Positions 1 through 64,000 of a DNA stretch of 64,000 nt are shown piece after piece (the stretch's first letter is position 1; each line of letters starts with the position of its first letter). Origin of the DNA: Nonomuraea africana (GTDB lineage Bacteria > Actinomycetota > Actinomycetes > Streptosporangiales > Streptosporangiaceae). Made by a program: the position numbers and the translations under genes. The notes under the pieces are model-generated. The model was not told the DNA's origin and searched no databases. It saw only the letters and a program-made list of their open reading frames with translations. The stretch is taken from positions 8,432,001 through 8,496,000 of the forward strand of contig NZ_JADBEF010000001.1 in NCBI RefSeq assembly GCF_014873535.1, given 5' to 3'.

Positions 1-290
1 ACGACCAGTTCGGTCGCGGACACGTCGGGCGGCAGGCAGTCGTGCTCGGGCATGTAGCCGACGAGGCCGCGGATCTGCGGGCCCTGCGTGACGACGTCGA
101 GGCCGAACACCTCGGCCCGGCCCGCCGTGGGCGGCAGCAGGCCGAGCAGGATCTTGATCAGCGTGGACTTGCCCGCTCCGTTGGCGCCCACGAGGCCGGT
201 GACGCCCGCTTCGACCGTGACGGAGAGCTGGTCCAGCGCGGTCACCGTGGGGAAGCGTTGGGTCAGCCCCTCGGTCGCGAGGATGTGCAT
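1..290 (-). CDS. ABC transporter ATP-binding protein (partial, C-terminus outside window)
   Basis: N-terminal 96 residues or so of an ABC ATPase, cut by the window edge. It begins at an ATG at 290. A Walker A motif GANGAGKST lies near residues 35-43, followed by a Q-loop region with the sequence GYMPEHDCLPPD, a form typical of ATPases that power ABC-2 type exporters. It would hydrolyse ATP at the inner face of the membrane to drive an unidentified permease, presumably encoded beyond position 1. The start lies only 10 bases downstream of the stop of the DUF389 gene, so the two may be cotranscribed. The substrate cannot be inferred. Confidence 0.85.
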   Translation of the reverse strand, partial: MHILATEGLTQRFPTVTALDQLSVTVEAGVTGLVGANGAGKSTLIKILLGLLPPTAGRAEVFGLDVVTQGPQIRGLVGYMPEHDCLPPDVSATELV

Positions 291-300
291 GATCCGGACA

Positions 301-1281
301 CTACCCGCGAAGAGCCCCAGGCGGCCTCGTTCGCGCGGACGAACCGTGGCTCATCCCATGGGGCCAGATCGTGCGCTGGAGGTACAGAACGGCCGTGCCC
401 GAGATGACCATGCCCACGATGTTGACGAACAGTTGCAGCGCCGACCCGCCCACCTCGGGCCAGTTGCCGAGGGCCATCGCGACGGCGGCGTACCCGGCGG
501 CCGGGATCGTGGTGACCGAGATGAAGACGCCGACCAGCGCGGAGGACTTGCCGGCGGTGATGGACAGCACGCCCGCCGCGCCGGCCAGCAGGGCGACGAT
601 GAAGGACCACTTGTCGGGCTTGACGATGAACTGGACCTCGTCGTGGCCGATGTCGAGGGAGTTCTGGTCGATCCAGCCGAGCCCTCGGGAGACCAGCGCG
701 CAGGCGAGGGTGATCGCGATGCCGGCCGCGAAGCCAATCGCGAGGATCTTGAGCGCCCTGCCGACCAGGTGGAGGCGGCCGGTCAGCAGGCCGAAGCAGG
801 CGGCCGCGATCGCGCCGAACTCGGGACCGAGGACCATCGCGCCGACGATCAGCACCAGCGAGTTGGTCACGACGCCGATGCCGGCGAGCTGGGTGGCGAT
901 GGCGATGAAGGCCAGGTAGGCCCAGGTGAGGCGCAGGTCGTCGTCGACGCGTTGAGCGAGCTCGGCCCACACCACGGCGTCGTCGCCGTCGCCGGGGGCC
1001 TGTTCCTCGGCCTCGGCCGCGGCGTGCGATATCGACAGATCGACGTTCTCGACCGCGATCGAGCCCTCCTGCTCGAGCCACCTGACCCTGTCGATGACCT
1101 CGTTGGCGGCCTCGCGCGCCATGTCGCAGAAGATCAGGTCGCCGCGGGGCTCACGGGCGGCGCCCTCGACGACGGCGATGTTGGTCACGCCCGTGCAGCT
1201 CTCCAGGATCCCGACGACTTCATCGGTGCGGGGAGAGGGGCTGATGAGTCGCAGATGCAGCACGCGCCCATTGTCGTCCAT
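301..1281 (-). CDS. DUF389 family membrane protein
   Basis: Protein of 326 residues. The first 110 residues or so form a soluble alpha/beta region, starting near MDDNGRVLHLRLISP. Six or so hydrophobic segments follow between about residues 120 and 310, including glycine/alanine-rich stretches such as VLIVGAMVLGPEFGAIAAACFG that are characteristic of DUF389. The family is widespread in actinobacteria and its biochemical role is not established. The ATG at 1281 was chosen over an upstream ATG at 1344, because the extra 21 residues are arginine-rich and unlike the family N-terminus. It may share a transcript with the ABC ATPase downstream. Confidence 0.8.
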   Translation of the reverse strand: MDDNGRVLHLRLISPSPRTDEVVGILESCTGVTNIAVVEGAAREPRGDLIFCDMAREAANEVIDRVRWLEQEGSIAVENVDLSISHAAAEAEEQAPGDGDDAVVWAELAQRVDDDLRLTWAYLAFIAIATQLAGIGVVTNSLVLIVGAMVLGPEFGAIAAACFGLLTGRLHLVGRALKILAIGFAAGIAITLACALVSRGLGWIDQNSLDIGHDEVQFIVKPDKWSFIVALLAGAAGVLSITAGKSSALVGVFISVTTIPAAGYAAVAMALGNWPEVGGSALQLFVNIVGMVISGTAVLYLQRTIWPHGMSHGSSARTRPPGALRG

Positions 1282-1326
1282 TCGATGTTGACAGCGCGTT
1301 GACGAGCCTCCGGCAGGCTGCCCTCC

Positions 1327-1458
1327 ATGACGATCCGCTGCCATGAGGAGGGCGAGCCGTGCTGGTTCGCCGATATCGACGATCTCGGGTGCCAGGGCCG
1401 GTTCGCGGCCTATCTGGCGGAGGAGCTGGTCAGGTCCGGCGTAGCCGTACCCGCTTGA
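1327..1458 (+). CDS. possible 43-aa small protein, three cysteines
   Basis: ATG to TGA frame of 43 codons with about 84 percent G or C at third positions, lying between the divergent DUF389 and coaA genes. It starts [14 protein letters not shown] and has cysteines at residues 5, 12 and 22. Its last 29 bases overlap the antisense 3' end of coaA. There is no convincing Shine-Dalgarno. It could be a real small protein or a leftover N-terminus of a longer gene. I do not recognise it, and comparison with relatives is the deciding test. Confidence 0.3.
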
Positions 1459-2347
1459 TGGCGTGGTCGGCGCCCTTCTGCAGCACCAGGCCCGCGCGCC
1501 CGCGTGTGGGCAGGATGTTCTCGACGAGGTTGCGCTCGTTGATGTCGCGCCACACGTTCCTCGCGAAGGCGGTGGCCTCCTCCTCCGAGAGCTCGGCGAT
1601 GTGCTTGAAGTAGGACTTGGGGTCCTCGAAGGCGGTACGGCGCAGCTGGTGGAAGCGGTGGACGTACCAGTTGCGGATGTCCTCCACCTTGGCGTCCACG
1701 TAGATGGAGAAGTCGAAGTAGTCGTTGACCGCGAGCGCGGCGGGCGGGGCGGGCTGCAGCACGTTCAGCCCCTCGATGATGAGGATGTCGGGCTTCTTCA
1801 CGATCTGGCTCGCGCCGGGGACGATGTCGTACTCCAGGTGGGAGTAGACGGGCGCGTGCACCTCGGCGCCGCCGGCCTTCACCTCGGCCACGAACCGCAC
1901 CAGCGCCCGCCGGTCGTAGCTCTCGGGGAAGCCCTTGCGGTGCATGATCCCCCTGGCCTCCAGCACCTCGTTGGGGTAGAGGAAGCTGTCGGTGGTGATC
2001 AGCGCGACGTTCGGGTGCTCGGGCCATCTGGTCAGGAGGGTCCTGAGCAGCCGCGCCGTGGTCGACTTGCCGACCGCGACGCTGCCCGCGATGCCCAGGA
2101 TGTACGGCACGCGTTCCCCGTCGTTGCCGAGAAAGGCGCTCAGCACGCTGCTGCGCTGCTTGGACCCGGTGAAGTGGAGGTTCAGCAACCGGGTCAACGG
2201 GAGGTAGATGTCGGTAACCTCGGCCAGGTCGATCGGGTCGTCGACGCCACGGAGGTCTTCCAGCTCGTCTGCGGTGAGAGTCAAGGGCGTGTTCTTGCGG
2301 AGCTCGCTCCACTGCTCCCTGCTCAGTTCCACGTAGCCGTTGTTCAC
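1430..2347 (-). CDS. coaA: type I pantothenate kinase
   Basis: A 305-residue bacterial type I pantothenate kinase, which phosphorylates pantothenate with ATP in the first committed step of coenzyme A synthesis in the cytoplasm. It carries the P-loop GSVAVGKST at residues 88-96, the family segments YVELSREQW at the N-terminus and [10 protein letters not shown]-like sequence in the C-terminal half (here [15 protein letters not shown]), and it ends VRLRRT as usual. Length is normal for actinobacterial CoaA. Its closeness to acpS, which transfers phosphopantetheine from CoA, is a sensible metabolic neighbourhood, although the two genes are divergent and separated by a phosphatase remnant. Confidence 0.95.
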
Positions 2348-2537
2348 CCTGAAAGCCTATTGACCGAAAGACCTTGCTCGGATGCGGGGGGTCATGCACA
2401 GCCTGTGGACAAACACCTGGGATTACCGATGCGGGAAAGTGGGTAACCCTCGGAGTCCTCCTGGGTCGGCGATTTCTGACATATGGCGCTTTGGTGGCAT
2501 GGGATAAACGTGACGTGAAGGTCGCCAGGGAAGGCCG

Positions 2538-2908
2538 ATGGAACGTCGCCGTTTCCCGCAGGGGTCGCGGCGGGAGGCGGTACGGCGACGCTCCAGATGA
2601 CCAGGGACGGCCAGGTGCTGCGCAGCGCGCCCTCGCTCAACGGCACGCAGTTGACATCCTCCTCACAGATAAATCCGGGGGATTCCCACCCTCGCGGGTC
2701 GGATCTTCCTGCTTCACTGGCGACTGCCCACGCACACCCAAAGGTGGGCGACGGTCTTACGCGGCTCGAGCCGGTGCCGGGTGACTCCGGCGCGGAGTTC
2801 GCCGGCTCCACCTTCGGCCCCGGCGGGCGCACGCTGTACGTCAACATCCAGTCCAGCAAGGGACTGTCGTTCGCCATCTGGGGCCCGTGGCAGCGAGGGG
2901 GCTTCTAA
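2538..2908 (+). pseudogene. remnant of PhoX/DUF839-type secreted phosphatase
   Basis: The last 42 or so codons before the TAA at 2906 read [21 protein letters not shown]...FAIWGPW, the conserved C-terminus of PhoX-like (DUF839) calcium-dependent phosphatases. About 370 bases upstream an ATG at 2538 gives MERRRF, the twin-arginine start typical of these exported enzymes. One base out of frame follows a stretch AGVAAGGGTATL that looks like the rest of a Tat signal. An intact family member has several hundred residues, so nearly all of the catalytic body is missing. The gap coincides with an IS200/IS605-like end at about 2651-2725. The C-terminal identification is solid; the N-terminal reconstruction is inference. 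Confidence 0.6.
2651..2725. mobile_element. right-end remnant of an IS200/IS605-type element
   Basis: The sequence starts TTGACATCCTCCTCA, continues through CCGGGGGATTCCCACC and ends GTTCC-like TCTTCCTGCTTCACTGG. In my recollection this order of blocks (GACATCCTCC, a short hairpin, GGGGATTCCCACC, TTCCTGCTTCAC) is common at the right end of actinobacterial IS200/IS605 elements downstream of tnpB. No transposase or tnpB frame is left. It sits exactly where the PhoX-like gene is interrupted, so insertion followed by deletion is likely. Boundaries are approximate. Confidence 0.5.
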
Positions 2909-2927
2909 CCGTCGTTACGCTGGGTGG

Positions 2928-3278
2928 ATGATTCTGGGCATTGGTGTCGACGTGGTCGATGTGGCCAGGTTCGAAGCGACCATGGCGCGCACGCCCGGCC
3001 TGCGCTCGCGGCTGTTCACCGAGGCCGAGCGGACACTGGGGGTCCAGTCGCTGGCGGCCAGGTTCGCCGCCAAGGAGGCCGTGGCCAAGGCGCTCGGCGC
3101 CCCGCCCGGTCTCAGCCACCTCGACGCGGAGGTCCGCACGGGCGAGTACGGCAGGCCCGAACTCCACATCAGCGGTCAGGCCGCCGAGGTGGCCTATGGG
3201 CTCGGGGTGAAGCGCTGGCACCTCTCGCTCACCCACGACGGGGGCATCGCGCTGGCCTACGTGATCGCCGAAGGTTAG
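2928..3278 (+). CDS. acpS: holo-[acyl-carrier-protein] synthase
   Basis: Small 116-residue enzyme that moves 4'-phosphopantetheine from coenzyme A onto apo-acyl carrier proteins. The N-terminus [16 protein letters not shown] contains the metal-binding aspartate (GVDVVD), and the second signature [13 protein letters not shown] follows near residue 45, with [14 protein letters not shown] near the C-terminus. Length and motifs are normal for AcpS. The ATG at 2928 was chosen because it gives the canonical N-terminus; longer frames upstream read into the phosphatase remnant. The gene begins a run of closely packed housekeeping genes, with nnr starting 9 bases after its stop. Confidence 0.95.
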
Positions 3279-3287
3279 TTTCGGATC

Positions 3288-4751
3288 ATGCGCACCGCCT
3301 ACACCGCCGACCAGATCAGGGCCGCCGAGCTGGCGCTGATGGCCACGCTGCCCGAGGGCACGCTGATGCAGCGCGCGGCCACCGGCCTCGCCGTCGTCTG
3401 CGCGGGCCTGCTCGGCAGGGTGTACGGCTCGCGCGTGCTCCTGCTCGTCGGCAGCGGCGACAACGGCGGCGACGCCCTCCACGCGGGCGCACGTCTCGCG
3501 AGGCGGGGCGCGCGGGTCGAGGCGCTGCTCGCGGGCTCCAGGACGCACGAGGAGGGCCTGGAAGCCTTCCTGCGGGCGGGCGGGCGCGTCACCGGCGACA
3601 TGGGCGAGGTCGACCTCATCGTCGACGGGCTCGTGGGCATCGGCGCGACGGGGGCGCTGCGGGAGCCGTACGCGTCGCTGGCGAACCGCGCGAACGCCGC
3701 GCAGGCGCTGGTGGTCGCGGTGGACGTGCCCAGCGGGGTGGACGCGAGCACGGGACGCGTCGCGGGGCCCGCGCTGCGGGCGCATCTCACGGTCACGATG
3801 GGCGCGGTCAAGACGGGCCTGCTCGTCGATCCGGGCGCCGCCCACGTCGGCGCGCTCGAACTCGTCGACATCGGGCTCGGCCCCTACCTGCCCGATCCCG
3901 ACGTGGCCGCGCTGACCGCCGAGGACGTCGACGACCTGGTGCCGCGGCCCGGCGCCGAGTCCGACAAGTACCGCAGGGGCGTGGTCGGCGTCGCGGCGGG
4001 CAGCGACCGCTACACGGGCGCCGCCGTCCTCGCGGTGGGCGGCGCGCTGCGGGCCGGCGCGGGGATGGTCCGCTACGTGGGTACGGCACCGCCCGTGCGC
4101 CAGGTGCGCGCCAGGTGGCCGGAGGCGGTGATCACGGAGCTGGAGCGGCCCTCGATCGAGGGGGTGGGACGGGTCCAGGCATGGGTGGTCGGCCCGGGGC
4201 TCGGCACCGACGACTGGGCGCACGAGCTGCTCGCCCGGGTGCTGGCCACCGACGTGCCGGTCCTGGTGGACGCCGACGCGCTCACGATCGTGACGAGGGA
4301 ACGGGGGCTGCTGCGCCGTACCGCGCCGGTGCTGATCACCCCGCACGCCGGCGAGCTGTCGCGGCTGCTCGGCGTGCCGGCCGACAGGGTGGCGGCGGCG
4401 CGGCTCGAGCACGCCCGCAGGGCGGCCGCCGAGCTCGGCGTCACGGTGCTGCTGAAGGGGTCGACGACGGTGATCGCCGAGCAGGACCGGCCGGTCAGGG
4501 TCAACACGACGGGAACGCCGTGGCTGGCCACGGGCGGCACCGGCGACGTGCTGTCGGGCGTGGGGGGAACGCTGCTGGCCGGCGGGCTCGGCGCCTACGA
4601 CGCGGGAGCCTGCGCCGCCTTCCTGCACGGGCTGGCGGGACGCATGGCCGCCGACGGCGCGCCGCTTGCCGCCGCCGACGTCGCGGCCGCGATCCCGCTC
4701 GCGATGCGGGCGCTGAGAGGCGAATCACGCTCACGAGGTCGGCGGAGCTGA
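3288..4751 (+). CDS. nnr: bifunctional NAD(P)H-hydrate epimerase / ADP-dependent NAD(P)H-hydrate dehydratase
   Basis: A 487-residue fusion that repairs hydrated NADH and NADPH. The N-terminal half (to about residue 210) is the epimerase, with GSGDNGGDALHAG near residues 54-66. The C-terminal half is the ADP-dependent dehydratase of the ribokinase-like fold, with GPGLG near residue 303 and the ATP-site sequence TGGTGDVLSGVGG near residue 418. Both domains look complete. It lies between acpS and alr in the usual actinobacterial order, 12 bases before alr, so it is probably transcribed with them. Confidence 0.93.
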   Translation: MRTAYTADQIRAAELALMATLPEGTLMQRAATGLAVVCAGLLGRVYGSRVLLLVGSGDNGGDALHAGARLARRGARVEALLAGSRTHEEGLEAFLRAGGRVTGDMGEVDLIVDGLVGIGATGALREPYASLANRANAAQALVVAVDVPSGVDASTGRVAGPALRAHLTVTMGAVKTGLLVDPGAAHVGALELVDIGLGPYLPDPDVAALTAEDVDDLVPRPGAESDKYRRGVVGVAAGSDRYTGAAVLAVGGALRAGAGMVRYVGTAPPVRQVRARWPEAVITELERPSIEGVGRVQAWVVGPGLGTDDWAHELLARVLATDVPVLVDADALTIVTRERGLLRRTAPVLITPHAGELSRLLGVPADRVAAARLEHARRAAAELGVTVLLKGSTTVIAEQDRPVRVNTTGTPWLATGGTGDVLSGVGGTLLAGGLGAYDAGACAAFLHGLAGRMAADGAPLAAADVAAAIPLAMRALRGESRSRGRRS

Positions 4752-4763
4752 CAAACTGGAAAC

Positions 4764-5906
4764 ATGAGCTTCCGTGAGGCGACGCCCGCGCAGGCACGGG
4801 TCGACCTGGCCGCCATCAGGCACAACGTCGGGCTCCTCAGGGAGCGGGCGGGCGGCGCCGAGCTGATGGGCGCGGTCAAGGCCGACGCCTACGGGCACGG
4901 TCTGGCCGCCACCTCGAGAGCGGTCGTGGAGGGCGGGGCGAGCAGGCTCGGCACCGCCTACGTCAGGGAAGGGCTCGCGCTGCGGGCGGCGGGCTTCACC
5001 GTGCCGATCCTGTCGTGGATCCTGACGCCGGGCGAGCCGTTCGAGGAGGCGCTCGAGGCCGACCTGGAGCTGTCGGTCTCCGACGAGGGCAGGCTGGCGG
5101 AGATCGCCGCCGCGGCCCGCCGTACGGGCCGGACGGCCCGGGTGCACCTCGAGGCCGACACGGGCATGAGCAGGGGCGGCGCGCCCCTGGCCGCCTGGCC
5201 GGGGCTGCTGCGCGAGGCGGCCGCGCTCCAGGCCGAGGGCGCGGTGGAGGTCGTCGGGCTCTGGTCCCACTTCGCCTGCGCCGACCTGCCCGGGCACACC
5301 TCGATCGACCTGCAGATCGACGCCTACGAGAGCGCGCTGAAACTGGCCGAGCAGGCGGGGGTCGCGGGCTCCCAGGTGATCAGGCACCTGGCCAACTCCG
5401 CGGCGATCCTGACGCTGCCGAGCACCCACTACGACCTCGTCAGAGCGGGCATCGCGATGTACGGCCTGAGCCCCATCCCCGAGCAGGGCGACTTCGGCCT
5501 GCGCCCCGCGATGACGCTGGCCGCGAGGATCGCGCTGGCCAAACGGGTGCCCGACGGCGCGGGCGTCTCCTACGGCCACCTCTACACCACGCGAGGGGAG
5601 TGCACGCTCGGCCTGGTCCCCCTCGGCTACGCCGACGGCATCCTCAGGAGCGCCACGGGCCGCGTCGAGGTCCTGGCCGGTGGCCGGCGCAGACCGGTGG
5701 TCGGCCGGGTCTGCATGGATCAGTTCATGATCGACGTCGGTGGCGACCCGCTGGCCGACGGCGACGAGGTCGTCCTGTTCGGCCCCGGCACGCACGGCGA
5801 GCCGACCTGTCAGGAGTGGGCCGACAATCTCGGCACGATCACGCATGAGATCGTGACGAGGATCGGCGCGCGCGTGCCGAGGGTGTACCAGGAGGTGAAG
5901 GCATGA
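4764..5906 (+). CDS. alr: alanine racemase
   Basis: A 380-residue PLP enzyme that interconverts L- and D-alanine to supply peptidoglycan synthesis. The PLP lysine is K39 in AVKADAYGHG. The second-base tyrosine lies in the GVSYGHLYTT region, and RAGIAMYGLSP is also present. The C-terminal beta domain is complete and length is normal. Start ATG at 4764. The last four bases overlap the start of the following hydrolase gene (ATGA), which points to translational coupling. Confidence 0.95.
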   Translation: MSFREATPAQARVDLAAIRHNVGLLRERAGGAELMGAVKADAYGHGLAATSRAVVEGGASRLGTAYVREGLALRAAGFTVPILSWILTPGEPFEEALEADLELSVSDEGRLAEIAAAARRTGRTARVHLEADTGMSRGGAPLAAWPGLLREAAALQAEGAVEVVGLWSHFACADLPGHTSIDLQIDAYESALKLAEQAGVAGSQVIRHLANSAAILTLPSTHYDLVRAGIAMYGLSPIPEQGDFGLRPAMTLAARIALAKRVPDGAGVSYGHLYTTRGECTLGLVPLGYADGILRSATGRVEVLAGGRRRPVVGRVCMDQFMIDVGGDPLADGDEVVLFGPGTHGEPTCQEWADNLGTITHEIVTRIGARVPRVYQEVKA

Positions 5907-6952
5907 CGACCACGAGACGGCAGAAGGTCGGCATCGCGGGCGCGATCGTCGGAGCCGCCTCGGCGGGTGTCGCGGCGGTGGCGCTGGCCAAGCGTTACGC
6001 GGTGGGCCGCATCAGGCTCCGCCCCGACCCCGAGGCCGACGAGCCGTTCGGCGAGCTGAAGGGCAGGCAGCGCACGCTCATCACCTCCGACGAGGTGGCG
6101 CTCCACATCGAGATCGACGGCCCGGAAGACGCGCCGGTGACGATCGTGTTCTGCCACGGCTACACCCACAACCTCGACTCCTGGCACTACCAGCGGCGCG
6201 ACCTGCGCGAAGACTTCAGGGTCCTGCTGTGGGACCAGCGCTCCCACGGCCTGTCGCAGCGCAACGGTGACCAGGACAGCTCGATCGAACGGCTGGGCCA
6301 AGACCTCTACGAGGTGCTCGAGACCTTCGTGCCGGGGCCGTGCGTGCTGGTCGGCCACTCGATGGGCGGCATGACCATCATGGCGCTCGCCGACAGCCAT
6401 CCCGAGCTGTTCGGCGACCGGATCCGCGGTGTCGCGCTCGTCGCCACCAGCGCGGGCAAGCTCGCCGAGATCACCCTCGGCCTGCCCGCCCTGCTGGCCA
6501 GGGGCCTGCACAAGGTGGCCCCCACCACCGTCTCCGTGCTGGGCAGAGGCGGCCCCCTGGTCGACAAGACCCGGCACGTGGGCAACGACGTGGCCTTCCT
6601 GGTGCTGCGCCATTTCGGTTTCGGCGACTCGAAGAACGTCAGCCCGACCGTGGTCGACTTCGTCGAGTCCATGATCCGCTCGACGCCGACCGAGGTGATC
6701 GCCGACTTCTATCCCGCGCTGATGAACCACGACAAGCTGTCCGCGCTGGGGGTCCTCGACGACGTGCCCACCGCGATCCTGGTCGGTGAGAAGGACTGGC
6801 TGACGCCGCCCGAGCACAGCAGGGCGATCGCGGCGGCGCTGCCGAAGGCCCAGCTGACCGAGGTGCCCGAGACCTCGCACCTGATCCAGCTCGAACGGCC
6901 CGCCGTGGTGAACGAGGCCCTGCGCGACCTGATGAAGAGGGTGGAGCTGTGA
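5903..6952 (+). CDS. alpha/beta hydrolase, membrane-anchored
   Basis: A 349-residue alpha/beta hydrolase fold protein. The N-terminus is basic and then hydrophobic (VGIAGAIVGAASAGVAAVALA), likely a signal anchor. The oxyanion-hole HG is in FCHGYTHN, the nucleophile elbow is GHSMGG, and the catalytic histidine is in ETSHLIQLERP near the C-terminus; an aspartate in GEKDWLTPPEH-like sequence completes the triad. Its substrate is unknown. A hydrolase in this position between alr and tsaE is conserved in many actinobacteria. It overlaps alr by 4 bases and tsaE by 4 bases, so it belongs to the same transcript. Confidence 0.85.
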   Translation: MTTTRRQKVGIAGAIVGAASAGVAAVALAKRYAVGRIRLRPDPEADEPFGELKGRQRTLITSDEVALHIEIDGPEDAPVTIVFCHGYTHNLDSWHYQRRDLREDFRVLLWDQRSHGLSQRNGDQDSSIERLGQDLYEVLETFVPGPCVLVGHSMGGMTIMALADSHPELFGDRIRGVALVATSAGKLAEITLGLPALLARGLHKVAPTTVSVLGRGGPLVDKTRHVGNDVAFLVLRHFGFGDSKNVSPTVVDFVESMIRSTPTEVIADFYPALMNHDKLSALGVLDDVPTAILVGEKDWLTPPEHSRAIAAALPKAQLTEVPETSHLIQLERPAVVNEALRDLMKRVEL

Positions 6953-7404
6953 CCGTCGTCGCCACGACCGAGGACATGCGCGCTCTGGGCGTGCGGTTGG
7001 CCGCCTCGCTCAGGGGCGGCGACCTGGTCATCCTGTCGGGCCCGCTGGGCGCCGGGAAGACCACGCTGGTCCAGGGCATCGCCGAGGGCCTCAAGGTGCG
7101 CGGCCCCATCACCTCGCCCACCTTCGTCATCGCCCGCGTCCACCCCTCGCTGGTCGAGGGGCCGCCGCTGGTGCACGCCGACGCCTACCGGCTCGGCGGC
7201 GACCTCGAGGTCGACGACCTCGACCTCGACGCCTCGCTGGAGGAGTCGGTGACCATCGTCGAGTGGGGCGAGGGGCTCGTGGAGGGCCTGTCCGACGAGC
7301 GGCTCGAAGTCCACATCGGCCGATCGGGCGACGACGACGTGCGCACGGTGACCCTGCGCGGCGTGGGCGAACGCTGGGCCGACACGCCGTCTGATCCCGT
7401 CTAA
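6949..7404 (+). CDS. tsaE: tRNA threonylcarbamoyladenosine biosynthesis ATPase
   Basis: A 151-residue P-loop ATPase, the TsaE partner of the TsaB-TsaD complex that makes t6A at position 37 of ANN-decoding tRNAs. Walker A is LGAGKTTLVQG near residues 29-39, followed by ITSPTFVIA and HADAYRL, both family signatures. It starts at GTG overlapping the hydrolase stop (GTGA). Its partners tsaB and tsaD lie 2.4 kb downstream, separated by an inserted sortase pair and a phosphotransferase gene. Confidence 0.93.
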   Translation: MTVVATTEDMRALGVRLAASLRGGDLVILSGPLGAGKTTLVQGIAEGLKVRGPITSPTFVIARVHPSLVEGPPLVHADAYRLGGDLEVDDLDLDASLEESVTIVEWGEGLVEGLSDERLEVHIGRSGDDDVRTVTLRGVGERWADTPSDPV

Positions 7405-7459
7405 CACCGAAACTCCGCCAACTCCGAGTCAAGCCTGAGATCATTTGGTCATGGGTTCA

Positions 7460-7476
7460 CCCAGATTTTCTGGGTA
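7460..7476 (+). terminator. short hairpin after tsaE
   Basis: Perfect 7-bp inverted repeat ACCCAGA-TTT-TCTGGGT, 55 bases after the tsaE stop and 65 bases before the next start. There is no T-run after it, so it could be a weak terminator, a mRNA 3' end or an operator for the sortase-substrate gene. Confidence 0.4.
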
Positions 7477-7541
7477 TCAGGTGGGGTGCAGCGTCCAATT
7501 CGGGTGGATGCTGAGGGAAAACGGCGAAGTGGGGTGCGGCG

Positions 7542-8237
7542 GTGCTCACGGTCAGGCGAGTCGCGTACGCGGGGGCCTTCCTCTTGTTAGGGGTGGCGGG
7601 GTGCTCGGCGCAGGCGCAGACCGGCACGCCGACCGGTACCGCCACCACGACGGCGACCAGCACGGCGACGGGGACGGCCACCGCCACGGCGACCGCGACC
7701 GCGACGACGACCAGGCAGAACGTCGACGTCAGGCTCAACCCCGACAGGGTGACCGCCGGCGACAACTCCACGGTCTGGATCCTGGCCAACTGCCCGGTGC
7801 CGACCGACGGGCCCGAGCACAGCGGCACCGCCACCTCCAAGGCCTTCCTCGCCGCGGTCCCGCTGGACCCCGTGCCGCCGCCCACGCCGACCGCCACCCC
7901 CACCACGACCGCCACGCCTGCCCCCGTGCCATGGGTGCGTGGTGACGCCCAGGTCTCCAGCACCGTGAAGCGCGGCAGCTACGCCGTGAGCGTCAAGTGC
8001 GACGGCACCAACGACACCGGCCGGGCCACGCTGCGCGTCGTCGCCGCGGGCCCCACCGCCACGCCCACGTCGACCAGGACCGTCGTGCCGACCAAGGCGC
8101 CGGGAGCGGGCGGCGGCGGCACCTTCGCAAAGAACGCCGAGGACGAGTCGGGCCTCCCGCTCGCTCCCGCGGGGGTGCTGCTGGCTCTCGCACTGGCCGG
8201 TGGGATCGGCCTGGCGCTCCGGCGCCGCCGTAGCTAG
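7542..8237 (+). CDS. Thr/Ala-rich surface protein with lipobox and C-terminal anchor, sortase partner
   Basis: A 231-residue exported protein. The N-terminal signal ends in VAGC at residues 18-21, which fits a lipobox. A low-complexity threonine/alanine tract follows to about residue 57, then an extracellular domain with two cysteines (ILANCPVP and VSVKCDG) that looks immunoglobulin-like, interrupted by a second Pro/Thr stretch. The C-terminus is a classic sorting-signal shape: GLPLAPAG, a hydrophobic segment and the basic tail RRRRS. No exact LPXTG is present; LPLAP is the closest. The class F sortase gene starts 2 bases after its stop, which strongly suggests enzyme and substrate. GTG start. 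Confidence 0.7.
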   Translation: MLTVRRVAYAGAFLLLGVAGCSAQAQTGTPTGTATTTATSTATGTATATATATATTTRQNVDVRLNPDRVTAGDNSTVWILANCPVPTDGPEHSGTATSKAFLAAVPLDPVPPPTPTATPTTTATPAPVPWVRGDAQVSSTVKRGSYAVSVKCDGTNDTGRATLRVVAAGPTATPTSTRTVVPTKAPGAGGGGTFAKNAEDESGLPLAPAGVLLALALAGGIGLALRRRRS

Positions 8238-8239
8238 AC

Positions 8240-8788
8240 ATGGCCCGGATGTCACGGGTGGTCCTCGCGGGGGCGGCCACAGGTCTCGTGCTGGTCGCCT
8301 TCGGCAGGACGCTGCAGGTGAAGGAGGAGGCCGCACCGGCCTCCGTCGTGCCGGAGAGCATCGACATCCCCGCCATCGACCTCGACGCGCCGCTGATGAA
8401 GCTCGGGCTGACCAAGGGCGGGGAGGTCGAGCTGCCGCCGTACGAGAAGCCGAAGCTGGCGGGGTGGTTCAAGCACAGCGCGGTGCCGGGGGAGGAGGGC
8501 GCCTCGGTGATCATCGGGCACGTCGACACCAAGACGGAGCCGGCCGTCTTCTACAAGCTGCGGCAGCTGCGCAAGGGGCAGGTCGTCAGGGTGACGCGCA
8601 GCGACGGGAAGGTGGCCGAGTACCGGGTCGACTCGGTGGAGCAGGTCGACAAGGAGCGCTTCCCCGCGCAACGGGTCTACACCGAGTCGGGTCTGCGCCT
8701 GGTGACCTGCGGAGGGAACTTCGACTACGCCAAGCACGAGTACCAGGACAACGTCATCGTCTACGCCTCGCCGATCAAACTGGCCTGA
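8240..8788 (+). CDS. class F sortase
   Basis: A 182-residue membrane-tethered sortase. An N-terminal hydrophobic helix (residues 6-22) precedes the sortase beta-barrel. The catalytic histidine is H94 in IIGHVDT and the catalytic cysteine is C157 in LVTCGGNFD, both in class F contexts. The third residue, an arginine normally found on the strand after the cysteine, is not visible: no arginine occurs after C157, where the protein reads YAKHEYQDNVIVYA. It is cotranscribed with the upstream surface protein, its likely substrate. Class F enzymes usually attach proteins to the cell wall; activity here should be treated as uncertain. Confidence 0.88.
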   Translation: MARMSRVVLAGAATGLVLVAFGRTLQVKEEAAPASVVPESIDIPAIDLDAPLMKLGLTKGGEVELPPYEKPKLAGWFKHSAVPGEEGASVIIGHVDTKTEPAVFYKLRQLRKGQVVRVTRSDGKVAEYRVDSVEQVDKERFPAQRVYTESGLRLVTCGGNFDYAKHEYQDNVIVYASPIKLA

Positions 8789-8807
8789 GAACCGCGATGA
8801 TGGGCCG

Positions 8808-9740
8808 ATGAGCGACGAGATCTACCCACCCGCCGCGGGCGTGCGCCTGCCCTGGGAGGACGTGCCCGAGGCGCTGCGCCGCCAGATCGCCGACTTCCTC
8901 GGCGGTGACGTGGTCGAGGCGGTCACCCAGACGGGCGGTTTCTCCCCGGCGGCGGCCGTACGGCTGCGCACCGGCAACGGCAGGCGCGCCTTCGTGAAGG
9001 CGTGCGGCAGCTCGCCCAACCCCGACTCCATCAAGATCTACCGATGGGAGGCGGGGATCGCGGGCACCCTCCCGGCCGAGGTCCCGGCGCCGAGACTGCT
9101 CACCTCCTTCGACACCGGCGACTGGGTGGCGCTGGTCTTCGAGGACATCGAGGGACGCGGGCCCGCGCTGCCGTGGCGCGACGACGAGCTGCGACGGGTC
9201 CTCGACGCGATCGGCAAGCTGACGGCCGCGCTCACCCCATCGCCCGTCGCGGCCCCGACGTTCGGCGAGCGGCACAAGGACTCCTTCACCGGCTGGCGGC
9301 GGCTGCTGCTGGAGGAGGACAAGACGGGCCTCGACCCGTGGGCGCTGCGCCACCTGGACGCGCTGGCCGAGCTGGAGTCGGGGTTCGCGGCGGCGGCCGA
9401 GGGCGACACGCTCGTGCACGCCGACCTCAGGGCCGACAACCTCCTGCTCACCGAGGACCAGGTGTACGTCGTGGACTGGCCGTGGGCGTGCGTCGGCGCG
9501 CCGTGGATCGACATCGTGGCCATGCTGCCCTCCGTGCGGATGCAGGGCGGACCGCCGCCGCAGGACCTCTTCGACGACCCCGACCCCGCCGTGACCGCGG
9601 TGCTCGCGGCGCTGACCGGTTACTTCGTCAGGAACGGCCGGCAGCCCGACCCGCCGGGCCTGCCCACGGTCAGGGCCTTCCAGCGGGCGCAGGGCGTGGT
9701 GGCGCTGGAGTGGCTGCGCCACCGAACGGGTTGGCCGTAG
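8808..9740 (+). CDS. aminoglycoside phosphotransferase (APH) family protein
   Basis: A 310-residue kinase-like protein. The Brenner-type catalytic motif LVHADLRADNLLL and the metal-binding VVDWPWACVGAP replace the kinase HRD and DFG motifs, as usual in the APH/choline kinase family. It contains no recognisable resistance subtype, so a small-molecule kinase role is as likely as antibiotic inactivation. It begins 19 bases after the sortase gene and ends 39 bases before tsaB, on the same strand. Confidence 0.85.
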   Translation: MSDEIYPPAAGVRLPWEDVPEALRRQIADFLGGDVVEAVTQTGGFSPAAAVRLRTGNGRRAFVKACGSSPNPDSIKIYRWEAGIAGTLPAEVPAPRLLTSFDTGDWVALVFEDIEGRGPALPWRDDELRRVLDAIGKLTAALTPSPVAAPTFGERHKDSFTGWRRLLLEEDKTGLDPWALRHLDALAELESGFAAAAEGDTLVHADLRADNLLLTEDQVYVVDWPWACVGAPWIDIVAMLPSVRMQGGPPPQDLFDDPDPAVTAVLAALTGYFVRNGRQPDPPGLPTVRAFQRAQGVVALEWLRHRTGWP

Positions 9741-9779
9741 TCGGGCAGCACCCGCCGCGACGCACTAGGCTAAATATTC

Positions 9780-10424
9780 GTGCTGGTCCTGGCCTTTGAT
9801 ACCGCAACCCCCGCCGTCACCGCCGCGCTGCACGACGGCGCCTCGGTGCTCGCAGAGTCGACGGTCGTCGACGCCCGCCGTCACGGTGAGCTGCTCGTTC
9901 CCACCATCGAGAAGGTCCTGAGCGAGGCGGGCGCCGCGTTGCGCGACGTCACCGCGATCGTCGCGGGCTCCGGCCCCGGCCCCTACACGGGTCTGCGCGT
10001 CGGGCTGATGACCGCGCAGGCGCTGTCCACCGCGATGGGGGCGCCCGCGTACGGCATCTGCAGCCTCGACGCCGTCGCCTACGGCAGCGGGCTCACCGAG
10101 GAGTTCCTCGTGGCCACCGACGCCCGGCGCAAGGAGGTCTTCTGGGCCCGCTACGCCGACCTGCGCACCCGGCTGGCCGGCCCGTTCGTCGACCGGCCCG
10201 CGGACGTGCCCGTGCAGGGGCTGCCCGTCGTCGGGGCGGGCGCGGGGCTGTATCCCGACTTCCTCGGCGGTAGGGACGCGCCGCCGTACCCCTATGGCAG
10301 GTTCATGGCGGCGCTGGCCGCGGAGCGGCTGGCGGCGGGCGTCGCGCTGGACGAGCCCAGGCCGATCTACCTGCGCAGGCCCGACGCGGTGGTGCCGAAG
10401 CCGCCGAAAAAGGTGACGGCGTGA
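9780..10424 (+). CDS. tsaB: tRNA threonylcarbamoyladenosine biosynthesis protein TsaB
   Basis: A 214-residue actin-like ATPase fold protein and scaffold of the TsaB-TsaD-TsaE complex for t6A synthesis. Family signatures are VLAFDTATPAVTAAL at the N-terminus and VAGSGPGPYTGLRVGL near residue 61. The start is GTG at 9780, giving the expected first strand. Its TGA overlaps the GTG start of rimI (GTGA), the standard tsaB-rimI-tsaD arrangement. Confidence 0.95.
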   Translation: MLVLAFDTATPAVTAALHDGASVLAESTVVDARRHGELLVPTIEKVLSEAGAALRDVTAIVAGSGPGPYTGLRVGLMTAQALSTAMGAPAYGICSLDAVAYGSGLTEEFLVATDARRKEVFWARYADLRTRLAGPFVDRPADVPVQGLPVVGAGAGLYPDFLGGRDAPPYPYGRFMAALAAERLAAGVALDEPRPIYLRRPDAVVPKPPKKVTA

Positions 10425-10867
10425 AGCTCAGGCAGATGACCGAGGCCGACCTGCCCGCGGTCATGGCGATCGAGCGGGCGACGTTCCCTCTCGACGCGTG
10501 GAGCGAGGGGATGCTCCGCGGCGAGCTGGCCGACCAGCCGCGCACCAGGCACTACGTCGTCGCGGTCGAGGACGAGCAGATCATCGGCTACGCGGGCCTG
10601 GCCGTGGCCGCCGACCAGGCCGACGTGCAGACGATCGCGGTGGTGGCCGAGCGCCAGAGCCAGGGCACGGGCGGCGCGCTGCTGACCGAACTGCTGGCGG
10701 AGGCGCGGCGGCGGGGAGCCGTGGAGGTCTTCCTCGAGGTCCGCGCCGACAACCCGCGCGCCAGGTCGGTCTACGAACGGTTCGGATTCGAGGAGATCGG
10801 TGTGCGCCGCCGCTACTACGACGACGGCACTGACGCGATCATGATGAAGAGGAAGCTGGATGGCTGA
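10421..10867 (+). CDS. rimI: ribosomal protein S18-alanine N-acetyltransferase
   Basis: A 148-residue GNAT acetyltransferase that modifies protein N-termini, classically ribosomal protein S18. The acetyl-CoA binding motif region reads [13 protein letters not shown], where Q/RxxGxG/A is the family pattern, and the C-terminal motif is [16 protein letters not shown]. It is embedded between tsaB and tsaD with overlaps at both ends (4 and 8 bases), so translation is coupled. Confidence 0.93.
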
Positions 10868-11891
10868 CGAACCCCTGGTCCTTGGCATCGAGACGTCCTG
10901 CGACGAGACCGGCATTGGCATCGTCAGGGGCCACACACTGCTGGCCAACACCATCGCCTCCAGCATGGAAGAGCACGCGCGGTTCGGCGGCGTGGTCCCC
11001 GAGGTGGCTTCGAGGGCGCACCTCGAGGCGATGACGCCGACCATCGAGACGGCGCTGGCCGGCGCGGGGGTGAAGCTCTCCGACATCGACGCGATCGCCG
11101 TCACGGCGGGGCCTGGCCTGGCGGGCGCGCTGCTGGTGGGCGTCGCCGCGGCGAAGGCCTACTCCCTCGGGCTCGGCGTGCCGCTCTACGGCGTCAACCA
11201 CCTGGCCGCGCACGTCGCCGTCGACCAGCTCGAGCACGGCCCGCTGCCCAAGCCGTGCATCGCCCTGCTGGTCTCGGGCGGCCACTCGTCCCTGCTGCTG
11301 GTGCCCGACGTGGCGCAGGATGTCATCTCGCTCGGCTCCACGGTCGACGACGCGGCGGGCGAGGCCTTCGACAAGGTGGCCAGGGTCCTCGGGCTGCCCT
11401 TCCCCGGCGGGCCGCACATCGACAAGGCGGCCGTGTCGGGCGACGGCGCGGCGATCGGCTTCCCGCGCGGCAAGATCGACGACGGCACCTTCGACTTCTC
11501 CTTCTCCGGGCTCAAGACCGCGGTGGCGCGCTGGGTGGAGGCCAAGGAGGCGTCGGGCGCGTCGATCCACGTCCCCGACGTCGCCGCCTCCTTCCAGGAG
11601 GCGGTCGTGGACGTGCTGACCCGCAAGGCGCTGCAGGCGTGCAAGCGGTACGACGTGCACGACCTGCTCATCGGCGGCGGCGTGGCGGCGAACTCCCGGC
11701 TGCGGGCGCTGGCGCAGGAGCGCTGCGACCAGGCGGGCGTACGGCTGCGCGTGCCGCGCCCCGGCCTGTGCACGGACAACGGGGCGATGGTGGCGACACT
11801 CGGGTCCGACCTGGTCGCGGCGGGCGTGGCACCGTCGTCGCTGGAGATCCCGGCCGACTCCTCGCTGCCGATCACCACGGTCCACGTCTAG
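10860..11891 (+). CDS. tsaD: tRNA N6-adenosine threonylcarbamoyltransferase
   Basis: A 343-residue catalytic subunit that transfers the threonylcarbamoyl group to A37 of tRNA. It has [14 protein letters not shown] at the N-terminus, the metal-binding histidine pair in NHLAAHV near residue 114, and [10 protein letters not shown]. The C-terminal CTDNGAMVA motif is complete. It ends 6 bases from the convergent stop of a lipoprotein gene, with no hairpin between them. From here to groES the conserved order is interrupted by an accessory island of about 15 kb. Confidence 0.96.
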
Positions 11892-11897
11892 GCGCGA

Positions 11898-13073
11898 TCA
11901 CCAGGCGGCGGTGGGCAGCATGCCCTCGCCCGGATGGGCGGCGACCTCGATCGGCATCGAGGTGGTCGAACCGTCGTGCAGGTCCACCCGGTGGAAGCGC
12001 CAGCCGTGGGTGTGGAGCAGGTATCTGCCGGTGCCGTCGAGACTGAACCGGAGGCCCAGCGACGCGTCACGGGGCAGCGTGACCTTCGCCAGGACCTCCG
12101 GCGCGGCTCCTTCATGAAGGGGGAGGCGTTCGATGGTGTGGTTCGCCGAGTAGACGAGCGCGTCGCCTTCGGGAGTGAAGGCCACCGATTCGAGTAGATG
12201 GAGCCCCTTGCGTGGCTTCACGAGGCGGGTCGCGGCGAGCAGGTCGGACCCTGGCAGGGTCGTGTCGAGGACGCTCACCTCCCGGCCGCCCGCCACGAGC
12301 GCGAGCCGCTGCCCGTCCGGCGCCCAGGCCAAGCCGAGCACCATGGAGAACGCCCGCGTGGTCCAGTCGCGGCGCGCTCCGGTGGCGAGCTCGACCACCG
12401 TCACCTTCGCTCCTCCTCCCAGGACGGGAGCGGCGTGGGCGAGCCTGGTGGCGTCGGGGCTCAGGGCGAGGGCGGTGCCGGGGTTGTTCCCCTCGCCCTC
12501 GAAGCCCGGCACGAGCTCGGGCTCCCCGGGCCGGCCGTCCTCGGACAGGCGGACGCGGAAGAACCGGAGAGCAGAGTGCGGGCCGGTCCATCCGGAGAGC
12601 AGGAAGGTGCGGTTGTCGGGTGCGGCGGCGACGAGCTGCCACGAACTTCGCACGCCCTCCGGCAGCCGGATGTCGGCGATGAAGGCCCCGGTCGTGGCGT
12701 CGTGGACGGCGGGCGGCACCGGGGTCTGGATCGCCGTCTTGGAGTTCTCCGGAAAGTAGGCGATCGGCACCCGCGCCGTCACGACGAAGCGAGGCGGGCC
12801 CGTCGGGGACAGCGCGGGGCGCGTCGTCATGGGCTGTGGCGGTGGGAGATCCGCTGGGGATGACGGCGGAACGGCAGGGGAGGTGAGCGTCGTCGCGAGC
12901 CGGGGAGGCGGGGTAGGCGACCCGGACGGAAAGGGCGACCAGGTCGCGCTCGACTCAGGGGATGACACGGGTAAGTCGAGCGAGACACGTTCGACGGAGG
13001 GCTGGTCGCCGCAGGCGCTGACGAGCGTGAGGGCGATCAGCGAGGCCGCGGCGACGGCTGGGCGCGGGGGCAC
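11898..13073 (-). CDS. secreted lipoprotein with WD40/TolB-like beta-propeller
   Basis: A 391-residue protein whose N-terminus (GTG at 13073) is MPPRPAVAAASLIALTLVSAC, a lipoprotein signal with the lipid cysteine in VSAC. A Pro/Ser/Thr linker follows to about residue 90, then propeller blades with repeated phrases such as LALSPDATRLAHA, LAWAPDGQRLALVAG, VAFTPEGDALVYS and LRFSLDGTGRYLL. An upstream ATG at 13109 would add 12 residues and weaken the signal peptide. It probably sits on the outer face of the membrane. The function is unknown; no enzyme motif is seen. Confidence 0.75.
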   Translation of the reverse strand: MPPRPAVAAASLIALTLVSACGDQPSVERVSLDLPVSSPESSATWSPFPSGSPTPPPRLATTLTSPAVPPSSPADLPPPQPMTTRPALSPTGPPRFVVTARVPIAYFPENSKTAIQTPVPPAVHDATTGAFIADIRLPEGVRSSWQLVAAAPDNRTFLLSGWTGPHSALRFFRVRLSEDGRPGEPELVPGFEGEGNNPGTALALSPDATRLAHAAPVLGGGAKVTVVELATGARRDWTTRAFSMVLGLAWAPDGQRLALVAGGREVSVLDTTLPGSDLLAATRLVKPRKGLHLLESVAFTPEGDALVYSANHTIERLPLHEGAAPEVLAKVTLPRDASLGLRFSLDGTGRYLLHTHGWRFHRVDLHDGSTTSMPIEVAAHPGEGMLPTAAW

Positions 13074-13116
13074 ATCGTCGATGATCAGGGGTGGCGACGC
13101 CAGGGTCAATGTCGCG

Positions 13117-13152
13117 GGGAAGGCCGGCGCGGTCCACTGCGCCGGCCTTCCC
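13117..13152 (-). terminator. intrinsic terminator of the GH85 transcript
   Basis: A perfect 14-bp stem GGGAAGGCCGGCGC / GCGCCGGCCTTCCC with an 8-base loop, starting 14 bases after the GH85 stop codon on the minus strand. It separates the glycan locus from the lipoprotein gene, which is read in the same direction. Confidence 0.8.
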
Positions 13153-13165
13153 TGATCAAGGGCGG

Positions 13166-15583
13166 CTACGGGGTGGCGCCCCAGGCTTCGAATTCGTAGA
13201 TGCGGGCGGCGGGGTCGGAGTTCTGGGTGGGTTTGGTGATCGTCAGACGGACGTGGCGGGCCGTGGCCGTGACGGGGTGCGTGGTCGTGGCCGCGGTGTT
13301 GCCGGTGACGGTCACGGCCGTGGTCCAGGGATCGGACGCGGCGGCGCGCACCTGGATCGTGAAGTCACGGGTGTTCCAGCCGGCCGACTCCCCGCCCGCC
13401 TGGGCGTGCTTGACGACGAACCTGCTGAGCTGCCTGGCCGAACCGAGATCGACCTCCATCCACTTGGTCGCGGTCACCGCGCACCACTTGTCGGTGTTGC
13501 CGCCCGTCACGCTGCCGTTGACGGCCTTGGCGGGCCCCTCGTTCGCGTTGCACTGGCTGGAGGCGGTGGCGGGGCGGTTGAGCGCCAGGTTGGCGTCGGT
13601 CGGCGGGGTGCCCGACCAGGAGATCGTGGTCGTCGCGGGGGCCGAGCGGCCGTACTCGGCGCCGACCGCCTCCACCTCGATCGTCGTGGTGGTCTCGGTG
13701 CCGACCCTGTCGACCCGCGGAACGAAGTAGGCGTCGTTCGGCGTGGCGCCCAGGTAGGTGCGGGTGCCGTCCGGGTTGCGGCGGTACACGTCGTAGTGGT
13801 GGGCCGGCCCGGCGGTCGTCCAGGCCAGGCGGAGCGACTTGCGGGTGGCGGACACGTCGGTGGCGCCGAGCACGGTCAGCCCCGTCGGAGCGGCGACGGT
13901 GTCGACCGCGCCGTCGTAGACGGCCAGCTGGCCCACTCTGATGTCGTAGGAGGCGGAGGAGCCGGCGGCCTGCAGGCCGAGCTGCGCGATGGTCTTGCCC
14001 GCGTGGGCGGACAGGTCGAGGGTCTTGCGCTCCCAGCCCGTGCCGCTGGTGGAGCCGAGGTCCAGCGTGGTGAAGGTGGTCGGCGCGTCGGTGAACGCGA
14101 CCGCCGCCTTCAGGTTCGTGGCGCCCGCGGCGGGCGTCTTGACCACGACGGACAGTTTGGTGTCGGCGGCCACCGGCAGGCGGGTCTGGTAGAGCCGCAC
14201 CGTGTTGACGGCGTCGAGGCGGCCGGTGAGGCGCAGCGACGAGCCGCCCTCGTAGGCGTCGGCGTAGTCGATCGAGGGCGTCAGCCTGCTGCCGGTGGAC
14301 GACACGATCCACTGATAGGTGGGCGGCACGTCCTGGACCGACAGGTTGTTCCAGCCGCCGTCGCGCACGCGGACGCCGCCGACGTTGTAGAAGTCGCCGT
14401 GCCCGGTGTTGAAGCCGGTCACGAACGGCTTCGCGGTGACGGGGGTCGACTCCGCGATGTAGTGGGCCAGGCCCTTCCACGCCGACGAGGTCGAGGTGTT
14501 CGACGGGTCGGCGTTGGCGCCCACCCAGTAGCGGGAGTCCTTGGCGCGGAAGTCGGCGGGGCTCGTCGACGACTTCCAGGTCCACTCGGGGCGGTAGATG
14601 CCCAGCGAGGTGACGTGCGGCTGCCCCGAGGGGAACACCGCGTCCCACGGCACGCTGCTGTTGTAGCCGTTGGCCTCGGTGTCGATGCCGGCGTACAGCT
14701 CGTGCTCGTCGCGGCCGAGCGAGCGGGCCAGGTCGCGGGAGGACTGCAGCTTGCCCGCGCTCCAGCCGAAGTCGAGGAACATCGAGTCGGACACCCTGGC
14801 GGGGTCGGACAGGAAGGCGTCGTTGGCCGTGGTGAGCGCGTCCTGCCAGGAGATTGAGCCGCTCTCGGTCATGGCGTCGTACCACATGAACTCGACGGGG
14901 CCCTTGGCCCTGGCGTACTTCATCAGCGAGCGCAGCTCGGTCGCCAGCGCGGCGTCGCCGCCGGCCGTCTCCTGGTTGATGAACCAGCCGTCGAAGCCGT
15001 AGTGCTGGGCGACCTCGACGAGCTTGTCGGCGACGGGGTAGGAGGAGCCCGACTTCTTGACGAAGTCGTGGACCCACTGGATCTGCCCGCCGTACGCCGT
15101 GGGCGGGAAGAAGACGGTGCCGTAGACCTTGACGCCGTTGCGGTGGGCGGCGTCGATCACGGTGGCGTTGGGGGCGAGGATCAGGCCCTCGCTCGCCGAG
15201 CCGCCCCAGAACACCAGGGTGTCGACGTACTGCCAGTGGGTGAAGGCGTAGTAGTTCGGGTCGAGGGCGCCCTGGGAGGGGTTGGCCGAGGTGGGGGCGA
15301 ACGACACCAGCGAGGCGACGCGGCCCTCGCCCGCGCGGGCGTTCGCGTTCGCCTTCAGCGCGGGGTCACTCGCGCGCGGCCGCAGCGGGACGCGCGAGCG
15401 GTTGAAGCGGGCGTCGGCGTCGGTCGCCGGGTTCCAGTCGAGGATCGTGTTCGGGTGCCAGTAGGAGGCGTAGGGCTGGTCGCCTCCGGCGGCGGCCTTC
15501 TTGGGTACGGCCTGCGCGGGGGTGGCGACGAGGGCCGTCACGGTGAGCACCCCGCACAGCAGGGGTAACAGCTTCCTTCGCAT
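13166..15583 (-). CDS. GH85 endo-beta-N-acetylglucosaminidase, secreted, with C-terminal F5/8-type module
   Basis: An 805-residue exported enzyme predicted to cut between the two core GlcNAc residues of N-glycans. After a signal peptide (residues 1-26 or so) comes the GH85 barrel, beginning near DQPYASYWHPNTILDW. The catalytic Asn-Glu pair is in INQE (N203, E205), the exact GH85 arrangement in which the substrate acetamide acts as nucleophile. A beta-sandwich and Fn3-like region spans about 420-660. A final discoidin/CBM32-like module begins at NLALNRPATASSQ and ends YEFEAWG. The ATG at 15583 has GAAGGAG placed correctly. It lies 14 bases downstream of the GH5 gene and is probably cotranscribed. 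Confidence 0.92.
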   Translation of the reverse strand: MRRKLLPLLCGVLTVTALVATPAQAVPKKAAAGGDQPYASYWHPNTILDWNPATDADARFNRSRVPLRPRASDPALKANANARAGEGRVASLVSFAPTSANPSQGALDPNYYAFTHWQYVDTLVFWGGSASEGLILAPNATVIDAAHRNGVKVYGTVFFPPTAYGGQIQWVHDFVKKSGSSYPVADKLVEVAQHYGFDGWFINQETAGGDAALATELRSLMKYARAKGPVEFMWYDAMTESGSISWQDALTTANDAFLSDPARVSDSMFLDFGWSAGKLQSSRDLARSLGRDEHELYAGIDTEANGYNSSVPWDAVFPSGQPHVTSLGIYRPEWTWKSSTSPADFRAKDSRYWVGANADPSNTSTSSAWKGLAHYIAESTPVTAKPFVTGFNTGHGDFYNVGGVRVRDGGWNNLSVQDVPPTYQWIVSSTGSRLTPSIDYADAYEGGSSLRLTGRLDAVNTVRLYQTRLPVAADTKLSVVVKTPAAGATNLKAAVAFTDAPTTFTTLDLGSTSGTGWERKTLDLSAHAGKTIAQLGLQAAGSSASYDIRVGQLAVYDGAVDTVAAPTGLTVLGATDVSATRKSLRLAWTTAGPAHHYDVYRRNPDGTRTYLGATPNDAYFVPRVDRVGTETTTTIEVEAVGAEYGRSAPATTTISWSGTPPTDANLALNRPATASSQCNANEGPAKAVNGSVTGGNTDKWCAVTATKWMEVDLGSARQLSRFVVKHAQAGGESAGWNTRDFTIQVRAAASDPWTTAVTVTGNTAATTTHPVTATARHVRLTITKPTQNSDPAARIYEFEAWGATP

Positions 15584-15597
15584 CTGGTCTCCTTCAC

Positions 15598-16818
15598 TCA
15601 TGCCTGGGTGGTGAGGACGGTGGTGATCCCCCGAGCTGTGAGATGGCCGGTGTCGGCGGCGCGGCCGGCGGTGACGATGGCCAGCGGGCCGGACCGGCGC
15701 AGCCGTACCCACTCGGTGTGGAAGGCGCTGCCGGGCGCGACCTCGGCCCTGCGCTCCGGCTCGGACCTCAGGTCGACGTCGCACACCAGCGCGGGCCTGT
15801 TCACGACGGGACGGCGGCGCTCCTTGATGACCGCCGCCAGCTCCTCGGCCGCGGGCTTGGCCCGGTGGTCGACGGTGAACAGGCCGAGGTCGTACTCCCG
15901 GTCGGGGAAGTCGGCCAGCGCGCGGTCGAGATCGTGGGAGCACCACCAGGTGACGCCCCACAGGGCGGGGTTTGTGGTGACGGTGTCGAGCAGACCGCGG
16001 ACGAACTCGGGGGCGTCGGCCGCGGAGATGTCCGGCCTGGGAGCGCCGACCTCCTGCAACCAGACCGGGCGAGCCGGGTCGAGCGAGGTGGCGGCGGCCA
16101 GCTCGACGAGGTAGTCGGCATGCGTGACGGTGGCCGGCCCGAGCGGGCCGTCGATGGCGGAGACGCCGTTGAACACCCACGAGTGGACCGTCGTCAGGTC
16201 GCCGAGGTCGACATTGTCGGCCGGGTGGAAGGGGTGGGCCGGGTCGTACCAGGTGGCGTCGTAGAGCGAGTGCAGGGCCAGCAGGCCGGGCGCGGCGGCG
16301 CGGACCACGTCGATCAGCTCGGCCGCCCAGCGGGCGGACGCCTCGGGCGTGGTCGGGTTGGCCGGGTAGAGGTTGTTGACCTCGTTGCCGAGCGTGACGG
16401 CGAACACGTTGTCGCGCTCGGCGACGGCGCGGGTGAGCCGGTCGGCGTAGACGGCGATGCCGTCGCGGACGGCCGGGTCGGTGAAGAGGCTGCGCTCGTG
16501 CCAGGTCAGCACCCACGACGGCAGGAAGTCGAAGCTCGACAGGTGCCCCTGCAGCAGGTCCACGGCGACGGACAGGTCGAACTCGGCGGCGATGTCGATC
16601 AGTTCGAGCAGGTCGTCGATCCCGCGCTGCCTGATCAGCGTGCGGTTGGGCTGGATCCACGGCCAGATCGGGAACACCCTGACGTGGTCGAGCCCGATGC
16701 CCGCGAGGTCCTCGAAGTCGCGGCGGGTGGCGTCGGGCGAGGGGTCGAGCCAGCTGTAGAACCAGCCTGCCGGAGGCACGTAGTTGGCGCCGAAACGGAT
16801 GGGGTGGGACAGGGGCAC
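15598..16818 (-). CDS. GH5-type beta-mannosidase-like glycoside hydrolase
   Basis: A 406-residue (beta/alpha)8 clan-A glycosidase without a signal peptide. The acid/base glutamate is in TLGNEVNN (E146) and the nucleophile in WLQEVGAP (E256), the strand 4 and strand 7 positions of clan GH-A. Its partners here suggest subfamily GH5_18, whose known members split Man-beta-1,4-GlcNAc from the N-glycan core; the subfamily is inferred from context rather than read from the sequence. GTG start at 16818 with GGAGGAC just upstream. A LacI-type operator lies 36 bases upstream, so it is the first gene of a two-gene operon with GH85. Confidence 0.8.
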   Translation of the reverse strand: MPLSHPIRFGANYVPPAGWFYSWLDPSPDATRRDFEDLAGIGLDHVRVFPIWPWIQPNRTLIRQRGIDDLLELIDIAAEFDLSVAVDLLQGHLSSFDFLPSWVLTWHERSLFTDPAVRDGIAVYADRLTRAVAERDNVFAVTLGNEVNNLYPANPTTPEASARWAAELIDVVRAAAPGLLALHSLYDATWYDPAHPFHPADNVDLGDLTTVHSWVFNGVSAIDGPLGPATVTHADYLVELAAATSLDPARPVWLQEVGAPRPDISAADAPEFVRGLLDTVTTNPALWGVTWWCSHDLDRALADFPDREYDLGLFTVDHRAKPAAEELAAVIKERRRPVVNRPALVCDVDLRSEPERRAEVAPGSAFHTEWVRLRRSGPLAIVTAGRAADTGHLTARGITTVLTTQA

Positions 16819-16853
16819 GCGTCCTCCGAGCGGTGAGTCGATCTCCCCGGACC

Positions 16854-16867
16854 CTAAACCGCTTTAG
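16854..16867. promoter_or_regulatory. LacI-type operator upstream of the GH5-GH85 operon
   Basis: CTAAACCGCTTTAG, a 14-bp near-palindrome with perfect 5-bp arms CTAAA/TTTAG and the central CG typical of LacI-family sites. It overlaps the stop codon of the LacI gene and lies 36 bases before the GH5 start. Its reverse complement differs by one base from the site at 17964-17977. Confidence 0.8.
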
Positions 16868-17895
16868 TCGTCCTGCCAAGTCCCTGGGGCCGCGGTGCTG
16901 CGCCTGACGACCAGACGGGGAGTGGCCGTCTTGAGGTCCTGGCGGGCCTCGGGATCGGCGATCAACGCCAGCATGACCTCGGCGACCTGGCCGCCCAGCG
17001 CGAAGGTGTCGCGCGAGAGCGCGGTGATCGCGGGGTGCGCGATGCGGGTCAGCACCGAGTCGTCGAAGGCCACGATCGACAGCTCGTCGGGCACCCGCAC
17101 GCCCATCTCGCCCGCGACGCCCAGCCCGGCGAGCGCCATCACGTCGCTGTCGTAGACGATGGCGGTCGGCCTGGTGCCGCGCGACAGCAGCGTCCTGGTG
17201 GCGGCCGCGCCCTCGGAGTCGCTGAAGTCGGTCGCCACCGACACCGCGTCGGCCAGCGCGAGCCGCCGGGTGGAGTCGCGCAGCGCGCGCATGCGGCGCT
17301 GGGTGTGCCGGAACGCGGGCAGCCCGGCGACGTGGGCGATGCGCCGGTGGCCGAGCGCCGCCAGGTACTCGACGATCGACAGCATCGCCTCCCTGTCGTC
17401 GGCCCACACGCTGGACAGCGAGCCGTGCCTGCCGGGGCCGCCCAGCACCACGGTCGGCACGCCCAGCTCCTCGAGCACCTCGATCCGGGGGTCGCGGACC
17501 TTGAGGTCGACCACGATGAACCCGTCGACCCGGTGCGCCGAGGCCCAGTCGCGGTAGATCTCCGTCTCCGCCTCGACGTCCTCGACGATCAGCAGGTGCA
17601 TTGCCACCGACTGCGCCGACAGACCGGCCTGCAGGCCCGAGAGCAGCTGCGCGAAGAACGGCTCCACGCCCAGCGTGCTGGCCGGCCTGGCGATCACCAG
17701 GCCGACCGCCTCAGCCCGCGCGCCGCCCAGCGCCCTGGCGGCGCTGTGCGGACGCCAGTTCATCTCCTTGGCCATCTGGAGGATGCGGGCCCTGGTCGCC
17801 TCGCCCACCCCTGGGCGCCCGTTCAGCGCGAACGACACCGCGCCCTTGGACACCCCGACCCGCTCCGCGATGTCGGCGATCGTCGGACGGCCCAC
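16864..17895 (-). CDS. LacI family transcriptional regulator of the N-glycan locus
   Basis: A 343-residue repressor. The N-terminal helix-turn-helix and hinge read GRPTIADIAERVGVSKGAVSFALNG followed by an AxAL hinge (SAARALGG), and a periplasmic-binding-protein-like effector domain fills the rest. The GTG at 17895 was preferred because AAGGAG stands 6 bases upstream and gives the standard MGRPTIADIA start. It sits between the two operons it most likely controls, with matching operators at 16854-16867 and 17964-17977. The inducer is probably a mannose-containing oligosaccharide; this is inferred from the neighbours. Confidence 0.9.
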   Translation of the reverse strand: MGRPTIADIAERVGVSKGAVSFALNGRPGVGEATRARILQMAKEMNWRPHSAARALGGARAEAVGLVIARPASTLGVEPFFAQLLSGLQAGLSAQSVAMHLLIVEDVEAETEIYRDWASAHRVDGFIVVDLKVRDPRIEVLEELGVPTVVLGGPGRHGSLSSVWADDREAMLSIVEYLAALGHRRIAHVAGLPAFRHTQRRMRALRDSTRRLALADAVSVATDFSDSEGAAATRTLLSRGTRPTAIVYDSDVMALAGLGVAGEMGVRVPDELSIVAFDDSVLTRIAHPAITALSRDTFALGGQVAEVMLALIADPEARQDLKTATPRLVVRRSTAAPGTWQDD

Positions 17896-17926
17896 GGCTG
17901 GCTCCTTCACGAGTTCATCTCAACTA

Positions 17927-17956
17927 TTGACACGGGAGTCTAGCCCGGTGGATAGT
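17927..17956 (+). promoter_or_regulatory. sigma-70-like promoter of the sugar ABC transporter operon
   Basis: A consensus -35 box TTGACA at 17927-17932 is followed after 18 bases by GATAGT at 17951-17956. The LacI-type operator begins 8 bases further on, around the expected transcription start, so repressor binding would block initiation. Confidence 0.6.
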
Positions 17957-17963
17957 CCCGCAA

Positions 17964-17977
17964 CTAGAGCGGTTTAG
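17964..17977. promoter_or_regulatory. LacI-type operator upstream of the ABC transporter operon
   Basis: CTAGAGCGGTTTAG matches the reverse complement of the operator at 16854-16867 in 13 of 14 positions. It lies between a good promoter and the Shine-Dalgarno of the substrate-binding protein gene, a classic repressor position. Confidence 0.8.
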
Positions 17978-17994
17978 TGCCGAAGGAGAGCGTC

Positions 17995-19272
17995 ATGCGA
18001 AGGTACTGGGCAGGACTGGCCGTCGTGGCCACGATGGTAGCCGGGGGCTGCGGGCTGGGCGCGGAGGAGCCTGAGGCCGCGGCGCCGAGCGCGAACGCCT
18101 CGGGGGAGGTGAAGGGCAAGGTCAGCCTGCAGACGTGGGCGCTGAAGCCGAAGTTCACCGACTACATGCAGGGCGTCATCGACGCCTTCGAGAAGAAGCA
18201 CCCGGGCGTCGAGGTCGAGTGGCTCGACCAGCCCGGCGACGGCTACTCCGAGAAGGTGCTGAGCCAGGCCGCCGGCGGCACCCTGCCCGACGTCACCAAC
18301 CTGCCGCCCGACTTCGCGCTCCCCCTGGTGAAGCAGGGCCTGCTGCTCGACGTCTCCCAGACCGACCAGAAGCTCGCCGACGAGTACGTCGCGGGCGGCA
18401 TCGACGCCTACAGGTTCGCCGGCTTCCAGGGCGTCTACGGGTACCCGTGGTACCTCAACACGGACGTCAACTACTGGAACTCCGAGCTGATGACCAAGTA
18501 CGGCCTCGACCCGAAGAAGCCGCCGACCACCTTCGACGAGCTCGTCGCCCAGGCCAGGATCCTCAAGGAGAAGTCGGGCGGCAAGGTCTACCTGATGAGC
18601 CGCAGGCCCGAGCTGGGCGACCTGTTCAAGGAAGGAGTGAAGCTCATGGCGGACGACGGCAAGAGCTTCACCTTCAACACCCCCGAGGCCGCCGCGCTGC
18701 TCGACAAGTACCGCGACGCCTTCAAGGAGGGCCTGCTGCCCCGCGACGTGCTGACCGACACCTACGCGGGCAACGCCAAGCTGTTCAACGAGGGCACCGT
18801 GGCCTGGACGACCGCCGGCGCCAACCACATCACCAGCCTGGCCACCGACAACCCGACGCTCGCCCCCAAGGTGGTGCCGTCGACCGCGATGGGCACGCCG
18901 CCGCTGTACGTGCAGGGCCTGTCGGTCTCCAAGAAGACCCAGAACGCCCCCGCCGCGATCGCCCTGGCCCGCTGGGTGACCAGCCCCGAGAACCAGGCGG
19001 CCTTCGCCCACCTGGTGAGCATCTTCCCGAGCACCAAGGCCTCGGCGAACGACCCGTTCTTCAGCAAGAGCGACGGCACCAACGCCAGTGAGGCCAAGGT
19101 CATCGCCTTCGCCTCGCTCGCCCAGGCCAAGATGCTCCAGCCGGTCGAGGTCACCGACGCGATGAGCAAGTTCATCAGGCAGCAGTTCGCGCTCGCGATC
19201 AGCGGCGAGATCACCTCCAAGGAGGCCCTCGACGCCGCTGTGGCCAAGTGCGACGAACTCCTCCAGAACTGA
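17995..19272 (+). CDS. ABC transporter sugar-binding lipoprotein (CUT1 type)
   Basis: A 425-residue extracellular solute-binding protein of family 1. The signal peptide ends in the lipobox VAGGC, followed by an Ala/Glu-rich linker and the typical CUT1 fold, starting VSLQTWALKPKF and including EKKHPGVEVEW. Start ATG at 17995 with GAAGGAG 6 bases upstream; an upstream GTG would overlap the operator. It should capture oligosaccharides released by the GH85 enzyme and hand them to the permeases that follow. No ATPase gene is present, as usual in actinobacteria where one shared MsiK-type ATPase serves several importers. Confidence 0.9.
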   Translation: MRRYWAGLAVVATMVAGGCGLGAEEPEAAAPSANASGEVKGKVSLQTWALKPKFTDYMQGVIDAFEKKHPGVEVEWLDQPGDGYSEKVLSQAAGGTLPDVTNLPPDFALPLVKQGLLLDVSQTDQKLADEYVAGGIDAYRFAGFQGVYGYPWYLNTDVNYWNSELMTKYGLDPKKPPTTFDELVAQARILKEKSGGKVYLMSRRPELGDLFKEGVKLMADDGKSFTFNTPEAAALLDKYRDAFKEGLLPRDVLTDTYAGNAKLFNEGTVAWTTAGANHITSLATDNPTLAPKVVPSTAMGTPPLYVQGLSVSKKTQNAPAAIALARWVTSPENQAAFAHLVSIFPSTKASANDPFFSKSDGTNASEAKVIAFASLAQAKMLQPVEVTDAMSKFIRQQFALAISGEITSKEALDAAVAKCDELLQN

Positions 19273-20144
19273 TGACCCATCGGCGCTGGTTCACTCCATG
19301 GCTGTTGGTGGCGCCCGCCGCGGTCTGGCTGTTCGTGTTCAACATCTGGCCGTCGATCAACACGGTGGTCCTGGCGTTCACGAACGCCAAGCCGCTGGGC
19401 GGCGGGCGCTTCACCGGCCTGGCGAACTTCACGCGGGTGCTGAACGACGATCAACTCGCCGACGCGCTGCTCAACAGCATCGTGTTCATGGTGGTCTGCC
19501 TGCCGCTGCTCACGATGCTGCCGCTGCTGATCGCGGTTCTGGTGGAGAAGAAGCTGCCCGGCATCATGTTCTTCCGCACCGCCTTCTACACCCCTGTCGT
19601 TGCCTCGGCCGTCGTGGTCGCGCTGATCTGGGGCTGGATGCTGAACGACCGCGGCCTGGTGAACGGCTTCGCCCAGTGGCTCGGCGTCATCGCCGCGCCG
19701 ATCCCCTTCCTGACCGACCGCTGGCTGCTGCTCTTCAGCGCGATCAGCCTGACCGTCTGGAAGGGGCTCGGGTACTACATGATCATCTATCTGTCGGCCC
19801 TCGGGAACGTCAGGCGCGAACTCCACGAGGCGGCGGCGGTCGACGGCGCCGGTCCCGTGCGCAGGTTCTGGAGCGTCACCGTGCCTGGCGTGCGCAACAC
19901 GATGCTGCTGGTCTCGGTACTGGTGTCGGTCTCGGCCCTCAGGGTCTTCTCCGAGCTGTACGTGCTCTCCAACGGCACGGGAGGGCCTGGCGGCCGGGAC
20001 ATGTCGGTCGTGATGCTGATCCAGATGTACAGCCGGGGCTTCACCGGCCATCTCGGCTACGCCTCCGCGCTCAGCATCGTCCTGCTCGTCGTCACGATCG
20101 GCCCGATGCTCCTGCTCCTGCGGCTCAACAGGAAGGCGGCCTGA
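19272..20144 (+). CDS. sugar ABC transporter permease 1
   Basis: A 290-residue inner-membrane permease of the MalF/UgpA type with six predicted transmembrane segments. The EAA-type loop that contacts the ATPase reads ELHEAAAVDGAGPVRRFWSVTVP. The ATG overlaps the preceding stop (TGATG), so translation is coupled to the binding protein. It forms the channel with the next gene. Confidence 0.9.
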   Translation: MTHRRWFTPWLLVAPAAVWLFVFNIWPSINTVVLAFTNAKPLGGGRFTGLANFTRVLNDDQLADALLNSIVFMVVCLPLLTMLPLLIAVLVEKKLPGIMFFRTAFYTPVVASAVVVALIWGWMLNDRGLVNGFAQWLGVIAAPIPFLTDRWLLLFSAISLTVWKGLGYYMIIYLSALGNVRRELHEAAAVDGAGPVRRFWSVTVPGVRNTMLLVSVLVSVSALRVFSELYVLSNGTGGPGGRDMSVVMLIQMYSRGFTGHLGYASALSIVLLVVTIGPMLLLLRLNRKAA

Positions 20145-20145
20145 G

Positions 20146-21012
20146 GTGGCGGCACACGCCAAGTCCGCGCGCCACAGCGGCTTCAACACGATCACCACGG
20201 GCGAGAAGGTGCTGCGCTACACGCTGCTCCTGGTCGTGCTGGCGATCACCGTCTCGCCGTTCCTCTGGCAGCTGTCCACCTCGCTCAAGAGCCTGGACGA
20301 GGACATCTACGCGCAGACGCCGACCTTCCTGCCCGAGCACCCGACGCTCGACAACTACGTCAAGGTGGCCGAGACCATCCCCGTCTGGTCCTACGCCGCC
20401 AACTCGCTCGTCGTGGCCGTCATCGTGGTCGCGGGGAACGCCGTCGGCGCCACCATCGCGGGATACGCCCTGGCCAAGCTCCGTTTCAGGGGCGCGAAGC
20501 TGCTGATGGGCCTGTTCCTGGCCACGCTCGTGTTGCCGGGCGAGGTGACGATCATCTCGCAGTACGTCACCGTCCGCGGCCTCGGCCTGGCCGACACCCT
20601 TGTGGGCGTGGCATTGCCCGGCGCCATCGGGATGCTTAACGTGCTGTTGATGCGTACGGCGTTCCAGGCGATCCCCCCCGAGATGGACGAGGCCGCCATC
20701 ATCGACGGCGCGACGGCCTGGCAGCGGCTGCGCCACATCGGGCTGCCGAACGTGCGCGGCATGCTCAGCGTCATCACGATCTTCGCCTTCATCGGCGCCT
20801 GGGATGATTTCCTGTGGCCGCTGATCGTCCTCACCAATCCGGAGAACTACACCCTCACCGTCGGCCTGCAGTACCTCAACGGCACGTTCAGCGCCAACCC
20901 CCGGCTCATCGCGGCCGGCACGATGATCTCCTTCCTGCCGATCGTGATCGTGTTCGCCGCACTCCAGCGGTTCTTCTTCAGGGGCGTCGAGGAAGGCGCG
21001 ATCAAGGGTTGA
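20146..21012 (+). CDS. sugar ABC transporter permease 2
   Basis: A 288-residue permease of the MalG/UgpE type with six predicted transmembrane segments. The EAA loop reads EMDEAAIIDGATAWQRLRHIGLP. GTG start one base after the previous stop. It is the second half of the channel and is followed 27 bases later by the alpha-mannosidase gene in the same direction. Confidence 0.9.
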   Translation: MAAHAKSARHSGFNTITTGEKVLRYTLLLVVLAITVSPFLWQLSTSLKSLDEDIYAQTPTFLPEHPTLDNYVKVAETIPVWSYAANSLVVAVIVVAGNAVGATIAGYALAKLRFRGAKLLMGLFLATLVLPGEVTIISQYVTVRGLGLADTLVGVALPGAIGMLNVLLMRTAFQAIPPEMDEAAIIDGATAWQRLRHIGLPNVRGMLSVITIFAFIGAWDDFLWPLIVLTNPENYTLTVGLQYLNGTFSANPRLIAAGTMISFLPIVIVFAALQRFFFRGVEEGAIKG

Positions 21013-21039
21013 TCGTTCACATCACCAGGGAGTCCTTCG

Positions 21040-24000
21040 ATGCATGACGACCGCAATCTGGTCGAAGCCCGTCTCAAGCGCGTCCTCGACGAGCGCATCC
21101 GCCCGGCCGTGTACCCCGAGGCCGTGCCGCTGGAGGTGACCGTCTGGCACGCGCCGGGCGAGCCGGTGCCGGTGGCCGAGGGGCTGGCGGCCGTGCCCGA
21201 GCCGATCGCGGTCGGCGACAGGTGGGGCGCTCCCTGGGGCACCAGCTGGTTCACCGTGACGGGCACGGTGCCCGTGGAGTGGGCCGGCAGAAGCGTCGAG
21301 GCGATCCTCGATCTCGGGTTCGACGAGAACATGCCAGGCTTCCAGTGCGAGGGGCTCGTCTACCGTCCCGACGGCACCCCGGTGAAGGGGCTCAACCCGC
21401 GCAACCAGTGGGTCCGCGTGGGCGCGCCGGTCGAGGGCGGGGAAGAGGTGCGGCTGCACGTCGAGGCCGCGTCCAACCCCGTCATCCTCGACTACCACCC
21501 TTTCCTGCCGACCAAGCTCGGCGACAAGGAGACGGCGGGCACCGAGCCGCAGTACCGGCTGGCCCGCATGGACCTGGCGGTCTTCGACGAGGTCGTGTGG
21601 CAGCTGGTGATCGACCTGGAGGTGCTGGGCGAGCTCATGCGCGAGCTGCCGGTCGAGGGCGCGCGCCGCTGGGAGATCCTGCGCGCGGTGGAGCGGGCGC
21701 TCGACGCGGTCGACCTGCAGGACGTGAACGGCACCGCGGCCGCCGCCCGCGAGCACCTCGCCGGTGTCCTGGCCACGCCCGCGGAGCCCTCCGCGCACCG
21801 CATCAGCGCCGTCGGCCACGCGCACATCGACTCGGCCTGGCTGTGGCCGCTCCGCGAGACCGTCCGCAAGGTGGCCCGCACCACGTCCAACATGACCGCG
21901 CTGCTGGAGGACGAGCCGGACTTCGTCTTCGCCATGTCACAGGCCCAGCAGTGGGCCTGGGTCAAGGAGCACCGGCCCGAGGTCTGGGCCAGGGTGACCA
22001 AGGCGGTGGCCGCGGGGCGGTTCGTGCCGACGGGCGGCATGTGGGTGGAGTCCGACACGAACATGCCCGGCTCCGAGGCGATGGCCAGGCAGTTCGTGCA
22101 CGGCAAGCGGTTCTTCCTGGACGAGTTCGGCATCGAGAACGACGAGGTGTGGCTGCCCGACACGTTCGGCTTCGCGGCCGGACTGCCCCAGATCATCAAG
22201 GCCGCGGGAGCGAAGCGGCTGCTCACCCAGAAGATCTCGTGGAGCCAGACCAACAAGTTCCCGCACCACACCTTCCTCTGGGAGGGCATCGACGGCACCA
22301 GGATCTTCACCCACTTCCCGCCCGTCGACACCTACAACTGCTCGATGAAGGGCAGCGAGATCGCCCACGCGGCGCGCAACTTCAAGGACAAGGGCGTCGC
22401 GCGGCACTCCCTCGCACCCACCGGCTGGGGCGACGGAGGCGGCGGCACCACCCGCGAGATGGTCGCCAAGGCGGCCAGGCTGCGCGACCTGGAGGGCTCG
22501 GCCACCGTCACGTGGGAGACGCCCGCCGACTTCTTCGCCAAGGCCGAGGCGGAGTACCCCAACCCGCCCGTGTGGGTCGGCGAGCTCTACCTCGAGCTGC
22601 ACCGGGCCACGCTCACCAGCCAGGCCAAGACCAAGCAGGGCAACAGGCGCAGCGAGTCGCTGCTGCGCGAGGCCGAGCTGTGGGCCGCGACCGCCGCCGT
22701 CAGGACCGGCCACCCCTACCCCTACGAGCAGCTCGACCGCATCTGGAAGACGGTGCTGCTGCACCAGTTCCACGACATCCTGCCCGGCTCGTCCATCGCC
22801 TGGGTGCACCGCGAGGCCGAGAGGACGTACGCGGCCGTGGCGGCGGAGCTGGGCGGCGTCATCGACGCCGCGCAGCGCGCACTGGCCGGTGACCCCTCCT
22901 CCGGCGGACAGCTCGTGTTCAACGCCGCCCCGCACGCCCGCCACGGCGTCGCGGCGGGCGGCGCCTCGGCCGCCGTCGCCGAGCGCGCCACGGACCTCCG
23001 TCCTCGCGACGGGGGCGGCTACGTGCTCGACAACGGCCTGCTCCGCGTGGAGATCGACGAGCACGGCCTGGTCAGGTCGGCGTACGACCTGGCGGCCGAG
23101 CGGGAGACCGTCGCTCCCGGCAGGGCGGCCAACCTCCTGCAGATCCACCCCGACTTCCCCAACATGTGGGACGCCTGGGACGTCGACGAGTTCTACCGCA
23201 ACACGGTCACCGACCTCGTGGACGCCGACGAGGTCGCCCCCGGCGACGAGCCGGGCTCGGTCCGCGTCGTCCGCTCCTTCGGGAGCTCGAAGGCCGTGCA
23301 GTCGCTCAGCCTGAGCGGCAAACGACTCGACATCAGGACCGAGGTCGACTGGCACGAGACCGAGAAGTTCCTCAAGCTGGCCTTCCCCCTCGACGTGCAC
23401 GCCGAGCGCTACGCCTCGGAGAGCCAGTACGGCCACGCCCACCGCGCCACCCACACCAACACGAGCTGGGAGGCCGCCAAGTTCGAGGCGTGCAACCACC
23501 GCTTCGTGCACATGGAGGAGCCCGGCTGGGGCGTGGCGCTGGTCACCGACTCGACCTACGGCCACGACGTGACGCGCACGGTCCGCGCCGAGGACTCCGG
23601 CACGACCACCACGCTCAGGATCTCGCTGCTGCGCGCACCGCGCTTCCCCGACCCCGAGACCGACCAGGGCGTGCACCGCTTCCACCACGCGCTCGTGCCC
23701 GGCGCGACGATCGGCGACGCGGTCCGCGAGGGCTACTTCGTCAACCTGCCCGAACGGCGGGTCCCCGGCGCCGCCGAGGTCCCCCCGCTGGTCACGATCG
23801 ACAACGACGCGGTCGTCGTGACGGCCGTCAAGCTGGCCGACGACGGGAGCGGCGACGTGATCGTGCGCTTCCACGAGGCGCACGGCGGCAGGGCCAGGGC
23901 GACGCTGACCGCGGGCTTCCCCGTCACCGGCGTCTCGGCGACGGACCTGCTGGAGCGGCCCCTCGCGCAGCCGCGGCGCGAGGGGAACACGGTGGCCCTG

Positions 24001-24045
24001 GCGCTGCGGCCGTTCGAACTGGTCACCCTCCGCCTGAGCCGCTGA
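21040..24045 (+). CDS. GH38 alpha-mannosidase
   Basis: A 1001-residue cytoplasmic class II alpha-mannosidase (no signal peptide). The N-terminal ancillary region runs to about residue 250. The GH38 domain then shows zinc-site residues in HAHID (260-264) and the nucleophile in WLPDTFGF (D374), followed by the middle three-helix domain and large beta-sandwich C-terminal domains. It removes alpha-linked mannose from imported oligosaccharides. Being last in the importer operon, it should be induced with transport. Length is normal for bacterial GH38 enzymes. Linkage preference cannot be read from the sequence. Confidence 0.93.
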   Translation: MHDDRNLVEARLKRVLDERIRPAVYPEAVPLEVTVWHAPGEPVPVAEGLAAVPEPIAVGDRWGAPWGTSWFTVTGTVPVEWAGRSVEAILDLGFDENMPGFQCEGLVYRPDGTPVKGLNPRNQWVRVGAPVEGGEEVRLHVEAASNPVILDYHPFLPTKLGDKETAGTEPQYRLARMDLAVFDEVVWQLVIDLEVLGELMRELPVEGARRWEILRAVERALDAVDLQDVNGTAAAAREHLAGVLATPAEPSAHRISAVGHAHIDSAWLWPLRETVRKVARTTSNMTALLEDEPDFVFAMSQAQQWAWVKEHRPEVWARVTKAVAAGRFVPTGGMWVESDTNMPGSEAMARQFVHGKRFFLDEFGIENDEVWLPDTFGFAAGLPQIIKAAGAKRLLTQKISWSQTNKFPHHTFLWEGIDGTRIFTHFPPVDTYNCSMKGSEIAHAARNFKDKGVARHSLAPTGWGDGGGGTTREMVAKAARLRDLEGSATVTWETPADFFAKAEAEYPNPPVWVGELYLELHRATLTSQAKTKQGNRRSESLLREAELWAATAAVRTGHPYPYEQLDRIWKTVLLHQFHDILPGSSIAWVHREAERTYAAVAAELGGVIDAAQRALAGDPSSGGQLVFNAAPHARHGVAAGGASAAVAERATDLRPRDGGGYVLDNGLLRVEIDEHGLVRSAYDLAAERETVAPGRAANLLQIHPDFPNMWDAWDVDEFYRNTVTDLVDADEVAPGDEPGSVRVVRSFGSSKAVQSLSLSGKRLDIRTEVDWHETEKFLKLAFPLDVHAERYASESQYGHAHRATHTNTSWEAAKFEACNHRFVHMEEPGWGVALVTDSTYGHDVTRTVRAEDSGTTTTLRISLLRAPRFPDPETDQGVHRFHHALVPGATIGDAVREGYFVNLPERRVPGAAEVPPLVTIDNDAVVVTAVKLADDGSGDVIVRFHEAHGGRARATLTAGFPVTGVSATDLLERPLAQPRREGNTVALALRPFELVTLRLSR

Positions 24046-24089
24046 CGCGGGGCGCTTCCTGACGGGCTTTTTTCGGGTGCGGTGGTGCC

Positions 24090-24265
24090 TCAGAGGGTGA
24101 CCACCGTGCCCGACAGGCGGGCGCGCTCCGCCGCCCAGACGACGCGATGGGTGGCCAGGCTCGCGGCCGCGTCGGAGCGCAGCAGACCCGGATCGCCGGT
24201 GGAGACGGTCCCTTTGAAGCGCGGCCGCGTCTTGGACCACAGCCTCTTCTTTGTCGCGGCCGGTC
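24090..24265 (-). pseudogene. C-terminal fragment of a Gfo/Idh/MocA-type oxidoreductase
   Basis: The minus strand reads TGDPGLLRSDAAASLATH and then VVWAAERARLSGTVVTL before a TGA at 24092-24090. This resembles the end of Gfo/Idh/MocA-family sugar dehydrogenases. The frame stays open for about 20 more residues upstream without a plausible start or NAD-binding domain, so only the last 40-60 residues survive. Family assignment is from memory of the C-terminal pattern and is moderate. The rest of the 24046-24422 gap holds no recognised feature. Confidence 0.45.
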
Positions 24266-24422
24266 CTCTGGGGCGCGGCCTCTCCGTCGGATAGTGGCCC
24301 GCCCCCGAATTCAGGCCGACCCCCGAGATCCAGGGCGGCCCCTCAATCCAGGCCAGCCACTCACAGCCAGGTTGGCGCCCCGGATCGCGGTCGCTTCTCC
24401 AGGGCGCGGTGGCCCTTCGGGG

Positions 24423-26003
24423 TTAGTCCTTCGGGTTGCGGCTGGGGCGCAGGAGCGCCTCGGCCAGGGCGAGCATGGTCTCCTCCAGCGCTCCGAGCCG
24501 CTTGGTGAGGTCGGTGGTGGCGGGCTCGACGATGCCGGTGACGCTCTCGGCCAGCTCGGCGCGGTCGGGACGGGCCGCGACGGCGTCGGCGAGAGCGGCC
24601 GCCGCGGCGGTCAGCCGCTCGTCGATGGCGTCGAGGCGCTTGACGTGCGCGATCGTCTGGGTGTCGAGCAGCTCGCCGACGCGCTCGCTGATGCTCAGCG
24701 TGACGGGCAGCTGGCCGACGCGCTGGTTGACGGCCTCCACGCGGTCGTCGATGGCCTCGAGGTGCTCATTGGCCTTGTCGGCGGTGGTGGACATGCCGGT
24801 GAGCGTGGCGTCGACGCCGTCGAAGCGGGTGACGATGCGCTCCTCGACCTCCGACAGGCGCTCCTCGAGCATGTCGAGGTGGGTGCCCAGGTCGTTGAAG
24901 CGGCCCTCGACACGGGTGGCGGTCTCGCTGAGCTGGCTGCCGGTGCCCGCCATGCGCTCGTCGAGCGCGGTGAAGCGGCCGTCGATGCGCCCGTCGAGCC
25001 CGTCGAAGCGATCGTCGTGCCGGCCGAGGTGGCCGTCGACGCTGCCGAGCCGCTGGTCGAGGCCGGCCAGGCGGGAGTCGAGCCCGCCGAGGCGGCCGTC
25101 GACGCCGTCGAGGCGGGTGTCGATGTCGGCCAGGCACCCATCGGCCGTCTCGATGCGGCCGTCGACGCTGTTGAGCCTGGCGTCGACGGCGATGAGGCGG
25201 CCGTCGACCCGGTCGACCCTGCTGTCAAGGCCGTCGAGCCGGCCCGCGAGCCGGCTCTCGGTGTCGCCGAGCTTGGCGCCGACCTCCTCGATCGAGGCGG
25301 ACAGCAGCTCGGTGGAGGCGGTCATGGCCTCGTCGACGGTCTTGAGCTTGGCGTCGAGGGCCCCGGGCAGCGCGCTCACCCCGGTCTCGATGCGGTCGGT
25401 GCGGGCGGTCAGCTCGGCCATCGACTTGTCGAGCCTGGTGAAGCGGTTGGCCGCGGCCTCCATGCTCGCGTTGAGCTGGCTCAGCTTGCCCGCGAAGTCG
25501 CCCAGGCGCTGGGAGATGCCCTCGCTGCTCTCGATGACCGACTGGAGCCGGTTGAGCGCCTCGTCGACGCTCTCGCTCACGGTGCCCACGTCGGCCCAGA
25601 GGCTGGGCAGCTCGATCACCGGCTTGACCCGCTCGCTGACCGACTCGACGCGCGCGTCGACGTTGCCGACCTGCTCGCCGACGGCGTCGACGTGGTCGCG
25701 CACCGCCTCGACGTGCTGGGCCAGGCCCTCGGCCCAGGACGGTGGTCTGGTGGTGATGTCGTCCAGGCGGCCGCTCACCGTCTCGAGCGTGCCGCTGAGG
25801 CCGCCGAGCTCGCGCTCGCGCACCTCGCGCAGCAGCCACTCCATGCCCTCAAGCCGCTGGCGGATCTCGTCGAGCACGGCGCCCTGGGTGCGCTGTTCGT
25901 AGACGTGGTCCTGGGCGGCACGCGCGAGCAGCTCGCGCATCCTGTCGGAGATGGCGGTCTGGCTGCCTGCCTGGAGAAGGGTGGTGTGGTTGGAGTGATC
26001 CAC
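24423..26003 (-). CDS. long coiled-coil protein with LDxRLxxVDGRL-type heptads
   Basis: A 526-residue hydrophilic, almost entirely helical protein with no membrane segment and no cysteine except one. Residues about 250-355 consist of near-perfect heptads of the form LDxRLxxVDGRL, giving a register like that of apolipoprotein or tropomyosin-type rods. The N-terminal region (residues 20-60) and the C-terminus are more ordinary helices. The GTG at 26003 is preferred because GAAGGAG lies just upstream; a GTG five codons earlier would overlap that ribosome site. I do not recognise a function. A cytoskeletal, scaffold or DNA-spacing role would fit a rod of this length, but nothing in the sequence decides. 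Confidence 0.75.
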   Translation of the reverse strand: MDHSNHTTLLQAGSQTAISDRMRELLARAAQDHVYEQRTQGAVLDEIRQRLEGMEWLLREVRERELGGLSGTLETVSGRLDDITTRPPSWAEGLAQHVEAVRDHVDAVGEQVGNVDARVESVSERVKPVIELPSLWADVGTVSESVDEALNRLQSVIESSEGISQRLGDFAGKLSQLNASMEAAANRFTRLDKSMAELTARTDRIETGVSALPGALDAKLKTVDEAMTASTELLSASIEEVGAKLGDTESRLAGRLDGLDSRVDRVDGRLIAVDARLNSVDGRIETADGCLADIDTRLDGVDGRLGGLDSRLAGLDQRLGSVDGHLGRHDDRFDGLDGRIDGRFTALDERMAGTGSQLSETATRVEGRFNDLGTHLDMLEERLSEVEERIVTRFDGVDATLTGMSTTADKANEHLEAIDDRVEAVNQRVGQLPVTLSISERVGELLDTQTIAHVKRLDAIDERLTAAAAALADAVAARPDRAELAESVTGIVEPATTDLTKRLGALEETMLALAEALLRPSRNPKD

Positions 26004-26163
26004 CGAAAGCTCCTTCACTCGCCGACGGTCTGCCGCGCAGCGGTGTGGTTTTCAGATTCGTTAGGGGAGAACTCCCGCCCGGCCACCCTAGTAGCTCGAT
26101 CAAGATCCTTCGGGGCTGACTTTAAAAGATCGTGGTTATAGATGTATCGCCCCGATTTGTCAT

Positions 26164-27336
26164 TTACGCAGGTCGAGAGGGGGTACAGATGAGTGCGGAA
26201 GGGCGGTCCATAATCCTGGTCAGAATGACGACCGCGGATTTGTCACCGGAAAGTCGCAGGTCACGCCGCAAACGCTCGATGTCGACCGCGGAGGCGCGTT
26301 TCTTGATAGTCGCATTTCCGACCTGGCGTGCGCGGAGGGCGGCTCGCAGGCGTTTGACGGAAAACGGCATGGCTTCGTGCACCTCGTACCTGGAGGCCCA
26401 TTCGGTGTCGAGCGGATCGTCGCCGGTGATGTAGGCGATCAGCGGGTCGGCGAGGCGCCCGCCGACCCTTTCTGCCACCTCGGCCACCAGGTGGGCGCGG
26501 ATGGCCGCGCCGTCGGGTTCGTAGACGAAGCGCCCCAGCGGGCCGACACGGGCCTCGGCGCCCGTGGGGGTGAGCGTGCTCCCGCCAGGCAGGAGCGTCG
26601 CCCTCCTGAGGCCCGCGCCGCCCGAGAGGCGGCCGGTCCAGACGACGGCCTCCTTGACCTCTCCCCTGTGGGAGACCCACTCCGCCTCGGCGCCCTCGGG
26701 GATGAACTCGTACGGGATGCCGGGCGCCACCTTGAGGCAGGCGGCTGGAGCCCTGCCGAGCAGGTCGAGGACCACGGGCCACGGCGGCGAGTAGGCGTTG
26801 GGATCGAAGGTCCTGCCCCTGGCCGTACGGCGGGCGGGATCGGCGAACAGGACGTCGTAGCCGGAGGGGTCCACGGTCGCGGCGTCGGCCGTACGGACGG
26901 TGGCCAGGTCTGACAGCCCCAGCGCGTCGATGTTGGCGCGCGCGACGGCGACCGTCAGCGGGTCGGCGTCGACGGCGTCGACCTGGCAGCCGGCTCTGGC
27001 CAGGGCGATCAGGTCACCGCCGATGCCGCAGCACACGTCGATGACGCGCTGTCCGGGGCGGAAGCGGGCGGCGCGGTGCTCGGCGACCTCGCGGCGGGTG
27101 GCCTGCTCGACGCCGTGAGAGGTGAAGTACATCGAGGCCGCGTCGTCGCCGAACTTCGCCACGGCCCGTTCGCGGAGCGTGGCCTGGGTGAGGGCGGCCG
27201 AGGTGAGGGCGGCGTCGTGGCTCTTGCGCATGCGGGTCGCGGCCACGACGGGGTCGGCGCCCATCAGCTCGACGGCTTCGGCGAGGGCTCGCTGCCCGCG
27301 GGGCGTCAGGAGGGCGAGGAAGGCGTCGTGGTCCAC
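26164..27336 (-). CDS. class I SAM-dependent methyltransferase with THUMP-like domain
   Basis: A 390-residue protein. A helical N-terminus is followed by the SAM-binding motif [16 protein letters not shown] and an acidic strand end VDAVDADP. The motif IV equivalent reads LFADPARR. The last 80 residues or so match the THUMP-like C-terminal domain that accompanies these methyltransferases ([20 protein letters not shown]). It probably methylates an RNA, but the target is not established. GTG start at 27336. Confidence 0.8.
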
Positions 27337-27503
27337 GCCGTACGACGTTAGTGCAGGCCCGGGCGGAGCGGGCGGCCACGCTCGGCGAGCCGTTCGCGCC
27401 CGGCCGGCGCGTGGGCGGGGTGGATACGGGGTCGTACGGGCCTTTTGTCGGGCCGCTCCGACGGCTTCCGCGTCACGCTCTAAGCGGAGCGGAGCGGTTC
27501 GTG

Positions 27504-27532
27504 TTGACGGGCAGGGCCCGCTTGCATACTGT
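27504..27532 (+). promoter_or_regulatory. promoter of the groESL operon
   Basis: TTGACG at 27504-27509 and, 17 bases later, TACTGT at 27527-27532 form a sigma-A-like promoter. The CIRCE element starts 6 bases downstream, over the likely transcription start. Confidence 0.65.
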
Positions 27533-27538
27533 TTCGTT

Positions 27539-27565
27539 TTGGCACTCTCATACCGAGAGTGCCAA
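27539..27565. promoter_or_regulatory. CIRCE operator (HrcA site)
   Basis: TTGGCACTC, nine bases, GAGTGCCAA: a perfect 9-bp inverted repeat with the 9-base spacer and core of the CIRCE element bound by the heat-shock repressor HrcA. It lies between the promoter and groES, so the operon should be HrcA-repressed and heat-inducible. The rest of the 27337-27503 gap shows no feature. Confidence 0.95.
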
Positions 27566-27654
27566 CGTGCGACGAGGCAGGTCTGACACCCGCGACGGCA
27601 GGCCCAGCTGGTCGCCTCTTCTAGATCATTCAAATCTGAAGGGGAGGTCCGATC

Positions 27655-27966
27655 GTGACGACCGCCACTAAGGTTCCCGTTAAGCCGCTCGGCGACCGCA
27701 TTGTGGTCCAGCCGCTTGAGGCCGAGCAGACCACCGCTTCCGGCCTGGTCATCCCGGACACCGCCAAGGAGAAGCCGCAGGAGGGCAAGGTCCTCGCGGT
27801 GGGCCCCGGCAACTGGGACGAGGACGGCGACAAGCGGATTCCGCTCGACGTCAGCGAGGGCGACATCGTCCTCTACAGCAAGTACGGCGGCACCGAGGTC
27901 AAGTACGGCGGCGAGGAGTACCTCGTGCTCTCCGCCCGTGACGTTCTCGCCATCATCGAGAAGTAA
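27655..27966 (+). CDS. groES: co-chaperonin GroES
   Basis: A 103-residue 10-kDa chaperonin that caps the GroEL chamber. It has the usual [21 protein letters not shown]-terminus with mobile loop ([14 protein letters not shown]) and ends [11 protein letters not shown] start at 27655 preceded by a strong GGGGAGG. First gene of the CIRCE-controlled operon; a strong hairpin separates it from groEL. Confidence 0.97.
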
Positions 27967-27973
27967 GCCGTGA

Positions 27974-28007
27974 GAAAGCCCCGGGCCCGCAAGTGCCCGG
28001 GGCTTTC
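27974..28007 (+). terminator. 13-bp hairpin between groES and groEL
   Basis: GAAAGCCCCGGGC and GCCCGGGGCTTTC form a perfect 13-bp stem with an 8-base loop, followed by TACGC rather than a T-run. It could act as a partial terminator, or as an mRNA stabiliser after processing, setting the groES to groEL ratio. Confidence 0.75.
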
Positions 28008-28015
28008 TACGCTGA

Positions 28016-29650
<1,635 letters not shown>

Positions 29651-29661
29651 ATCGGTCTCTG

Positions 29662-29691
29662 AAAGGCCCGCGCCGTCGTGCGCGGGCCTTT
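29662..29691 (+). terminator. rho-independent terminator after groEL1
   Basis: AAAGGCCCGCGC / GCGCGGGCCTTT, a 12-bp stem with a 6-base loop 11 bases after the groEL1 stop, followed by a T-rich stretch. Ends the groESL transcript. Confidence 0.88.
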
Positions 29692-29765
29692 TCGTTTTGT
29701 TTCGTACGGCAAGCCAACGTAAGGCCACCGTGGGTGCGTGGCCGGCCCCTGGGCAGGTCCGTCTC

Positions 29766-29960
29766 ATGCCGGTGCCTCTCAGGCAGGTCTCCCCTCAGAC
29801 CTGGACGCATGACGGACGCATCGCTGGGATCGAGATCCCCGACAGCCGTATGGCGCGCGAGGCGACCGCGCTGGTTCGCGAGGTGGCGGGGCCGCTGCTG
29901 TTAGACCACTCCCGTCGCGTCTACCTGTTCGGTTCGGCATCGGAGGGTCGCCTGGTCCCG
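29766..29960 (+). pseudogene. N-terminal fragment of an HD-domain hydrolase-like gene
   Basis: From an ATG at 29766 about 65 codons read [19 protein letters not shown] and then [13 protein letters not shown], which resembles the start of HD-domain proteins related to cyanamide hydratase. The metal-binding HD motif, which should follow, is missing because the frame runs into the 36-bp repeat block at 29982. Most of the gene has been lost. Identification rests on the N-terminal pattern only. Confidence 0.5.
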
Positions 29961-29981
29961 TCCACCGGGGTTCGTCAGCCG

Positions 29982-30107
29982 CGCCGGAGGTTCATCGAGT
30001 CTCGTCCCCTTGTTCCGCGCCGGAGGTTCGTCAGGCGCCGAGGGTTCATCAAGTCCCAGCCACCTGTTTCGCACTGGAGGTTCGTCATGTCTCGTCCGCC
30101 TGTTCCG
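29982..30107 (+). repeat. degenerate 36-bp tandem repeats upstream of the DUF1348 gene
   Basis: Three 36-base units at 29982-30017, 30036-30071 and 30072-30107, with an 18-base half unit at 30018-30035. Each carries a core like CGCCGGAGGTTCRTC followed by a segment like TCTCGTCCNCCTGTTCCG. A weaker half unit may precede at about 29962. The last unit contains the start codon and Shine-Dalgarno (GGAGG) of the following gene, so its translation-start region has been multiplied. Confidence 0.75.
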
Positions 30108-30541
30108 CCCTTCACGGAGACCGACGCGCTGGCCAAGGTCCAGGCCGCCGAGGACGCGTGGAACACCCGCGACCCCGCGCGGTGGCGCTGGCTTACACGC
30201 CCGACTCCGTCTGGCGCAACCGCGACGTGTTCGTCACGGGGAGAGCCGAGATCGAACGGTTCCTGACCGAGAAGTGGGCCAGGGAGCTGGACTACGCCCT
30301 GCGCAAGGAGCTCTGGGCGTTCGGCGACGACAGGATCGCGGTGCGGTTCCAGTACGAGTGGCGTAATGCCGCGGGGCAGTGGTGGCGCAGCTACGGCAAC
30401 GAGTTGTGGGAGTTCGACGCCGAGGGGCTGATGCGGCGGCGCGAGGCCAGCATCAACGATGTGGCGATCACCGAGGAGGAGCGACGCATCCACGGCGCCA
30501 GACCCGCAGCAGAGCGCGGCCTTCCGTTCCCTCTGCACTAG
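30087..30541 (+). pseudogene. DUF1348 (NTF2/SnoaL-like) gene with a frameshift
   Basis: The ATG frame encodes about 31 residues ending [12 protein letters not shown]. The sequence then continues in the next frame as [17 protein letters not shown] and runs to the TAG at 30541, ending [16 protein letters not shown]. Together these match the DUF1348 family of NTF2-like proteins of about 150 residues. One base appears to be missing at about 30178-30184 in a GCGCGGTGG run. It is either a genuine frameshift mutation or a sequencing error. The codons on both sides look healthy, which suggests recent damage. Confidence 0.75.
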
Positions 30542-30657
30542 CGATGAGCCCCTCTGGGCGGCCGGCCCCCGCTTGGCGGTGGAATGAGCTCGGGCGAAGT
30601 GGGCCGGTGCGCAGCCTGTGGCGGATGAGGCAGGTTCTCCCACATGGCGGGTGAGGT

Positions 30658-30682
30658 GAGCTCATCCACGCCGGATGAGCTC
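30658..30682. repeat. 10-bp perfect inverted repeat
   Basis: GAGCTCATCC-ACGCC-GGATGAGCTC in the 440-base gap between the DUF1348 remnant and the sigma factor gene. GGATGAG also recurs at about 30623. It could be an operator or a weak terminator. The rest of the gap (30542-30980) is non-coding and becomes AT-richer from about 30800, as expected for the sigma gene promoter region, but no single promoter stands out. Confidence 0.45.
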
Positions 30683-30980
30683 TGTTCGATGAGTGAGGCG
30701 GGAGCTCCTGGTTGGCGGTGCCAGGGGCGGCGGCGTGCCATGGGGGAGTGGACGATCCGTTGTGACGGGGGAGACGCGCGGGCAAAGAAGGGCAAGGTGT
30801 CCGGAAAGTGGCCTTATTCCGGTAAACCGAACGCGTTCGTAAAGCGTCCAGGAGTCTGACAAGTATCGTGCATTTCGGCTAATCGCGTGAAATATTGTGT
30901 CACCCCGAAAGGCTTAGTGTCGTCATTCGATTACGCCCCGTTATCGTCCCCTCAATGTGACCAATCCGTAGCCGTTCGCT

Positions 30981-31649
30981 ATGACGACATGCAGGATCAG
31001 TGCGGGCATCATGCCTAACGTGAGCGAGGGAAGCGTCGCCGACGCCAAAATTGGGGTAAGGCTAGCGTCGAGACTTCCGGCACGATCGGATGAGTCCGAC
31101 CTTCGGGAACTGACGAGCCTCGCCGTCCAGGGGGATCGCAGTGCGATCGAATCTCTGCTCGGGGAGCTCCGCCCGATGGTGGTGCGCTATTGCCGGGCGC
31201 GCCTCGGCAGGGTTTCAGGGCAATATCACATTGCAGATGATGTGGCGCAGGAAGTGTGCATCGCCGTTCTGTCCGCACTGCCGCGCTATCGCGATATGGG
31301 GCGGCCGTTCGCCTCGTTCGTGTTCGGGATCGCCTCGCACAAGGTCGCCGACGCGCTGCGCAGTTCGGTGCGCTCGGCCGTACCCACGCAGGATCTGCCC
31401 GACGGGCCCGACGACGGGCCGGGTCCCGAGGAGACGGTGGTCCGCTACATCGAGGTGGAGCAGGCCCGCAGGCTGCTGTCGAGGCTGCCCGACAACCAGC
31501 GCGAGTTGCTGCTGTTGCGGGTGGTATCAGGGCTGTCGGCCGAGGAGACCGGTAATGTACTCGGCATGTCACCAGGAGCGGTTCGGGTCGCCCAGCATCG
31601 GGCCCTGGCCAGGTTGCGGCAGATGGCCGAGCTGGAGTCGATCGCTTGA
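30981..31649 (+). CDS. sigD: ECF-type RNA polymerase sigma factor, SigD/ShbA family
   Basis: Up to 222 residues. Region 2 spans about [20 protein letters not shown] to [18 protein letters not shown], with the -10 recognition segment. Region 4 reads [18 protein letters not shown] and the helix-turn-helix [24 protein letters not shown]. Its position directly upstream of guaB-guaB3, beside a DUF5319 gene, is that of SigD in mycobacteria and of ShbA in Streptomyces, where ShbA drives transcription of the principal sigma gene. The start is uncertain: ATG at 30981, ATG at 31011 and GTG at 31020 are all possible, and no clear ribosome site supports one. It is coupled to a very short downstream ORF. 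Confidence 0.88.
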
Positions 31650-31795
31650 CCGAGGAGGAGAGCGACGCGCTTCTCGACGCCCTGTCACGGGGTGAGGCGC
31701 CGCCCGCGTGGGATCAGGCGGCCAGGCTGCTGGCGGCGCTGGTCGAGGACGTCAGTCAGTGCCGTTCCTCGGTGTCGATGACACCGTCGACGTAG
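31646..31795 (+). CDS. short ORF coupled to the sigma factor, possible truncated anti-sigma-D
   Basis: TTG start overlapping the sigma stop (TTGA), 49 codons to a TAG at 31793. It begins [17 protein letters not shown], then [17 protein letters not shown]-like sequence (here [19 protein letters not shown]), resembling the cytoplasmic sigma-binding N-terminus of RsdA-type anti-sigma-D factors, then runs into sequence antisense to the DUF5319 gene. The usual transmembrane and extracytoplasmic parts are absent. This may be a truncated anti-sigma gene; assignment is tentative. Confidence 0.4.
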
Positions 31796-32133
31796 CCTCT
31801 GGCGTACTCCCAGCTCACGTAGTCGGACGGGTCGGGGTGGAAGGCCGGTTCGTGCACCTGCGGCTGGCCGTTCTCGATCATCTGGCGGAGGTTGCCGCGC
31901 AGCAGCTCCCAGTCGAAGAAGTGCTGCTCGGAGCATTCGGGGCAGTCGAGAACGAGGCCGAGCACCCCCTGGGGCTCCAGCAGCGAGCGGAAGACCTCGA
32001 CGTCGGCGAGGTCGGTGATGGCCTCGTCGCGTTCGGCAGCGGTCAGCGGTTCGGCGTCGTCGAGGTCGCCCAGCGCCGAGCTGGGGTCGTTCGGGTCGTC
32101 CGCGAACGGGTCCGGTGGCACGTCTTCCAGCAC
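31756..32133 (-). CDS. DUF5319 family protein
   Basis: A 125-residue acidic cytoplasmic protein, homologous in context and pattern to the conserved protein encoded between sigD and guaB2 in mycobacteria. It has a CPEC pair in LDCPECSEQHFFDWELL and a conserved C-terminus [16 protein letters not shown]. The function is unknown; the cysteine pair may bind a metal. GTG start at 32133 with GGAAGG upstream. Its 3' end overlaps the short anti-sigma-like ORF on the other strand by 40 bases. Confidence 0.85.
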   Translation of the reverse strand: MLEDVPPDPFADDPNDPSSALGDLDDAEPLTAAERDEAITDLADVEVFRSLLEPQGVLGLVLDCPECSEQHFFDWELLRGNLRQMIENGQPQVHEPAFHPDPSDYVSWEYARGYVDGVIDTEERH

Positions 32134-32161
32134 CTTCCCACCATATGACTGATGGGGCGCT

Positions 32162-33175
32162 CTACGTGAGCCATCCTCTGCGGGCGGCCTCCACCCCGGC
32201 GTGGAAGCGCGACTGCGCGCCCAACTCGGCCATGGCGTCGGCGAACCTGGCGCGGACCGTGCGCACCGACACCCCGAGGTGCCGCGCGATGGAGTCGTCG
32301 CACATGCCCTGCGCGGCCAGCCGCAGCACCTGCACCACCCCGTCGGCCTTGCGCCCCCACGGCAGCGGCATCGCCCTCGCCCACAACTCCTCGAACAGCG
32401 AGTGCAGCACGCCGACGACGATGGGCGCCCGTACGACGTAGAAGTTGTAGGCGTGGTCGGGCAGGTTGCCGCCCCAGGTGGCGGGCAGGCCCGCCACTCC
32501 CGCGCCCGCGGTCATGAACCAGCTCGGCACCCTGTCGAGGGTGCGGACCTGACCGCCGGTCTCGATCAGGCGGCTGAGCTGGTCGCGCACCCCGGGCAGC
32601 GGCAGCGTCGCCACCGGGATGATCGCGCGCAGCGCCAGCAGGCCGCGCCGCTGCGCGTCGACCCACGGGTCGGCGAACTTCCTGGCGAAGTCGATCATGG
32701 TTCGCTCGTCGGGGATCGCGGTGAGCAGATCCATGGGCGTGGGCGACTGCACGGCGATGCCGACGACGCTCTCGTAGAGGATGTCGGCGCCGCTGACCTG
32801 CTCGACGGTGAACGGGCCGCTCTGGTAGTCGCGCCCGGCGTCGTAGTCGCGGATGAGGTGGCGGATGGAGCCGAGCGCGGAGTCGATGCGGCGGCTCTCC
32901 TCGGCCAGCAGGTCGAGGCGTTCGGCGATCAGCCTGCCGAGCGCGGCCGCGGGATGGCGGGCGAGGTAGTGGCCTGACTGCTCATCGACGACGCCCAGCC
33001 GGACGAGATCGTCGAGTTGCCTGCCGACGGTGTCGATCGGGCCGTCCATGGCCGCCGCGAGCTCGCTCAAGGTGGCCCTGTGCAGTCTCAGCACCGCCGT
33101 GTACAGCGCGGTCTGTGCCGGATCGAGGCCGAGGGTCTCGAGCGGGTCGGGCATGGTGCTGGAGTCGTTGCGCAT
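32162..33175 (-). CDS. transcriptional regulator, TrmB-like N-terminus and LuxR-type C-terminal HTH
   Basis: A 337-residue regulator. The N-terminal winged helix (LGLDPAQTALYTAVLRL and LSELAAAMDGPIDTVGRQLDDLVRLGVV) is TrmB-like. A long central domain follows, and the C-terminal helix-turn-helix MCDDSIARHLGVSVRTVRARFADAM is of LuxR type. Such two-HTH regulators are numerous in Streptosporangiaceae-like actinomycetes; ligands are unknown. The ATG at 33175 has GGAG 8 bases upstream; an ATG 21 bases downstream is an alternative. A perfect 14-bp palindrome lies 100 bases upstream of its start. Confidence 0.8.
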   Translation of the reverse strand: MRNDSSTMPDPLETLGLDPAQTALYTAVLRLHRATLSELAAAMDGPIDTVGRQLDDLVRLGVVDEQSGHYLARHPAAALGRLIAERLDLLAEESRRIDSALGSIRHLIRDYDAGRDYQSGPFTVEQVSGADILYESVVGIAVQSPTPMDLLTAIPDERTMIDFARKFADPWVDAQRRGLLALRAIIPVATLPLPGVRDQLSRLIETGGQVRTLDRVPSWFMTAGAGVAGLPATWGGNLPDHAYNFYVVRAPIVVGVLHSLFEELWARAMPLPWGRKADGVVQVLRLAAQGMCDDSIARHLGVSVRTVRARFADAMAELGAQSRFHAGVEAARRGWLT

Positions 33176-33277
33176 GTGCTGTGCTCCGTAGAGGGGACAC
33201 GGGCGTGCCGCGAGAATAACCCGGCGGCAGGGCCCTGTCCCGTCCTTGCGCCGACTCCTCCGCAGGCGGTGCAACTT

Positions 33278-33291
33278 CGTGCAATTGCACG
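33278..33291. promoter_or_regulatory. perfect 14-bp palindrome, candidate operator
   Basis: CGTGCAATTGCACG, an uninterrupted palindrome in an AT-richer patch about 100 bases upstream of the TrmB/LuxR-type regulator. Candidate autoregulatory site. Confidence 0.45.
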
Positions 33292-33320
33292 TTTGAACAT
33301 TGCGGTGTGCCACGGGGTAA

Positions 33321-35078
<1,758 letters not shown>

Positions 35079-35085
35079 TTTTTTG

Positions 35086-36204
35086 ATGACTCAGGTGGAG
35101 ATCGGCCGCGGCAAGACCGGCCGCCGTGCCTACGCGCTCGACGAGATCGGCCTGGTGCCGTCTCGGCGCACGCGCGACCCGGAGGAGGTCTCGATCACCT
35201 GGCAGATCGACGCCTACCGGTTCGAGCTGCCCGTCGTGGTCGCGCCCATGGACAGCGTCGTGTCGCCCGCGACGGCGATCGCGATCGGCAAGCTCGGCGG
35301 TCTCGCGCCGCTCGACCTGGAGGGCCTCTGGACGCGCTACGAGGACCCCAGGCCGCTCCTCGAGGAGTGTGCCTCCCTCGACATCGAGGCGGCCACGCGC
35401 AGGCTCCAGGAGATCTACACGGCCCCGATCAAGGAGGAGCTGATCGGGCGCAGGATCCACGAGATCCGCGACGCCGGCGTGACCACCGCGGTCCGCCTGT
35501 CGCCGCAGCGCACCGTGCAGTTCCACAAGGCGGTCATCGACGCGGGCGTCGACATCTTCGTCATCCGCGGCACCACGGTCTCGGCCGAGCACGTCTCGAG
35601 CAAGGCCGAACCGCTGAACCTCAAGCAGTTCATCTACGAGCTCGACGTGCCGGTGATCGTCGGCGGCTGCGCCACCTACACCGCCGCGCTGCACCTGATG
35701 CGCACCGGCGCCGCGGGCGTGCTGGTGGGCTTCGGCGGCGGGGCCTCGCACACCACGCGCAACGTGCTCGGCGTCGCGGTGCCGATGGCCACGGCGATCT
35801 CCGACGTCGCGGCGGCCCGCCGCGACTACCTCGACGAGTCGGGCGGCAGGTACGTCCACGTGATCGCCGACGGCGGCATGGGCACCTCGGGCGACATCGC
35901 CAAGGCCATAGCCTGCGGCGCCGACGCGGTGATGGTCGGCTCGCCGCTGGCCAGGGCGGCCGAGGCGCCTGGACACGGCTTCCACTGGGGTTCGGAGGCG
36001 CACCACCCCGACCTCCCGCGCGGGCGTCGCGTGGAGTTCGGCACGGTCGGCACCCTGGAGCAGATCCTGCACGGGCCCTCCAGTGTGGCCGACGGCTCGA
36101 TGAACCTGATGGGCGCGCTCAAGCGGACGATGGCCTCCACGGGCTACTCCGACATCAAGGAGTTCCAGCGCGTCGAGGTGGTCGTGGCGCCGGTCCAGCG
36201 CTGA
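35086..36204 (+). CDS. guaB3: GuaB3 family IMP dehydrogenase-like protein
   Basis: A 372-residue paralogue of IMP dehydrogenase without the CBS insertion, found downstream of guaB across actinobacteria. The N-terminus is VEIGRGKTGRRAYALDEIGL, and VVVAPMDSVVSP and VIADGGMGTSGDIAKAI are present. The IMPDH cysteine loop is not conserved here. Related cyanobacterial/actinobacterial GuaB3 proteins have been discussed as purine-converting enzymes (GMP reductase-like), so activity may differ from GuaB. ATG at 35086 follows a run of six T residues. Confidence 0.92.
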   Translation: MTQVEIGRGKTGRRAYALDEIGLVPSRRTRDPEEVSITWQIDAYRFELPVVVAPMDSVVSPATAIAIGKLGGLAPLDLEGLWTRYEDPRPLLEECASLDIEAATRRLQEIYTAPIKEELIGRRIHEIRDAGVTTAVRLSPQRTVQFHKAVIDAGVDIFVIRGTTVSAEHVSSKAEPLNLKQFIYELDVPVIVGGCATYTAALHLMRTGAAGVLVGFGGGASHTTRNVLGVAVPMATAISDVAAARRDYLDESGGRYVHVIADGGMGTSGDIAKAIACGADAVMVGSPLARAAEAPGHGFHWGSEAHHPDLPRGRRVEFGTVGTLEQILHGPSSVADGSMNLMGALKRTMASTGYSDIKEFQRVEVVVAPVQR

Positions 36205-36219
36205 CCCTCCCGATCACAC

Positions 36220-36257
36220 ACGAGACCCGCACCGCCGTACGGCGGTGCGGGTCTCGT
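36220..36257. terminator. 17-bp perfect palindromic terminator after guaB3
   Basis: ACGAGACCCGCACCGCC / GGCGGTGCGGGTCTCGT with a GTAC loop, a 38-base perfect palindrome 15 bases after the guaB3 stop. Being symmetrical, it can also end the convergent reductase remnant transcript. Confidence 0.85.
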
Positions 36258-36290
36258 CGTCTGCCGGGGCGCCGCCGTTCAGGGGCGCTC

Positions 36291-36668
36291 TCACGTCCTG
36301 GCGTACCACGTGACCCGCGCCCCGTTGCTGAAGGTCTCGGACGTGGTCGGGATGAACAGCGTGGGCCTGAACTCCCCGGAGAAGGCGGGGACGCCCGTGC
36401 CCGCGACCACCGGGTAGTGCTTGATGATCAGCTCGTCGATCTCCGGCAGGACCGCCGCGGCCAGCCGGCCGCCGCCGGCCAGGTAGATGTCCATGCCCTC
36501 CTCCTTCTTCAGCCGCCGCACCAGCTCCAGCGGCTCGCCCCTGACGATCTCGACCTCGGGGTCGGTGCTGTCGGGCAGCGTCGTGGAGAGCACGTACTGC
36601 CGCAGCGGGCTGTACGGGCTGGTGATGCCCTCGTCGAGGGCGGGCGTGCCGACGGGCACCGCGTCCAA
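36291..36668 (-). pseudogene. dihydrofolate reductase-like (RibD C-terminal) protein, 5' half lost
   Basis: About 120 residues that match the C-terminal half of RibD-C/dihydrofolate reductase family proteins: LDEGITSPYSPLRQYVLS, then MDIYLAGGGRLAAAVLP, then HYPVVAGTGVPAFSG, ending TWYART. The N-terminal half (normally starting with a xxSLDGFIA-type strand and the first NADPH contacts) is missing; the remaining frame begins MDAVPVGTPALDEG, and the codons for the first residues actually belong to the neighbouring TetR gene read backwards. It joins the TetR remnant head-to-head at about 36640-36655. Confidence 0.75.
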
Positions 36669-37110
36669 CTACTTCGCCAACCGCGACGATCTGCTCACCC
36701 AGGCGGGCGGCCGGATCTACGAGCGGCTGCAGCCCGACGAGGCCACGATGGAGCTGAGCCTGAAGGGGCCCCGCGACCAGGGCAGGACCGTCGAGCTGAT
36801 GCGGGAGCTGGTGGCCAGGATCACCGCCTACGACATCGGCTATCTCGCCCTGCTGGAGCTGAGGCTGGAGGCGACGCGGCGGGCCGCGCTGCGGGCCGTC
36901 CTGACGGAGCGCATCAGGGCCGATGTCGAGGCGAACGTCCGCTACCACCTGGAGTCGGGCCTGCCGGGCGACGCGACCATGGTGAAGCTGCTCTACCTGG
37001 CGATGAACTGGCTGATCGTGGAGCGGCTCACGCTGCCCGACGTGTTCAGCCCCGAGGAGAGCGAGGAGCTCGTGACGCGGGCGGTCGAACGGCTCATGCC
37101 CAGCTCGTAG
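36624..37110 (+). pseudogene. TetR family regulator lacking most of its DNA-binding domain
   Basis: From about 36644 the frame reads AGVPTGTASNYFANRDDLL, the recognition helix and helix 4 of a TetR HTH, followed by a full ligand-binding domain to the TAG at 37110. The first 30-40 residues (helices 1-2) are missing. An ATG at 36624 could start a 161-residue product without a functional HTH. With the reductase fragment on the other side, it shows that a single deletion removed the 5' ends of two divergent genes and their shared promoter. Confidence 0.75.
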
Positions 37111-37124
37111 ACTCCACGACCGTG

Positions 37125-37901
37125 ATGGCCGATCTTCAGGGCACGCACGTGGTTGCGGTGGACGGCGACGTGGTCACCAAGCGCTTCGTCGACGGGAAGG
37201 CGGGGGGAGCCGAGCGCGAGTGGCGCGCGCTGTCCCTGCTGGCCGAGCACGCGCCGGGACTCACGCCCGAGCCGATCGCCTTCGAGCCCGGCGTGGTGGT
37301 GATGTCGCGGTTGGAAGGGACGCCGTTGCGGGGTCTGACACTCGGCCCGCCGCATCTGGAGGGCCTGGCAGAGGCGCTCGCGAGGCTGCACGAGGCGGTG
37401 CCCGCCCGGATCCTCGCCGGCGTGCCCGAGCGGCCATGGCAGGCAGCCCAACTGTCCGCGCAGGTGCGCGAGTGGTGCGCCCGGTGGCGGCCCAGGGGCT
37501 CGCTCGCCGACCTCGCGGTGAGGGAGGGCGCCAGGTGGCTGGACGGCTGGCGGCCGGGTCCCGCAGGCGCGCGACCCGCCTTCGGCGCGGGAGACGGCAA
37601 CCTGGCCAACTTCCTCTGGGACGGCACGCGCGTGCGGATCGTGGACTTCGAGGACTCGGGCCGCAGCGACCGGGCCTTCGAACTCGCCGAGGCGGCCGAG
37701 CACGTGTCGGCCTGGGTAGACGGCGAGGTCGATGTCACGGCCTGGGTCGAACTCGACCGCGACGAGGCGGCCAGGGTGCGCGAGTGCCGCAGGCTGCAGG
37801 CGTTGACGTGGCTGTTCCTGCTGTCGGGCGAGGGCCCGCGCAACCCGCCGGGCACGTTCGGACGGCAGGTCGAGCGGGTGCTGCGAGCGCTGGACGACTG
37901 A
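37125..37901 (+). CDS. phosphotransferase (APH-like) family protein
   Basis: A 258-residue APH-fold protein. It has a lysine in VVTKRFVDG for ATP binding, the catalytic-loop equivalent FGAGDGNLANFLWDG (aspartate and asparagine in place of HxD), and the metal site VRIVDFEDSG. Substrate unknown; not an identifiable resistance enzyme. ATG at 37125, 14 bases after the TetR remnant. Its 3' end carries a 15-bp tandem duplication across the stop. Confidence 0.8.
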   Translation: MADLQGTHVVAVDGDVVTKRFVDGKAGGAEREWRALSLLAEHAPGLTPEPIAFEPGVVVMSRLEGTPLRGLTLGPPHLEGLAEALARLHEAVPARILAGVPERPWQAAQLSAQVREWCARWRPRGSLADLAVREGARWLDGWRPGPAGARPAFGAGDGNLANFLWDGTRVRIVDFEDSGRSDRAFELAEAAEHVSAWVDGEVDVTAWVELDRDEAARVRECRRLQALTWLFLLSGEGPRNPPGTFGRQVERVLRALDD

Positions 37902-37918
37902 CAGCTGGACGACTGACA
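37889..37918. repeat. 15-bp tandem duplication over a stop codon
   Basis: GCTGGACGACTGACA is present twice in perfect tandem (37889-37903 and 37904-37918), covering the last three codons and stop of the phosphotransferase gene. Looks like a recent slippage event without effect on the protein. Confidence 0.8.
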
Positions 37919-37927
37919 GGGCGCAGG

Positions 37928-38623
37928 TCAGCGGGTGCGCTTTCGCTTCGCCCTCGGCCTCGCCGAGAGCCACGCCACCGCTGCGGCCCCCGCCAGCAGG
38001 ACCGCGCCGCTCATGACCGGCCCCCAGGCCGGGCCGCGCTCCCGCATGGCCTCCGCCGCCGCGGGAGACACCGCGGGGGACGCCGCGGGGGACCCGCTGG
38101 GCGACACAGCGGGCGCCGGGCGGCCGAGGACGGTGAGCAGCTCCTTCGTGAGGGACTGCCCCGCGAACTCCGGCGACGCGGCCTCGTCGCCCCTGCGCAG
38201 GGGACCGCTCCCCGGCCTGAGCGCCACGTTCCCCGAGCAGAGCGAGGAGTACAGCGTGGTGCCGGGATCCGTCGAGAACAGCCCGCTGCCCATCGGCCCG
38301 TCGGAGGCGAACACGAGGTAGCGCGCCCCCTGCGCGAACCGGTAGCCGCAGGAGGCCGAGTCGGCGTTGGTCGCCACCTCGACCGTGGCCTGCCGCTCAC
38401 CCTTGTAGATCTGGTCCACCGCGAACGTCACCACGAAGGGCGGCGTCGGCCCGAGCGGCGAGCCAGGGAGCTGCCGCAGGCCGGTGACCGTCCCCGTGAA
38501 CACCGAGGCCGCGTTGCCCACCGCCGCGCGGGGCTCGAAGGGCACGCAGCTGCAGGCGCAGGCCGTGCCCGCCGGCACCAGGAGGAAACCGGCGAGGACG
38601 GCGAGGAAGGTGAGCAGGCGCAT
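37928..38623 (-). CDS. secreted TIMP/NTR-like protein with C-terminal membrane anchor
   Basis: A 231-residue exported protein. The signal peptide ends near PAGTACACSC; a mature N-terminus with a Cys-x-Cys is the hallmark of the tissue inhibitor of metalloproteinase/netrin-like fold. Further cysteines occur in DSASCGYRF and SSLCSGN. A Pro/Ala/Ser linker and a single transmembrane segment (VMSGAVLLAGAAAVAWLSA) end in a basic tail. It is therefore displayed on the outer membrane face. In bacteria such proteins have no established function. It is convergent with the phosphotransferase gene. Confidence 0.78.
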   Translation of the reverse strand: MRLLTFLAVLAGFLLVPAGTACACSCVPFEPRAAVGNAASVFTGTVTGLRQLPGSPLGPTPPFVVTFAVDQIYKGERQATVEVATNADSASCGYRFAQGARYLVFASDGPMGSGLFSTDPGTTLYSSLCSGNVALRPGSGPLRRGDEAASPEFAGQSLTKELLTVLGRPAPAVSPSGSPAASPAVSPAAAEAMRERGPAWGPVMSGAVLLAGAAAVAWLSARPRAKRKRTR

Positions 38624-38655
38624 ACCCGCTCACACGTACGGCAGGGCTCCGCGGT

Positions 38656-39477
38656 TCAGCCCAGGACGCCGAGCAGGTGGGTGACCTCGCGGGCCACCGC
38701 GTCGCGTCCGGCCCTGAGGTACTTGCGGGAGTCGACCACCTTGGGGTCGGCGGCCAGGTACTCGCGGACCGCGCCGGTGAACGCCTTGTTGAGGTGCGTG
38801 GCGATGTTGATCTTCTTCATGCCGTGCCGTACGGCGTCGCGCAGGTTGTCGTCGGAGACGCCGGAGGAGCCGTGCAGCACCAGCGGCACCGGCACCGCGG
38901 CGGCCAGCTCCGCGATCAGCGCCAGGTCGAGCACGGCGTCCTTGGTGGTCATCGCGTGCGAGGTGCCGACGGCGACCGCGAGCGCGTCCACGCCGGTGCG
39001 GGCGACGTAGTCGACGGCCTCGTGCGGCTTGGTACGGGCCCCGGGGGCGTGCACACCGTCCTTGCCGCCGACCTCGCCCAGCTCGGCCTCCACCCACACG
39101 CCGTTCGCGTGGCAGTGGGCGACGACCTCGGCCGTGGCGGCGACGTTCTCCTCGTCGGGCAGCGCGGAGGCGTCGAACATGACGGAGCCGAGGCCCAGGG
39201 AGACGGCCTCCTCGACGAGGGCCCTGTCGGTGGCGTGGTCGAGGTGCACGGCGACGGGCACGGCCGCGCGCCTGGCGACGGCCAGCGTGGCGAGCGCGAC
39301 GGGCTCGAGCGCGCCGTGGTAGCGGACCGCGTTCTCACTGATCTGCAGCACCACGGGGGCGCCCGCCGCCTCGGCGCCCGCGACGATGGCGGTGGCGTGC
39401 TCCAGCTGGATCACGTTGAACGCGCCGACTCCTGCCTTCGCGCTGTGGACGATCTCGGCGATGCCGACGAGAGGCAT
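38656..39477 (-). CDS. class II fructose/tagatose-bisphosphate aldolase
   Basis: A 273-residue zinc-dependent aldolase. Zinc and substrate residues are in VAVHLDHATD (H78, D80, H81), with VEAELGEVGG and PLVLHGSSGVSDDNLRDA completing the site. It cleaves a ketose bisphosphate into dihydroxyacetone phosphate and glyceraldehyde 3-phosphate. With PfkB, deacetylase and SIS genes upstream, tagatose 1,6-bisphosphate is the likely substrate (GatY/KbaY/AgaY role). Its Shine-Dalgarno AAGGAG overlaps the stop of the kinase gene, so it is coupled. Confidence 0.88.
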   Translation of the reverse strand: MPLVGIAEIVHSAKAGVGAFNVIQLEHATAIVAGAEAAGAPVVLQISENAVRYHGALEPVALATLAVARRAAVPVAVHLDHATDRALVEEAVSLGLGSVMFDASALPDEENVAATAEVVAHCHANGVWVEAELGEVGGKDGVHAPGARTKPHEAVDYVARTGVDALAVAVGTSHAMTTKDAVLDLALIAELAAAVPVPLVLHGSSGVSDDNLRDAVRHGMKKINIATHLNKAFTGAVREYLAADPKVVDSRKYLRAGRDAVAREVTHLLGVLG

Positions 39478-39485
39478 GGTGCTCC

Positions 39486-40364
39486 TTAAGCGATGACGAT
39501 CTGAGGGTGGATGGCGTCGAACACGTCACGGTCGAAGTCGCCCGCCACGGGCGCGGCGACGGCGGCGGCGCCCAGCGCGGCGGCCCTGCGCAGCCGTTCG
39601 GGCCAGGGCGTGCCCTCGGCCAGGCCGAGCGCCAGCCCGGCGACCAGCGCGTCGCCCGCACCCGTCGGGTTCCCCTCCACCCGGTACGGCATGCGCGCGC
39701 GGAAGACTCCTGAAGGGGTGATGGCGTGCAGCCCTTCCTCGCCCATCGAGACGACGACCGCCCCGGCGCCCTGGGCCATGAGCTCCTCGGCGCCCCCGCC
39801 GGGGAAGGCGCGGGCGAGCTCCTCCTTGTTGGGCTTGACGATCGCGGGCCTGCCCTTGGGCGCGTGGCGGAGCGGTTCGCCGTCGGCGTCGACGATCGCG
39901 GGGACGCCGGCCATGGCGGCGAGCGTGGCGTAGAAGTCGGCGGGGACGCCTCGGGGGAGGCTGCCGGAGATGACGACGGCCTCGGCCCCCTTGGCCAGGC
40001 GGGCGAAGTCGGCGACGAAGCGGTCGAGCTCGTCGGCGGTCACGACGGGCCCCGGCTCGTTGAAGAGCGCGGTGGTGGTCGAGTGGATCACCAGCGTGGT
40101 GCGGGAGTCGCCGCTGATGGGGGTGAGGGCGGAGGGCAGTCCCGCCGCGTCGAGATCGGCCTGGACGGCCTGGCCCGTGGGTCCGCCCACGAGGCCCGCC
40201 ACCACGACCTCACGGCCGAGGGCGGCGAGCACCCGCGCGACGTTGACACCCTTGCCACCGGCACGCCTGTGCACCGCGGAGACGCGGTTCACCCCGTCCC
40301 AGTCGGCGTCGGGCACCTGGTAGGTGACGTCGAGGGCGGCGTTGAGCGTGACGGTGAGGATCAT
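39486..40364 (-). CDS. PfkB family hexose-phosphate kinase (1-phosphofructokinase / tagatose-6-phosphate kinase type)
   Basis: A 292-residue kinase. The N-terminus ILTVTLNAALDVTYQV and the glycine-rich RRAGGKGVNVARVL are typical of the LacC/FruK branch of PfkB. The catalytic base is in GNPTGAGDALVAG. In this cluster it most likely phosphorylates tagatose 6-phosphate for the next gene, the aldolase. Its ATG overlaps the stop of the deacetylase gene (TGATG). Confidence 0.87.
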   Translation of the reverse strand: MILTVTLNAALDVTYQVPDADWDGVNRVSAVHRRAGGKGVNVARVLAALGREVVVAGLVGGPTGQAVQADLDAAGLPSALTPISGDSRTTLVIHSTTTALFNEPGPVVTADELDRFVADFARLAKGAEAVVISGSLPRGVPADFYATLAAMAGVPAIVDADGEPLRHAPKGRPAIVKPNKEELARAFPGGGAEELMAQGAGAVVVSMGEEGLHAITPSGVFRARMPYRVEGNPTGAGDALVAGLALGLAEGTPWPERLRRAAALGAAAVAAPVAGDFDRDVFDAIHPQIVIA

Positions 40365-41497
40365 CAGGGCTCCGTGATCCAGGCGCCGCGCCGCATGACG
40401 CCGGCGACCTCGAGAGAGTCGTTCATGACAACCAGGTCGGCCACCTTGCCCGCGGCGATCGAGCCGATCCGGTCCTCGAGGCCCAGCACGCGGGCGGGGG
40501 TGAGCGAGGACACCTCGACCGCCTCCGCGATCGAGAACCCGACCTCCCGGACGGCGCGGCGGAAGGCGACGTCCATGGTCAGCGTGCTGCCGGCGATCGA
40601 GCCGCCCTCGACCAGGCGGGCGACGCCGTCCCTGACGCTGACCTCCATCGAGCCGAGCACGTACGTGCCGTCGCCCATGCCCGTGGCGGCCATCGCGTCG
40701 GTGATCAGCACCGTGCGCTCGGGCCCCGCGACCGTGTAGGCCAGGCGCAGCATGGCGGGGTGGACGTGCACGCCGTCGTTGATCAGCTCGATCGTGACGC
40801 GCTCGTCCTCCAGTAGGGCCGCGATGGGGCCGGGCGTGCGGTGGCCGAGCGGGGGCAGCGCGTTGTAGAGGTGGGTGGCGACCCGCGCGCCCGCTTCGAT
40901 GCCGGCGATCGTCTGGTCGTAGGTGGCGTCGCTGTGGCCGAGGGCGGCGATGACGCCTTCGGCGGCCGCCGTACGGATGGTGTCGAGCGCGCCGGGCAGC
41001 TCGGCGGCGATGGTCAGCATGCGCACGTGCCCGCGCCCGGCCTTGACCAGCTCGCCGAACTCCTTGGGGTCGGGCTCGCGCAGCAGCCTGGGGTCGTGCG
41101 CGCCGCAGCGCGCCTTGGAGATGTAGGGACCCTCGAAGTGGATGCCGGCGAGGAGCCCCTCGTCGCACAGCTCGGCGAGGGAGGCGGTGGCCGAGGCGAT
41201 GTCCTCGACCGACCCCGTCACCAGGCTGGCGACCATCGTGGTGGTGCCGTGCCTCTCGTGGAGCGCGACCGCGTCGCGCGCCTTGTCCTGCTCACCAGTC
41301 GGAAAGGACCCGCCCGCGCCGCCATGGTTGTGGATGTCGACGAAGCCCGGGACGACGAGTCGTCCGGCCAGGCTGTGGCCCGTTCGGGGGGCGGGTCCGT
41401 GGCCCACATGCGTGATGCGGCCGTCTTCGATGGTCAGCCACCCGTCGTGAACTCCCTCGGGGGTCGCGATACGGGCGTCGGCGAGAGTAAGGCTCAT
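40364..41497 (-). CDS. nagA: N-acetylglucosamine/N-acetylgalactosamine-6-phosphate deacetylase
   Basis: A 377-residue amidohydrolase that removes acetate from amino-sugar 6-phosphates. Metal ligands and signature segments are VDIHNHGGAGGSF, IHFEGPYIS, ALGHSDATYDQT and ITDAMAATGMGDG. Length is normal. Within this gene set it would act on N-acetylgalactosamine 6-phosphate (AgaA role), but GlcNAc-6-phosphate is equally possible from the sequence alone. ATG overlaps the upstream SIS gene stop by 4 bases. Confidence 0.9.
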   Translation of the reverse strand: MSLTLADARIATPEGVHDGWLTIEDGRITHVGHGPAPRTGHSLAGRLVVPGFVDIHNHGGAGGSFPTGEQDKARDAVALHERHGTTTMVASLVTGSVEDIASATASLAELCDEGLLAGIHFEGPYISKARCGAHDPRLLREPDPKEFGELVKAGRGHVRMLTIAAELPGALDTIRTAAAEGVIAALGHSDATYDQTIAGIEAGARVATHLYNALPPLGHRTPGPIAALLEDERVTIELINDGVHVHPAMLRLAYTVAGPERTVLITDAMAATGMGDGTYVLGSMEVSVRDGVARLVEGGSIAGSTLTMDVAFRRAVREVGFSIAEAVEVSSLTPARVLGLEDRIGSIAAGKVADLVVMNDSLEVAGVMRRGAWITEP

Positions 41498-42366
41498 GGA
41501 GAAAGAATCACAGATCGCGTGAGGTGCATCGGCTCGTCGGGGTCGAGCCCGCGGGCGAAGGCGCGCGCGACGGCCACCCGCTGGGCGCGGATCAGCTCGG
41601 CCATCGGGTCGAGCGAGGTCTCGAAGAACGTGCCGCCGGTCGCCTCGACCTGCTCACGCAGGCCCTCGGGCGCGGTGCCGAGCATCCAGGTGACGCGTCC
41701 GGGCCCGGCGATGCTGATCGGGCCGTGGCGGTACTCCATCGCGGGGTAGGCCTCGGTCCACGACCGCGAGGCCTCGCGCATCTTCAGCGCGGCCTCCTGG
41801 GCGAGACCGACCGACCAGCCGGCGCCGAGGAAGCTGAACTGCTCGGCCTCGACCAGCTCGGCGGGCAGCGGCGCGGAGACGGCCTCGGTGGCGTCGGCGA
41901 TGGCCTGGGTGAGGTCCTCGCCGAGGCTGGCGCGCAGCAGCGCGAGCTGGGTGGTGGCGAAGCGGGTCTGCACGACCGACCGCTCGTCGGCGTAGTCGAG
42001 CACGACGACGTGGTCGGCCAGAGTCATGACGGGGGTGTTCGGGTCCGCGGTGATGGCCGTGGTCTTCGCGTCGACCTTGCCGAGCAGGTCGAGGACCTCG
42101 GTGGTGGTGCCGGAGCGGGTCAGCGCGAGCACCCTGTCGTAGGAGCGGCCCAGCGGCGCCTCGGACGCGGCGAAGGCGTCGGTCTCGCCGAGCCCCGCCT
42201 GCTCACGCAGCGTGGCGTAGGCCATCGCGATGAACCAGGAGGTGCCACAGCCGATGACGGCGACCCGCTCGCCCGGCTGGGGCAGGGCGTCGGCCGGGAT
42301 GTGCGCGACGGCGCGTTGCCAGCAACTCGGCTGGGACGCGATCTCGGCCTCCGTGTGGGTGGTCAA
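41494..42366 (-). CDS. agaS: SIS domain amino-sugar-phosphate deaminase/isomerase (AgaS-like)
   Basis: A 290-residue protein with two SIS sugar-phosphate isomerase domains: VAVIGCGTSWFIAMAY with LALTRSGTTTEVLDLL, and the second with AGWSVGLAQEAALKMREAS. It lacks the glutaminase domain of GlmS, so it should work in the catabolic direction, deaminating and isomerising galactosamine or glucosamine 6-phosphate. The TTG at 42366 is chosen because GGGAGGA stands just upstream; earlier starts would overlap the regulatory region. First gene of the four-gene operon. Confidence 0.82.
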   Translation of the reverse strand: MTTHTEAEIASQPSCWQRAVAHIPADALPQPGERVAVIGCGTSWFIAMAYATLREQAGLGETDAFAASEAPLGRSYDRVLALTRSGTTTEVLDLLGKVDAKTTAITADPNTPVMTLADHVVVLDYADERSVVQTRFATTQLALLRASLGEDLTQAIADATEAVSAPLPAELVEAEQFSFLGAGWSVGLAQEAALKMREASRSWTEAYPAMEYRHGPISIAGPGRVTWMLGTAPEGLREQVEATGGTFFETSLDPMAELIRAQRVAVARAFARGLDPDEPMHLTRSVILSP

Positions 42367-42393
42367 GGCTTTCCTCCCGATTGTGATTGTTTC

Positions 42394-42419
42394 TGCTCTT
42401 TTTATATCAGAACAGAGCA
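42394..42419. promoter_or_regulatory. inverted repeat in the SIS/DeoR intergenic region
   Basis: TGCTCT and AGAGCA 14 bases apart, enclosing an AT-rich core TTTTATATCAG, between divergent catabolic and regulator genes. GATTGT is also directly repeated just before it (42379-42390). Likely promoter/operator region of the DeoR-type regulator. Confidence 0.5.
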
Positions 42420-42470
42420 TGAGTGTGCAGTGCTGGTCGTGCGGTCCCCGGTTGTGTCAGGCTTGCCTTC

Positions 42471-43241
42471 ATGAGCCGTTATGACCGATGGAACTCGATT
42501 CTCGAGCTGCTCGCGCAGGAAGGACGGCTCTCGGTCGAGGAGGCTGCCGAAGCGCTCGACGTCTCCACCGCGACGATCCGCCGCGACTTCGATCAACTGG
42601 CCCAGCAGCAGATGCTCATGCGCACGCGCGGGGGCGCGGTCGCGCAGAGTGTCAGCTACGACCTGCCGTTGCGCTACAAGACGGCGAGGCACGCGGACGA
42701 GAAGCACCGCATCGCCGCGGCGGCCGCCGAGCTGGTCTCGCCGGGGGCGGTGGTCGGCATGAACGGCGGCACCACGACCTCCGAACTGGCCCGCACCCTC
42801 GCCACCCGCTCCACGCTCGAGGCCGGGTTCACCATCGTCACCAACGCGCTCAACATCGCCGCCGAGCTCACCGTCCGCCAGCACGTGAAGATCGTCGTGA
42901 CCGGCGGCGTGGCCAGGCAGCAGTCGTACGAGCTCATCGGGCCGCTGGCGGGCGGCGTGCTCGAGCAGGTGACGCTCGACGTGGCCTTCCTCGGCGTCGA
43001 CGCGATCGACGTCGAGCTCGGCGCCTCGGCGCACCACGAGGGGGAGGCCTCGGTCAACAACCTGCTCATCAGCAGGGCCAGCCAGGTCATCGTGGTGGCC
43101 GACTCCTCCAAGGTGGGCAGGCGCGCCTTCGCCAGAATCTGCCCGATCGACCGGATCGACACGCTCGTGACCGACGAGCAGCTGTCGGACGAGCGCGCGG
43201 GACAGCTCACCGAGGCAGGCGTGAAGGTGATCCGCGCGTGA
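42471..43241 (+). CDS. DeoR/AgaR family transcriptional regulator
   Basis: A 256-residue regulator. The N-terminal HTH reads RLSVEEAAEALDVSTATIRRDFDQLA, the standard DeoR signature. The C-terminal domain contains GMNGGTTTSELA and VVADSSKVGRRAF, the sugar-phosphate sensor. It is divergent from the amino-sugar operon and presumably represses it until a sugar phosphate binds. ATG at 42471 was chosen from the DeoR N-terminus RYDRWNSILELL. Confidence 0.9.
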   Translation: MSRYDRWNSILELLAQEGRLSVEEAAEALDVSTATIRRDFDQLAQQQMLMRTRGGAVAQSVSYDLPLRYKTARHADEKHRIAAAAAELVSPGAVVGMNGGTTTSELARTLATRSTLEAGFTIVTNALNIAAELTVRQHVKIVVTGGVARQQSYELIGPLAGGVLEQVTLDVAFLGVDAIDVELGASAHHEGEASVNNLLISRASQVIVVADSSKVGRRAFARICPIDRIDTLVTDEQLSDERAGQLTEAGVKVIRA

Positions 43242-43275
43242 GGCGTGCCGTCCGAAAGCGGGTACGTTCGGAGTC

Positions 43276-45006
43276 ATGACGGCGAATATCGGATCCGCCC
43301 GGCTCGGTCCCGCCGAGAGATCGGCCGCGCTGGCCGCCATGGCGGAACGAGAGCTGGACGTGGTCGTCGTGGGCGGCGGCGTCGTCGGCGCGGGAATCGC
43401 GCTCGACGCGGTCACCCGTGGCCTGTCCGTAGGGCTGGTCGAGGCGCGCGACTTCGCCTCGGGCACCTCCTCTCGCTCGTCCAAACTGATCCACGGCGGT
43501 CTGCGCTACCTGGAGCAACTCAACTTCGAACTCGTCAGGGAGGCGCTGCAGGAGCGCGCGCTGCTCCTCCAGCGGATCGCCCCCCACCTCGTACGGCCGG
43601 TGCCGTTCCTCTTCCCGATGACCCATTACGGCTGGGAACGGCCCTACGTCGGGGCGGGGGTGGCGCTCTACGACACGCTCGGCTTCGCGTCGAGGCTGTC
43701 CAGAGGAGTGCCGGGACACCGCCACCTGTCGAGGAGCAGGGCGCTGCGGCTGGCCCCCGCGCTGAAGCGGACCGCCTTCACCGGCGCCGTGCAGTACTGG
43801 GACGCCCAGGTCGACGACGCCCGCTACGTGATGACCATGCTCCGCACCGCGGCCGCCTACGGCGCCTGTGTGGCACAGCGCGCCCAGGTGGTCGGCTTCC
43901 TGCGCGAGGGCGAGCGGGTCACCGGGGTGCGGGTGCGCGACCTGGAGAACTCCACCGAGGTCGAGATCAGGGCCAGGCAGGTCGTCAACGCCACGGGCGT
44001 CTGGACCGACGACATCCAGGAGCTGGTCGGCGGGCGGGGGCAGATCCACGTCCGCGCCTCCAAGGGCATCCACCTGGTGGTGCCGCGCGACCGTATCCAC
44101 TCCCTCACCGGGATCATCCTGCGCACCGAGAAGTCCGTGCTCTTCGTGATCCCCTGGGGCAGGCACTGGATCATCGGCACCACCGACACCGAGTGGACCC
44201 TCGACAAGGCCCATCCGGCCGCCTCCAGGGTCGACATCGACTACCTGCTCGACCACGTCAACGCGGTGCTCTCGGTGCCGCTGACCAGGGACGACGTCGA
44301 GGGCGTCTACGCGGGGCTGCGGCCGCTGCTGTCGGGCGAGTCGGAGGAGACCTCCAAGCTGTCGCGCGAGCACGTGGTGGCGCATCCGGTGCCCGGCCTG
44401 GTGATGATCGCCGGCGGCAAGTACACCACGTACCGGGTGATGGCCAGGGACGCGGTGGACGCCGTGGCGCACGGGCTGGACCAGCGCGTGCCCCACTCGT
44501 GCACCGACCGGATCCCGCTGGCGGGGGCCGAGGGCTACCAGGCGCTGTGGAACGCCCGTCACCGCCTGGCGCACAGTTCCGGGCTGCACGTGGCGCGCAT
44601 CGAGCACCTGCTCCAGCGGTACGGCTCGCTCATCGAGGAGGTGCTCGAGCTGATCGAGGCGGACCGCTCGCTGGCCCGTCCGCTCAACGGGGCCGACGAC
44701 TACCTCCGCGCGGAGATCGTCTACGCGGCCAGCCACGAGGGCGCGCGCCATCTCAACGACGTGCTGACCAGGCGCACCCACATCTCGATCGAGACCTTCC
44801 ACCGGGGGCTCGCCGTGGCGCAGGAGGCCGCCGAGCTGCTGGCCGGGCCGCTGGAGTGGGACGGCGACCAGGTGAAGAGGGAGGTCGAGTACTTCACCAA
44901 GCGGGTGGAGGCCGAGCGGCTGTCCCAGGAGCAGGACACCGACCAGGAGGCCGACGCGATCCGCCTGGGCGCCCCCGAGATCGTCCCCGTCGCCCTGCCG
45001 TCCTGA
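43276..45006 (+). CDS. glpD: aerobic glycerol-3-phosphate dehydrogenase
   Basis: A 576-residue FAD enzyme of the cytoplasmic membrane that oxidises glycerol 3-phosphate to dihydroxyacetone phosphate and passes electrons to quinone. The dinucleotide motif is VVVGGGVVGAGIALDA near residue 32, followed by SSRSSKLIHGGLRYLE, both diagnostic. The C-terminal domain is complete. It starts 34 bases after the DeoR gene and could be read through from it. Dihydroxyacetone phosphate is also a product of the nearby aldolase. Confidence 0.95.
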   Translation: MTANIGSARLGPAERSAALAAMAERELDVVVVGGGVVGAGIALDAVTRGLSVGLVEARDFASGTSSRSSKLIHGGLRYLEQLNFELVREALQERALLLQRIAPHLVRPVPFLFPMTHYGWERPYVGAGVALYDTLGFASRLSRGVPGHRHLSRSRALRLAPALKRTAFTGAVQYWDAQVDDARYVMTMLRTAAAYGACVAQRAQVVGFLREGERVTGVRVRDLENSTEVEIRARQVVNATGVWTDDIQELVGGRGQIHVRASKGIHLVVPRDRIHSLTGIILRTEKSVLFVIPWGRHWIIGTTDTEWTLDKAHPAASRVDIDYLLDHVNAVLSVPLTRDDVEGVYAGLRPLLSGESEETSKLSREHVVAHPVPGLVMIAGGKYTTYRVMARDAVDAVAHGLDQRVPHSCTDRIPLAGAEGYQALWNARHRLAHSSGLHVARIEHLLQRYGSLIEEVLELIEADRSLARPLNGADDYLRAEIVYAASHEGARHLNDVLTRRTHISIETFHRGLAVAQEAAELLAGPLEWDGDQVKREVEYFTKRVEAERLSQEQDTDQEADAIRLGAPEIVPVALPS

Positions 45007-45008
45007 GC

Positions 45009-45044
45009 GTCACGGCCCCGACGGTCCGCCGTCAGGGCCGTGAC
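45009..45044. terminator. terminator between convergent glpD and propeller gene
   Basis: GTCACGGCCC / GGGCCGTGAC (10 bp) with an inner GACGG/CCGTC stem, two bases after the glpD stop and six before the stop of the convergent gene. Works in both directions. Confidence 0.8.
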
Positions 45045-45050
45045 CCCTGG

Positions 45051-47102
45051 TCATCGCTCGCTGAGCGGGATCCAGGACTGCTCGTCCAGCGTGTTCAGGT
45101 CGTTGACCTTGATGCCCGCCTGCGACACCGTCCACAGCGAGTCGCCGATCACCAGCGAGCGCTGGATGCCGGGCTGGTAGCTGTGGTCGCCCTCCTTGAT
45201 CTTCGGGTGCGTGATGGTGCCGACCTTGGTGACCTCGGTGTCGGAGATCTTCAGCACCATCGCCCCCGAGTCGGGCTGCCCCTCGCGGTAGCTGCTCACG
45301 GGGATGACGGCGGAGCCGGTCTTGGGCCAGTACAGGAACGCGTGCGGGTCCCACTCGGCCTCCGAGCCCGAGTCCTTCTGGAACAGCTGCGACAGCCGCT
45401 TGGGGGCGGCCGGGTCGCTGACGTCGAACAGGGAGACCTGGGTGCCGAGCGTCCTGCCCTTCTCGCTGGCCTCCTGGCCGAGCCCGATGAGGCGGCCGTC
45501 GCCCGCGGGGTGGAGATAGGCCGAGTAGCCGGTGATCTTGAGCTCGCCCGTCACCTTCGGCGCGGCGGGGTCGCGCAGGTCGAGCGTGTAGAGCGGGTCC
45601 ACCTGCCGGAAGGTCACGACGTAGCCGACGGGGCCGATGAAGCGGACCGAGTAGATGCGCTCGTCCTTGCCCAGGCCGCCGACCTCGCCGAGCTTGGCGA
45701 GAGTGTCGGCGCGCAGCACGTAGACGGCGCTGGAGCTGGTCTTCTGGTCGGCGAGCGTGGTGGCGATGCGCAGGTTGCCCTCGTGCTCCGACATCGCGTA
45801 CTGGTTCAGCAGCCGGCCGGGGACCTTGCCGGAGGCGAGATACTTCGGCGCGCCCGCCTGGCTGATGTCGAAGCGGTGGACCTCGGTCTCCTCCGGCGGG
45901 ACGACGGGGGACGTGGTCGGCTCGGGGGTGACGATGGTGGACGGCGCCGACGAGGTCGGCTCCTCGGCGGGCGCCACACCCGCACCCGAGGAGGAGGTGG
46001 AGGCGGGAGGGGCCGAGGCGGTGGCCGAGGGGGCGGGCTCCACGGGGGTGTCCATCACCGGCGGCTCGACCGGGATCGGGAACCACCAGCGCGGGTTGCT
46101 GGTCACGTAGAGGCTGGTGCCGGTGCCGTAGACCGTGTCGCCGTCGGCCGCCACGCTGATCGGGTTGGCCGCCGCGGCCGACAGGTCCTGCGTCAGGTCG
46201 ATGGAGTGCACGGTCAGCAGCGACGTCCCCGTGTAACTCTCGGGGTGGCTGACCCGCTCGCACTTCACCGACTCGTCGCGGGACGCGCCCGACGCGTCGG
46301 TGATCGTGAACTTCGGCAGCCAGGCGGCGATGGGCGCCTGCCGTACGACCGCCTGGTTGACCTTGAGGCGCTCGGACTCGGGCACGTCCTCGCGGGGCTG
46401 GGGGAAGGTGATGTCGGGCTGGCTGCGCACGACCAGCCGTACGGTCGAGCCCACCAGGCGGGCGTCCACGTGCATGCCGCGCGGCTCGATGGTGCCGAGC
46501 AGCTTCGGCCCGCCCTCGCCCGCGAGGTCCACGAGCGCGTACTGCGGGCCGCCGGTGGGCGCGAAGGCGCGCTTGGCGACCGCGCCGAGGGGGATGCCGC
46601 CGCCGTTGAACAGCACGAGCGCCCGGTCGCCCGACACCAGCAGATCGCCCGCGACCCAGTTCTCCTTGGCCAGCTCGAGCGTGCCGGTGATCTTCCTGGT
46701 CGCCGCGTCGATGACGCGGAGCTTGCCCTGGCTGACGGTGATGACCCGCTTGCCGTCGGTCTTGACCAGGTCGGGCTCGTCGACGCCCTGCTCGTGCACG
46801 TTCGTCGTCGAGTGCTCCGCCGCGCCGCTGTCCTGGGTCGCCTGGGGCACGGCCTTTCCGGCCACGTCCGCGCGCTCCATGTACATGATCGGAGGGCCGC
46901 CGAGCCCCCATGCCGTGACGCTCTTCGCGGTGTTCTCGCGCAACCCGGAGAGCATCTCGTCGCACCCGCTGTAGGAGACCAGCTTCACGTCGCTCAGGTC
47001 GAGCGGCGCGGCGGCCGGGGGCGCGACGACGGATGAGGTGCAGGCGGCGGTCGCCGTCGCGAGGGCCGCGGCGGTCAGTGCCGTCCGGATCAGCGTCTTC
47101 AT
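45051..47102 (-). CDS. secreted beta-propeller domain lipoprotein
   Basis: A 683-residue exported protein. The signal ends in ATAAC, compatible with a lipobox. It matches the secreted C-terminal beta-propeller family (family pattern NVHEQGVDEPDLVKTDGK, followed by repeated blades such as LRVIDAATRKI and VYVLRADTL). A Pro/Ser/Thr insert at about residues 330-400 separates two blades. Function in the family is unknown. ATG at 47102 with a GGGGG ribosome site. The Ser/Thr kinase gene lies immediately upstream in the same direction. Confidence 0.85.
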   Translation of the reverse strand: MKTLIRTALTAAALATATAACTSSVVAPPAAAPLDLSDVKLVSYSGCDEMLSGLRENTAKSVTAWGLGGPPIMYMERADVAGKAVPQATQDSGAAEHSTTNVHEQGVDEPDLVKTDGKRVITVSQGKLRVIDAATRKITGTLELAKENWVAGDLLVSGDRALVLFNGGGIPLGAVAKRAFAPTGGPQYALVDLAGEGGPKLLGTIEPRGMHVDARLVGSTVRLVVRSQPDITFPQPREDVPESERLKVNQAVVRQAPIAAWLPKFTITDASGASRDESVKCERVSHPESYTGTSLLTVHSIDLTQDLSAAAANPISVAADGDTVYGTGTSLYVTSNPRWWFPIPVEPPVMDTPVEPAPSATASAPPASTSSSGAGVAPAEEPTSSAPSTIVTPEPTTSPVVPPEETEVHRFDISQAGAPKYLASGKVPGRLLNQYAMSEHEGNLRIATTLADQKTSSSAVYVLRADTLAKLGEVGGLGKDERIYSVRFIGPVGYVVTFRQVDPLYTLDLRDPAAPKVTGELKITGYSAYLHPAGDGRLIGLGQEASEKGRTLGTQVSLFDVSDPAAPKRLSQLFQKDSGSEAEWDPHAFLYWPKTGSAVIPVSSYREGQPDSGAMVLKISDTEVTKVGTITHPKIKEGDHSYQPGIQRSLVIGDSLWTVSQAGIKVNDLNTLDEQSWIPLSER

Positions 47103-47133
47103 GCCCCCTACACGGGCGCCCGCTCCGAACGGT

Positions 47134-49149
47134 TCATGGTGCTCTCGTAAAGTTTGGGCCGAACCCCTCGGCGCTGGGGATGTCGAGCAGGGTGCGGACC
47201 TCCTTGCCGGAGAAGTCGACCACCACGACACGGGCCTTGGCGGCGTTGCCGCTCTCCCAGCAGTACAGATGGGTCTCGTCGTACCAGCCGAGGAGCTTGT
47301 CGCAGAAGGTGGTGATGCTGCGCAGCCGTTTTCCCGACTCGCCGTCCCACACGCACAGTTGGCCGTCGTCGCCTTCCGGGCACTTCGTGGCGAACGACCT
47401 GCCCGAGGGGGAGAAGATGTCCGGGGCGCCGACGGGTAGTTCGCCGACGTTGCCGGCGTCGCGCAGCTTGTTGCCGGCGGCGCCGAAGAAGCGCAGGTCG
47501 GAGCCGTAGAGGCTGACCACGCCCGTGGTCTGGCCGTCCCATCCGAAAGAGCCGTCCTTCCTGCCGGCCACCTTGACCACGCTCGCCTTCCCCGTCGCCA
47601 CGTCGACGATGATGAAGCCCAGGTTGAGCCAGTCCTTGCCCTTCAGCTGGTCGATGTTGAGCAGGATCTTCGAGCTGTCCTTCGACCAGCCGCTGATGTT
47701 GCTGACCAGCGGCTCCTTGACGGTCTTGACGGACGTCCTCTTCCTGCCGGTCCTCGTGTCGGTGATCTCGATGAAGTCGTAGCGGTCGGAGGTGTAGTTC
47801 TCGCCGTGGCCCGCGAGAAGACGGCCGTCGGGGGAGAGCAGGCTCTTCGCGTTGTCGCCGTAGCGGCGGAACGGGCCCGTCAGCGTGTCCCTGGTGTAGT
47901 GCACCCACTCCGTGGAGTTCTTGTCGACGTCGTAGGAGGTGAGCCTGATCGGATCGTCGGGGCGCTCGTAGAGAGTGGCCTGCGTGCCCAGCGGCCGCTG
48001 CGTGACCAGGCCCTGTGTGGGCTCGGCCGGTCCGGACGGCGAGGGCGACGCCGCGGGCACACCCCGGTCGAAGATGCGCTGCCACGGCACGGCGACGGCC
48101 ACCACGACGAGGAGCAGCGCGGTGAGCCCCGCCGCGAGTCCGGCGATCAGGCCCTTCCTGCTCTTCCTGGGCGGCGTCGGACCCGTCACCTGGGGTGGGG
48201 TGGCGGGGGGAGCCCTGCCGTGCCGGATTCCCGGTGGCGGGCCGCTCGCCCCTGCGGTCTGGAGGCGATGGGCGCCATGGTGGGGGAAGACGCGGGTGGA
48301 TTCCACCATGGAGGCGGCGGCGGCCTCCCGCAGCATGGCACCAGGGGTCACCGGGTGCTGCAGCAGCTCCATGATGACCTGCCCGGCGGTGGGCCGCCGG
48401 GAGGGGTCCTTGGACAGGCAGGCGTGCACCGCCCCGTGCAGCGGCTCGTCGAGACCCGAGACGTCGGGTTGCGCGTTGAGCACCCTGTTGATCACCGCGG
48501 GCATCGTGTCGCTGCCGAACGGCGCCCTGCCCGAGGCGGCGTAGGCGATGGTGCTGGCCCAGGCGAACAGGTCGGCGGCCGCGCCGACCGCGTCTCCGAG
48601 GAGCTGTTCGGGAGCCATGAACGACGGTGTCCCCACCGGCGAGGAACTGATCGTGGAGGTGGCGTCGAGCGCTCTGGCGATGCCGAAGTCGATCACCCTG
48701 GCCCCGTCGGCGGCGATGATGACGTTGGCCGGTTTGAAGTCGCGGTGCACGATGCCCGACTGGTGGATCGCCGCCAGCGCGGTGACGGTGCCGATCGCGA
48801 GGCGGTGCAGGGCGGTCCCGGTGATCGGGCCCTGCGCCTGGACGACGCGCTGCAGGGTGGGGCCCTCGATGTACTCGCTGACGATGTACGGCCGGTCGTC
48901 CTGCGCACCCGTGGCGAGGACCTGCGCGGTGCAGAAGGGCGCGACCTGCTGCGCGACCCTGACCTCGCGCAGGAACCTCTCGGTGTTGACGGGGTCGCCG
49001 AAACGCAGCCACTTGATCGCGACACGCCCACCAGTGCCGTCGGTGGCGAGGTAGACGACACCCTGGCTGCCGTCGCCGAGCCTGCCGACGAGCCTGTAGT
49101 CACCGAGACTTGCCGGGTCTCCTGACCTGAGCGGATCGTAGGACGGCAT
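47134..49149 (-). CDS. Ser/Thr protein kinase with transmembrane helix and extracellular propeller-like sensor
   Basis: A 671-residue PknB-type kinase. The glycine loop is GRLGDGSQGVVYLA, the ATP lysine is in VAIKWL, the catalytic loop is HRDFKPAN, DFG is in VIDFGIAR and the APE motif reads FMAPEQLL. After a Pro-rich juxtamembrane region comes one transmembrane segment (GLIAGLAAGLTALLLVVVAVAV), and the outer domain resembles WD/TolB propeller blades (LLSPDGRLLAGHG, IFSPSGRSFATKC). It probably senses an extracellular signal and phosphorylates cytoplasmic proteins. ATG at 49149; another ATG 9 bases upstream is possible. Neither has a clear ribosome site. Confidence 0.88.
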   Translation of the reverse strand: MPSYDPLRSGDPASLGDYRLVGRLGDGSQGVVYLATDGTGGRVAIKWLRFGDPVNTERFLREVRVAQQVAPFCTAQVLATGAQDDRPYIVSEYIEGPTLQRVVQAQGPITGTALHRLAIGTVTALAAIHQSGIVHRDFKPANVIIAADGARVIDFGIARALDATSTISSSPVGTPSFMAPEQLLGDAVGAAADLFAWASTIAYAASGRAPFGSDTMPAVINRVLNAQPDVSGLDEPLHGAVHACLSKDPSRRPTAGQVIMELLQHPVTPGAMLREAAAASMVESTRVFPHHGAHRLQTAGASGPPPGIRHGRAPPATPPQVTGPTPPRKSRKGLIAGLAAGLTALLLVVVAVAVPWQRIFDRGVPAASPSPSGPAEPTQGLVTQRPLGTQATLYERPDDPIRLTSYDVDKNSTEWVHYTRDTLTGPFRRYGDNAKSLLSPDGRLLAGHGENYTSDRYDFIEITDTRTGRKRTSVKTVKEPLVSNISGWSKDSSKILLNIDQLKGKDWLNLGFIIVDVATGKASVVKVAGRKDGSFGWDGQTTGVVSLYGSDLRFFGAAGNKLRDAGNVGELPVGAPDIFSPSGRSFATKCPEGDDGQLCVWDGESGKRLRSITTFCDKLLGWYDETHLYCWESGNAAKARVVVVDFSGKEVRTLLDIPSAEGFGPNFTRAP

Positions 49150-49204
49150 ATCTGACATTGTCGCGCGCCGCCACAAGCTTGAACCACCGAATATTCTTCC
49201 AGAT

Positions 49205-50725
49205 ATGCCGCACAGCCTGAGTCACGTCGTCTCCAGCGGGAGCACGCAGGAGATCATCGATCCCTTCACCGGCGAACCACTGGCCGCGATGCCGGTCTCC
49301 ACGGCCGACGACGTCCGCGCGGCCCACGAGCGGGCGCGTGCCGCCCAGGAGGCGTGGGCCGCGCTGCCCGCCGCCGAGCGGGCCAGGCCGTTCCTCCGCC
49401 TGCACGACGCGATCCTCGACCGGCGCGCGGAGATCCTCGACATCGTCCAGAGCGAGACGGGCAAGGCCCGCAGGCACGCCTTCGAGGAGGTGCTCGACGT
49501 CGCGGGCTGCGCGCTCTACTACGCCCGTCGCGCGGCGGGGCTGCTCGCCCCGAAGGCGCGCAAAGGCATCTTCCCCGTGGCCACGCGGGTGGTCGAGCTG
49601 CGCCATCCCAAGGGCGTGGTCGCGCTGATCTCGCCGTGGAACTACCCGCTCGCGCTGGGCGTGAGCGACGTCGTGCCGGCGCTGCTGGCGGGGAACGCGG
49701 TCGTCCACAAGCCCGACACCCAGACCTCGCAGTCCACGCTGTGGACGATCGACCTGCTGGTGGAGCTCGGGATGCCGCGCGAGATCTGGCAGGTCGTGCT
49801 GGGCGAGCCCGCCGACATCAGCGACGCGCTCATGGACGGCGCCGACTACGTCGCCTTCACCGGCTCCACGAAGGCCGGACGCAAGATCGCCGAGGAGGCG
49901 GCCAAGCGGCTCATCGGCTGCTCGCTGGAGCTCGGCGGCAAGAACCCGATGATCGTGCTGGACGACGCCGACCTCGACGTGGCCGCCCAGGGCGCCATCC
50001 GCGCCTGCTTCACCAACGCGGGCCAGCTGTGCCTCTCCATCGAGCGGCTGTACGTGCACGAATCGGTCTTCGACGCCTTCGCCGAACGCCTGGTGCGCCA
50101 GGTGGAGGCGATGAAGCTCGGCGCCGGCCACGACTGGTCGGTCCAGATGGGCTCGCTGACCTCCCGGCGTCAGCTCGACGCCGTCGTCGCGCACGTCACC
50201 GAGGCCGTGGACAAGGGCGCGAAGGTGGTGACCGGCGGCCGGGCCCGTCCCGACCTCGGCCCGCTGTTCTACGAGCCGACCGTGCTGACAGGCGTCACCG
50301 AGGACATGGCGCTGTGCCGCAACGAGACCTTCGGCCCGGTCGTCAGCCTGTACCCGTACTCCACCGAGGAGGAGGTCCTGGCGCTGGCCAACGACACCAT
50401 CTACGGGCTCAACGCCTCGGTCTGGACGGGCAACCCGGCGAGGGGGCGGGCGTTGGCCGCGCGCGTCAAGGCGGGCACGGTCAACATCAACGAGGGGTAC
50501 GGCTCGGCCTACGCCTCCTACGACGCGCCCATGGGCGGCATGAAGGCCTCGGGCCTCGGCCGCAGGCACGGCGTCGAGGGCCTGCTGAAGTTCACCGAGG
50601 TGCAGAACATCGCCAGCCAGGCGTCCTGGCTCGGCTTCGACCCGCCGATGGGCATGCCGTACGAGAAGTACGCCGACGTGCTGGCGGGTCTGCTCAAGAC
50701 GATGAGGAAGCTGCGGCTGAAGTGA
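49205..50725 (+). CDS. gabD: succinate-semialdehyde dehydrogenase-type aldehyde dehydrogenase
   Basis: A 506-residue NAD(P)-dependent aldehyde dehydrogenase. The general-base glutamate is in CSLELGGKNPMIV and the catalytic cysteine in FTNAGQLCLSIERLYV; the cofactor motif FTGSTKAGRKI is present. The C-terminus YGSAYASYDAPMGGMKASGLGRRHG is typical of the SSADH group found next to GMC oxidoreductases in actinobacteria. The true aldehyde is not certain. Its TGA overlaps the GTG start of the GMC gene. Confidence 0.85.
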   Translation: MPHSLSHVVSSGSTQEIIDPFTGEPLAAMPVSTADDVRAAHERARAAQEAWAALPAAERARPFLRLHDAILDRRAEILDIVQSETGKARRHAFEEVLDVAGCALYYARRAAGLLAPKARKGIFPVATRVVELRHPKGVVALISPWNYPLALGVSDVVPALLAGNAVVHKPDTQTSQSTLWTIDLLVELGMPREIWQVVLGEPADISDALMDGADYVAFTGSTKAGRKIAEEAAKRLIGCSLELGGKNPMIVLDDADLDVAAQGAIRACFTNAGQLCLSIERLYVHESVFDAFAERLVRQVEAMKLGAGHDWSVQMGSLTSRRQLDAVVAHVTEAVDKGAKVVTGGRARPDLGPLFYEPTVLTGVTEDMALCRNETFGPVVSLYPYSTEEEVLALANDTIYGLNASVWTGNPARGRALAARVKAGTVNINEGYGSAYASYDAPMGGMKASGLGRRHGVEGLLKFTEVQNIASQASWLGFDPPMGMPYEKYADVLAGLLKTMRKLRLK

Positions 50726-52368
50726 GCTTCGACGTCCTGGTCATCGGCTCCGGGTTCGGTGGCAGCGTCTCGGCCCTGCGGCTGGCCGAGAAGGGGTACA
50801 AGGTCGGCGTCCTGGAGGCGGGCCGCAGGTTCGACGAGTCGACGCTGCCGGCGACCTCGTGGCGGGTGCGCGACTTCCTGTGGGCGCCCTGGCTCGGCCT
50901 CAAGGGCATCCAGCGCATCCACGTGCTCGGCGGGCCGAAGGGCACCAGGGTCATGGTGCTGGCGGGCGCGGGCGTGGGCGGCGGTTCGCTCGTCTACGCC
51001 AACACGCTCTACGAGCCGCTCGAGCCGTTCTTCCGCGACCCGCAGTGGGCGGGGATCACCGACTGGAAGGCCGAGCTCGCGCCCTACTACGACCAGGCCA
51101 GGCGCATGCTCGGCGTGGTCGTGAACCCGACGGTGACCCGCGCGGACGAGGTCATGCGGAAGGTCGCCGCGCGCATGGGCGTCGCCGACACCTTCAGGCC
51201 GGCCCCCGTCGGCGTGTACTTCGGGAAGAACGGCGAGGACCCGTACTTCGGCGGGGTGGGCCCGCCGCGCGACGGCTGCGTCGAGTGCGGCGAGTGCATG
51301 ACCGGCTGCCGCCACAACGCCAAGAACATGCTGACGAAGAACTACCTCTACCTGGCCGAGCGGGCGGGGGCGAAGGTCTATGCCGAGTGCACGGTCGTCT
51401 CCGTCCGGCCCGACGGCGACGGCTACCTGGTCGGCGCGCACCGTACGGGGGCGCCGTGGCGGCGCCGTACGTTCAGGGCGAGGCAGGTGGTCTTCGCCGC
51501 GGGCACCTACGGCACCCAGCGCCTCCTGCACCGGCTGAAGGCGACCACGCTGCCGGGGATCTCCCCGCGGCTGGGCGCGATGACCCGTACCAACTCCGAG
51601 GCGCTGCTCGGCTTCGAGCGGCTCTCCGCCGGCGGAGACAAGCTCAACCGCGGTGTCGCGATCACCTCCTCGATCCACCCCGACGCGCGGACCCACATCG
51701 AGCCGGTCCGCTACGGCGACGGCTCCAACGCCATGGGCCTGCTGCGCACGCTGCTGGTCGACGGCGACGGCTCGCGGTGGCGGGGGTTCGCCCGCCAGGT
51801 GGCCCGCGACCCGCTGACCGCGTTGCGCCTGCTGAACCTGCGCCGCTGGTCGGAGCGGACCCTCATCGCCCTGGTCATGCAGGCCGACGGCGCCGCCATC
51901 ACGACCAGGAGGTCGCCGCTCGGCCTGCGCAGCGAGGGCGGCGCCAACCCGACCTGGATCCCCGCGGGGCACGAGGCCGTCCGGCACGCCGCCGAGGAGA
52001 TCGGCGGCGTGCCGGGCGGCTCGTGGCTCGACCTGTTCGACACCCCGGCCACCGCGCACTTCCTCGGCGGCTGCGCCATCGGCGACTCCCCCGGCAGCGG
52101 CGTCATCGACCCCTACCACCGGATGTACGGCTACGACGGGCTGCACGTCGTCGACGGCTCGGCGGTCTCGGCCAACCTCGGCGTCAACCCCTCGCTCACC
52201 ATCACCGCGCTGGCCGAGCGGGCGATGTCGTTCTGGCCCAACGCGGGCGAGCCCGACCCCCGTCCCGCCCAGGGCGCCGCCTACGTGAAGCTCTCGCCGA
52301 TCGCCCCCGCGCGGCCCGCGGTTCCCGAGGCGGCTCCGGGTGCGCTCAGGCTGAAGGTGCTGTCATGA
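50722..52368 (+). CDS. GMC-family FAD-dependent oxidoreductase (cholesterol oxidase-like)
   Basis: A 548-residue flavoprotein. The ADP-binding motif is VLVIGSGFGGSVSALRLAEKG and a second FAD-binding segment is GVGGGSLVYAN. Near residue 185 it has a cysteine cluster, CVECGECMTGC, with the spacing of an iron-sulphur ligand set, often seen in this GMC subgroup. The C-terminal active-site region includes VVDGSAVSANLGVNPSLTI. It probably oxidises an alcohol or sterol to an aldehyde or ketone, with the upstream dehydrogenase taking the aldehyde further. GTG start overlapping the upstream stop, and ATGA overlap with the next gene. Confidence 0.85.
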   Translation: MSFDVLVIGSGFGGSVSALRLAEKGYKVGVLEAGRRFDESTLPATSWRVRDFLWAPWLGLKGIQRIHVLGGPKGTRVMVLAGAGVGGGSLVYANTLYEPLEPFFRDPQWAGITDWKAELAPYYDQARRMLGVVVNPTVTRADEVMRKVAARMGVADTFRPAPVGVYFGKNGEDPYFGGVGPPRDGCVECGECMTGCRHNAKNMLTKNYLYLAERAGAKVYAECTVVSVRPDGDGYLVGAHRTGAPWRRRTFRARQVVFAAGTYGTQRLLHRLKATTLPGISPRLGAMTRTNSEALLGFERLSAGGDKLNRGVAITSSIHPDARTHIEPVRYGDGSNAMGLLRTLLVDGDGSRWRGFARQVARDPLTALRLLNLRRWSERTLIALVMQADGAAITTRRSPLGLRSEGGANPTWIPAGHEAVRHAAEEIGGVPGGSWLDLFDTPATAHFLGGCAIGDSPGSGVIDPYHRMYGYDGLHVVDGSAVSANLGVNPSLTITALAERAMSFWPNAGEPDPRPAQGAAYVKLSPIAPARPAVPEAAPGALRLKVLS

Positions 52369-52610
52369 GCTGGACGGACTGGGCGCTGGCCGTGCTGGAC
52401 GAGCCAGGCGAGCCGACCCCGCTGGTGGAGTACCCCACGGGCGAGGCCGCGCGGATCCTCGAGGTGCGCGAGGTCGTCCCGCTCCACTCCGAGCACTGGG
52501 CGCACTTCACCCAGGGCCGCTCGACGCTCGAGGAGGCCTTCGAGCGGGCCGGGCTGTCCGATCGGCTGCGCCTGCTCAAGCCGGGCGAGCAGATCACAGT
52601 GGGTGGCTGA
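52365..52610 (+). CDS. 81-aa protein in the aldehyde dehydrogenase-GMC operon
   Basis: Starts at an ATG that overlaps the GMC stop (ATGA) and encodes an 81-residue acidic, soluble protein (MSWTDWALAVLDEPGE..., with a central REVVPLHSEHWAHF). I do not recognise a domain. Coupling to the oxidoreductase suggests a partner or assembly factor. Its last 17 bases overlap the 3' end of the convergent GNAT gene. Confidence 0.65.
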   Translation: MSWTDWALAVLDEPGEPTPLVEYPTGEAARILEVREVVPLHSEHWAHFTQGRSTLEEAFERAGLSDRLRLLKPGEQITVGG

Positions 52611-53331
52611 CCCACACGTTCGGCTCCACGTAGACGGCGTGGTCCTGGTCGACGTCCACGTGGACGGCTACCAGCGCGCCGGGGACCTCCACCCGGCCCG
52701 AGACGTCGAAGGGCAGGCCGGTCCACCGCCGCCATTCGGCCAGCGTGCCCGGCACCACCATCGACCTCGGCGCCACCTTGAGGATCTTCGCCCCGGCCCG
52801 CACGTGCACCCGCAGCCATGCGTCGTACGGCAGGCCGTCGTCGCGCGTCCTGAAGGCGTACTCCGCCATCGGGACGCGCGGCTCCAGGTGCTTCTGGTTC
52901 GGCCGCACGGGCGCGAGCAGTTCGCTGAATCCCAGCCGCGCGGCGTTCTCCCGCATCGCCGTCAGCATCCTGCCCGACATCCCGCTGCCCCGCAGGTCGT
53001 CCCTGATGGTGATGTCGAGCGCCGAGATCGCATCGGCGCGGCCACCCCTCCTGCGGGTGGCCGCGCCCCATCGCACCACCGCGTCCCATCCGTCGTCGGG
53101 CAGGTCGCCTTCGGGCCGCTCGAAGGGGATCGAGCACGCCCTGGCCGCGACGGCGCCCTCCTCGTCCACCGCCACCAGGAGGTATTCACCGAAGTCGGTG
53201 GCGATGTCACTGTTGAAGTAGAGCCCGGCGACCGGGTCGTTGAGCATGAACTCAGGCCACGAGTGGGTCATCTGCCACAACGGCTCGACCAGGTCGGGAC
53301 GCTCGGCCAGGGTGGTGATGCGGATCGTCAT
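52594..53331 (-). CDS. GNAT-like N-acetyltransferase
   Basis: A 245-residue protein with an acetyl-CoA pyrophosphate loop DLRGSGMSGRMLTAM near residue 115 and a preceding strand ALDITIRD, typical of a GNAT core. Long flanking regions are unassigned. Substrate unknown. Its ATG lies 4 bases after the hydrolase stop, so it ends the MFS-hydrolase-GNAT operon. Confidence 0.75.
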   Translation of the reverse strand: MTIRITTLAERPDLVEPLWQMTHSWPEFMLNDPVAGLYFNSDIATDFGEYLLVAVDEEGAVAARACSIPFERPEGDLPDDGWDAVVRWGAATRRRGGRADAISALDITIRDDLRGSGMSGRMLTAMRENAARLGFSELLAPVRPNQKHLEPRVPMAEYAFRTRDDGLPYDAWLRVHVRAGAKILKVAPRSMVVPGTLAEWRRWTGLPFDVSGRVEVPGALVAVHVDVDQDHAVYVEPNVWVSHPL

Positions 53332-53335
53332 GCGT

Positions 53336-54034
53336 CTAGATATATCCGTTCAGGCCGCTCAGGAAGTCCTCGAACAGGTGGCGGTGGATGGTGTGCTCGG
53401 CGCCCTTCACGACGCGCACCTCGAAGCCTCTCTCCTTCAGCTCCTCGGCGAAGGCGGGGGCGACGAGGAAGCTCGGGTCGGCGATCTGCACCAGTGACGG
53501 CACGGCGGTCGAGGGCGTGAAGTCGGTCCCGACGATCTTGCTGAGGGAGAGCGCGGTCTGCGGGTCCCAGCCCTTCAGCATCTCCACCTCGACCGCCACC
53601 TCCTCGGCGGAGAAGCCGGGGTGCATGGCCGCGATCTGCTCGGCCGTCCAGTCCTTGGCCGCCGCGAAGCCGTCGGTCATGGCCACGCCGCCCTCCAGCA
53701 CGGACAGTCTGAAGGCGGGATCGGAGTAGACGGCCCTGCCGGGCGCGAGCCGGTCGACGGCGGCGGCCAGCGTGAGACCGCCGAGCGAGTGCCCGATCGC
53801 CAGCGCGGGGGAGGAGGGCACCGACTCCAGCACGGACGAGGCCATGAGCTCCACCGGATAGCTCTCCGCCCTGGGCGAGGCGCCGTGCCCTGGCAGGTCG
53901 ACCGCGACCACCCGGTAGCCGCGCTCGGCGAGCGCGGGCCCGACCCGCCACCAGCACTCCGAGCCGGCCATGATGCCGTGGATCAGCACCGCGACCTTGT
54001 CGCCTGTGCCCCATTCACGCGTGTGCAGCTGCAT
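53336..54034 (-). CDS. alpha/beta hydrolase
   Basis: A 232-residue hydrolase. The oxyanion strand is VLIHGIMAGSECWW, the nucleophile elbow is GHSLGG, and the catalytic histidine is in KGAEHTIHRHLFEDF. Compact, without signal peptide. It starts directly after the stop of the MFS gene (TAAATG). It may process the substrate imported by that transporter, or may simply be a downstream rider. Confidence 0.82.
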   Translation of the reverse strand: MQLHTREWGTGDKVAVLIHGIMAGSECWWRVGPALAERGYRVVAVDLPGHGASPRAESYPVELMASSVLESVPSSPALAIGHSLGGLTLAAAVDRLAPGRAVYSDPAFRLSVLEGGVAMTDGFAAAKDWTAEQIAAMHPGFSAEEVAVEVEMLKGWDPQTALSLSKIVGTDFTPSTAVPSLVQIADPSFLVAPAFAEELKERGFEVRVVKGAEHTIHRHLFEDFLSGLNGYI

Positions 54035-55264
54035 TTACCTGACTCCCTTGACGGGCAGTACGGCGACCGCCCCGATGAGTGAGATGACGATGGCCACGAG
54101 CCACAGCGCGCTGTATCCGCCCAGCCCGATGATGCCCGAGGCGATGAACGGGGCGACCATCTGTGGCCCCGCGTTCGCGATGCTGAGGATGCCCATGTCG
54201 CGGGCGGCGTCGTCCTTGCTGGGCAGGACGAGGGTGACGATGGCGATGTCCACGGCGCCGTAGGCGCCGAAGGCGGCGCCGTGGATGGCGCTGTAGATCA
54301 GCATCGAGGTCCAGCTCGGCCACAGCAGCGGCAGCACCATCGACAGCGCGGTGACGACGCCCGCGACGGTGACGAAGAGCTTGCGCCGGTCGAGCCGGTC
54401 CGACAGCGGCCCGCACACCACGGTCGCCAGCACGGCGCAGATCGTGGAGACGAGCGTCGCGGTGGCCACCGCCTGCGGCGCCTCGTCCTTCGGGATGCCG
54501 ATGTGGTCCTGGAAGATGAAGAGCATGAACATCAGGACCATGAAGTAGCCGAGCACCATCAGGCTGCGCCCGATGAAGACCCACAGGAAGTCGCGGTGCC
54601 CCAGCGCGGAGAGGAAGTCGGCGATCGACCGCTTGGGCCGCACCGTCACCTCGTACTCGCCGGGGCGCGGGTCGTGGGTGAGCGAGACGACCAGGAGGGC
54701 ACCGAGCACGACCGCCGAGCCGTACACCAGGTAGCCGAGAGAGACGTTGCCGACGAAGAAGACCGCGATCTGGGTGCCGAAGACGATGCCGACGGAGGTG
54801 GCGACGCCCAGGACGGCCGAGGCGGTGCCCCTGCGCTGCTCCGGCACGCGGTCGGGGATGATCGCGGTGAGCGCGGCCTGGTAGAGGTTCATCATGGCCT
54901 GGGCCAGCGACCAGCCGAGCAGGATCATCGGGATGGTCGAGACCTGGCTCATCAGCAGCATCGTGGCCAGCGCGGCGATCGCGCCGCCGAGGATCCACGG
55001 GTTGCGCCTGCCCCAGCGCGAGCGGGTGGTCCGGTCGGAGAGCATGCCCCCGATCGGGTTGAAGACCGTCGCGAAGACGGCGCTGACGCCCGCGACCAGG
55101 CCCACGTTGGCGACCTTGTCGGCCGGGTCGATCTCGGCGATCTGGGTCTGCACCAGCAGGCCGCCGACGCCCAGGTAGAGGGCGTACATGACGGCGTTGC
55201 TCGCGCCGAGGACGGTGAGCAGCTTCGGCAGGCCGTCCCGCCGGACGCCAGTGGTGGGGACCAT
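54035..55264 (-). CDS. MFS transporter, sugar/cation symporter-like
   Basis: A 409-residue permease with about twelve predicted transmembrane segments. The loop 2-3 signature is GGMLSDRTTRSRWGRRNPWI and the matching second-half loop is GPLSDRLDRRKLF. This form is common in glycoside/sugar transporters of the MFS. Divergent from a LacI-type regulator, which supports a carbohydrate substrate. ATG at 55264 with AGGAGT upstream. First gene of an operon with the hydrolase and GNAT genes. Confidence 0.85.
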   Translation of the reverse strand: MVPTTGVRRDGLPKLLTVLGASNAVMYALYLGVGGLLVQTQIAEIDPADKVANVGLVAGVSAVFATVFNPIGGMLSDRTTRSRWGRRNPWILGGAIAALATMLLMSQVSTIPMILLGWSLAQAMMNLYQAALTAIIPDRVPEQRRGTASAVLGVATSVGIVFGTQIAVFFVGNVSLGYLVYGSAVVLGALLVVSLTHDPRPGEYEVTVRPKRSIADFLSALGHRDFLWVFIGRSLMVLGYFMVLMFMLFIFQDHIGIPKDEAPQAVATATLVSTICAVLATVVCGPLSDRLDRRKLFVTVAGVVTALSMVLPLLWPSWTSMLIYSAIHGAAFGAYGAVDIAIVTLVLPSKDDAARDMGILSIANAGPQMVAPFIASGIIGLGGYSALWLVAIVISLIGAVAVLPVKGVR

Positions 55265-55287
55265 GGCGACTCCTGACTTGAGGGGGG

Positions 55288-55305
55288 TGCTTATACGTAT
55301 AAGCA
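55288..55305. promoter_or_regulatory. LacI-type operator, perfect 18-bp palindrome
   Basis: TGCTTATACGTATAAGCA, fully symmetrical with central CG, placed between the divergent MFS operon (start 55264) and the LacI-type gene. Probable binding site of that regulator, controlling both directions. Confidence 0.85.
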
Positions 55306-55355
55306 GTGGATAGCATCAAGGGACCGAAGCTGACAAGAGGAATGTTCTGGATGTG

Positions 55356-56333
55356 ATGAGCGGCAACAGGCCCGCCACGAGCATGGACGTCGCCAGAGCG
55401 GCCGGCGTCTCCCAGGCCACCGTCTCCTACGTGCTCAACGACCGGCCGGGCAGCCGGATCAGCGAGGAGACCAGAGCCCGCGTCCGCGACGCGGCCGAGC
55501 GGCTCGGCTACGTGCCGCACGCGGGCGCGCGCACGCTGCGCACCGGCAGCAGCGGCGTGGTGCTGCTCGCCGTGCCCGACATACCGCAGGGACCGCTGGC
55601 GACCGGCCTGCTCGAGGAGCTCGACAGGGAGCTGGGCGGGCGCGGCTACACCATGGTCCAGTACGGCGCCCGCCGCACGAAGGGCGTCGCGGCCGCCAAG
55701 GCGTGGGCCGAGCTCAGGCCCGCCGCCGTGGTGGCCGACACCAGCAGGCTGACCAGGGCGGGCATCGAGGTGCTCAGGGCTGCGGGGGTCAGGGCGATCA
55801 TCGGGATGGGACTCGCGCCGGTGGCGGGCGTCCCCTCGCTGCGCACCGACCACGAGGGGGTGGGCGCGCTGGCCGTACGGCACCTGCTGGAACGGGGCCG
55901 CGAGCGGATCGTGGCGGTGGTCCCCCGAGAGGAGGGGCTCAGGGAGATGGGCCTGGCCAGGCTGCGCGGCGCGCGGTCGGCCGGCGTGCCGGTCACGGCC
56001 GTCGACCTGGCCTTCGACGAGGGTGCGGCGGCCGCGTTCGCGGCGAGCCTCGCGGGCGGCGAGGGCGTGTTCGCCTACAACGACGAGTACGCGATGCTGC
56101 TGCTCGCGGCCTTCCACGACGCGGGGATGGAGGTGCCCGGCGACGTGGCGGTGATCGGCTGCGACGACCTGCCGATCTCACGGCTGACCCGGCCGAGACT
56201 GAGCACGGTGCGGCCGGACCTGTCGGCGGCGCCGGCCAGGACGGCCACGCTGATCGACCGGCTCGTTCGCGGGATGCCCTGCGACGACGTCGACCTCTGG
56301 ACTCTCCAGCTCATCCGCAGGGGCTCCACCTGA
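55356..56333 (+). CDS. LacI family transcriptional regulator
   Basis: A 325-residue repressor. N-terminal HTH SMDVARAAGVSQATVSYVLNDRPGSRISEETRARV, hinge AGARTLRTGSSG, and a sugar-binding-protein-like effector domain ending in IPLWTLQLIRRG-like sequence (here DLWTLQLIRRG). Divergent from the MFS operon with a perfect palindromic operator between. ATG at 55356; the GTG immediately before it is an alternative. Confidence 0.9.
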   Translation: MSGNRPATSMDVARAAGVSQATVSYVLNDRPGSRISEETRARVRDAAERLGYVPHAGARTLRTGSSGVVLLAVPDIPQGPLATGLLEELDRELGGRGYTMVQYGARRTKGVAAAKAWAELRPAAVVADTSRLTRAGIEVLRAAGVRAIIGMGLAPVAGVPSLRTDHEGVGALAVRHLLERGRERIVAVVPREEGLREMGLARLRGARSAGVPVTAVDLAFDEGAAAAFAASLAGGEGVFAYNDEYAMLLLAAFHDAGMEVPGDVAVIGCDDLPISRLTRPRLSTVRPDLSAAPARTATLIDRLVRGMPCDDVDLWTLQLIRRGST

Positions 56334-56378
56334 CCGGCCGCCGCCTGGTCGCGAGGCCCAGCATGCACATCTGCATGA

Positions 56379-56726
56379 CTAGACGTTGCTCAGTATTCCC
56401 ATTGCCGCCGACCATACGACCCCCGCGACCAGGAACCCCAGCGCTTGACGCGTGAGCAGCTTGCGGAGGGGCCCGGTCAAGGAGAACGAGCAGCAGTGAA
56501 AGGCGAAGAGCGTGGCGGCGGCGGGAACCAGGACGACCGTCCCGCCCAGGAACCCGACCTTCCACGCCGAAGGACAGGTCGCGCCCCCGCAGACGCCGGA
56601 CCACCCGATCTCGATGAGGCCGAAGAACCCGAGCGCCGCCATGCCCAGCGCACCGGCGCAGGCCACCACGATCAGCCTCGTGCGTTGCCCTGAGATCATC
56701 GACGGCGGGGCGGGGCGATCCGTCAC
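56379..56726 (-). CDS. small membrane protein with three or four helices
   Basis: A 115-residue protein with hydrophobic segments at about residues 17-38, 54-78 and 90-112 of the GTG-start product, and cysteines in the loops (GVCGGATCPSAW, HCCSF). GTG at 56726 chosen because AAGGAGAG stands just upstream; an earlier ATG would place that ribosome site inside the gene. Function unknown. Confidence 0.65.
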   Translation of the reverse strand: MTDRPAPPSMISGQRTRLIVVACAGALGMAALGFFGLIEIGWSGVCGGATCPSAWKVGFLGGTVVLVPAAATLFAFHCCSFSLTGPLRKLLTRQALGFLVAGVVWSAAMGILSNV

Positions 56727-56789
56727 ACGACTCTCCTTGGCCGAGACGACGAGGAAGGAGGAGTATTTCATTCCGGGCGGCGGGCCGCG

Positions 56790-57512
56790 CTAGCGGTCGA
56801 CGGCGGTGGCGCCGCCGTCCACCACCAGATGGGTGCCGGTGACGAAGGAGGCCTCGTCGCTCATCAGGAACCGCACCGCGGCCGCCACCTCCTCCGGCCT
56901 GCCGAGCCTGTTGGCCAGCGCCCTGCCCTTGAAGACCTCGACGAGCTCCCCCGCCGCCCTGGCCAGCAGAGGGGTGTCGATGTAGCCGGGACAGACCGCG
57001 TTCACCCTGATGGGGGCGAGCTCGTGCGCCATCGATCTGGTGAGGCCGAGCAGGCCCGCCTTCGAGGCGCAGTAGGCGGGGATGAACGCCTGGCCCACCA
57101 GGCCCTCGATCGACGAGATCCCGACGATCGCGGCGCCCTCGACCTCGCGCAGGTGGGGGAGGAGCGCCCTGGTCAGCAGGGCCTGGGCGCGCAGGTTGAC
57201 GTCGAGGACGAAGTCCCACGCCTGCTCGGTGAGGTCGGAGACGGCCATGGGATGGGCGACGCCCGCCGCGTGGACGAGCCCGCCGATCGGGCCGAGCGCG
57301 TCGCGGGTGGCCGCGATCGCCGGCTCGAAGGCGGCGGAGTCGGTGACGTCGACCCGTAACCCGATGGCTGTGGCGGCCGTCTCCATGGCCACCTTCTTGG
57401 CCGCGGGGCCGTCGAGATCCCAGATCGCCACGGGCCGCCCGGCCGCCGCCAGCGCGATGGCGCACGCCCTGCCGATGCCCGAGGCGCCGCCGGTAACGAT
57501 TACCGCGCTCAT
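56790..57512 (-). CDS. SDR family NAD(P)-dependent oxidoreductase
   Basis: A 240-residue classical short-chain dehydrogenase. Cofactor motif TGGASGIGRA at the N-terminus, catalytic Ser in ISSIEG, Tyr and Lys in PAYCASKAG, and the C-terminal VTGTHLVVDGGA. Substrate unknown. ATG at 57512 with GGAAAGGA upstream. Divergent from the second SDR gene. Confidence 0.88.
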   Translation of the reverse strand: MSAVIVTGGASGIGRACAIALAAAGRPVAIWDLDGPAAKKVAMETAATAIGLRVDVTDSAAFEPAIAATRDALGPIGGLVHAAGVAHPMAVSDLTEQAWDFVLDVNLRAQALLTRALLPHLREVEGAAIVGISSIEGLVGQAFIPAYCASKAGLLGLTRSMAHELAPIRVNAVCPGYIDTPLLARAAGELVEVFKGRALANRLGRPEEVAAAVRFLMSDEASFVTGTHLVVDGGATAVDR

Positions 57513-57578
57513 TCGTGTCCTTTCCACGCGACGCGGATCACGCTAACGTCAGATTCAAGCGAGCGCTAGGGAGGGACG

Positions 57579-58418
57579 GTGCGGGAGCTCTCCGGCAAGG
57601 TCGCGGTGGTGACGGGCGCCTCGAGCGGGATCGGCAGGGCGCTGGCGGTACGGCTCGCGGCGGAGGGCATGTCGCTGATGCTCGCCGACGTCGATCCGCG
57701 CGGCCTGTCCCAGACGGCCGCGATGATCTCGGGGGTCACGGTGCTCACGCAGATCACCGACGTCTCCGACGCGCCCGCCGTCCAGCATCTGGCGAACCGG
57801 GCCTTCGGCGAGCTCGGCGCGGTGCACGTGCTCTGCAACAACGCGGGCGTCTTCCAGGGCGGCCGGATCTGGACCCGCACCGAGGAGGACGTCGCCTGGC
57901 TGCTCGGCGTCAACGTCTGGGGCGTGCTGCACGGCATCCGCGAGTTCGTGCCGCGGATGATCGAGCAGGACACCGAGGGGCACATCGTCAACACCGTCTC
58001 CGTCGCGGGGCTGTTCGCGGGCGCCAACACGGGCGGGCAGGCGGTCTCCAAGTACGCCGCCCTCGCCGCCTCGCAGTCCCTCGCCCTCGATCTCGCGCAG
58101 ATCGGCTCCAAGCTGCGCGTGAGCGCGCTGTGCCCGGGAGGGGTGCGCACCGGCATCAACCGCTCCGAGCGCGTACGGCCCGCCGACCTGATCGTGGCCC
58201 GCACCCGCGACGACCTCACCTCCCAGGAGTGGCTCGACGGGATGCTGGAGAAGGGCATGGAGCCCGCCGAGGTCGCCGACGCGGCCGTCGACGCCATCAG
58301 GCAGGAGCGCTTCCTCGTCCTCACCCATCCGGGCTACGAGGAGCGCCTGCGGGAGCAGACGGCCGCGCTGCTGGCGGGCCTGTTGCCGGAGCCGCCGGAC
58401 GGCGAACCCCGCCCCTAG
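57579..58418 (+). CDS. SDR family protein with the catalytic tyrosine replaced
   Basis: A 279-residue SDR-fold protein. The cofactor motif is VTGASSGIGRAL and the NNAG motif is present. The serine is S141 (NTVSVAG) and the lysine K158, but the position that should be tyrosine (13 after the serine, 4 before the lysine) is Gln154: GGQAVSKYA. Normal oxidoreductase chemistry is therefore doubtful. It may be a non-catalytic relative or use another residue. GTG start preceded by GGGAGGGA. It lies 52 bases before the guaA promoter region. Confidence 0.85.
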   Translation: MRELSGKVAVVTGASSGIGRALAVRLAAEGMSLMLADVDPRGLSQTAAMISGVTVLTQITDVSDAPAVQHLANRAFGELGAVHVLCNNAGVFQGGRIWTRTEEDVAWLLGVNVWGVLHGIREFVPRMIEQDTEGHIVNTVSVAGLFAGANTGGQAVSKYAALAASQSLALDLAQIGSKLRVSALCPGGVRTGINRSERVRPADLIVARTRDDLTSQEWLDGMLEKGMEPAEVADAAVDAIRQERFLVLTHPGYEERLREQTAALLAGLLPEPPDGEPRP

Positions 58419-58469
58419 CGGGCCGGATACACTGGGAGCACCGCATTCACCTGCTTGGGGGTTCTCTCG

Positions 58470-60020
58470 GTGTCTGAATTCGACACAGTGCTCGTGGTCG
58501 ACTTCGGTGCGCAATACGCACAGCTCATCGCCAGGCGAGTGCGCGAGTGCCACGTCTACTCCGAGATCGTCCCCTCGACGATGCCGGTCGAGGAGATGCT
58601 GGCCAAGAAGCCGAAGGCGATCATCCTGTCCGGCGGCCCTTCCTCGGTCTACGCCGAGGGCGCTCCCGCCGTGCCGCATGGCCTGTTCGAGACCGGGGTG
58701 CCGACCTTCGGCATCTGCTACGGCTTCCAGGCCATGGCCCAGACTCTCGGCGGGGAGGTGGCCCGCACCGGCGTCGCCGAGTACGGCGGCACCGAGCTGC
58801 GCGTCGGTATGGAGGGCGTGCTGTTCTCCGGGCTGCCCGCCAAGCAGACCGTCTGGATGTCCCACGGCGACAGCGTCGCCGCGGCGCCCGAGGGCTTCGC
58901 CGTCACCGCCGCCACCGACGAGACGCCCGTCGCCGCCTTCGAACACCCCGGCAAGGGCCTGTACGGCGTGCAGTTCCACCCCGAGGTGCTCCACTCCGAG
59001 CACGGCCAGGCCGTGCTGAAGCACTTCCTCGACGCGGCGGGCTGCCGCCCCTCGTGGACGATGCTCAACATCGTCGAGGACGCCGTCGCCGCCGTCCAGC
59101 AGCAGATCGGCCCCGAGGGCCGCGCGATCTGCGCGCTGTCGGGAGGCGTCGACTCCGCCGTCGCGGCCGCGATCGTCCAGCGTGCCATCGGCGACCGGCT
59201 GACCTGTGTCTTCGTCGACCACGGCCTGCTGCGCAAGGGCGAGGCCGAGCAGGTCGAGCGCGACTTCGTCGCCGTCACCGGCGTCAAGCTCCGTGTGGTC
59301 GACGCCGCCGACCGCTTCCTCAAGGCGCTCGACGGGGTCACCGACCCCGAGGAGAAGCGCAAGATCATCGGCCGTGAGTTCATCCGCGTCTTCGAGGACG
59401 AGCAGCGCGCCATCATGTCTGAGGGCCCCGTCGACTTCCTGGTCCAGGGCACCCTCTACCCCGACGTCGTCGAGTCGGGCGGCGGCACCGGCACCGCGAA
59501 CATCAAGTCGCACCACAACGTCGGCGGCCTGCCCGAAGACCTGCAGTTCTCGCTGGTCGAGCCACTGCGCACGCTGTTCAAGGACGAGGTGCGCAGGGCG
59601 GGCGAGGAGCTCGGCCTGCCGTCCGCGATGGTGTGGCGCCAGCCGTTCCCCGGTCCTGGGCTCGGCATCCGCATCATCGGCTCGGTCACCCAGGACCGCC
59701 TCGACATCCTGCGCGAGGCCGACGCGATCGCCCGCGAGGAGCTGTCCAGGGCGGGGCTCGACCGCGAGATCTGGCAGTGCCCGGTGGTGCTGCTGGCCGA
59801 CGTCCGCTCGGTCGGCGTCCAGGGCGACGGCCGCACGTACGGTCACCCGGTGGTGCTGCGCCCGGTGACCTCGGAGGACGCGATGACGGCGGACTGGGCG
59901 CGCGTGCCCTACGACGTGCTGTCGCGCATCTCGACGCGCATCACCAACGAGGTGCGAGAGGTCAACAGGGTGGTGGTCGACGTGACCAGCAAGCCGCCCG
60001 GCACGATCGAGTGGGAGTAG
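58470..60020 (+). CDS. guaA: GMP synthase (glutamine-hydrolysing)
   Basis: A 516-residue enzyme that converts XMP to GMP using glutamine and ATP. The glutaminase domain has its nucleophile C83 in GICYGFQ and the His/Glu in VQFHPEV. The ATP-pyrophosphatase domain has the P-loop [13 protein letters not shown], and the C-terminal dimerisation domain ends [20 protein letters not shown] start at 58470, giving [15 protein letters not shown]. Completes the guanine branch begun by guaB about 24 kb upstream. Confidence 0.97.
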
Positions 60021-60032
60021 CCATCACTTAGC

Positions 60033-60068
60033 GGGGAGTCACGGAATAATCGCATTCCGTGACTCCCC
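60033..60068. terminator. terminator after guaA
   Basis: GGGGAGTCACGGAAT / ATTCCGTGACTCCCC, a perfect 15-bp stem with a 6-base loop, followed by CTTT. It starts 12 bases after the guaA stop. The GTG that could start the next reading frame (60059) lies inside its right arm. Confidence 0.9.
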
Positions 60069-60587
60069 CTTTGCGTTTCGGCTACATCGACGAGTCGATC
60101 CACGACAGACACGGCCTCTATCTCATCGCCGTGGTGCGCGCGCACCCCTCATTGGAGGGCGAGGCGCGCGACCTGCTGACCGCCTGCATACCCACCGGTC
60201 AGCGACCACATTGGGGCAAGGAGAGTGGCTCGGTGCGCGACGCCCTCGTGCGGGCCGTCGCGTCCCTTGAGGTCGATGCGCCAGGAGGCCGCGCGGGCTC
60301 GGGCGCTGGGCTGGGCGGCGCTCGAGCTTGCCCCGGGTGTCGGTCACCTGGTCATCGACCGGCGTGAGGATCGGCAGAACCGGACCGACAGGAAGGTGCT
60401 ATCGGCGTTCGCGGGACGCCCTCAGCGCTTCACCTTCGCGCACGCGTCGTCCAGTGCGATGCCTCTGCTGTGGGTGGCTGACATCGTGGTGGGTGCCGCC
60501 GCAGCGCAACTCGCGAGAGGGGAGGAGCGTTATCTCAAGGCGCTGGACGGGCTGGTGGAGCTCTCGTCCGAGCTGACCGCGTCTTGA
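60059..60587 (+). pseudogene. DUF3800-like gene, broken by deletion and frameshift
   Basis: The first frame reads LRFGYIDESIHDRHGLYLIA, with the D-ES start and hydrophobic strand typical of DUF3800 (RNase H-like fold) proteins, then RPHWGKESGSVRDALVRAVASLE. The frame then shifts. From about 60284 the neighbouring frame gives RQEAARARALGWAALELA, HLVIDRREDRQNRTDRKVL and the family C-terminus AMPLLWVADIVVGAAAAQLARG before the TGA at 60585. The join at about 60270-60285 seems to lack some residues as well as the frame. Start unclear: GTG at 60059 or TTG at 60071. Confidence 0.65.
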
Positions 60588-60588
60588 C

Positions 60589-60699
60589 AGCGCAAAGGCC
60601 GGGCGCCCGTCATGCGGCGGAAAACCCGGCCTCACTTCGCAGCCCTAGTGGGCTGCGCATAACCGAGTGTAATCGACCGACTGCGGCAGTCAAGCGGAA
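60589..60699. ncRNA. structured element, copy 1 (DUF3800-associated RNA motif candidate)
   Basis: Begins AGCGCAAAGGCCGGGCGCCCG. Two stems: GGCCGGG (60597-60603) with CCCGGCC (60625-60631), and CGCAGCCC/GGGCTGCG closing a TAGT loop (60638-60657). A further self-complementary GACTGC-G-GCAGTC lies near the end. Repeated almost exactly in the next 112 bases. Structured RNAs named after DUF3800 have been described next to such genes; this looks like a member, but strand and boundaries are uncertain. Confidence 0.6.
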
Positions 60700-60812
60700 A
60701 GCGCAAAGGCCGGGCGCCCGCCATCCGGCGGAAAAACCCGGCCCCACTTCGCAGCCCTAGTGGGCTGCGCATTACTTATAGTAGCCAATCGACTGCGGGG
60801 GTCAAGCCCTTT
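60700..60812. ncRNA. structured element, copy 2
   Basis: Second tandem copy with period 111-112 bases. GGCCGGG (60708-60714) pairs with CCCGGCC (60737-60743), and the TAGT hairpin is at 60750-60769. The first 75 bases differ from copy 1 in only a few positions, whereas the tail after the second hairpin is more diverged. Conservation concentrated in the stems supports a structured RNA. Confidence 0.6.
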
Positions 60813-60836
60813 GCGGGACTGACGCTCACCGACTGG

Positions 60837-62015
60837 TCACGACGACACAGTGCTCGTGTCGCGCGGTCGAGGGAGCTCTACGACGCCACCCACTGACCTG
60901 GCGGCCAGCCGCCTGCCGTACCGCTGGGCGGGCAGTTCCACGAAGCGGTGGGTGAGCCGGCTCGCGCCGAGGATGAGCGCCAGCAGCGCGAGGCCGAGGC
61001 CGAGCTGGGCGGGCCACGGCAGCAGCCTGGTGTCGCCGAAGATCAGCAGCGCCAGCTTGAGCAGCGGTACGTGCACGAGGTAGACCGAGTAGCTGATCAG
61101 GCCGAGCCAGGCCAGCACCCGCGGCAGGGCCCGCTCGCGCAGCGCGAAGAACACCGCGAAGGTGGCCGCGGCCAGGCCCATCGTGGCCAGGTTGGTGAGG
61201 CCGTTGAAGGTCACCGGCTTGAGGAACGGCACCAGCACGATCAGCGCCGCCACCCCCGCCACCGGCCACAGGCCCGAGCTCTGGCCGTGCTGCCAGCGGT
61301 GGATCGCGGTGCCGGTGAACATCACCGACAGGATCATCGCGCCCTGCCAGGTCTCCCTGCTGCCGATCCAGATGAGCCCGACGGCCAGGACGGCCAGCGT
61401 CACCCCGCCCGCCAGCCGCAGGGAGCGAGAGCCGTACAGCACGCCGCTGAGGCCCGCCGCGACCACGGCCAGCACCACGAGCGGCGCCCACGGGCCGTCG
61501 AGCAGGTGGCCCTCGCGCGGCATCGTGAAGGCCACCAGTGTGGCCAGCGCCGCGAACGCCAGCGCGAACAGCCCGCTGCGCCGGTGCACCCCGGCCACGA
61601 ACAGGCCCGTGACCAGCAGGTAGAAGACCATCTCGTAGGAGAGCGTCCACATCGGCTCGACCAGGCCCGCCGAGCCCGTGACCTCCATGAGCATCGTGAG
61701 GTGGGCGAAGACGTCGGCGTCGCCGCGCAGCGGCAGCAGGGGCGCCAGCGCCAGCGTGATCACGATGACCAGCAGGTAGAGCGGGTAGAGGCGGAACACC
61801 CTGCTGATCCAGAACGCCTTGATCTCGCCCCTGCGCTCCAGCGAGGCGGGGATGATGTAGCCGCTGACGAGGAAGAACACCAGCACTCCGTAGATGCCGA
61901 GGTTCATCCAGCGCGGCCGCAGCCAGTCGAGGAAGTGGTAGTTGAGGTGCTCGACGAGGACGGCTGTCGCGCCCACGCCACGCAGGGCGTCGAGCCACGC
62001 CAGCCGTCGGGTCAT
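60837..62015 (-). CDS. acyltransferase 3 family membrane protein
   Basis: A 392-residue integral membrane acyltransferase (OafA/NodX type) with about ten transmembrane segments. It starts RRLAWLDALRGVGATAVLVEHLNY, with the family motif LDxLRGxxA and the catalytic histidine in the first helix, then LGIYGVLVFFLVSGYII and the arginine motif ISRVFRLYPLY. Such enzymes O-acylate sugars or cell-surface polymers. ATG at 62015. The next gene upstream ends 10 bases away on the same strand. Confidence 0.9.
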   Translation of the reverse strand: MTRRLAWLDALRGVGATAVLVEHLNYHFLDWLRPRWMNLGIYGVLVFFLVSGYIIPASLERRGEIKAFWISRVFRLYPLYLLVIVITLALAPLLPLRGDADVFAHLTMLMEVTGSAGLVEPMWTLSYEMVFYLLVTGLFVAGVHRRSGLFALAFAALATLVAFTMPREGHLLDGPWAPLVVLAVVAAGLSGVLYGSRSLRLAGGVTLAVLAVGLIWIGSRETWQGAMILSVMFTGTAIHRWQHGQSSGLWPVAGVAALIVLVPFLKPVTFNGLTNLATMGLAAATFAVFFALRERALPRVLAWLGLISYSVYLVHVPLLKLALLIFGDTRLLPWPAQLGLGLALLALILGASRLTHRFVELPAQRYGRRLAARSVGGVVELPRPRDTSTVSS

Positions 62016-62025
62016 TCCGCGAAGT

Positions 62026-63405
62026 TTACCCGCGCCCCGCGCGCCAGAAGCGGACGAGCAGAGGGAGCATGAGGAAACCGATGAAGATCGGCGAGGCCAT
62101 GTAGCGGAAGTCCTGGGCGGAGATGTTGGCGAGCACCGCCGCCTGCTGGCCGAGCATCGCCGCCGCGATCGCGAACACCCACCGGTTGCCCCGCAGCCAC
62201 GCCGCCACCCCCAGCGCCAGGTAGGAGGCGTAGCACCAGATCGGTCCGCGCCAGACCAGCCAGTCGAGGTCGGGCTCGTAGGAGGCCCACAGCCATTCGT
62301 TGGCGAGGTCGTTGAGCGGCTGCGACAGCGGGCGCAGGTTGAAGCTCTCGTACTCGGGATGGCGCTCGATCGCGTACGGGCCGACGTACTCCCACGTGAA
62401 CCACCGGTGGGAGAAATGGTAGGTCTCGCCGCCCTCCGACCAGCGGTCGGCTCCAGGGCGCCAGGCGATGGCGCCCCTGCACAGCCGAGTCTTGATCACC
62501 TGGTCCGGCGCCTCGATCAGAAGCCGCTGCCAGAGCGCCATCACCTGCGGGCTCAACTCGTCGGCCCGCCGCCAGTCGAAGTCCTCCCGCCAGATCAGCG
62601 GGTTGATCGTGTTGCAGTTGGCGCCCCGCCACCACCGGTCCAGCGGCGCGATCTCGGCCATCAGCGCCACGTCCTGCGTGGTGAACAGGTCCGTGCGCTC
62701 CTTCCACGCCACCGCGATGTCGCCGTAGGCGGTGTGGTAGACGAACGTGCGCGACGGCGGCACGATCCCGACCTGCGGGAGGATCAGGTTGGTCAGCAGC
62801 ACGGGCACGCCCGCCGCGACCAGGCCCGTCACGGCCAGCCGCGCCCTCGCGCCCTTCCCGATGATCACCAGCACGATCACGGTGATCGCCACCACCAGGA
62901 ACCCGTTGGCCCTGAACAGGCCCGCGCCCAGCATGACCGCGCCGAGCCCGATCAGCGTCCCCCTGGTCGGGCCCCTGTTCTTGGCGATGCGTGCGATCAC
63001 CGCGGTGATGCCGATGACGCACGCGGTGAACGGCACGTCCTTCCAGAACGTCACCGCGAACGCCCCGAACGGCGGAGCGAAAGGGAGCAGGACAGCGGCG
63101 ATCGTCGTCGGCACCCGCGGCGCGCCGAGCCGCTTGAGCTCCTGGGCGAGTAAGGCGACGGCCGCGGCCATGGCCGTCGTCTGCAGGAACGTCACGGGGC
63201 TGACCTCGCCCGTGGCCTTCACGCTCAGCCACAGCAGCGCGTCGTAGAGGACCGAGTGATCGCTGACCCATGGCCCTTCGAGGGTGTGGGTCAGATAGAG
63301 CGCGGAGTCACGGCTGAACAGTCCAGGATAGAAGGCGGCCCACCACAACAGGAGCACGACCTGGATGAAGAGGAATGTCCGCGCTGTGGACCGTTCGACC
63401 GTCAC
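62026..63405 (-). CDS. polytopic membrane protein, GT-C-like, unknown function
   Basis: A 459-residue protein with about ten hydrophobic segments. The first loop has an acidic, aromatic stretch (YPGLFSRDSALYLTHTL) in a position like the catalytic aspartates of GT-C glycosyltransferases. A large external loop at about residues 220-370 is rich in Trp and Arg. The family is not certain (DUF6020-like). Position beside an acyltransferase and an FAD oxidoreductase of the sugar-modifying type suggests surface-polysaccharide work. Confidence 0.65.
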   Translation of the reverse strand: MTVERSTARTFLFIQVVLLLWWAAFYPGLFSRDSALYLTHTLEGPWVSDHSVLYDALLWLSVKATGEVSPVTFLQTTAMAAAVALLAQELKRLGAPRVPTTIAAVLLPFAPPFGAFAVTFWKDVPFTACVIGITAVIARIAKNRGPTRGTLIGLGAVMLGAGLFRANGFLVVAITVIVLVIIGKGARARLAVTGLVAAGVPVLLTNLILPQVGIVPPSRTFVYHTAYGDIAVAWKERTDLFTTQDVALMAEIAPLDRWWRGANCNTINPLIWREDFDWRRADELSPQVMALWQRLLIEAPDQVIKTRLCRGAIAWRPGADRWSEGGETYHFSHRWFTWEYVGPYAIERHPEYESFNLRPLSQPLNDLANEWLWASYEPDLDWLVWRGPIWCYASYLALGVAAWLRGNRWVFAIAAAMLGQQAAVLANISAQDFRYMASPIFIGFLMLPLLVRFWRAGRG

Positions 63406-63511
63406 ACGGGCTATATTTCAGGTGCGCGTGGATCAGTGCAAAACGGTCTTCTCACCGGTAGGCCCAGGGACCGAAATCCTGTGGACAGCGCTGCCTAGAG
63501 GCCGGTGCGCG

Positions 63512-64000
63512 TCATGAACGGCGAGCGCCTGGGCCGGCGAACACGGGTGCCGAGCGTCCCGTTCCACGGCCGTCCGATCCCTCTTCGTGGTACTCCGCCT
63601 CGACGTTGACCGACCAGATGTCGTGCTGGGCGTCGTGGACGATGTTCTCGACCGTCAGCATCGCCGTCAGCATGGAGTGATCCTGGTTGTTGTACCGATG
63701 CATACCGTTGCGGCCGACTGGGTGAATCTCCGGCCACTCGACCTCGAGGTACTTCCGCAGCGTCTCAACGCTGCCGGCGTAGTCGGCGTCGTAGACGGGA
63801 TAGGCCTTGGGCATCCGGACAACGTATCCCTGCTGAACCGCACCCGGGTGGACCAGCCCGAGCCGCTCCAGCTCCTCGGTGCCGAACCGTACGAGTTCGT
63901 GGTCAGCGCTCTCCCACAGGTCGTCGCCCTCGTTGACGAAGTACTCCAGCCCAAGACAGGTCCGGCCGGCCTGAACCAGGTGCGGCGACCAGGAGCCGTA
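63512..64000 (-). CDS. FAD-dependent oxidoreductase, UDP-galactopyranose mutase-like (partial)
   Basis: The last 162 residues of a flavoprotein whose N-terminus lies beyond the window edge. It contains RMPKAYPVYDADY and the very characteristic HPVGRNGMHRYNNQDHSML, which in this family binds the flavin near the C-terminus (compare the amine-oxidase-like flavoproteins found in polysaccharide loci). The last 35 residues are a charged tail. The reaction cannot be fixed without the N-terminal half. Confidence 0.78.
   Translation of the reverse strand, partial: YGSWSPHLVQAGRTCLGLEYFVNEGDDLWESADHELVRFGTEELERLGLVHPGAVQQGYVVRMPKAYPVYDADYAGSVETLRKYLEVEWPEIHPVGRNGMHRYNNQDHSMLTAMLTVENIVHDAQHDIWSVNVEAEYHEEGSDGRGTGRSAPVFAGPGARRS

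Follow-up and report, generated by a model that had tools for sequence, protein, structure and literature searches.

A small structured RNA family convergent with DUF3800-like genes in Actinomycetota, and its possible antitoxin-like role

The stretch of DNA analysed here (64,000 nucleotides of the Nonomuraea africana genome, from now on the window) contains a DUF3800-like gene that is broken, followed by two structured units; guaA lies on one side of them and an acyltransferase gene, convergent, on the other. This arrangement raises the question of what the units are and how they are related to the gene beside them. An earlier note, made from the letters alone, had regarded the gene as the decayed partner of a structured RNA and had proposed a type III-like RNA antitoxin. 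The features are collected in Table 1, in which the 5' ends of both units are placed provisionally, from the promoter position.

Table 1. Features of the module and of its surroundings in the window (predicted features are named as such or as "-like")
Feature	Position	Strand	Basis or remark
guaA	58455-60020		Left neighbour of the module
Terminator-like hairpin behind guaA, left edge of the module	60033-60068	+	15-pair hairpin; a similar one in G619, which has no module
DUF3800-like gene of a nuclease with predicted RNase HII fold, broken, two frames	60065-60587	+	tblastn of the G179 frame; stop codon 60585-60587
9-base direct repeat CCCTTTGCG, left copy	60067-60075		Seen in the sequence
RNA unit 1: 5' hairpin (60656-60639), conserved GAAGUGA linker, main stem, tail; core 60640-60586	60586-60660	-	R2 match, fold
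Promoter-like site of RNA unit 1 (TTGACT, 16, TACACT)	60666-60693	-	Promoter scan; same position in the family
RNA unit 2: anatomy as in unit 1; model core 60752-60697	60697-60772	-	R2 match
Promoter-like site of RNA unit 2 (TTGACC, 16, TACTAT)	60778-60805	-	Promoter scan
9-base direct repeat CCCTTTGCG, right copy	60807-60815		Seen in the sequence
Acyltransferase gene, convergent	60837-62015	-	PF01757 match

At the corresponding guaA site, genome G179 carries an open DUF3800 frame of 189 codons and one RNA unit. By tblastn this open frame is recovered in the window as two segments that lie in different frames, 60065-60280 and 60141-60563, so that a single gene broken by a frame change is indicated, as the earlier note had supposed. 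Neither half of the gene was called in a Pfam scan of both halves at E 1; the second half reaches E 7e-24 with an iterated family HMM. At E 1e-8 no other match than the broken gene is listed for the N. africana genome, and it covers model positions 80-179. The window is one of the cases in which the RNA stands beside a broken DUF3800 gene, as the earlier note had held.

The two units are direct repeats (60586-60695 and 60697-60807) with a spacing of 111-112 bases and two ungapped blocks that are 84% and 90% identical. Both fold better than shuffled sequences (z -3.35 for one unit and -2.81 for the other), and the tandem structured elements of this period that the earlier note had described are thereby confirmed. 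A promoter scan of positions 59900-61000 gave two sigma-70-like sites, both on the minus strand (0.0 in shuffles). Besides, in an alignment of 97 units the stem contains a U-G pair in 91/91 units at one position and a G-U pair in 14/90 at another. These pairs fix the strand, because the opposite strand would carry A-C mismatches, and together with the two minus-strand sites they assign the units to the minus strand. On the basis of these signals each unit is a predicted RNA gene with its own promoter-like site, aimed at the 3' end of the DUF3800 gene, and the RNA would have a length of about 75 bases.

The same anatomy is found in the rest of the family. A promoter score of at least 8/12 is present upstream in 44% of 157 units (more than half thus lying below this score), compared with 3% for the reverse complement, 8% for shuffles and 3% for random windows, and the -35 peak, 54 bases ahead of the core, accounts for 26 of the 69 units scoring at least 8/12. 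The promoter scan of the RNA of phage Satis gave no site. A 5' hairpin of at least five pairs ending just ahead of the core occurs in 89% of the units and in 37% of shuffles. A protein-coding core, starting at the GTG inside GAAGTGAG, was considered and rejected: the core is longer by one base in unit 2 and by two in L016 and L010, so there is no conserved reading frame.

Two covariance models were used, R1 (built from 20 units) and R2 (built from 97 units, with the window left out). Over the whole window R2 finds both units, with E values of 3.6e-19 and 6e-19, and the next match has merely 15.5 bits. The 97 aligned units (91 distinct), whose alignment was fitted to a structure drawn by hand, contain 205 double-change cells against 54.6 in shuffled alignments, and their covariation score is 0.443 against 0.167; 0/500 shuffles reach either measure, and the score is 0.07 at most when the partners are slid by 1-3 columns. 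In the initial alignment (20 units, not fitted to a structure) the double-change cells and the score are also above all 500 shuffles, whereas the number of pairs with a double change and the pair types are not (56/500 and 236/500 shuffles reach them, respectively). The earlier note had held that a lack of covariation would speak against its reading; on the 97 aligned units the stem covaries strongly.

By DNA search the unit is found in 18 of 250 genomes of the family, including that of N. africana, and R1 at E 0.01 or below gives matches in 97/250 family genomes and 78/394 class genomes (weak matches included; the two samples overlap). R1 matches at 26-35 bits were treated as chance, since 1/17 of them is convergent within 40 bases of DUF3800. 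A core DNA pattern retrieved at least 120 stretches with 129 elements, mostly single units, from named genomes; the stretches listed include Lentzea, Sphaerisporangium, Nonomuraea, Mycobacterium, Blastococcus, Jiangella and Frankia. Among these core-pattern stretches, one comes from a record titled Acidobacteriota. With the covariance models, a small structured RNA family is found across Actinomycetota. It seems not to have been described previously, and no report of it was found in those parts of the literature on DUF3800-linked RNAs that the search returned.

Related to this, the earlier note had connected the units with the DUF3800 motif families of Rfam, and the covariance search did not bear this out. 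An Rfam scan of window positions 55000-64000 at E 1 gave no match whatever, scans of units of the family gave no family at its cut-off and no DUF3800 motif family among the matches, and searches with RF02969 and RF02968 were negative in 148 genomes (0/148), as well as in the control genomes. The DUF3800-I to -XI RNA motifs, reportedly described by Weinberg et al. in 2017, are like this RNA in being structured RNAs of unknown role beside DUF3800 genes; in contrast to them, this RNA has no match to any of their covariance models.

The RNA is linked to DUF3800 genes. Among 69 full-length open DUF3800 relatives in the 250 family genomes, 58 have the RNA beside them by R1, and at the remaining 11 loci a diverged RNA is detected at the same place by R2 with E of 9e-7 or below (one of these loci, L370, belongs to R2's own alignment). 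The intact homologues with RNA that the earlier note had asked for therefore exist in other genomes, and 69/69 of them have it. All the protein-RNA neighbour pairs counted (94/94, broken proteins included) are convergent, with the RNA at the 3' side of the gene. When the search starts from the RNA, 72 of 150 listed RNAs lie near a full-length DUF3800 gene, 23 near a broken one only and 55 near none (within 1.5 kb); the resulting count of 78/150 RNAs that have no full-length gene nearby is an upper bound, because the list reaches down to about 33 bits, contig ends intervene and 13 protein candidates were scored per genome. Genome G064, for example, was called DUF3800-less, yet it has a weak DUF3800-like frame at L123. 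Of 157 units with at least 35 bits, 95 are convergent to a DUF3800-like frame that is no more than 40 bases away. For 29 units the frame is present but differently placed; most of these are additional copies at a greater distance, and two have the orientation of the frame, at 942 and 5355 bases from it. The other 33 have no such frame in the stretch. In the named genomes 107 of the 129 listed elements have DUF3800 within 2.5 kb, never with the nearest one in the same orientation, and 22 have none, two of these lying near a contig end. The distances between RNAs and between proteins are correlated in 74 modules (r 0.65, whereas none of 999 permutations exceeds 0.16), a result that shared descent alone would give. 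The dependence is thus one-sided: a full-length nuclease was never found without the RNA, and the RNA is often found without a full-length nuclease.

Strong G+C hairpins at gene ends could be cis elements and nothing else, that is, terminators or insulators between convergent genes. We give this explanation hardly any credit, as the units have promoter-like sites and strand-specific U-G pairs, occur as solo copies inside phage genomes and keep one orientation in 94/94 pairs.

The edges of the module bring in another possibility. G619, the nearest relative (guaA 97% identical over 371 bases), has no module: homology to the window stops near 60082 and restarts at 60821, so that about 60083 to 60820 is missing. 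An empty site was looked for there; the module is absent, but other sequence occupies its place. The 9-base repeat CCCTTTGCG flanking the module may be a duplication produced at insertion, or chance. It is also similar to the RNA tail when this is inverted. Hairpins acting at the DNA level, for which attC and REP hairpins are the comparison, could move DUF3800 and toxin cassettes, and they would account for this repeat, for L172 and L176, in which two or three DUF3800 genes stand in tandem, each with its own convergent RNA, and for the toxin-type genes beside some solo RNAs. A DNA-level element of this kind is very improbable in our opinion, because promoter-like sites and U-G pairs indicate transcription and the N. 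africana genome has two strong copies only. A dispersed repeat, or an element unrelated to DUF3800 as the earlier note had allowed, was rejected too, given that the 9.69 Mb genome has no strong copies besides the two units and that the linkage to DUF3800 is clear.

As regards the protein, residues D10, E11, H54, R94, D125 and D159 are invariant in 39 aligned DUF3800 relatives. An intact relative of about 190 residues was modelled with AlphaFold2 (pLDDT 96.2), and RNase HII/H2 chains lead both lists of the structure comparison, with a best E of 1.5e-5 in one and Z of 12.9 in the other (superposition rmsd 2.7 for 154 residues and 2.9 for 153). RNase HII uses a D, E, D, D set, and the intact protein is predicted to have the RNase HII fold with the four acidic residues D10, E11, D125 and D159. 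It shares with RNase HII/H2 this predicted fold and the D, E, D, D residues, and it differs from them in its low identity (9-20% in the second of these lists), its patchy presence in genomes and its tie to an RNA gene. An RNase H fold has been reported for the DUF3800 domain, according to passages of two papers (PMC10910872; PMC12669027). Seven intact relatives straddle the cut-off of PF12686 (21 bits): three are above it (28.9, 21.5 and 21.2), two below (19.2 and 17.9) and two have no match. PADLOC, run on three of the nucleases, assigned no family.

Nucleases of the IscB/TnpB type need their RNAs, and the RNA could in the same way be an activating cofactor or a guide that DUF3800 needs to cut its target; the gene would then never be found alone because the protein is useless without RNA. 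Agreeing with this, the RNA accompanies all 69 full-length proteins found, the predicted catalytic fold is of RNase H type, and the FLSHclust authors suggest that a TPR-DUF3800 protein of Cas12a2 loci takes part in interference or has a crRNA-related function (PMC10910872). The TPR-DUF3800 proteins of Cas12a2 / VI-F loci, as far as that passage describes them, share the DUF3800 domain and the RNase H fold with the nuclease of the window, which, unlike them, is single-domain and has its own small RNA, with no CRISPR link seen in the window. However, the RNA often occurs where the protein does not, phages among others having it by itself, and visual inspection of the units listed showed no guide-like segment that varies at a constant position. 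A cofactor or guide is therefore considered unlikely.

The tail-to-tail layout also recalls type I antitoxins. The convergent RNA could act as an antisense to the 3' region of the mRNA for the nuclease, the stop codon being mostly 40 bases away or less. PtaRNA1 (RF01811) is a type I antitoxin RNA of proteobacterial plasmids, and it is the nearest Rfam family: it matches L035 2358-2432 on the RNA's own strand with 30.7 bits, which is less than its gathering cut-off (47 bits), the E value being 0.039 over 61 kb and 1.3e-4 over 201 bases. PtaRNA1 and the L035 unit have the same order of elements (5' hairpin, GGAAGU linker, G+C stem, GCGCU tail), and at L504, a PtaRNA1 locus of a Marinobacter plasmid, the 3' end of the PtaRNA1 match region is likewise directed at the stop codon of a gene, a small one, that converges with it. 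A kinship of the two families is thus possible, judging from these shared elements. But the match is absent from the window and from 28 further loci (L337 apart, 16.5 bits), and in L504 a toxin gene of 76 codons has its start within the RNA, with no DUF3800 annotated, whereas the RNA described here starts past the stop codon. Furthermore, type I toxins are small hydrophobic peptides, in contrast to this protein of about 190 residues with a predicted nuclease fold. The pairing of the stem is kept by double changes and GGAAGUG is widely conserved, which points to recognition by a protein. An antisense role is on these grounds distinctly unlikely, and the PtaRNA1 match raises its probability very slightly.

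Three viral pattern scans and a model filter yielded 17 contigs with strong RNA (at least 45 bits), among which the near-identical L333/L334, L336/L339 and L492/L494 were merged and L421, with its short flank, was omitted; R2 matches of 23 bits or less (L438, L462, L468, L483, L489 and L491) were dropped, as was L493, which has no listed match. DUF3800 is lacking on the stretch in 11/13 strong-RNA viral contigs, compared with 22/129 listed genome elements (p 1.4e-6, the search patterns being different). Among 19 whole viral records chosen for the RNA, near-duplicates included, two have a DUF3800 protein (E limit 0.001). The complete Streptomyces phages Satis, Quantum and Kradal, which are close relatives, have the RNA and no DUF3800 match, and so do the complete Gordonia phages Faith5x5 (53 bits), Tardus and APunk (30.5 bits each), which are further to the 19 records. 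Mycobacterium phage Gaia has both RNA and DUF3800; L335 was counted as this phage, since it encodes an identical protein. Contigs L332, L337 and L492/L494 have a pair of RNAs of different subtypes at a distance of 76-86 bases, although in L492 the second one reaches no more than 20.5 bits, and the spacing suggests that such tandem subtypes may share a single promoter. Blast searches with some RNA subtypes gave none in phages in two cases, and in one phage and one plasmid search only matches of 33-35 bases, while the remaining phage searches gave the hits used here; the 21-base matches of Jeeves were set aside and the EhyElimayoE match was left out. In the Gordonia phage stretches L500 and L503 (2522-2576 in both) the RNA occupies a short gap before the tail assembly chaperone gene and shares its strand with the neighbouring genes. 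The two plasmid copies examined (M. lentiflavum and Clavibacter) have kept both DUF3800 and the convergent RNA. These plasmid modules (L501 2504-3132 and L502 2489-3116) stand directly behind a gene annotated as 'recombinase family protein', and a gene of the same annotation is also close to the PtaRNA1 locus of the Marinobacter plasmid (L504 1-850).

The RNA behaves like an antitoxin, because it is present with every full-length nuclease found, persists where the nuclease has been disrupted or lost, and is alone in phages. The explanation that we favour, to which we would give an even chance, is that the RNA is an antitoxin-like inhibitor of the RNase-HII-fold nuclease and that the phage copies are decoys. 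According to this model, a DUF3800-like nuclease of about 190 residues and an RNA of about 75 bases, transcribed from its own promoter, would form a two-part module arranged tail to tail. The RNA would bind the nuclease and keep it inactive, the nuclease would be a toxin or an abortive-infection effector, and the solo copies of phages would serve as decoys; in N. africana the nuclease would have decayed, leaving two RNA copies.

In type III toxin-antitoxin systems the antitoxin is a repeat-array RNA upstream of the toxin gene and co-transcribed with it. ToxIN, of type III, is like the module in combining a nuclease with a small structured RNA and in having phage-borne RNA copies. On the other hand, here 94/94 pairs are convergent, the RNA has its own promoter-like sites and units are mostly single; and the predicted fold, with RNase HII/H2 chains leading the fold lists, is that of RNase HII, where type III toxins have the ToxN/AbiQ type. 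The type III-like proposal of the earlier note is therefore kept in part: an antitoxin-like relation is the best-supported one after comparison, but a co-transcribed array is contradicted by the convergent layout and the separate promoter-like sites. Blower et al. have reported that a pseudo-ToxI RNA of phage PhiTE suppresses ToxIN (PMC3475682), and the phage RNA copies described here would be a parallel to it. A broader claim is advanced more tentatively, with rather less than an even chance: a protein-RNA conflict system of Actinomycetota that has not been described before, in which an abortive-infection nuclease of RNase HII fold would have a convergent RNA inhibitor, and phages would have decoys as solo copies or two-subtype tandems.

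No established role for DUF3800-linked RNAs was found in the retrieved portions of the literature searched. The role is now directly testable thanks to the strand, the promoter-like sites, the class-wide covariance model, the one-sided dependence and the phage copies, and named isolated phages and laboratory hosts are available for this purpose. If the inhibitor model is true, the RNase H fold joins the RNA-controlled toxins, and actinobacteriophages would have a counter-defence by RNA mimicry.

Finally, the genes in the company of the RNA were considered. In L111 the module stands between type IIG methyltransferase-like and DruE-like helicase genes, and likewise in L113 (PADLOC). The arrangement of L112, L116 and L117 is similar by eye. 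The place of DUF3800 is taken in L116 by a PIN protein, whose gene is preceded by a small one, and in L117 by an NYN protein, 195 bases off; the RNA is kept in both. Nine neighbours of solo RNAs, picked by eye, were scanned in Pfam: five match PIN (two), PemK, ParE or NYN, and the other four gave no toxin match. The PemK, ParE and NYN genes are 98-195 bases from the solo RNA, and most solo RNAs adjoin non-toxin genes. RNA copies are seen near a tRNA gene in L020 and L021 (by eye) and in L027 (by Rfam), the last with an integrase-like frame adjacent and no DUF3800 found. In L373 the RNA/DUF3800 pair adjoins, by eye, a CRISPR-like repeat array.
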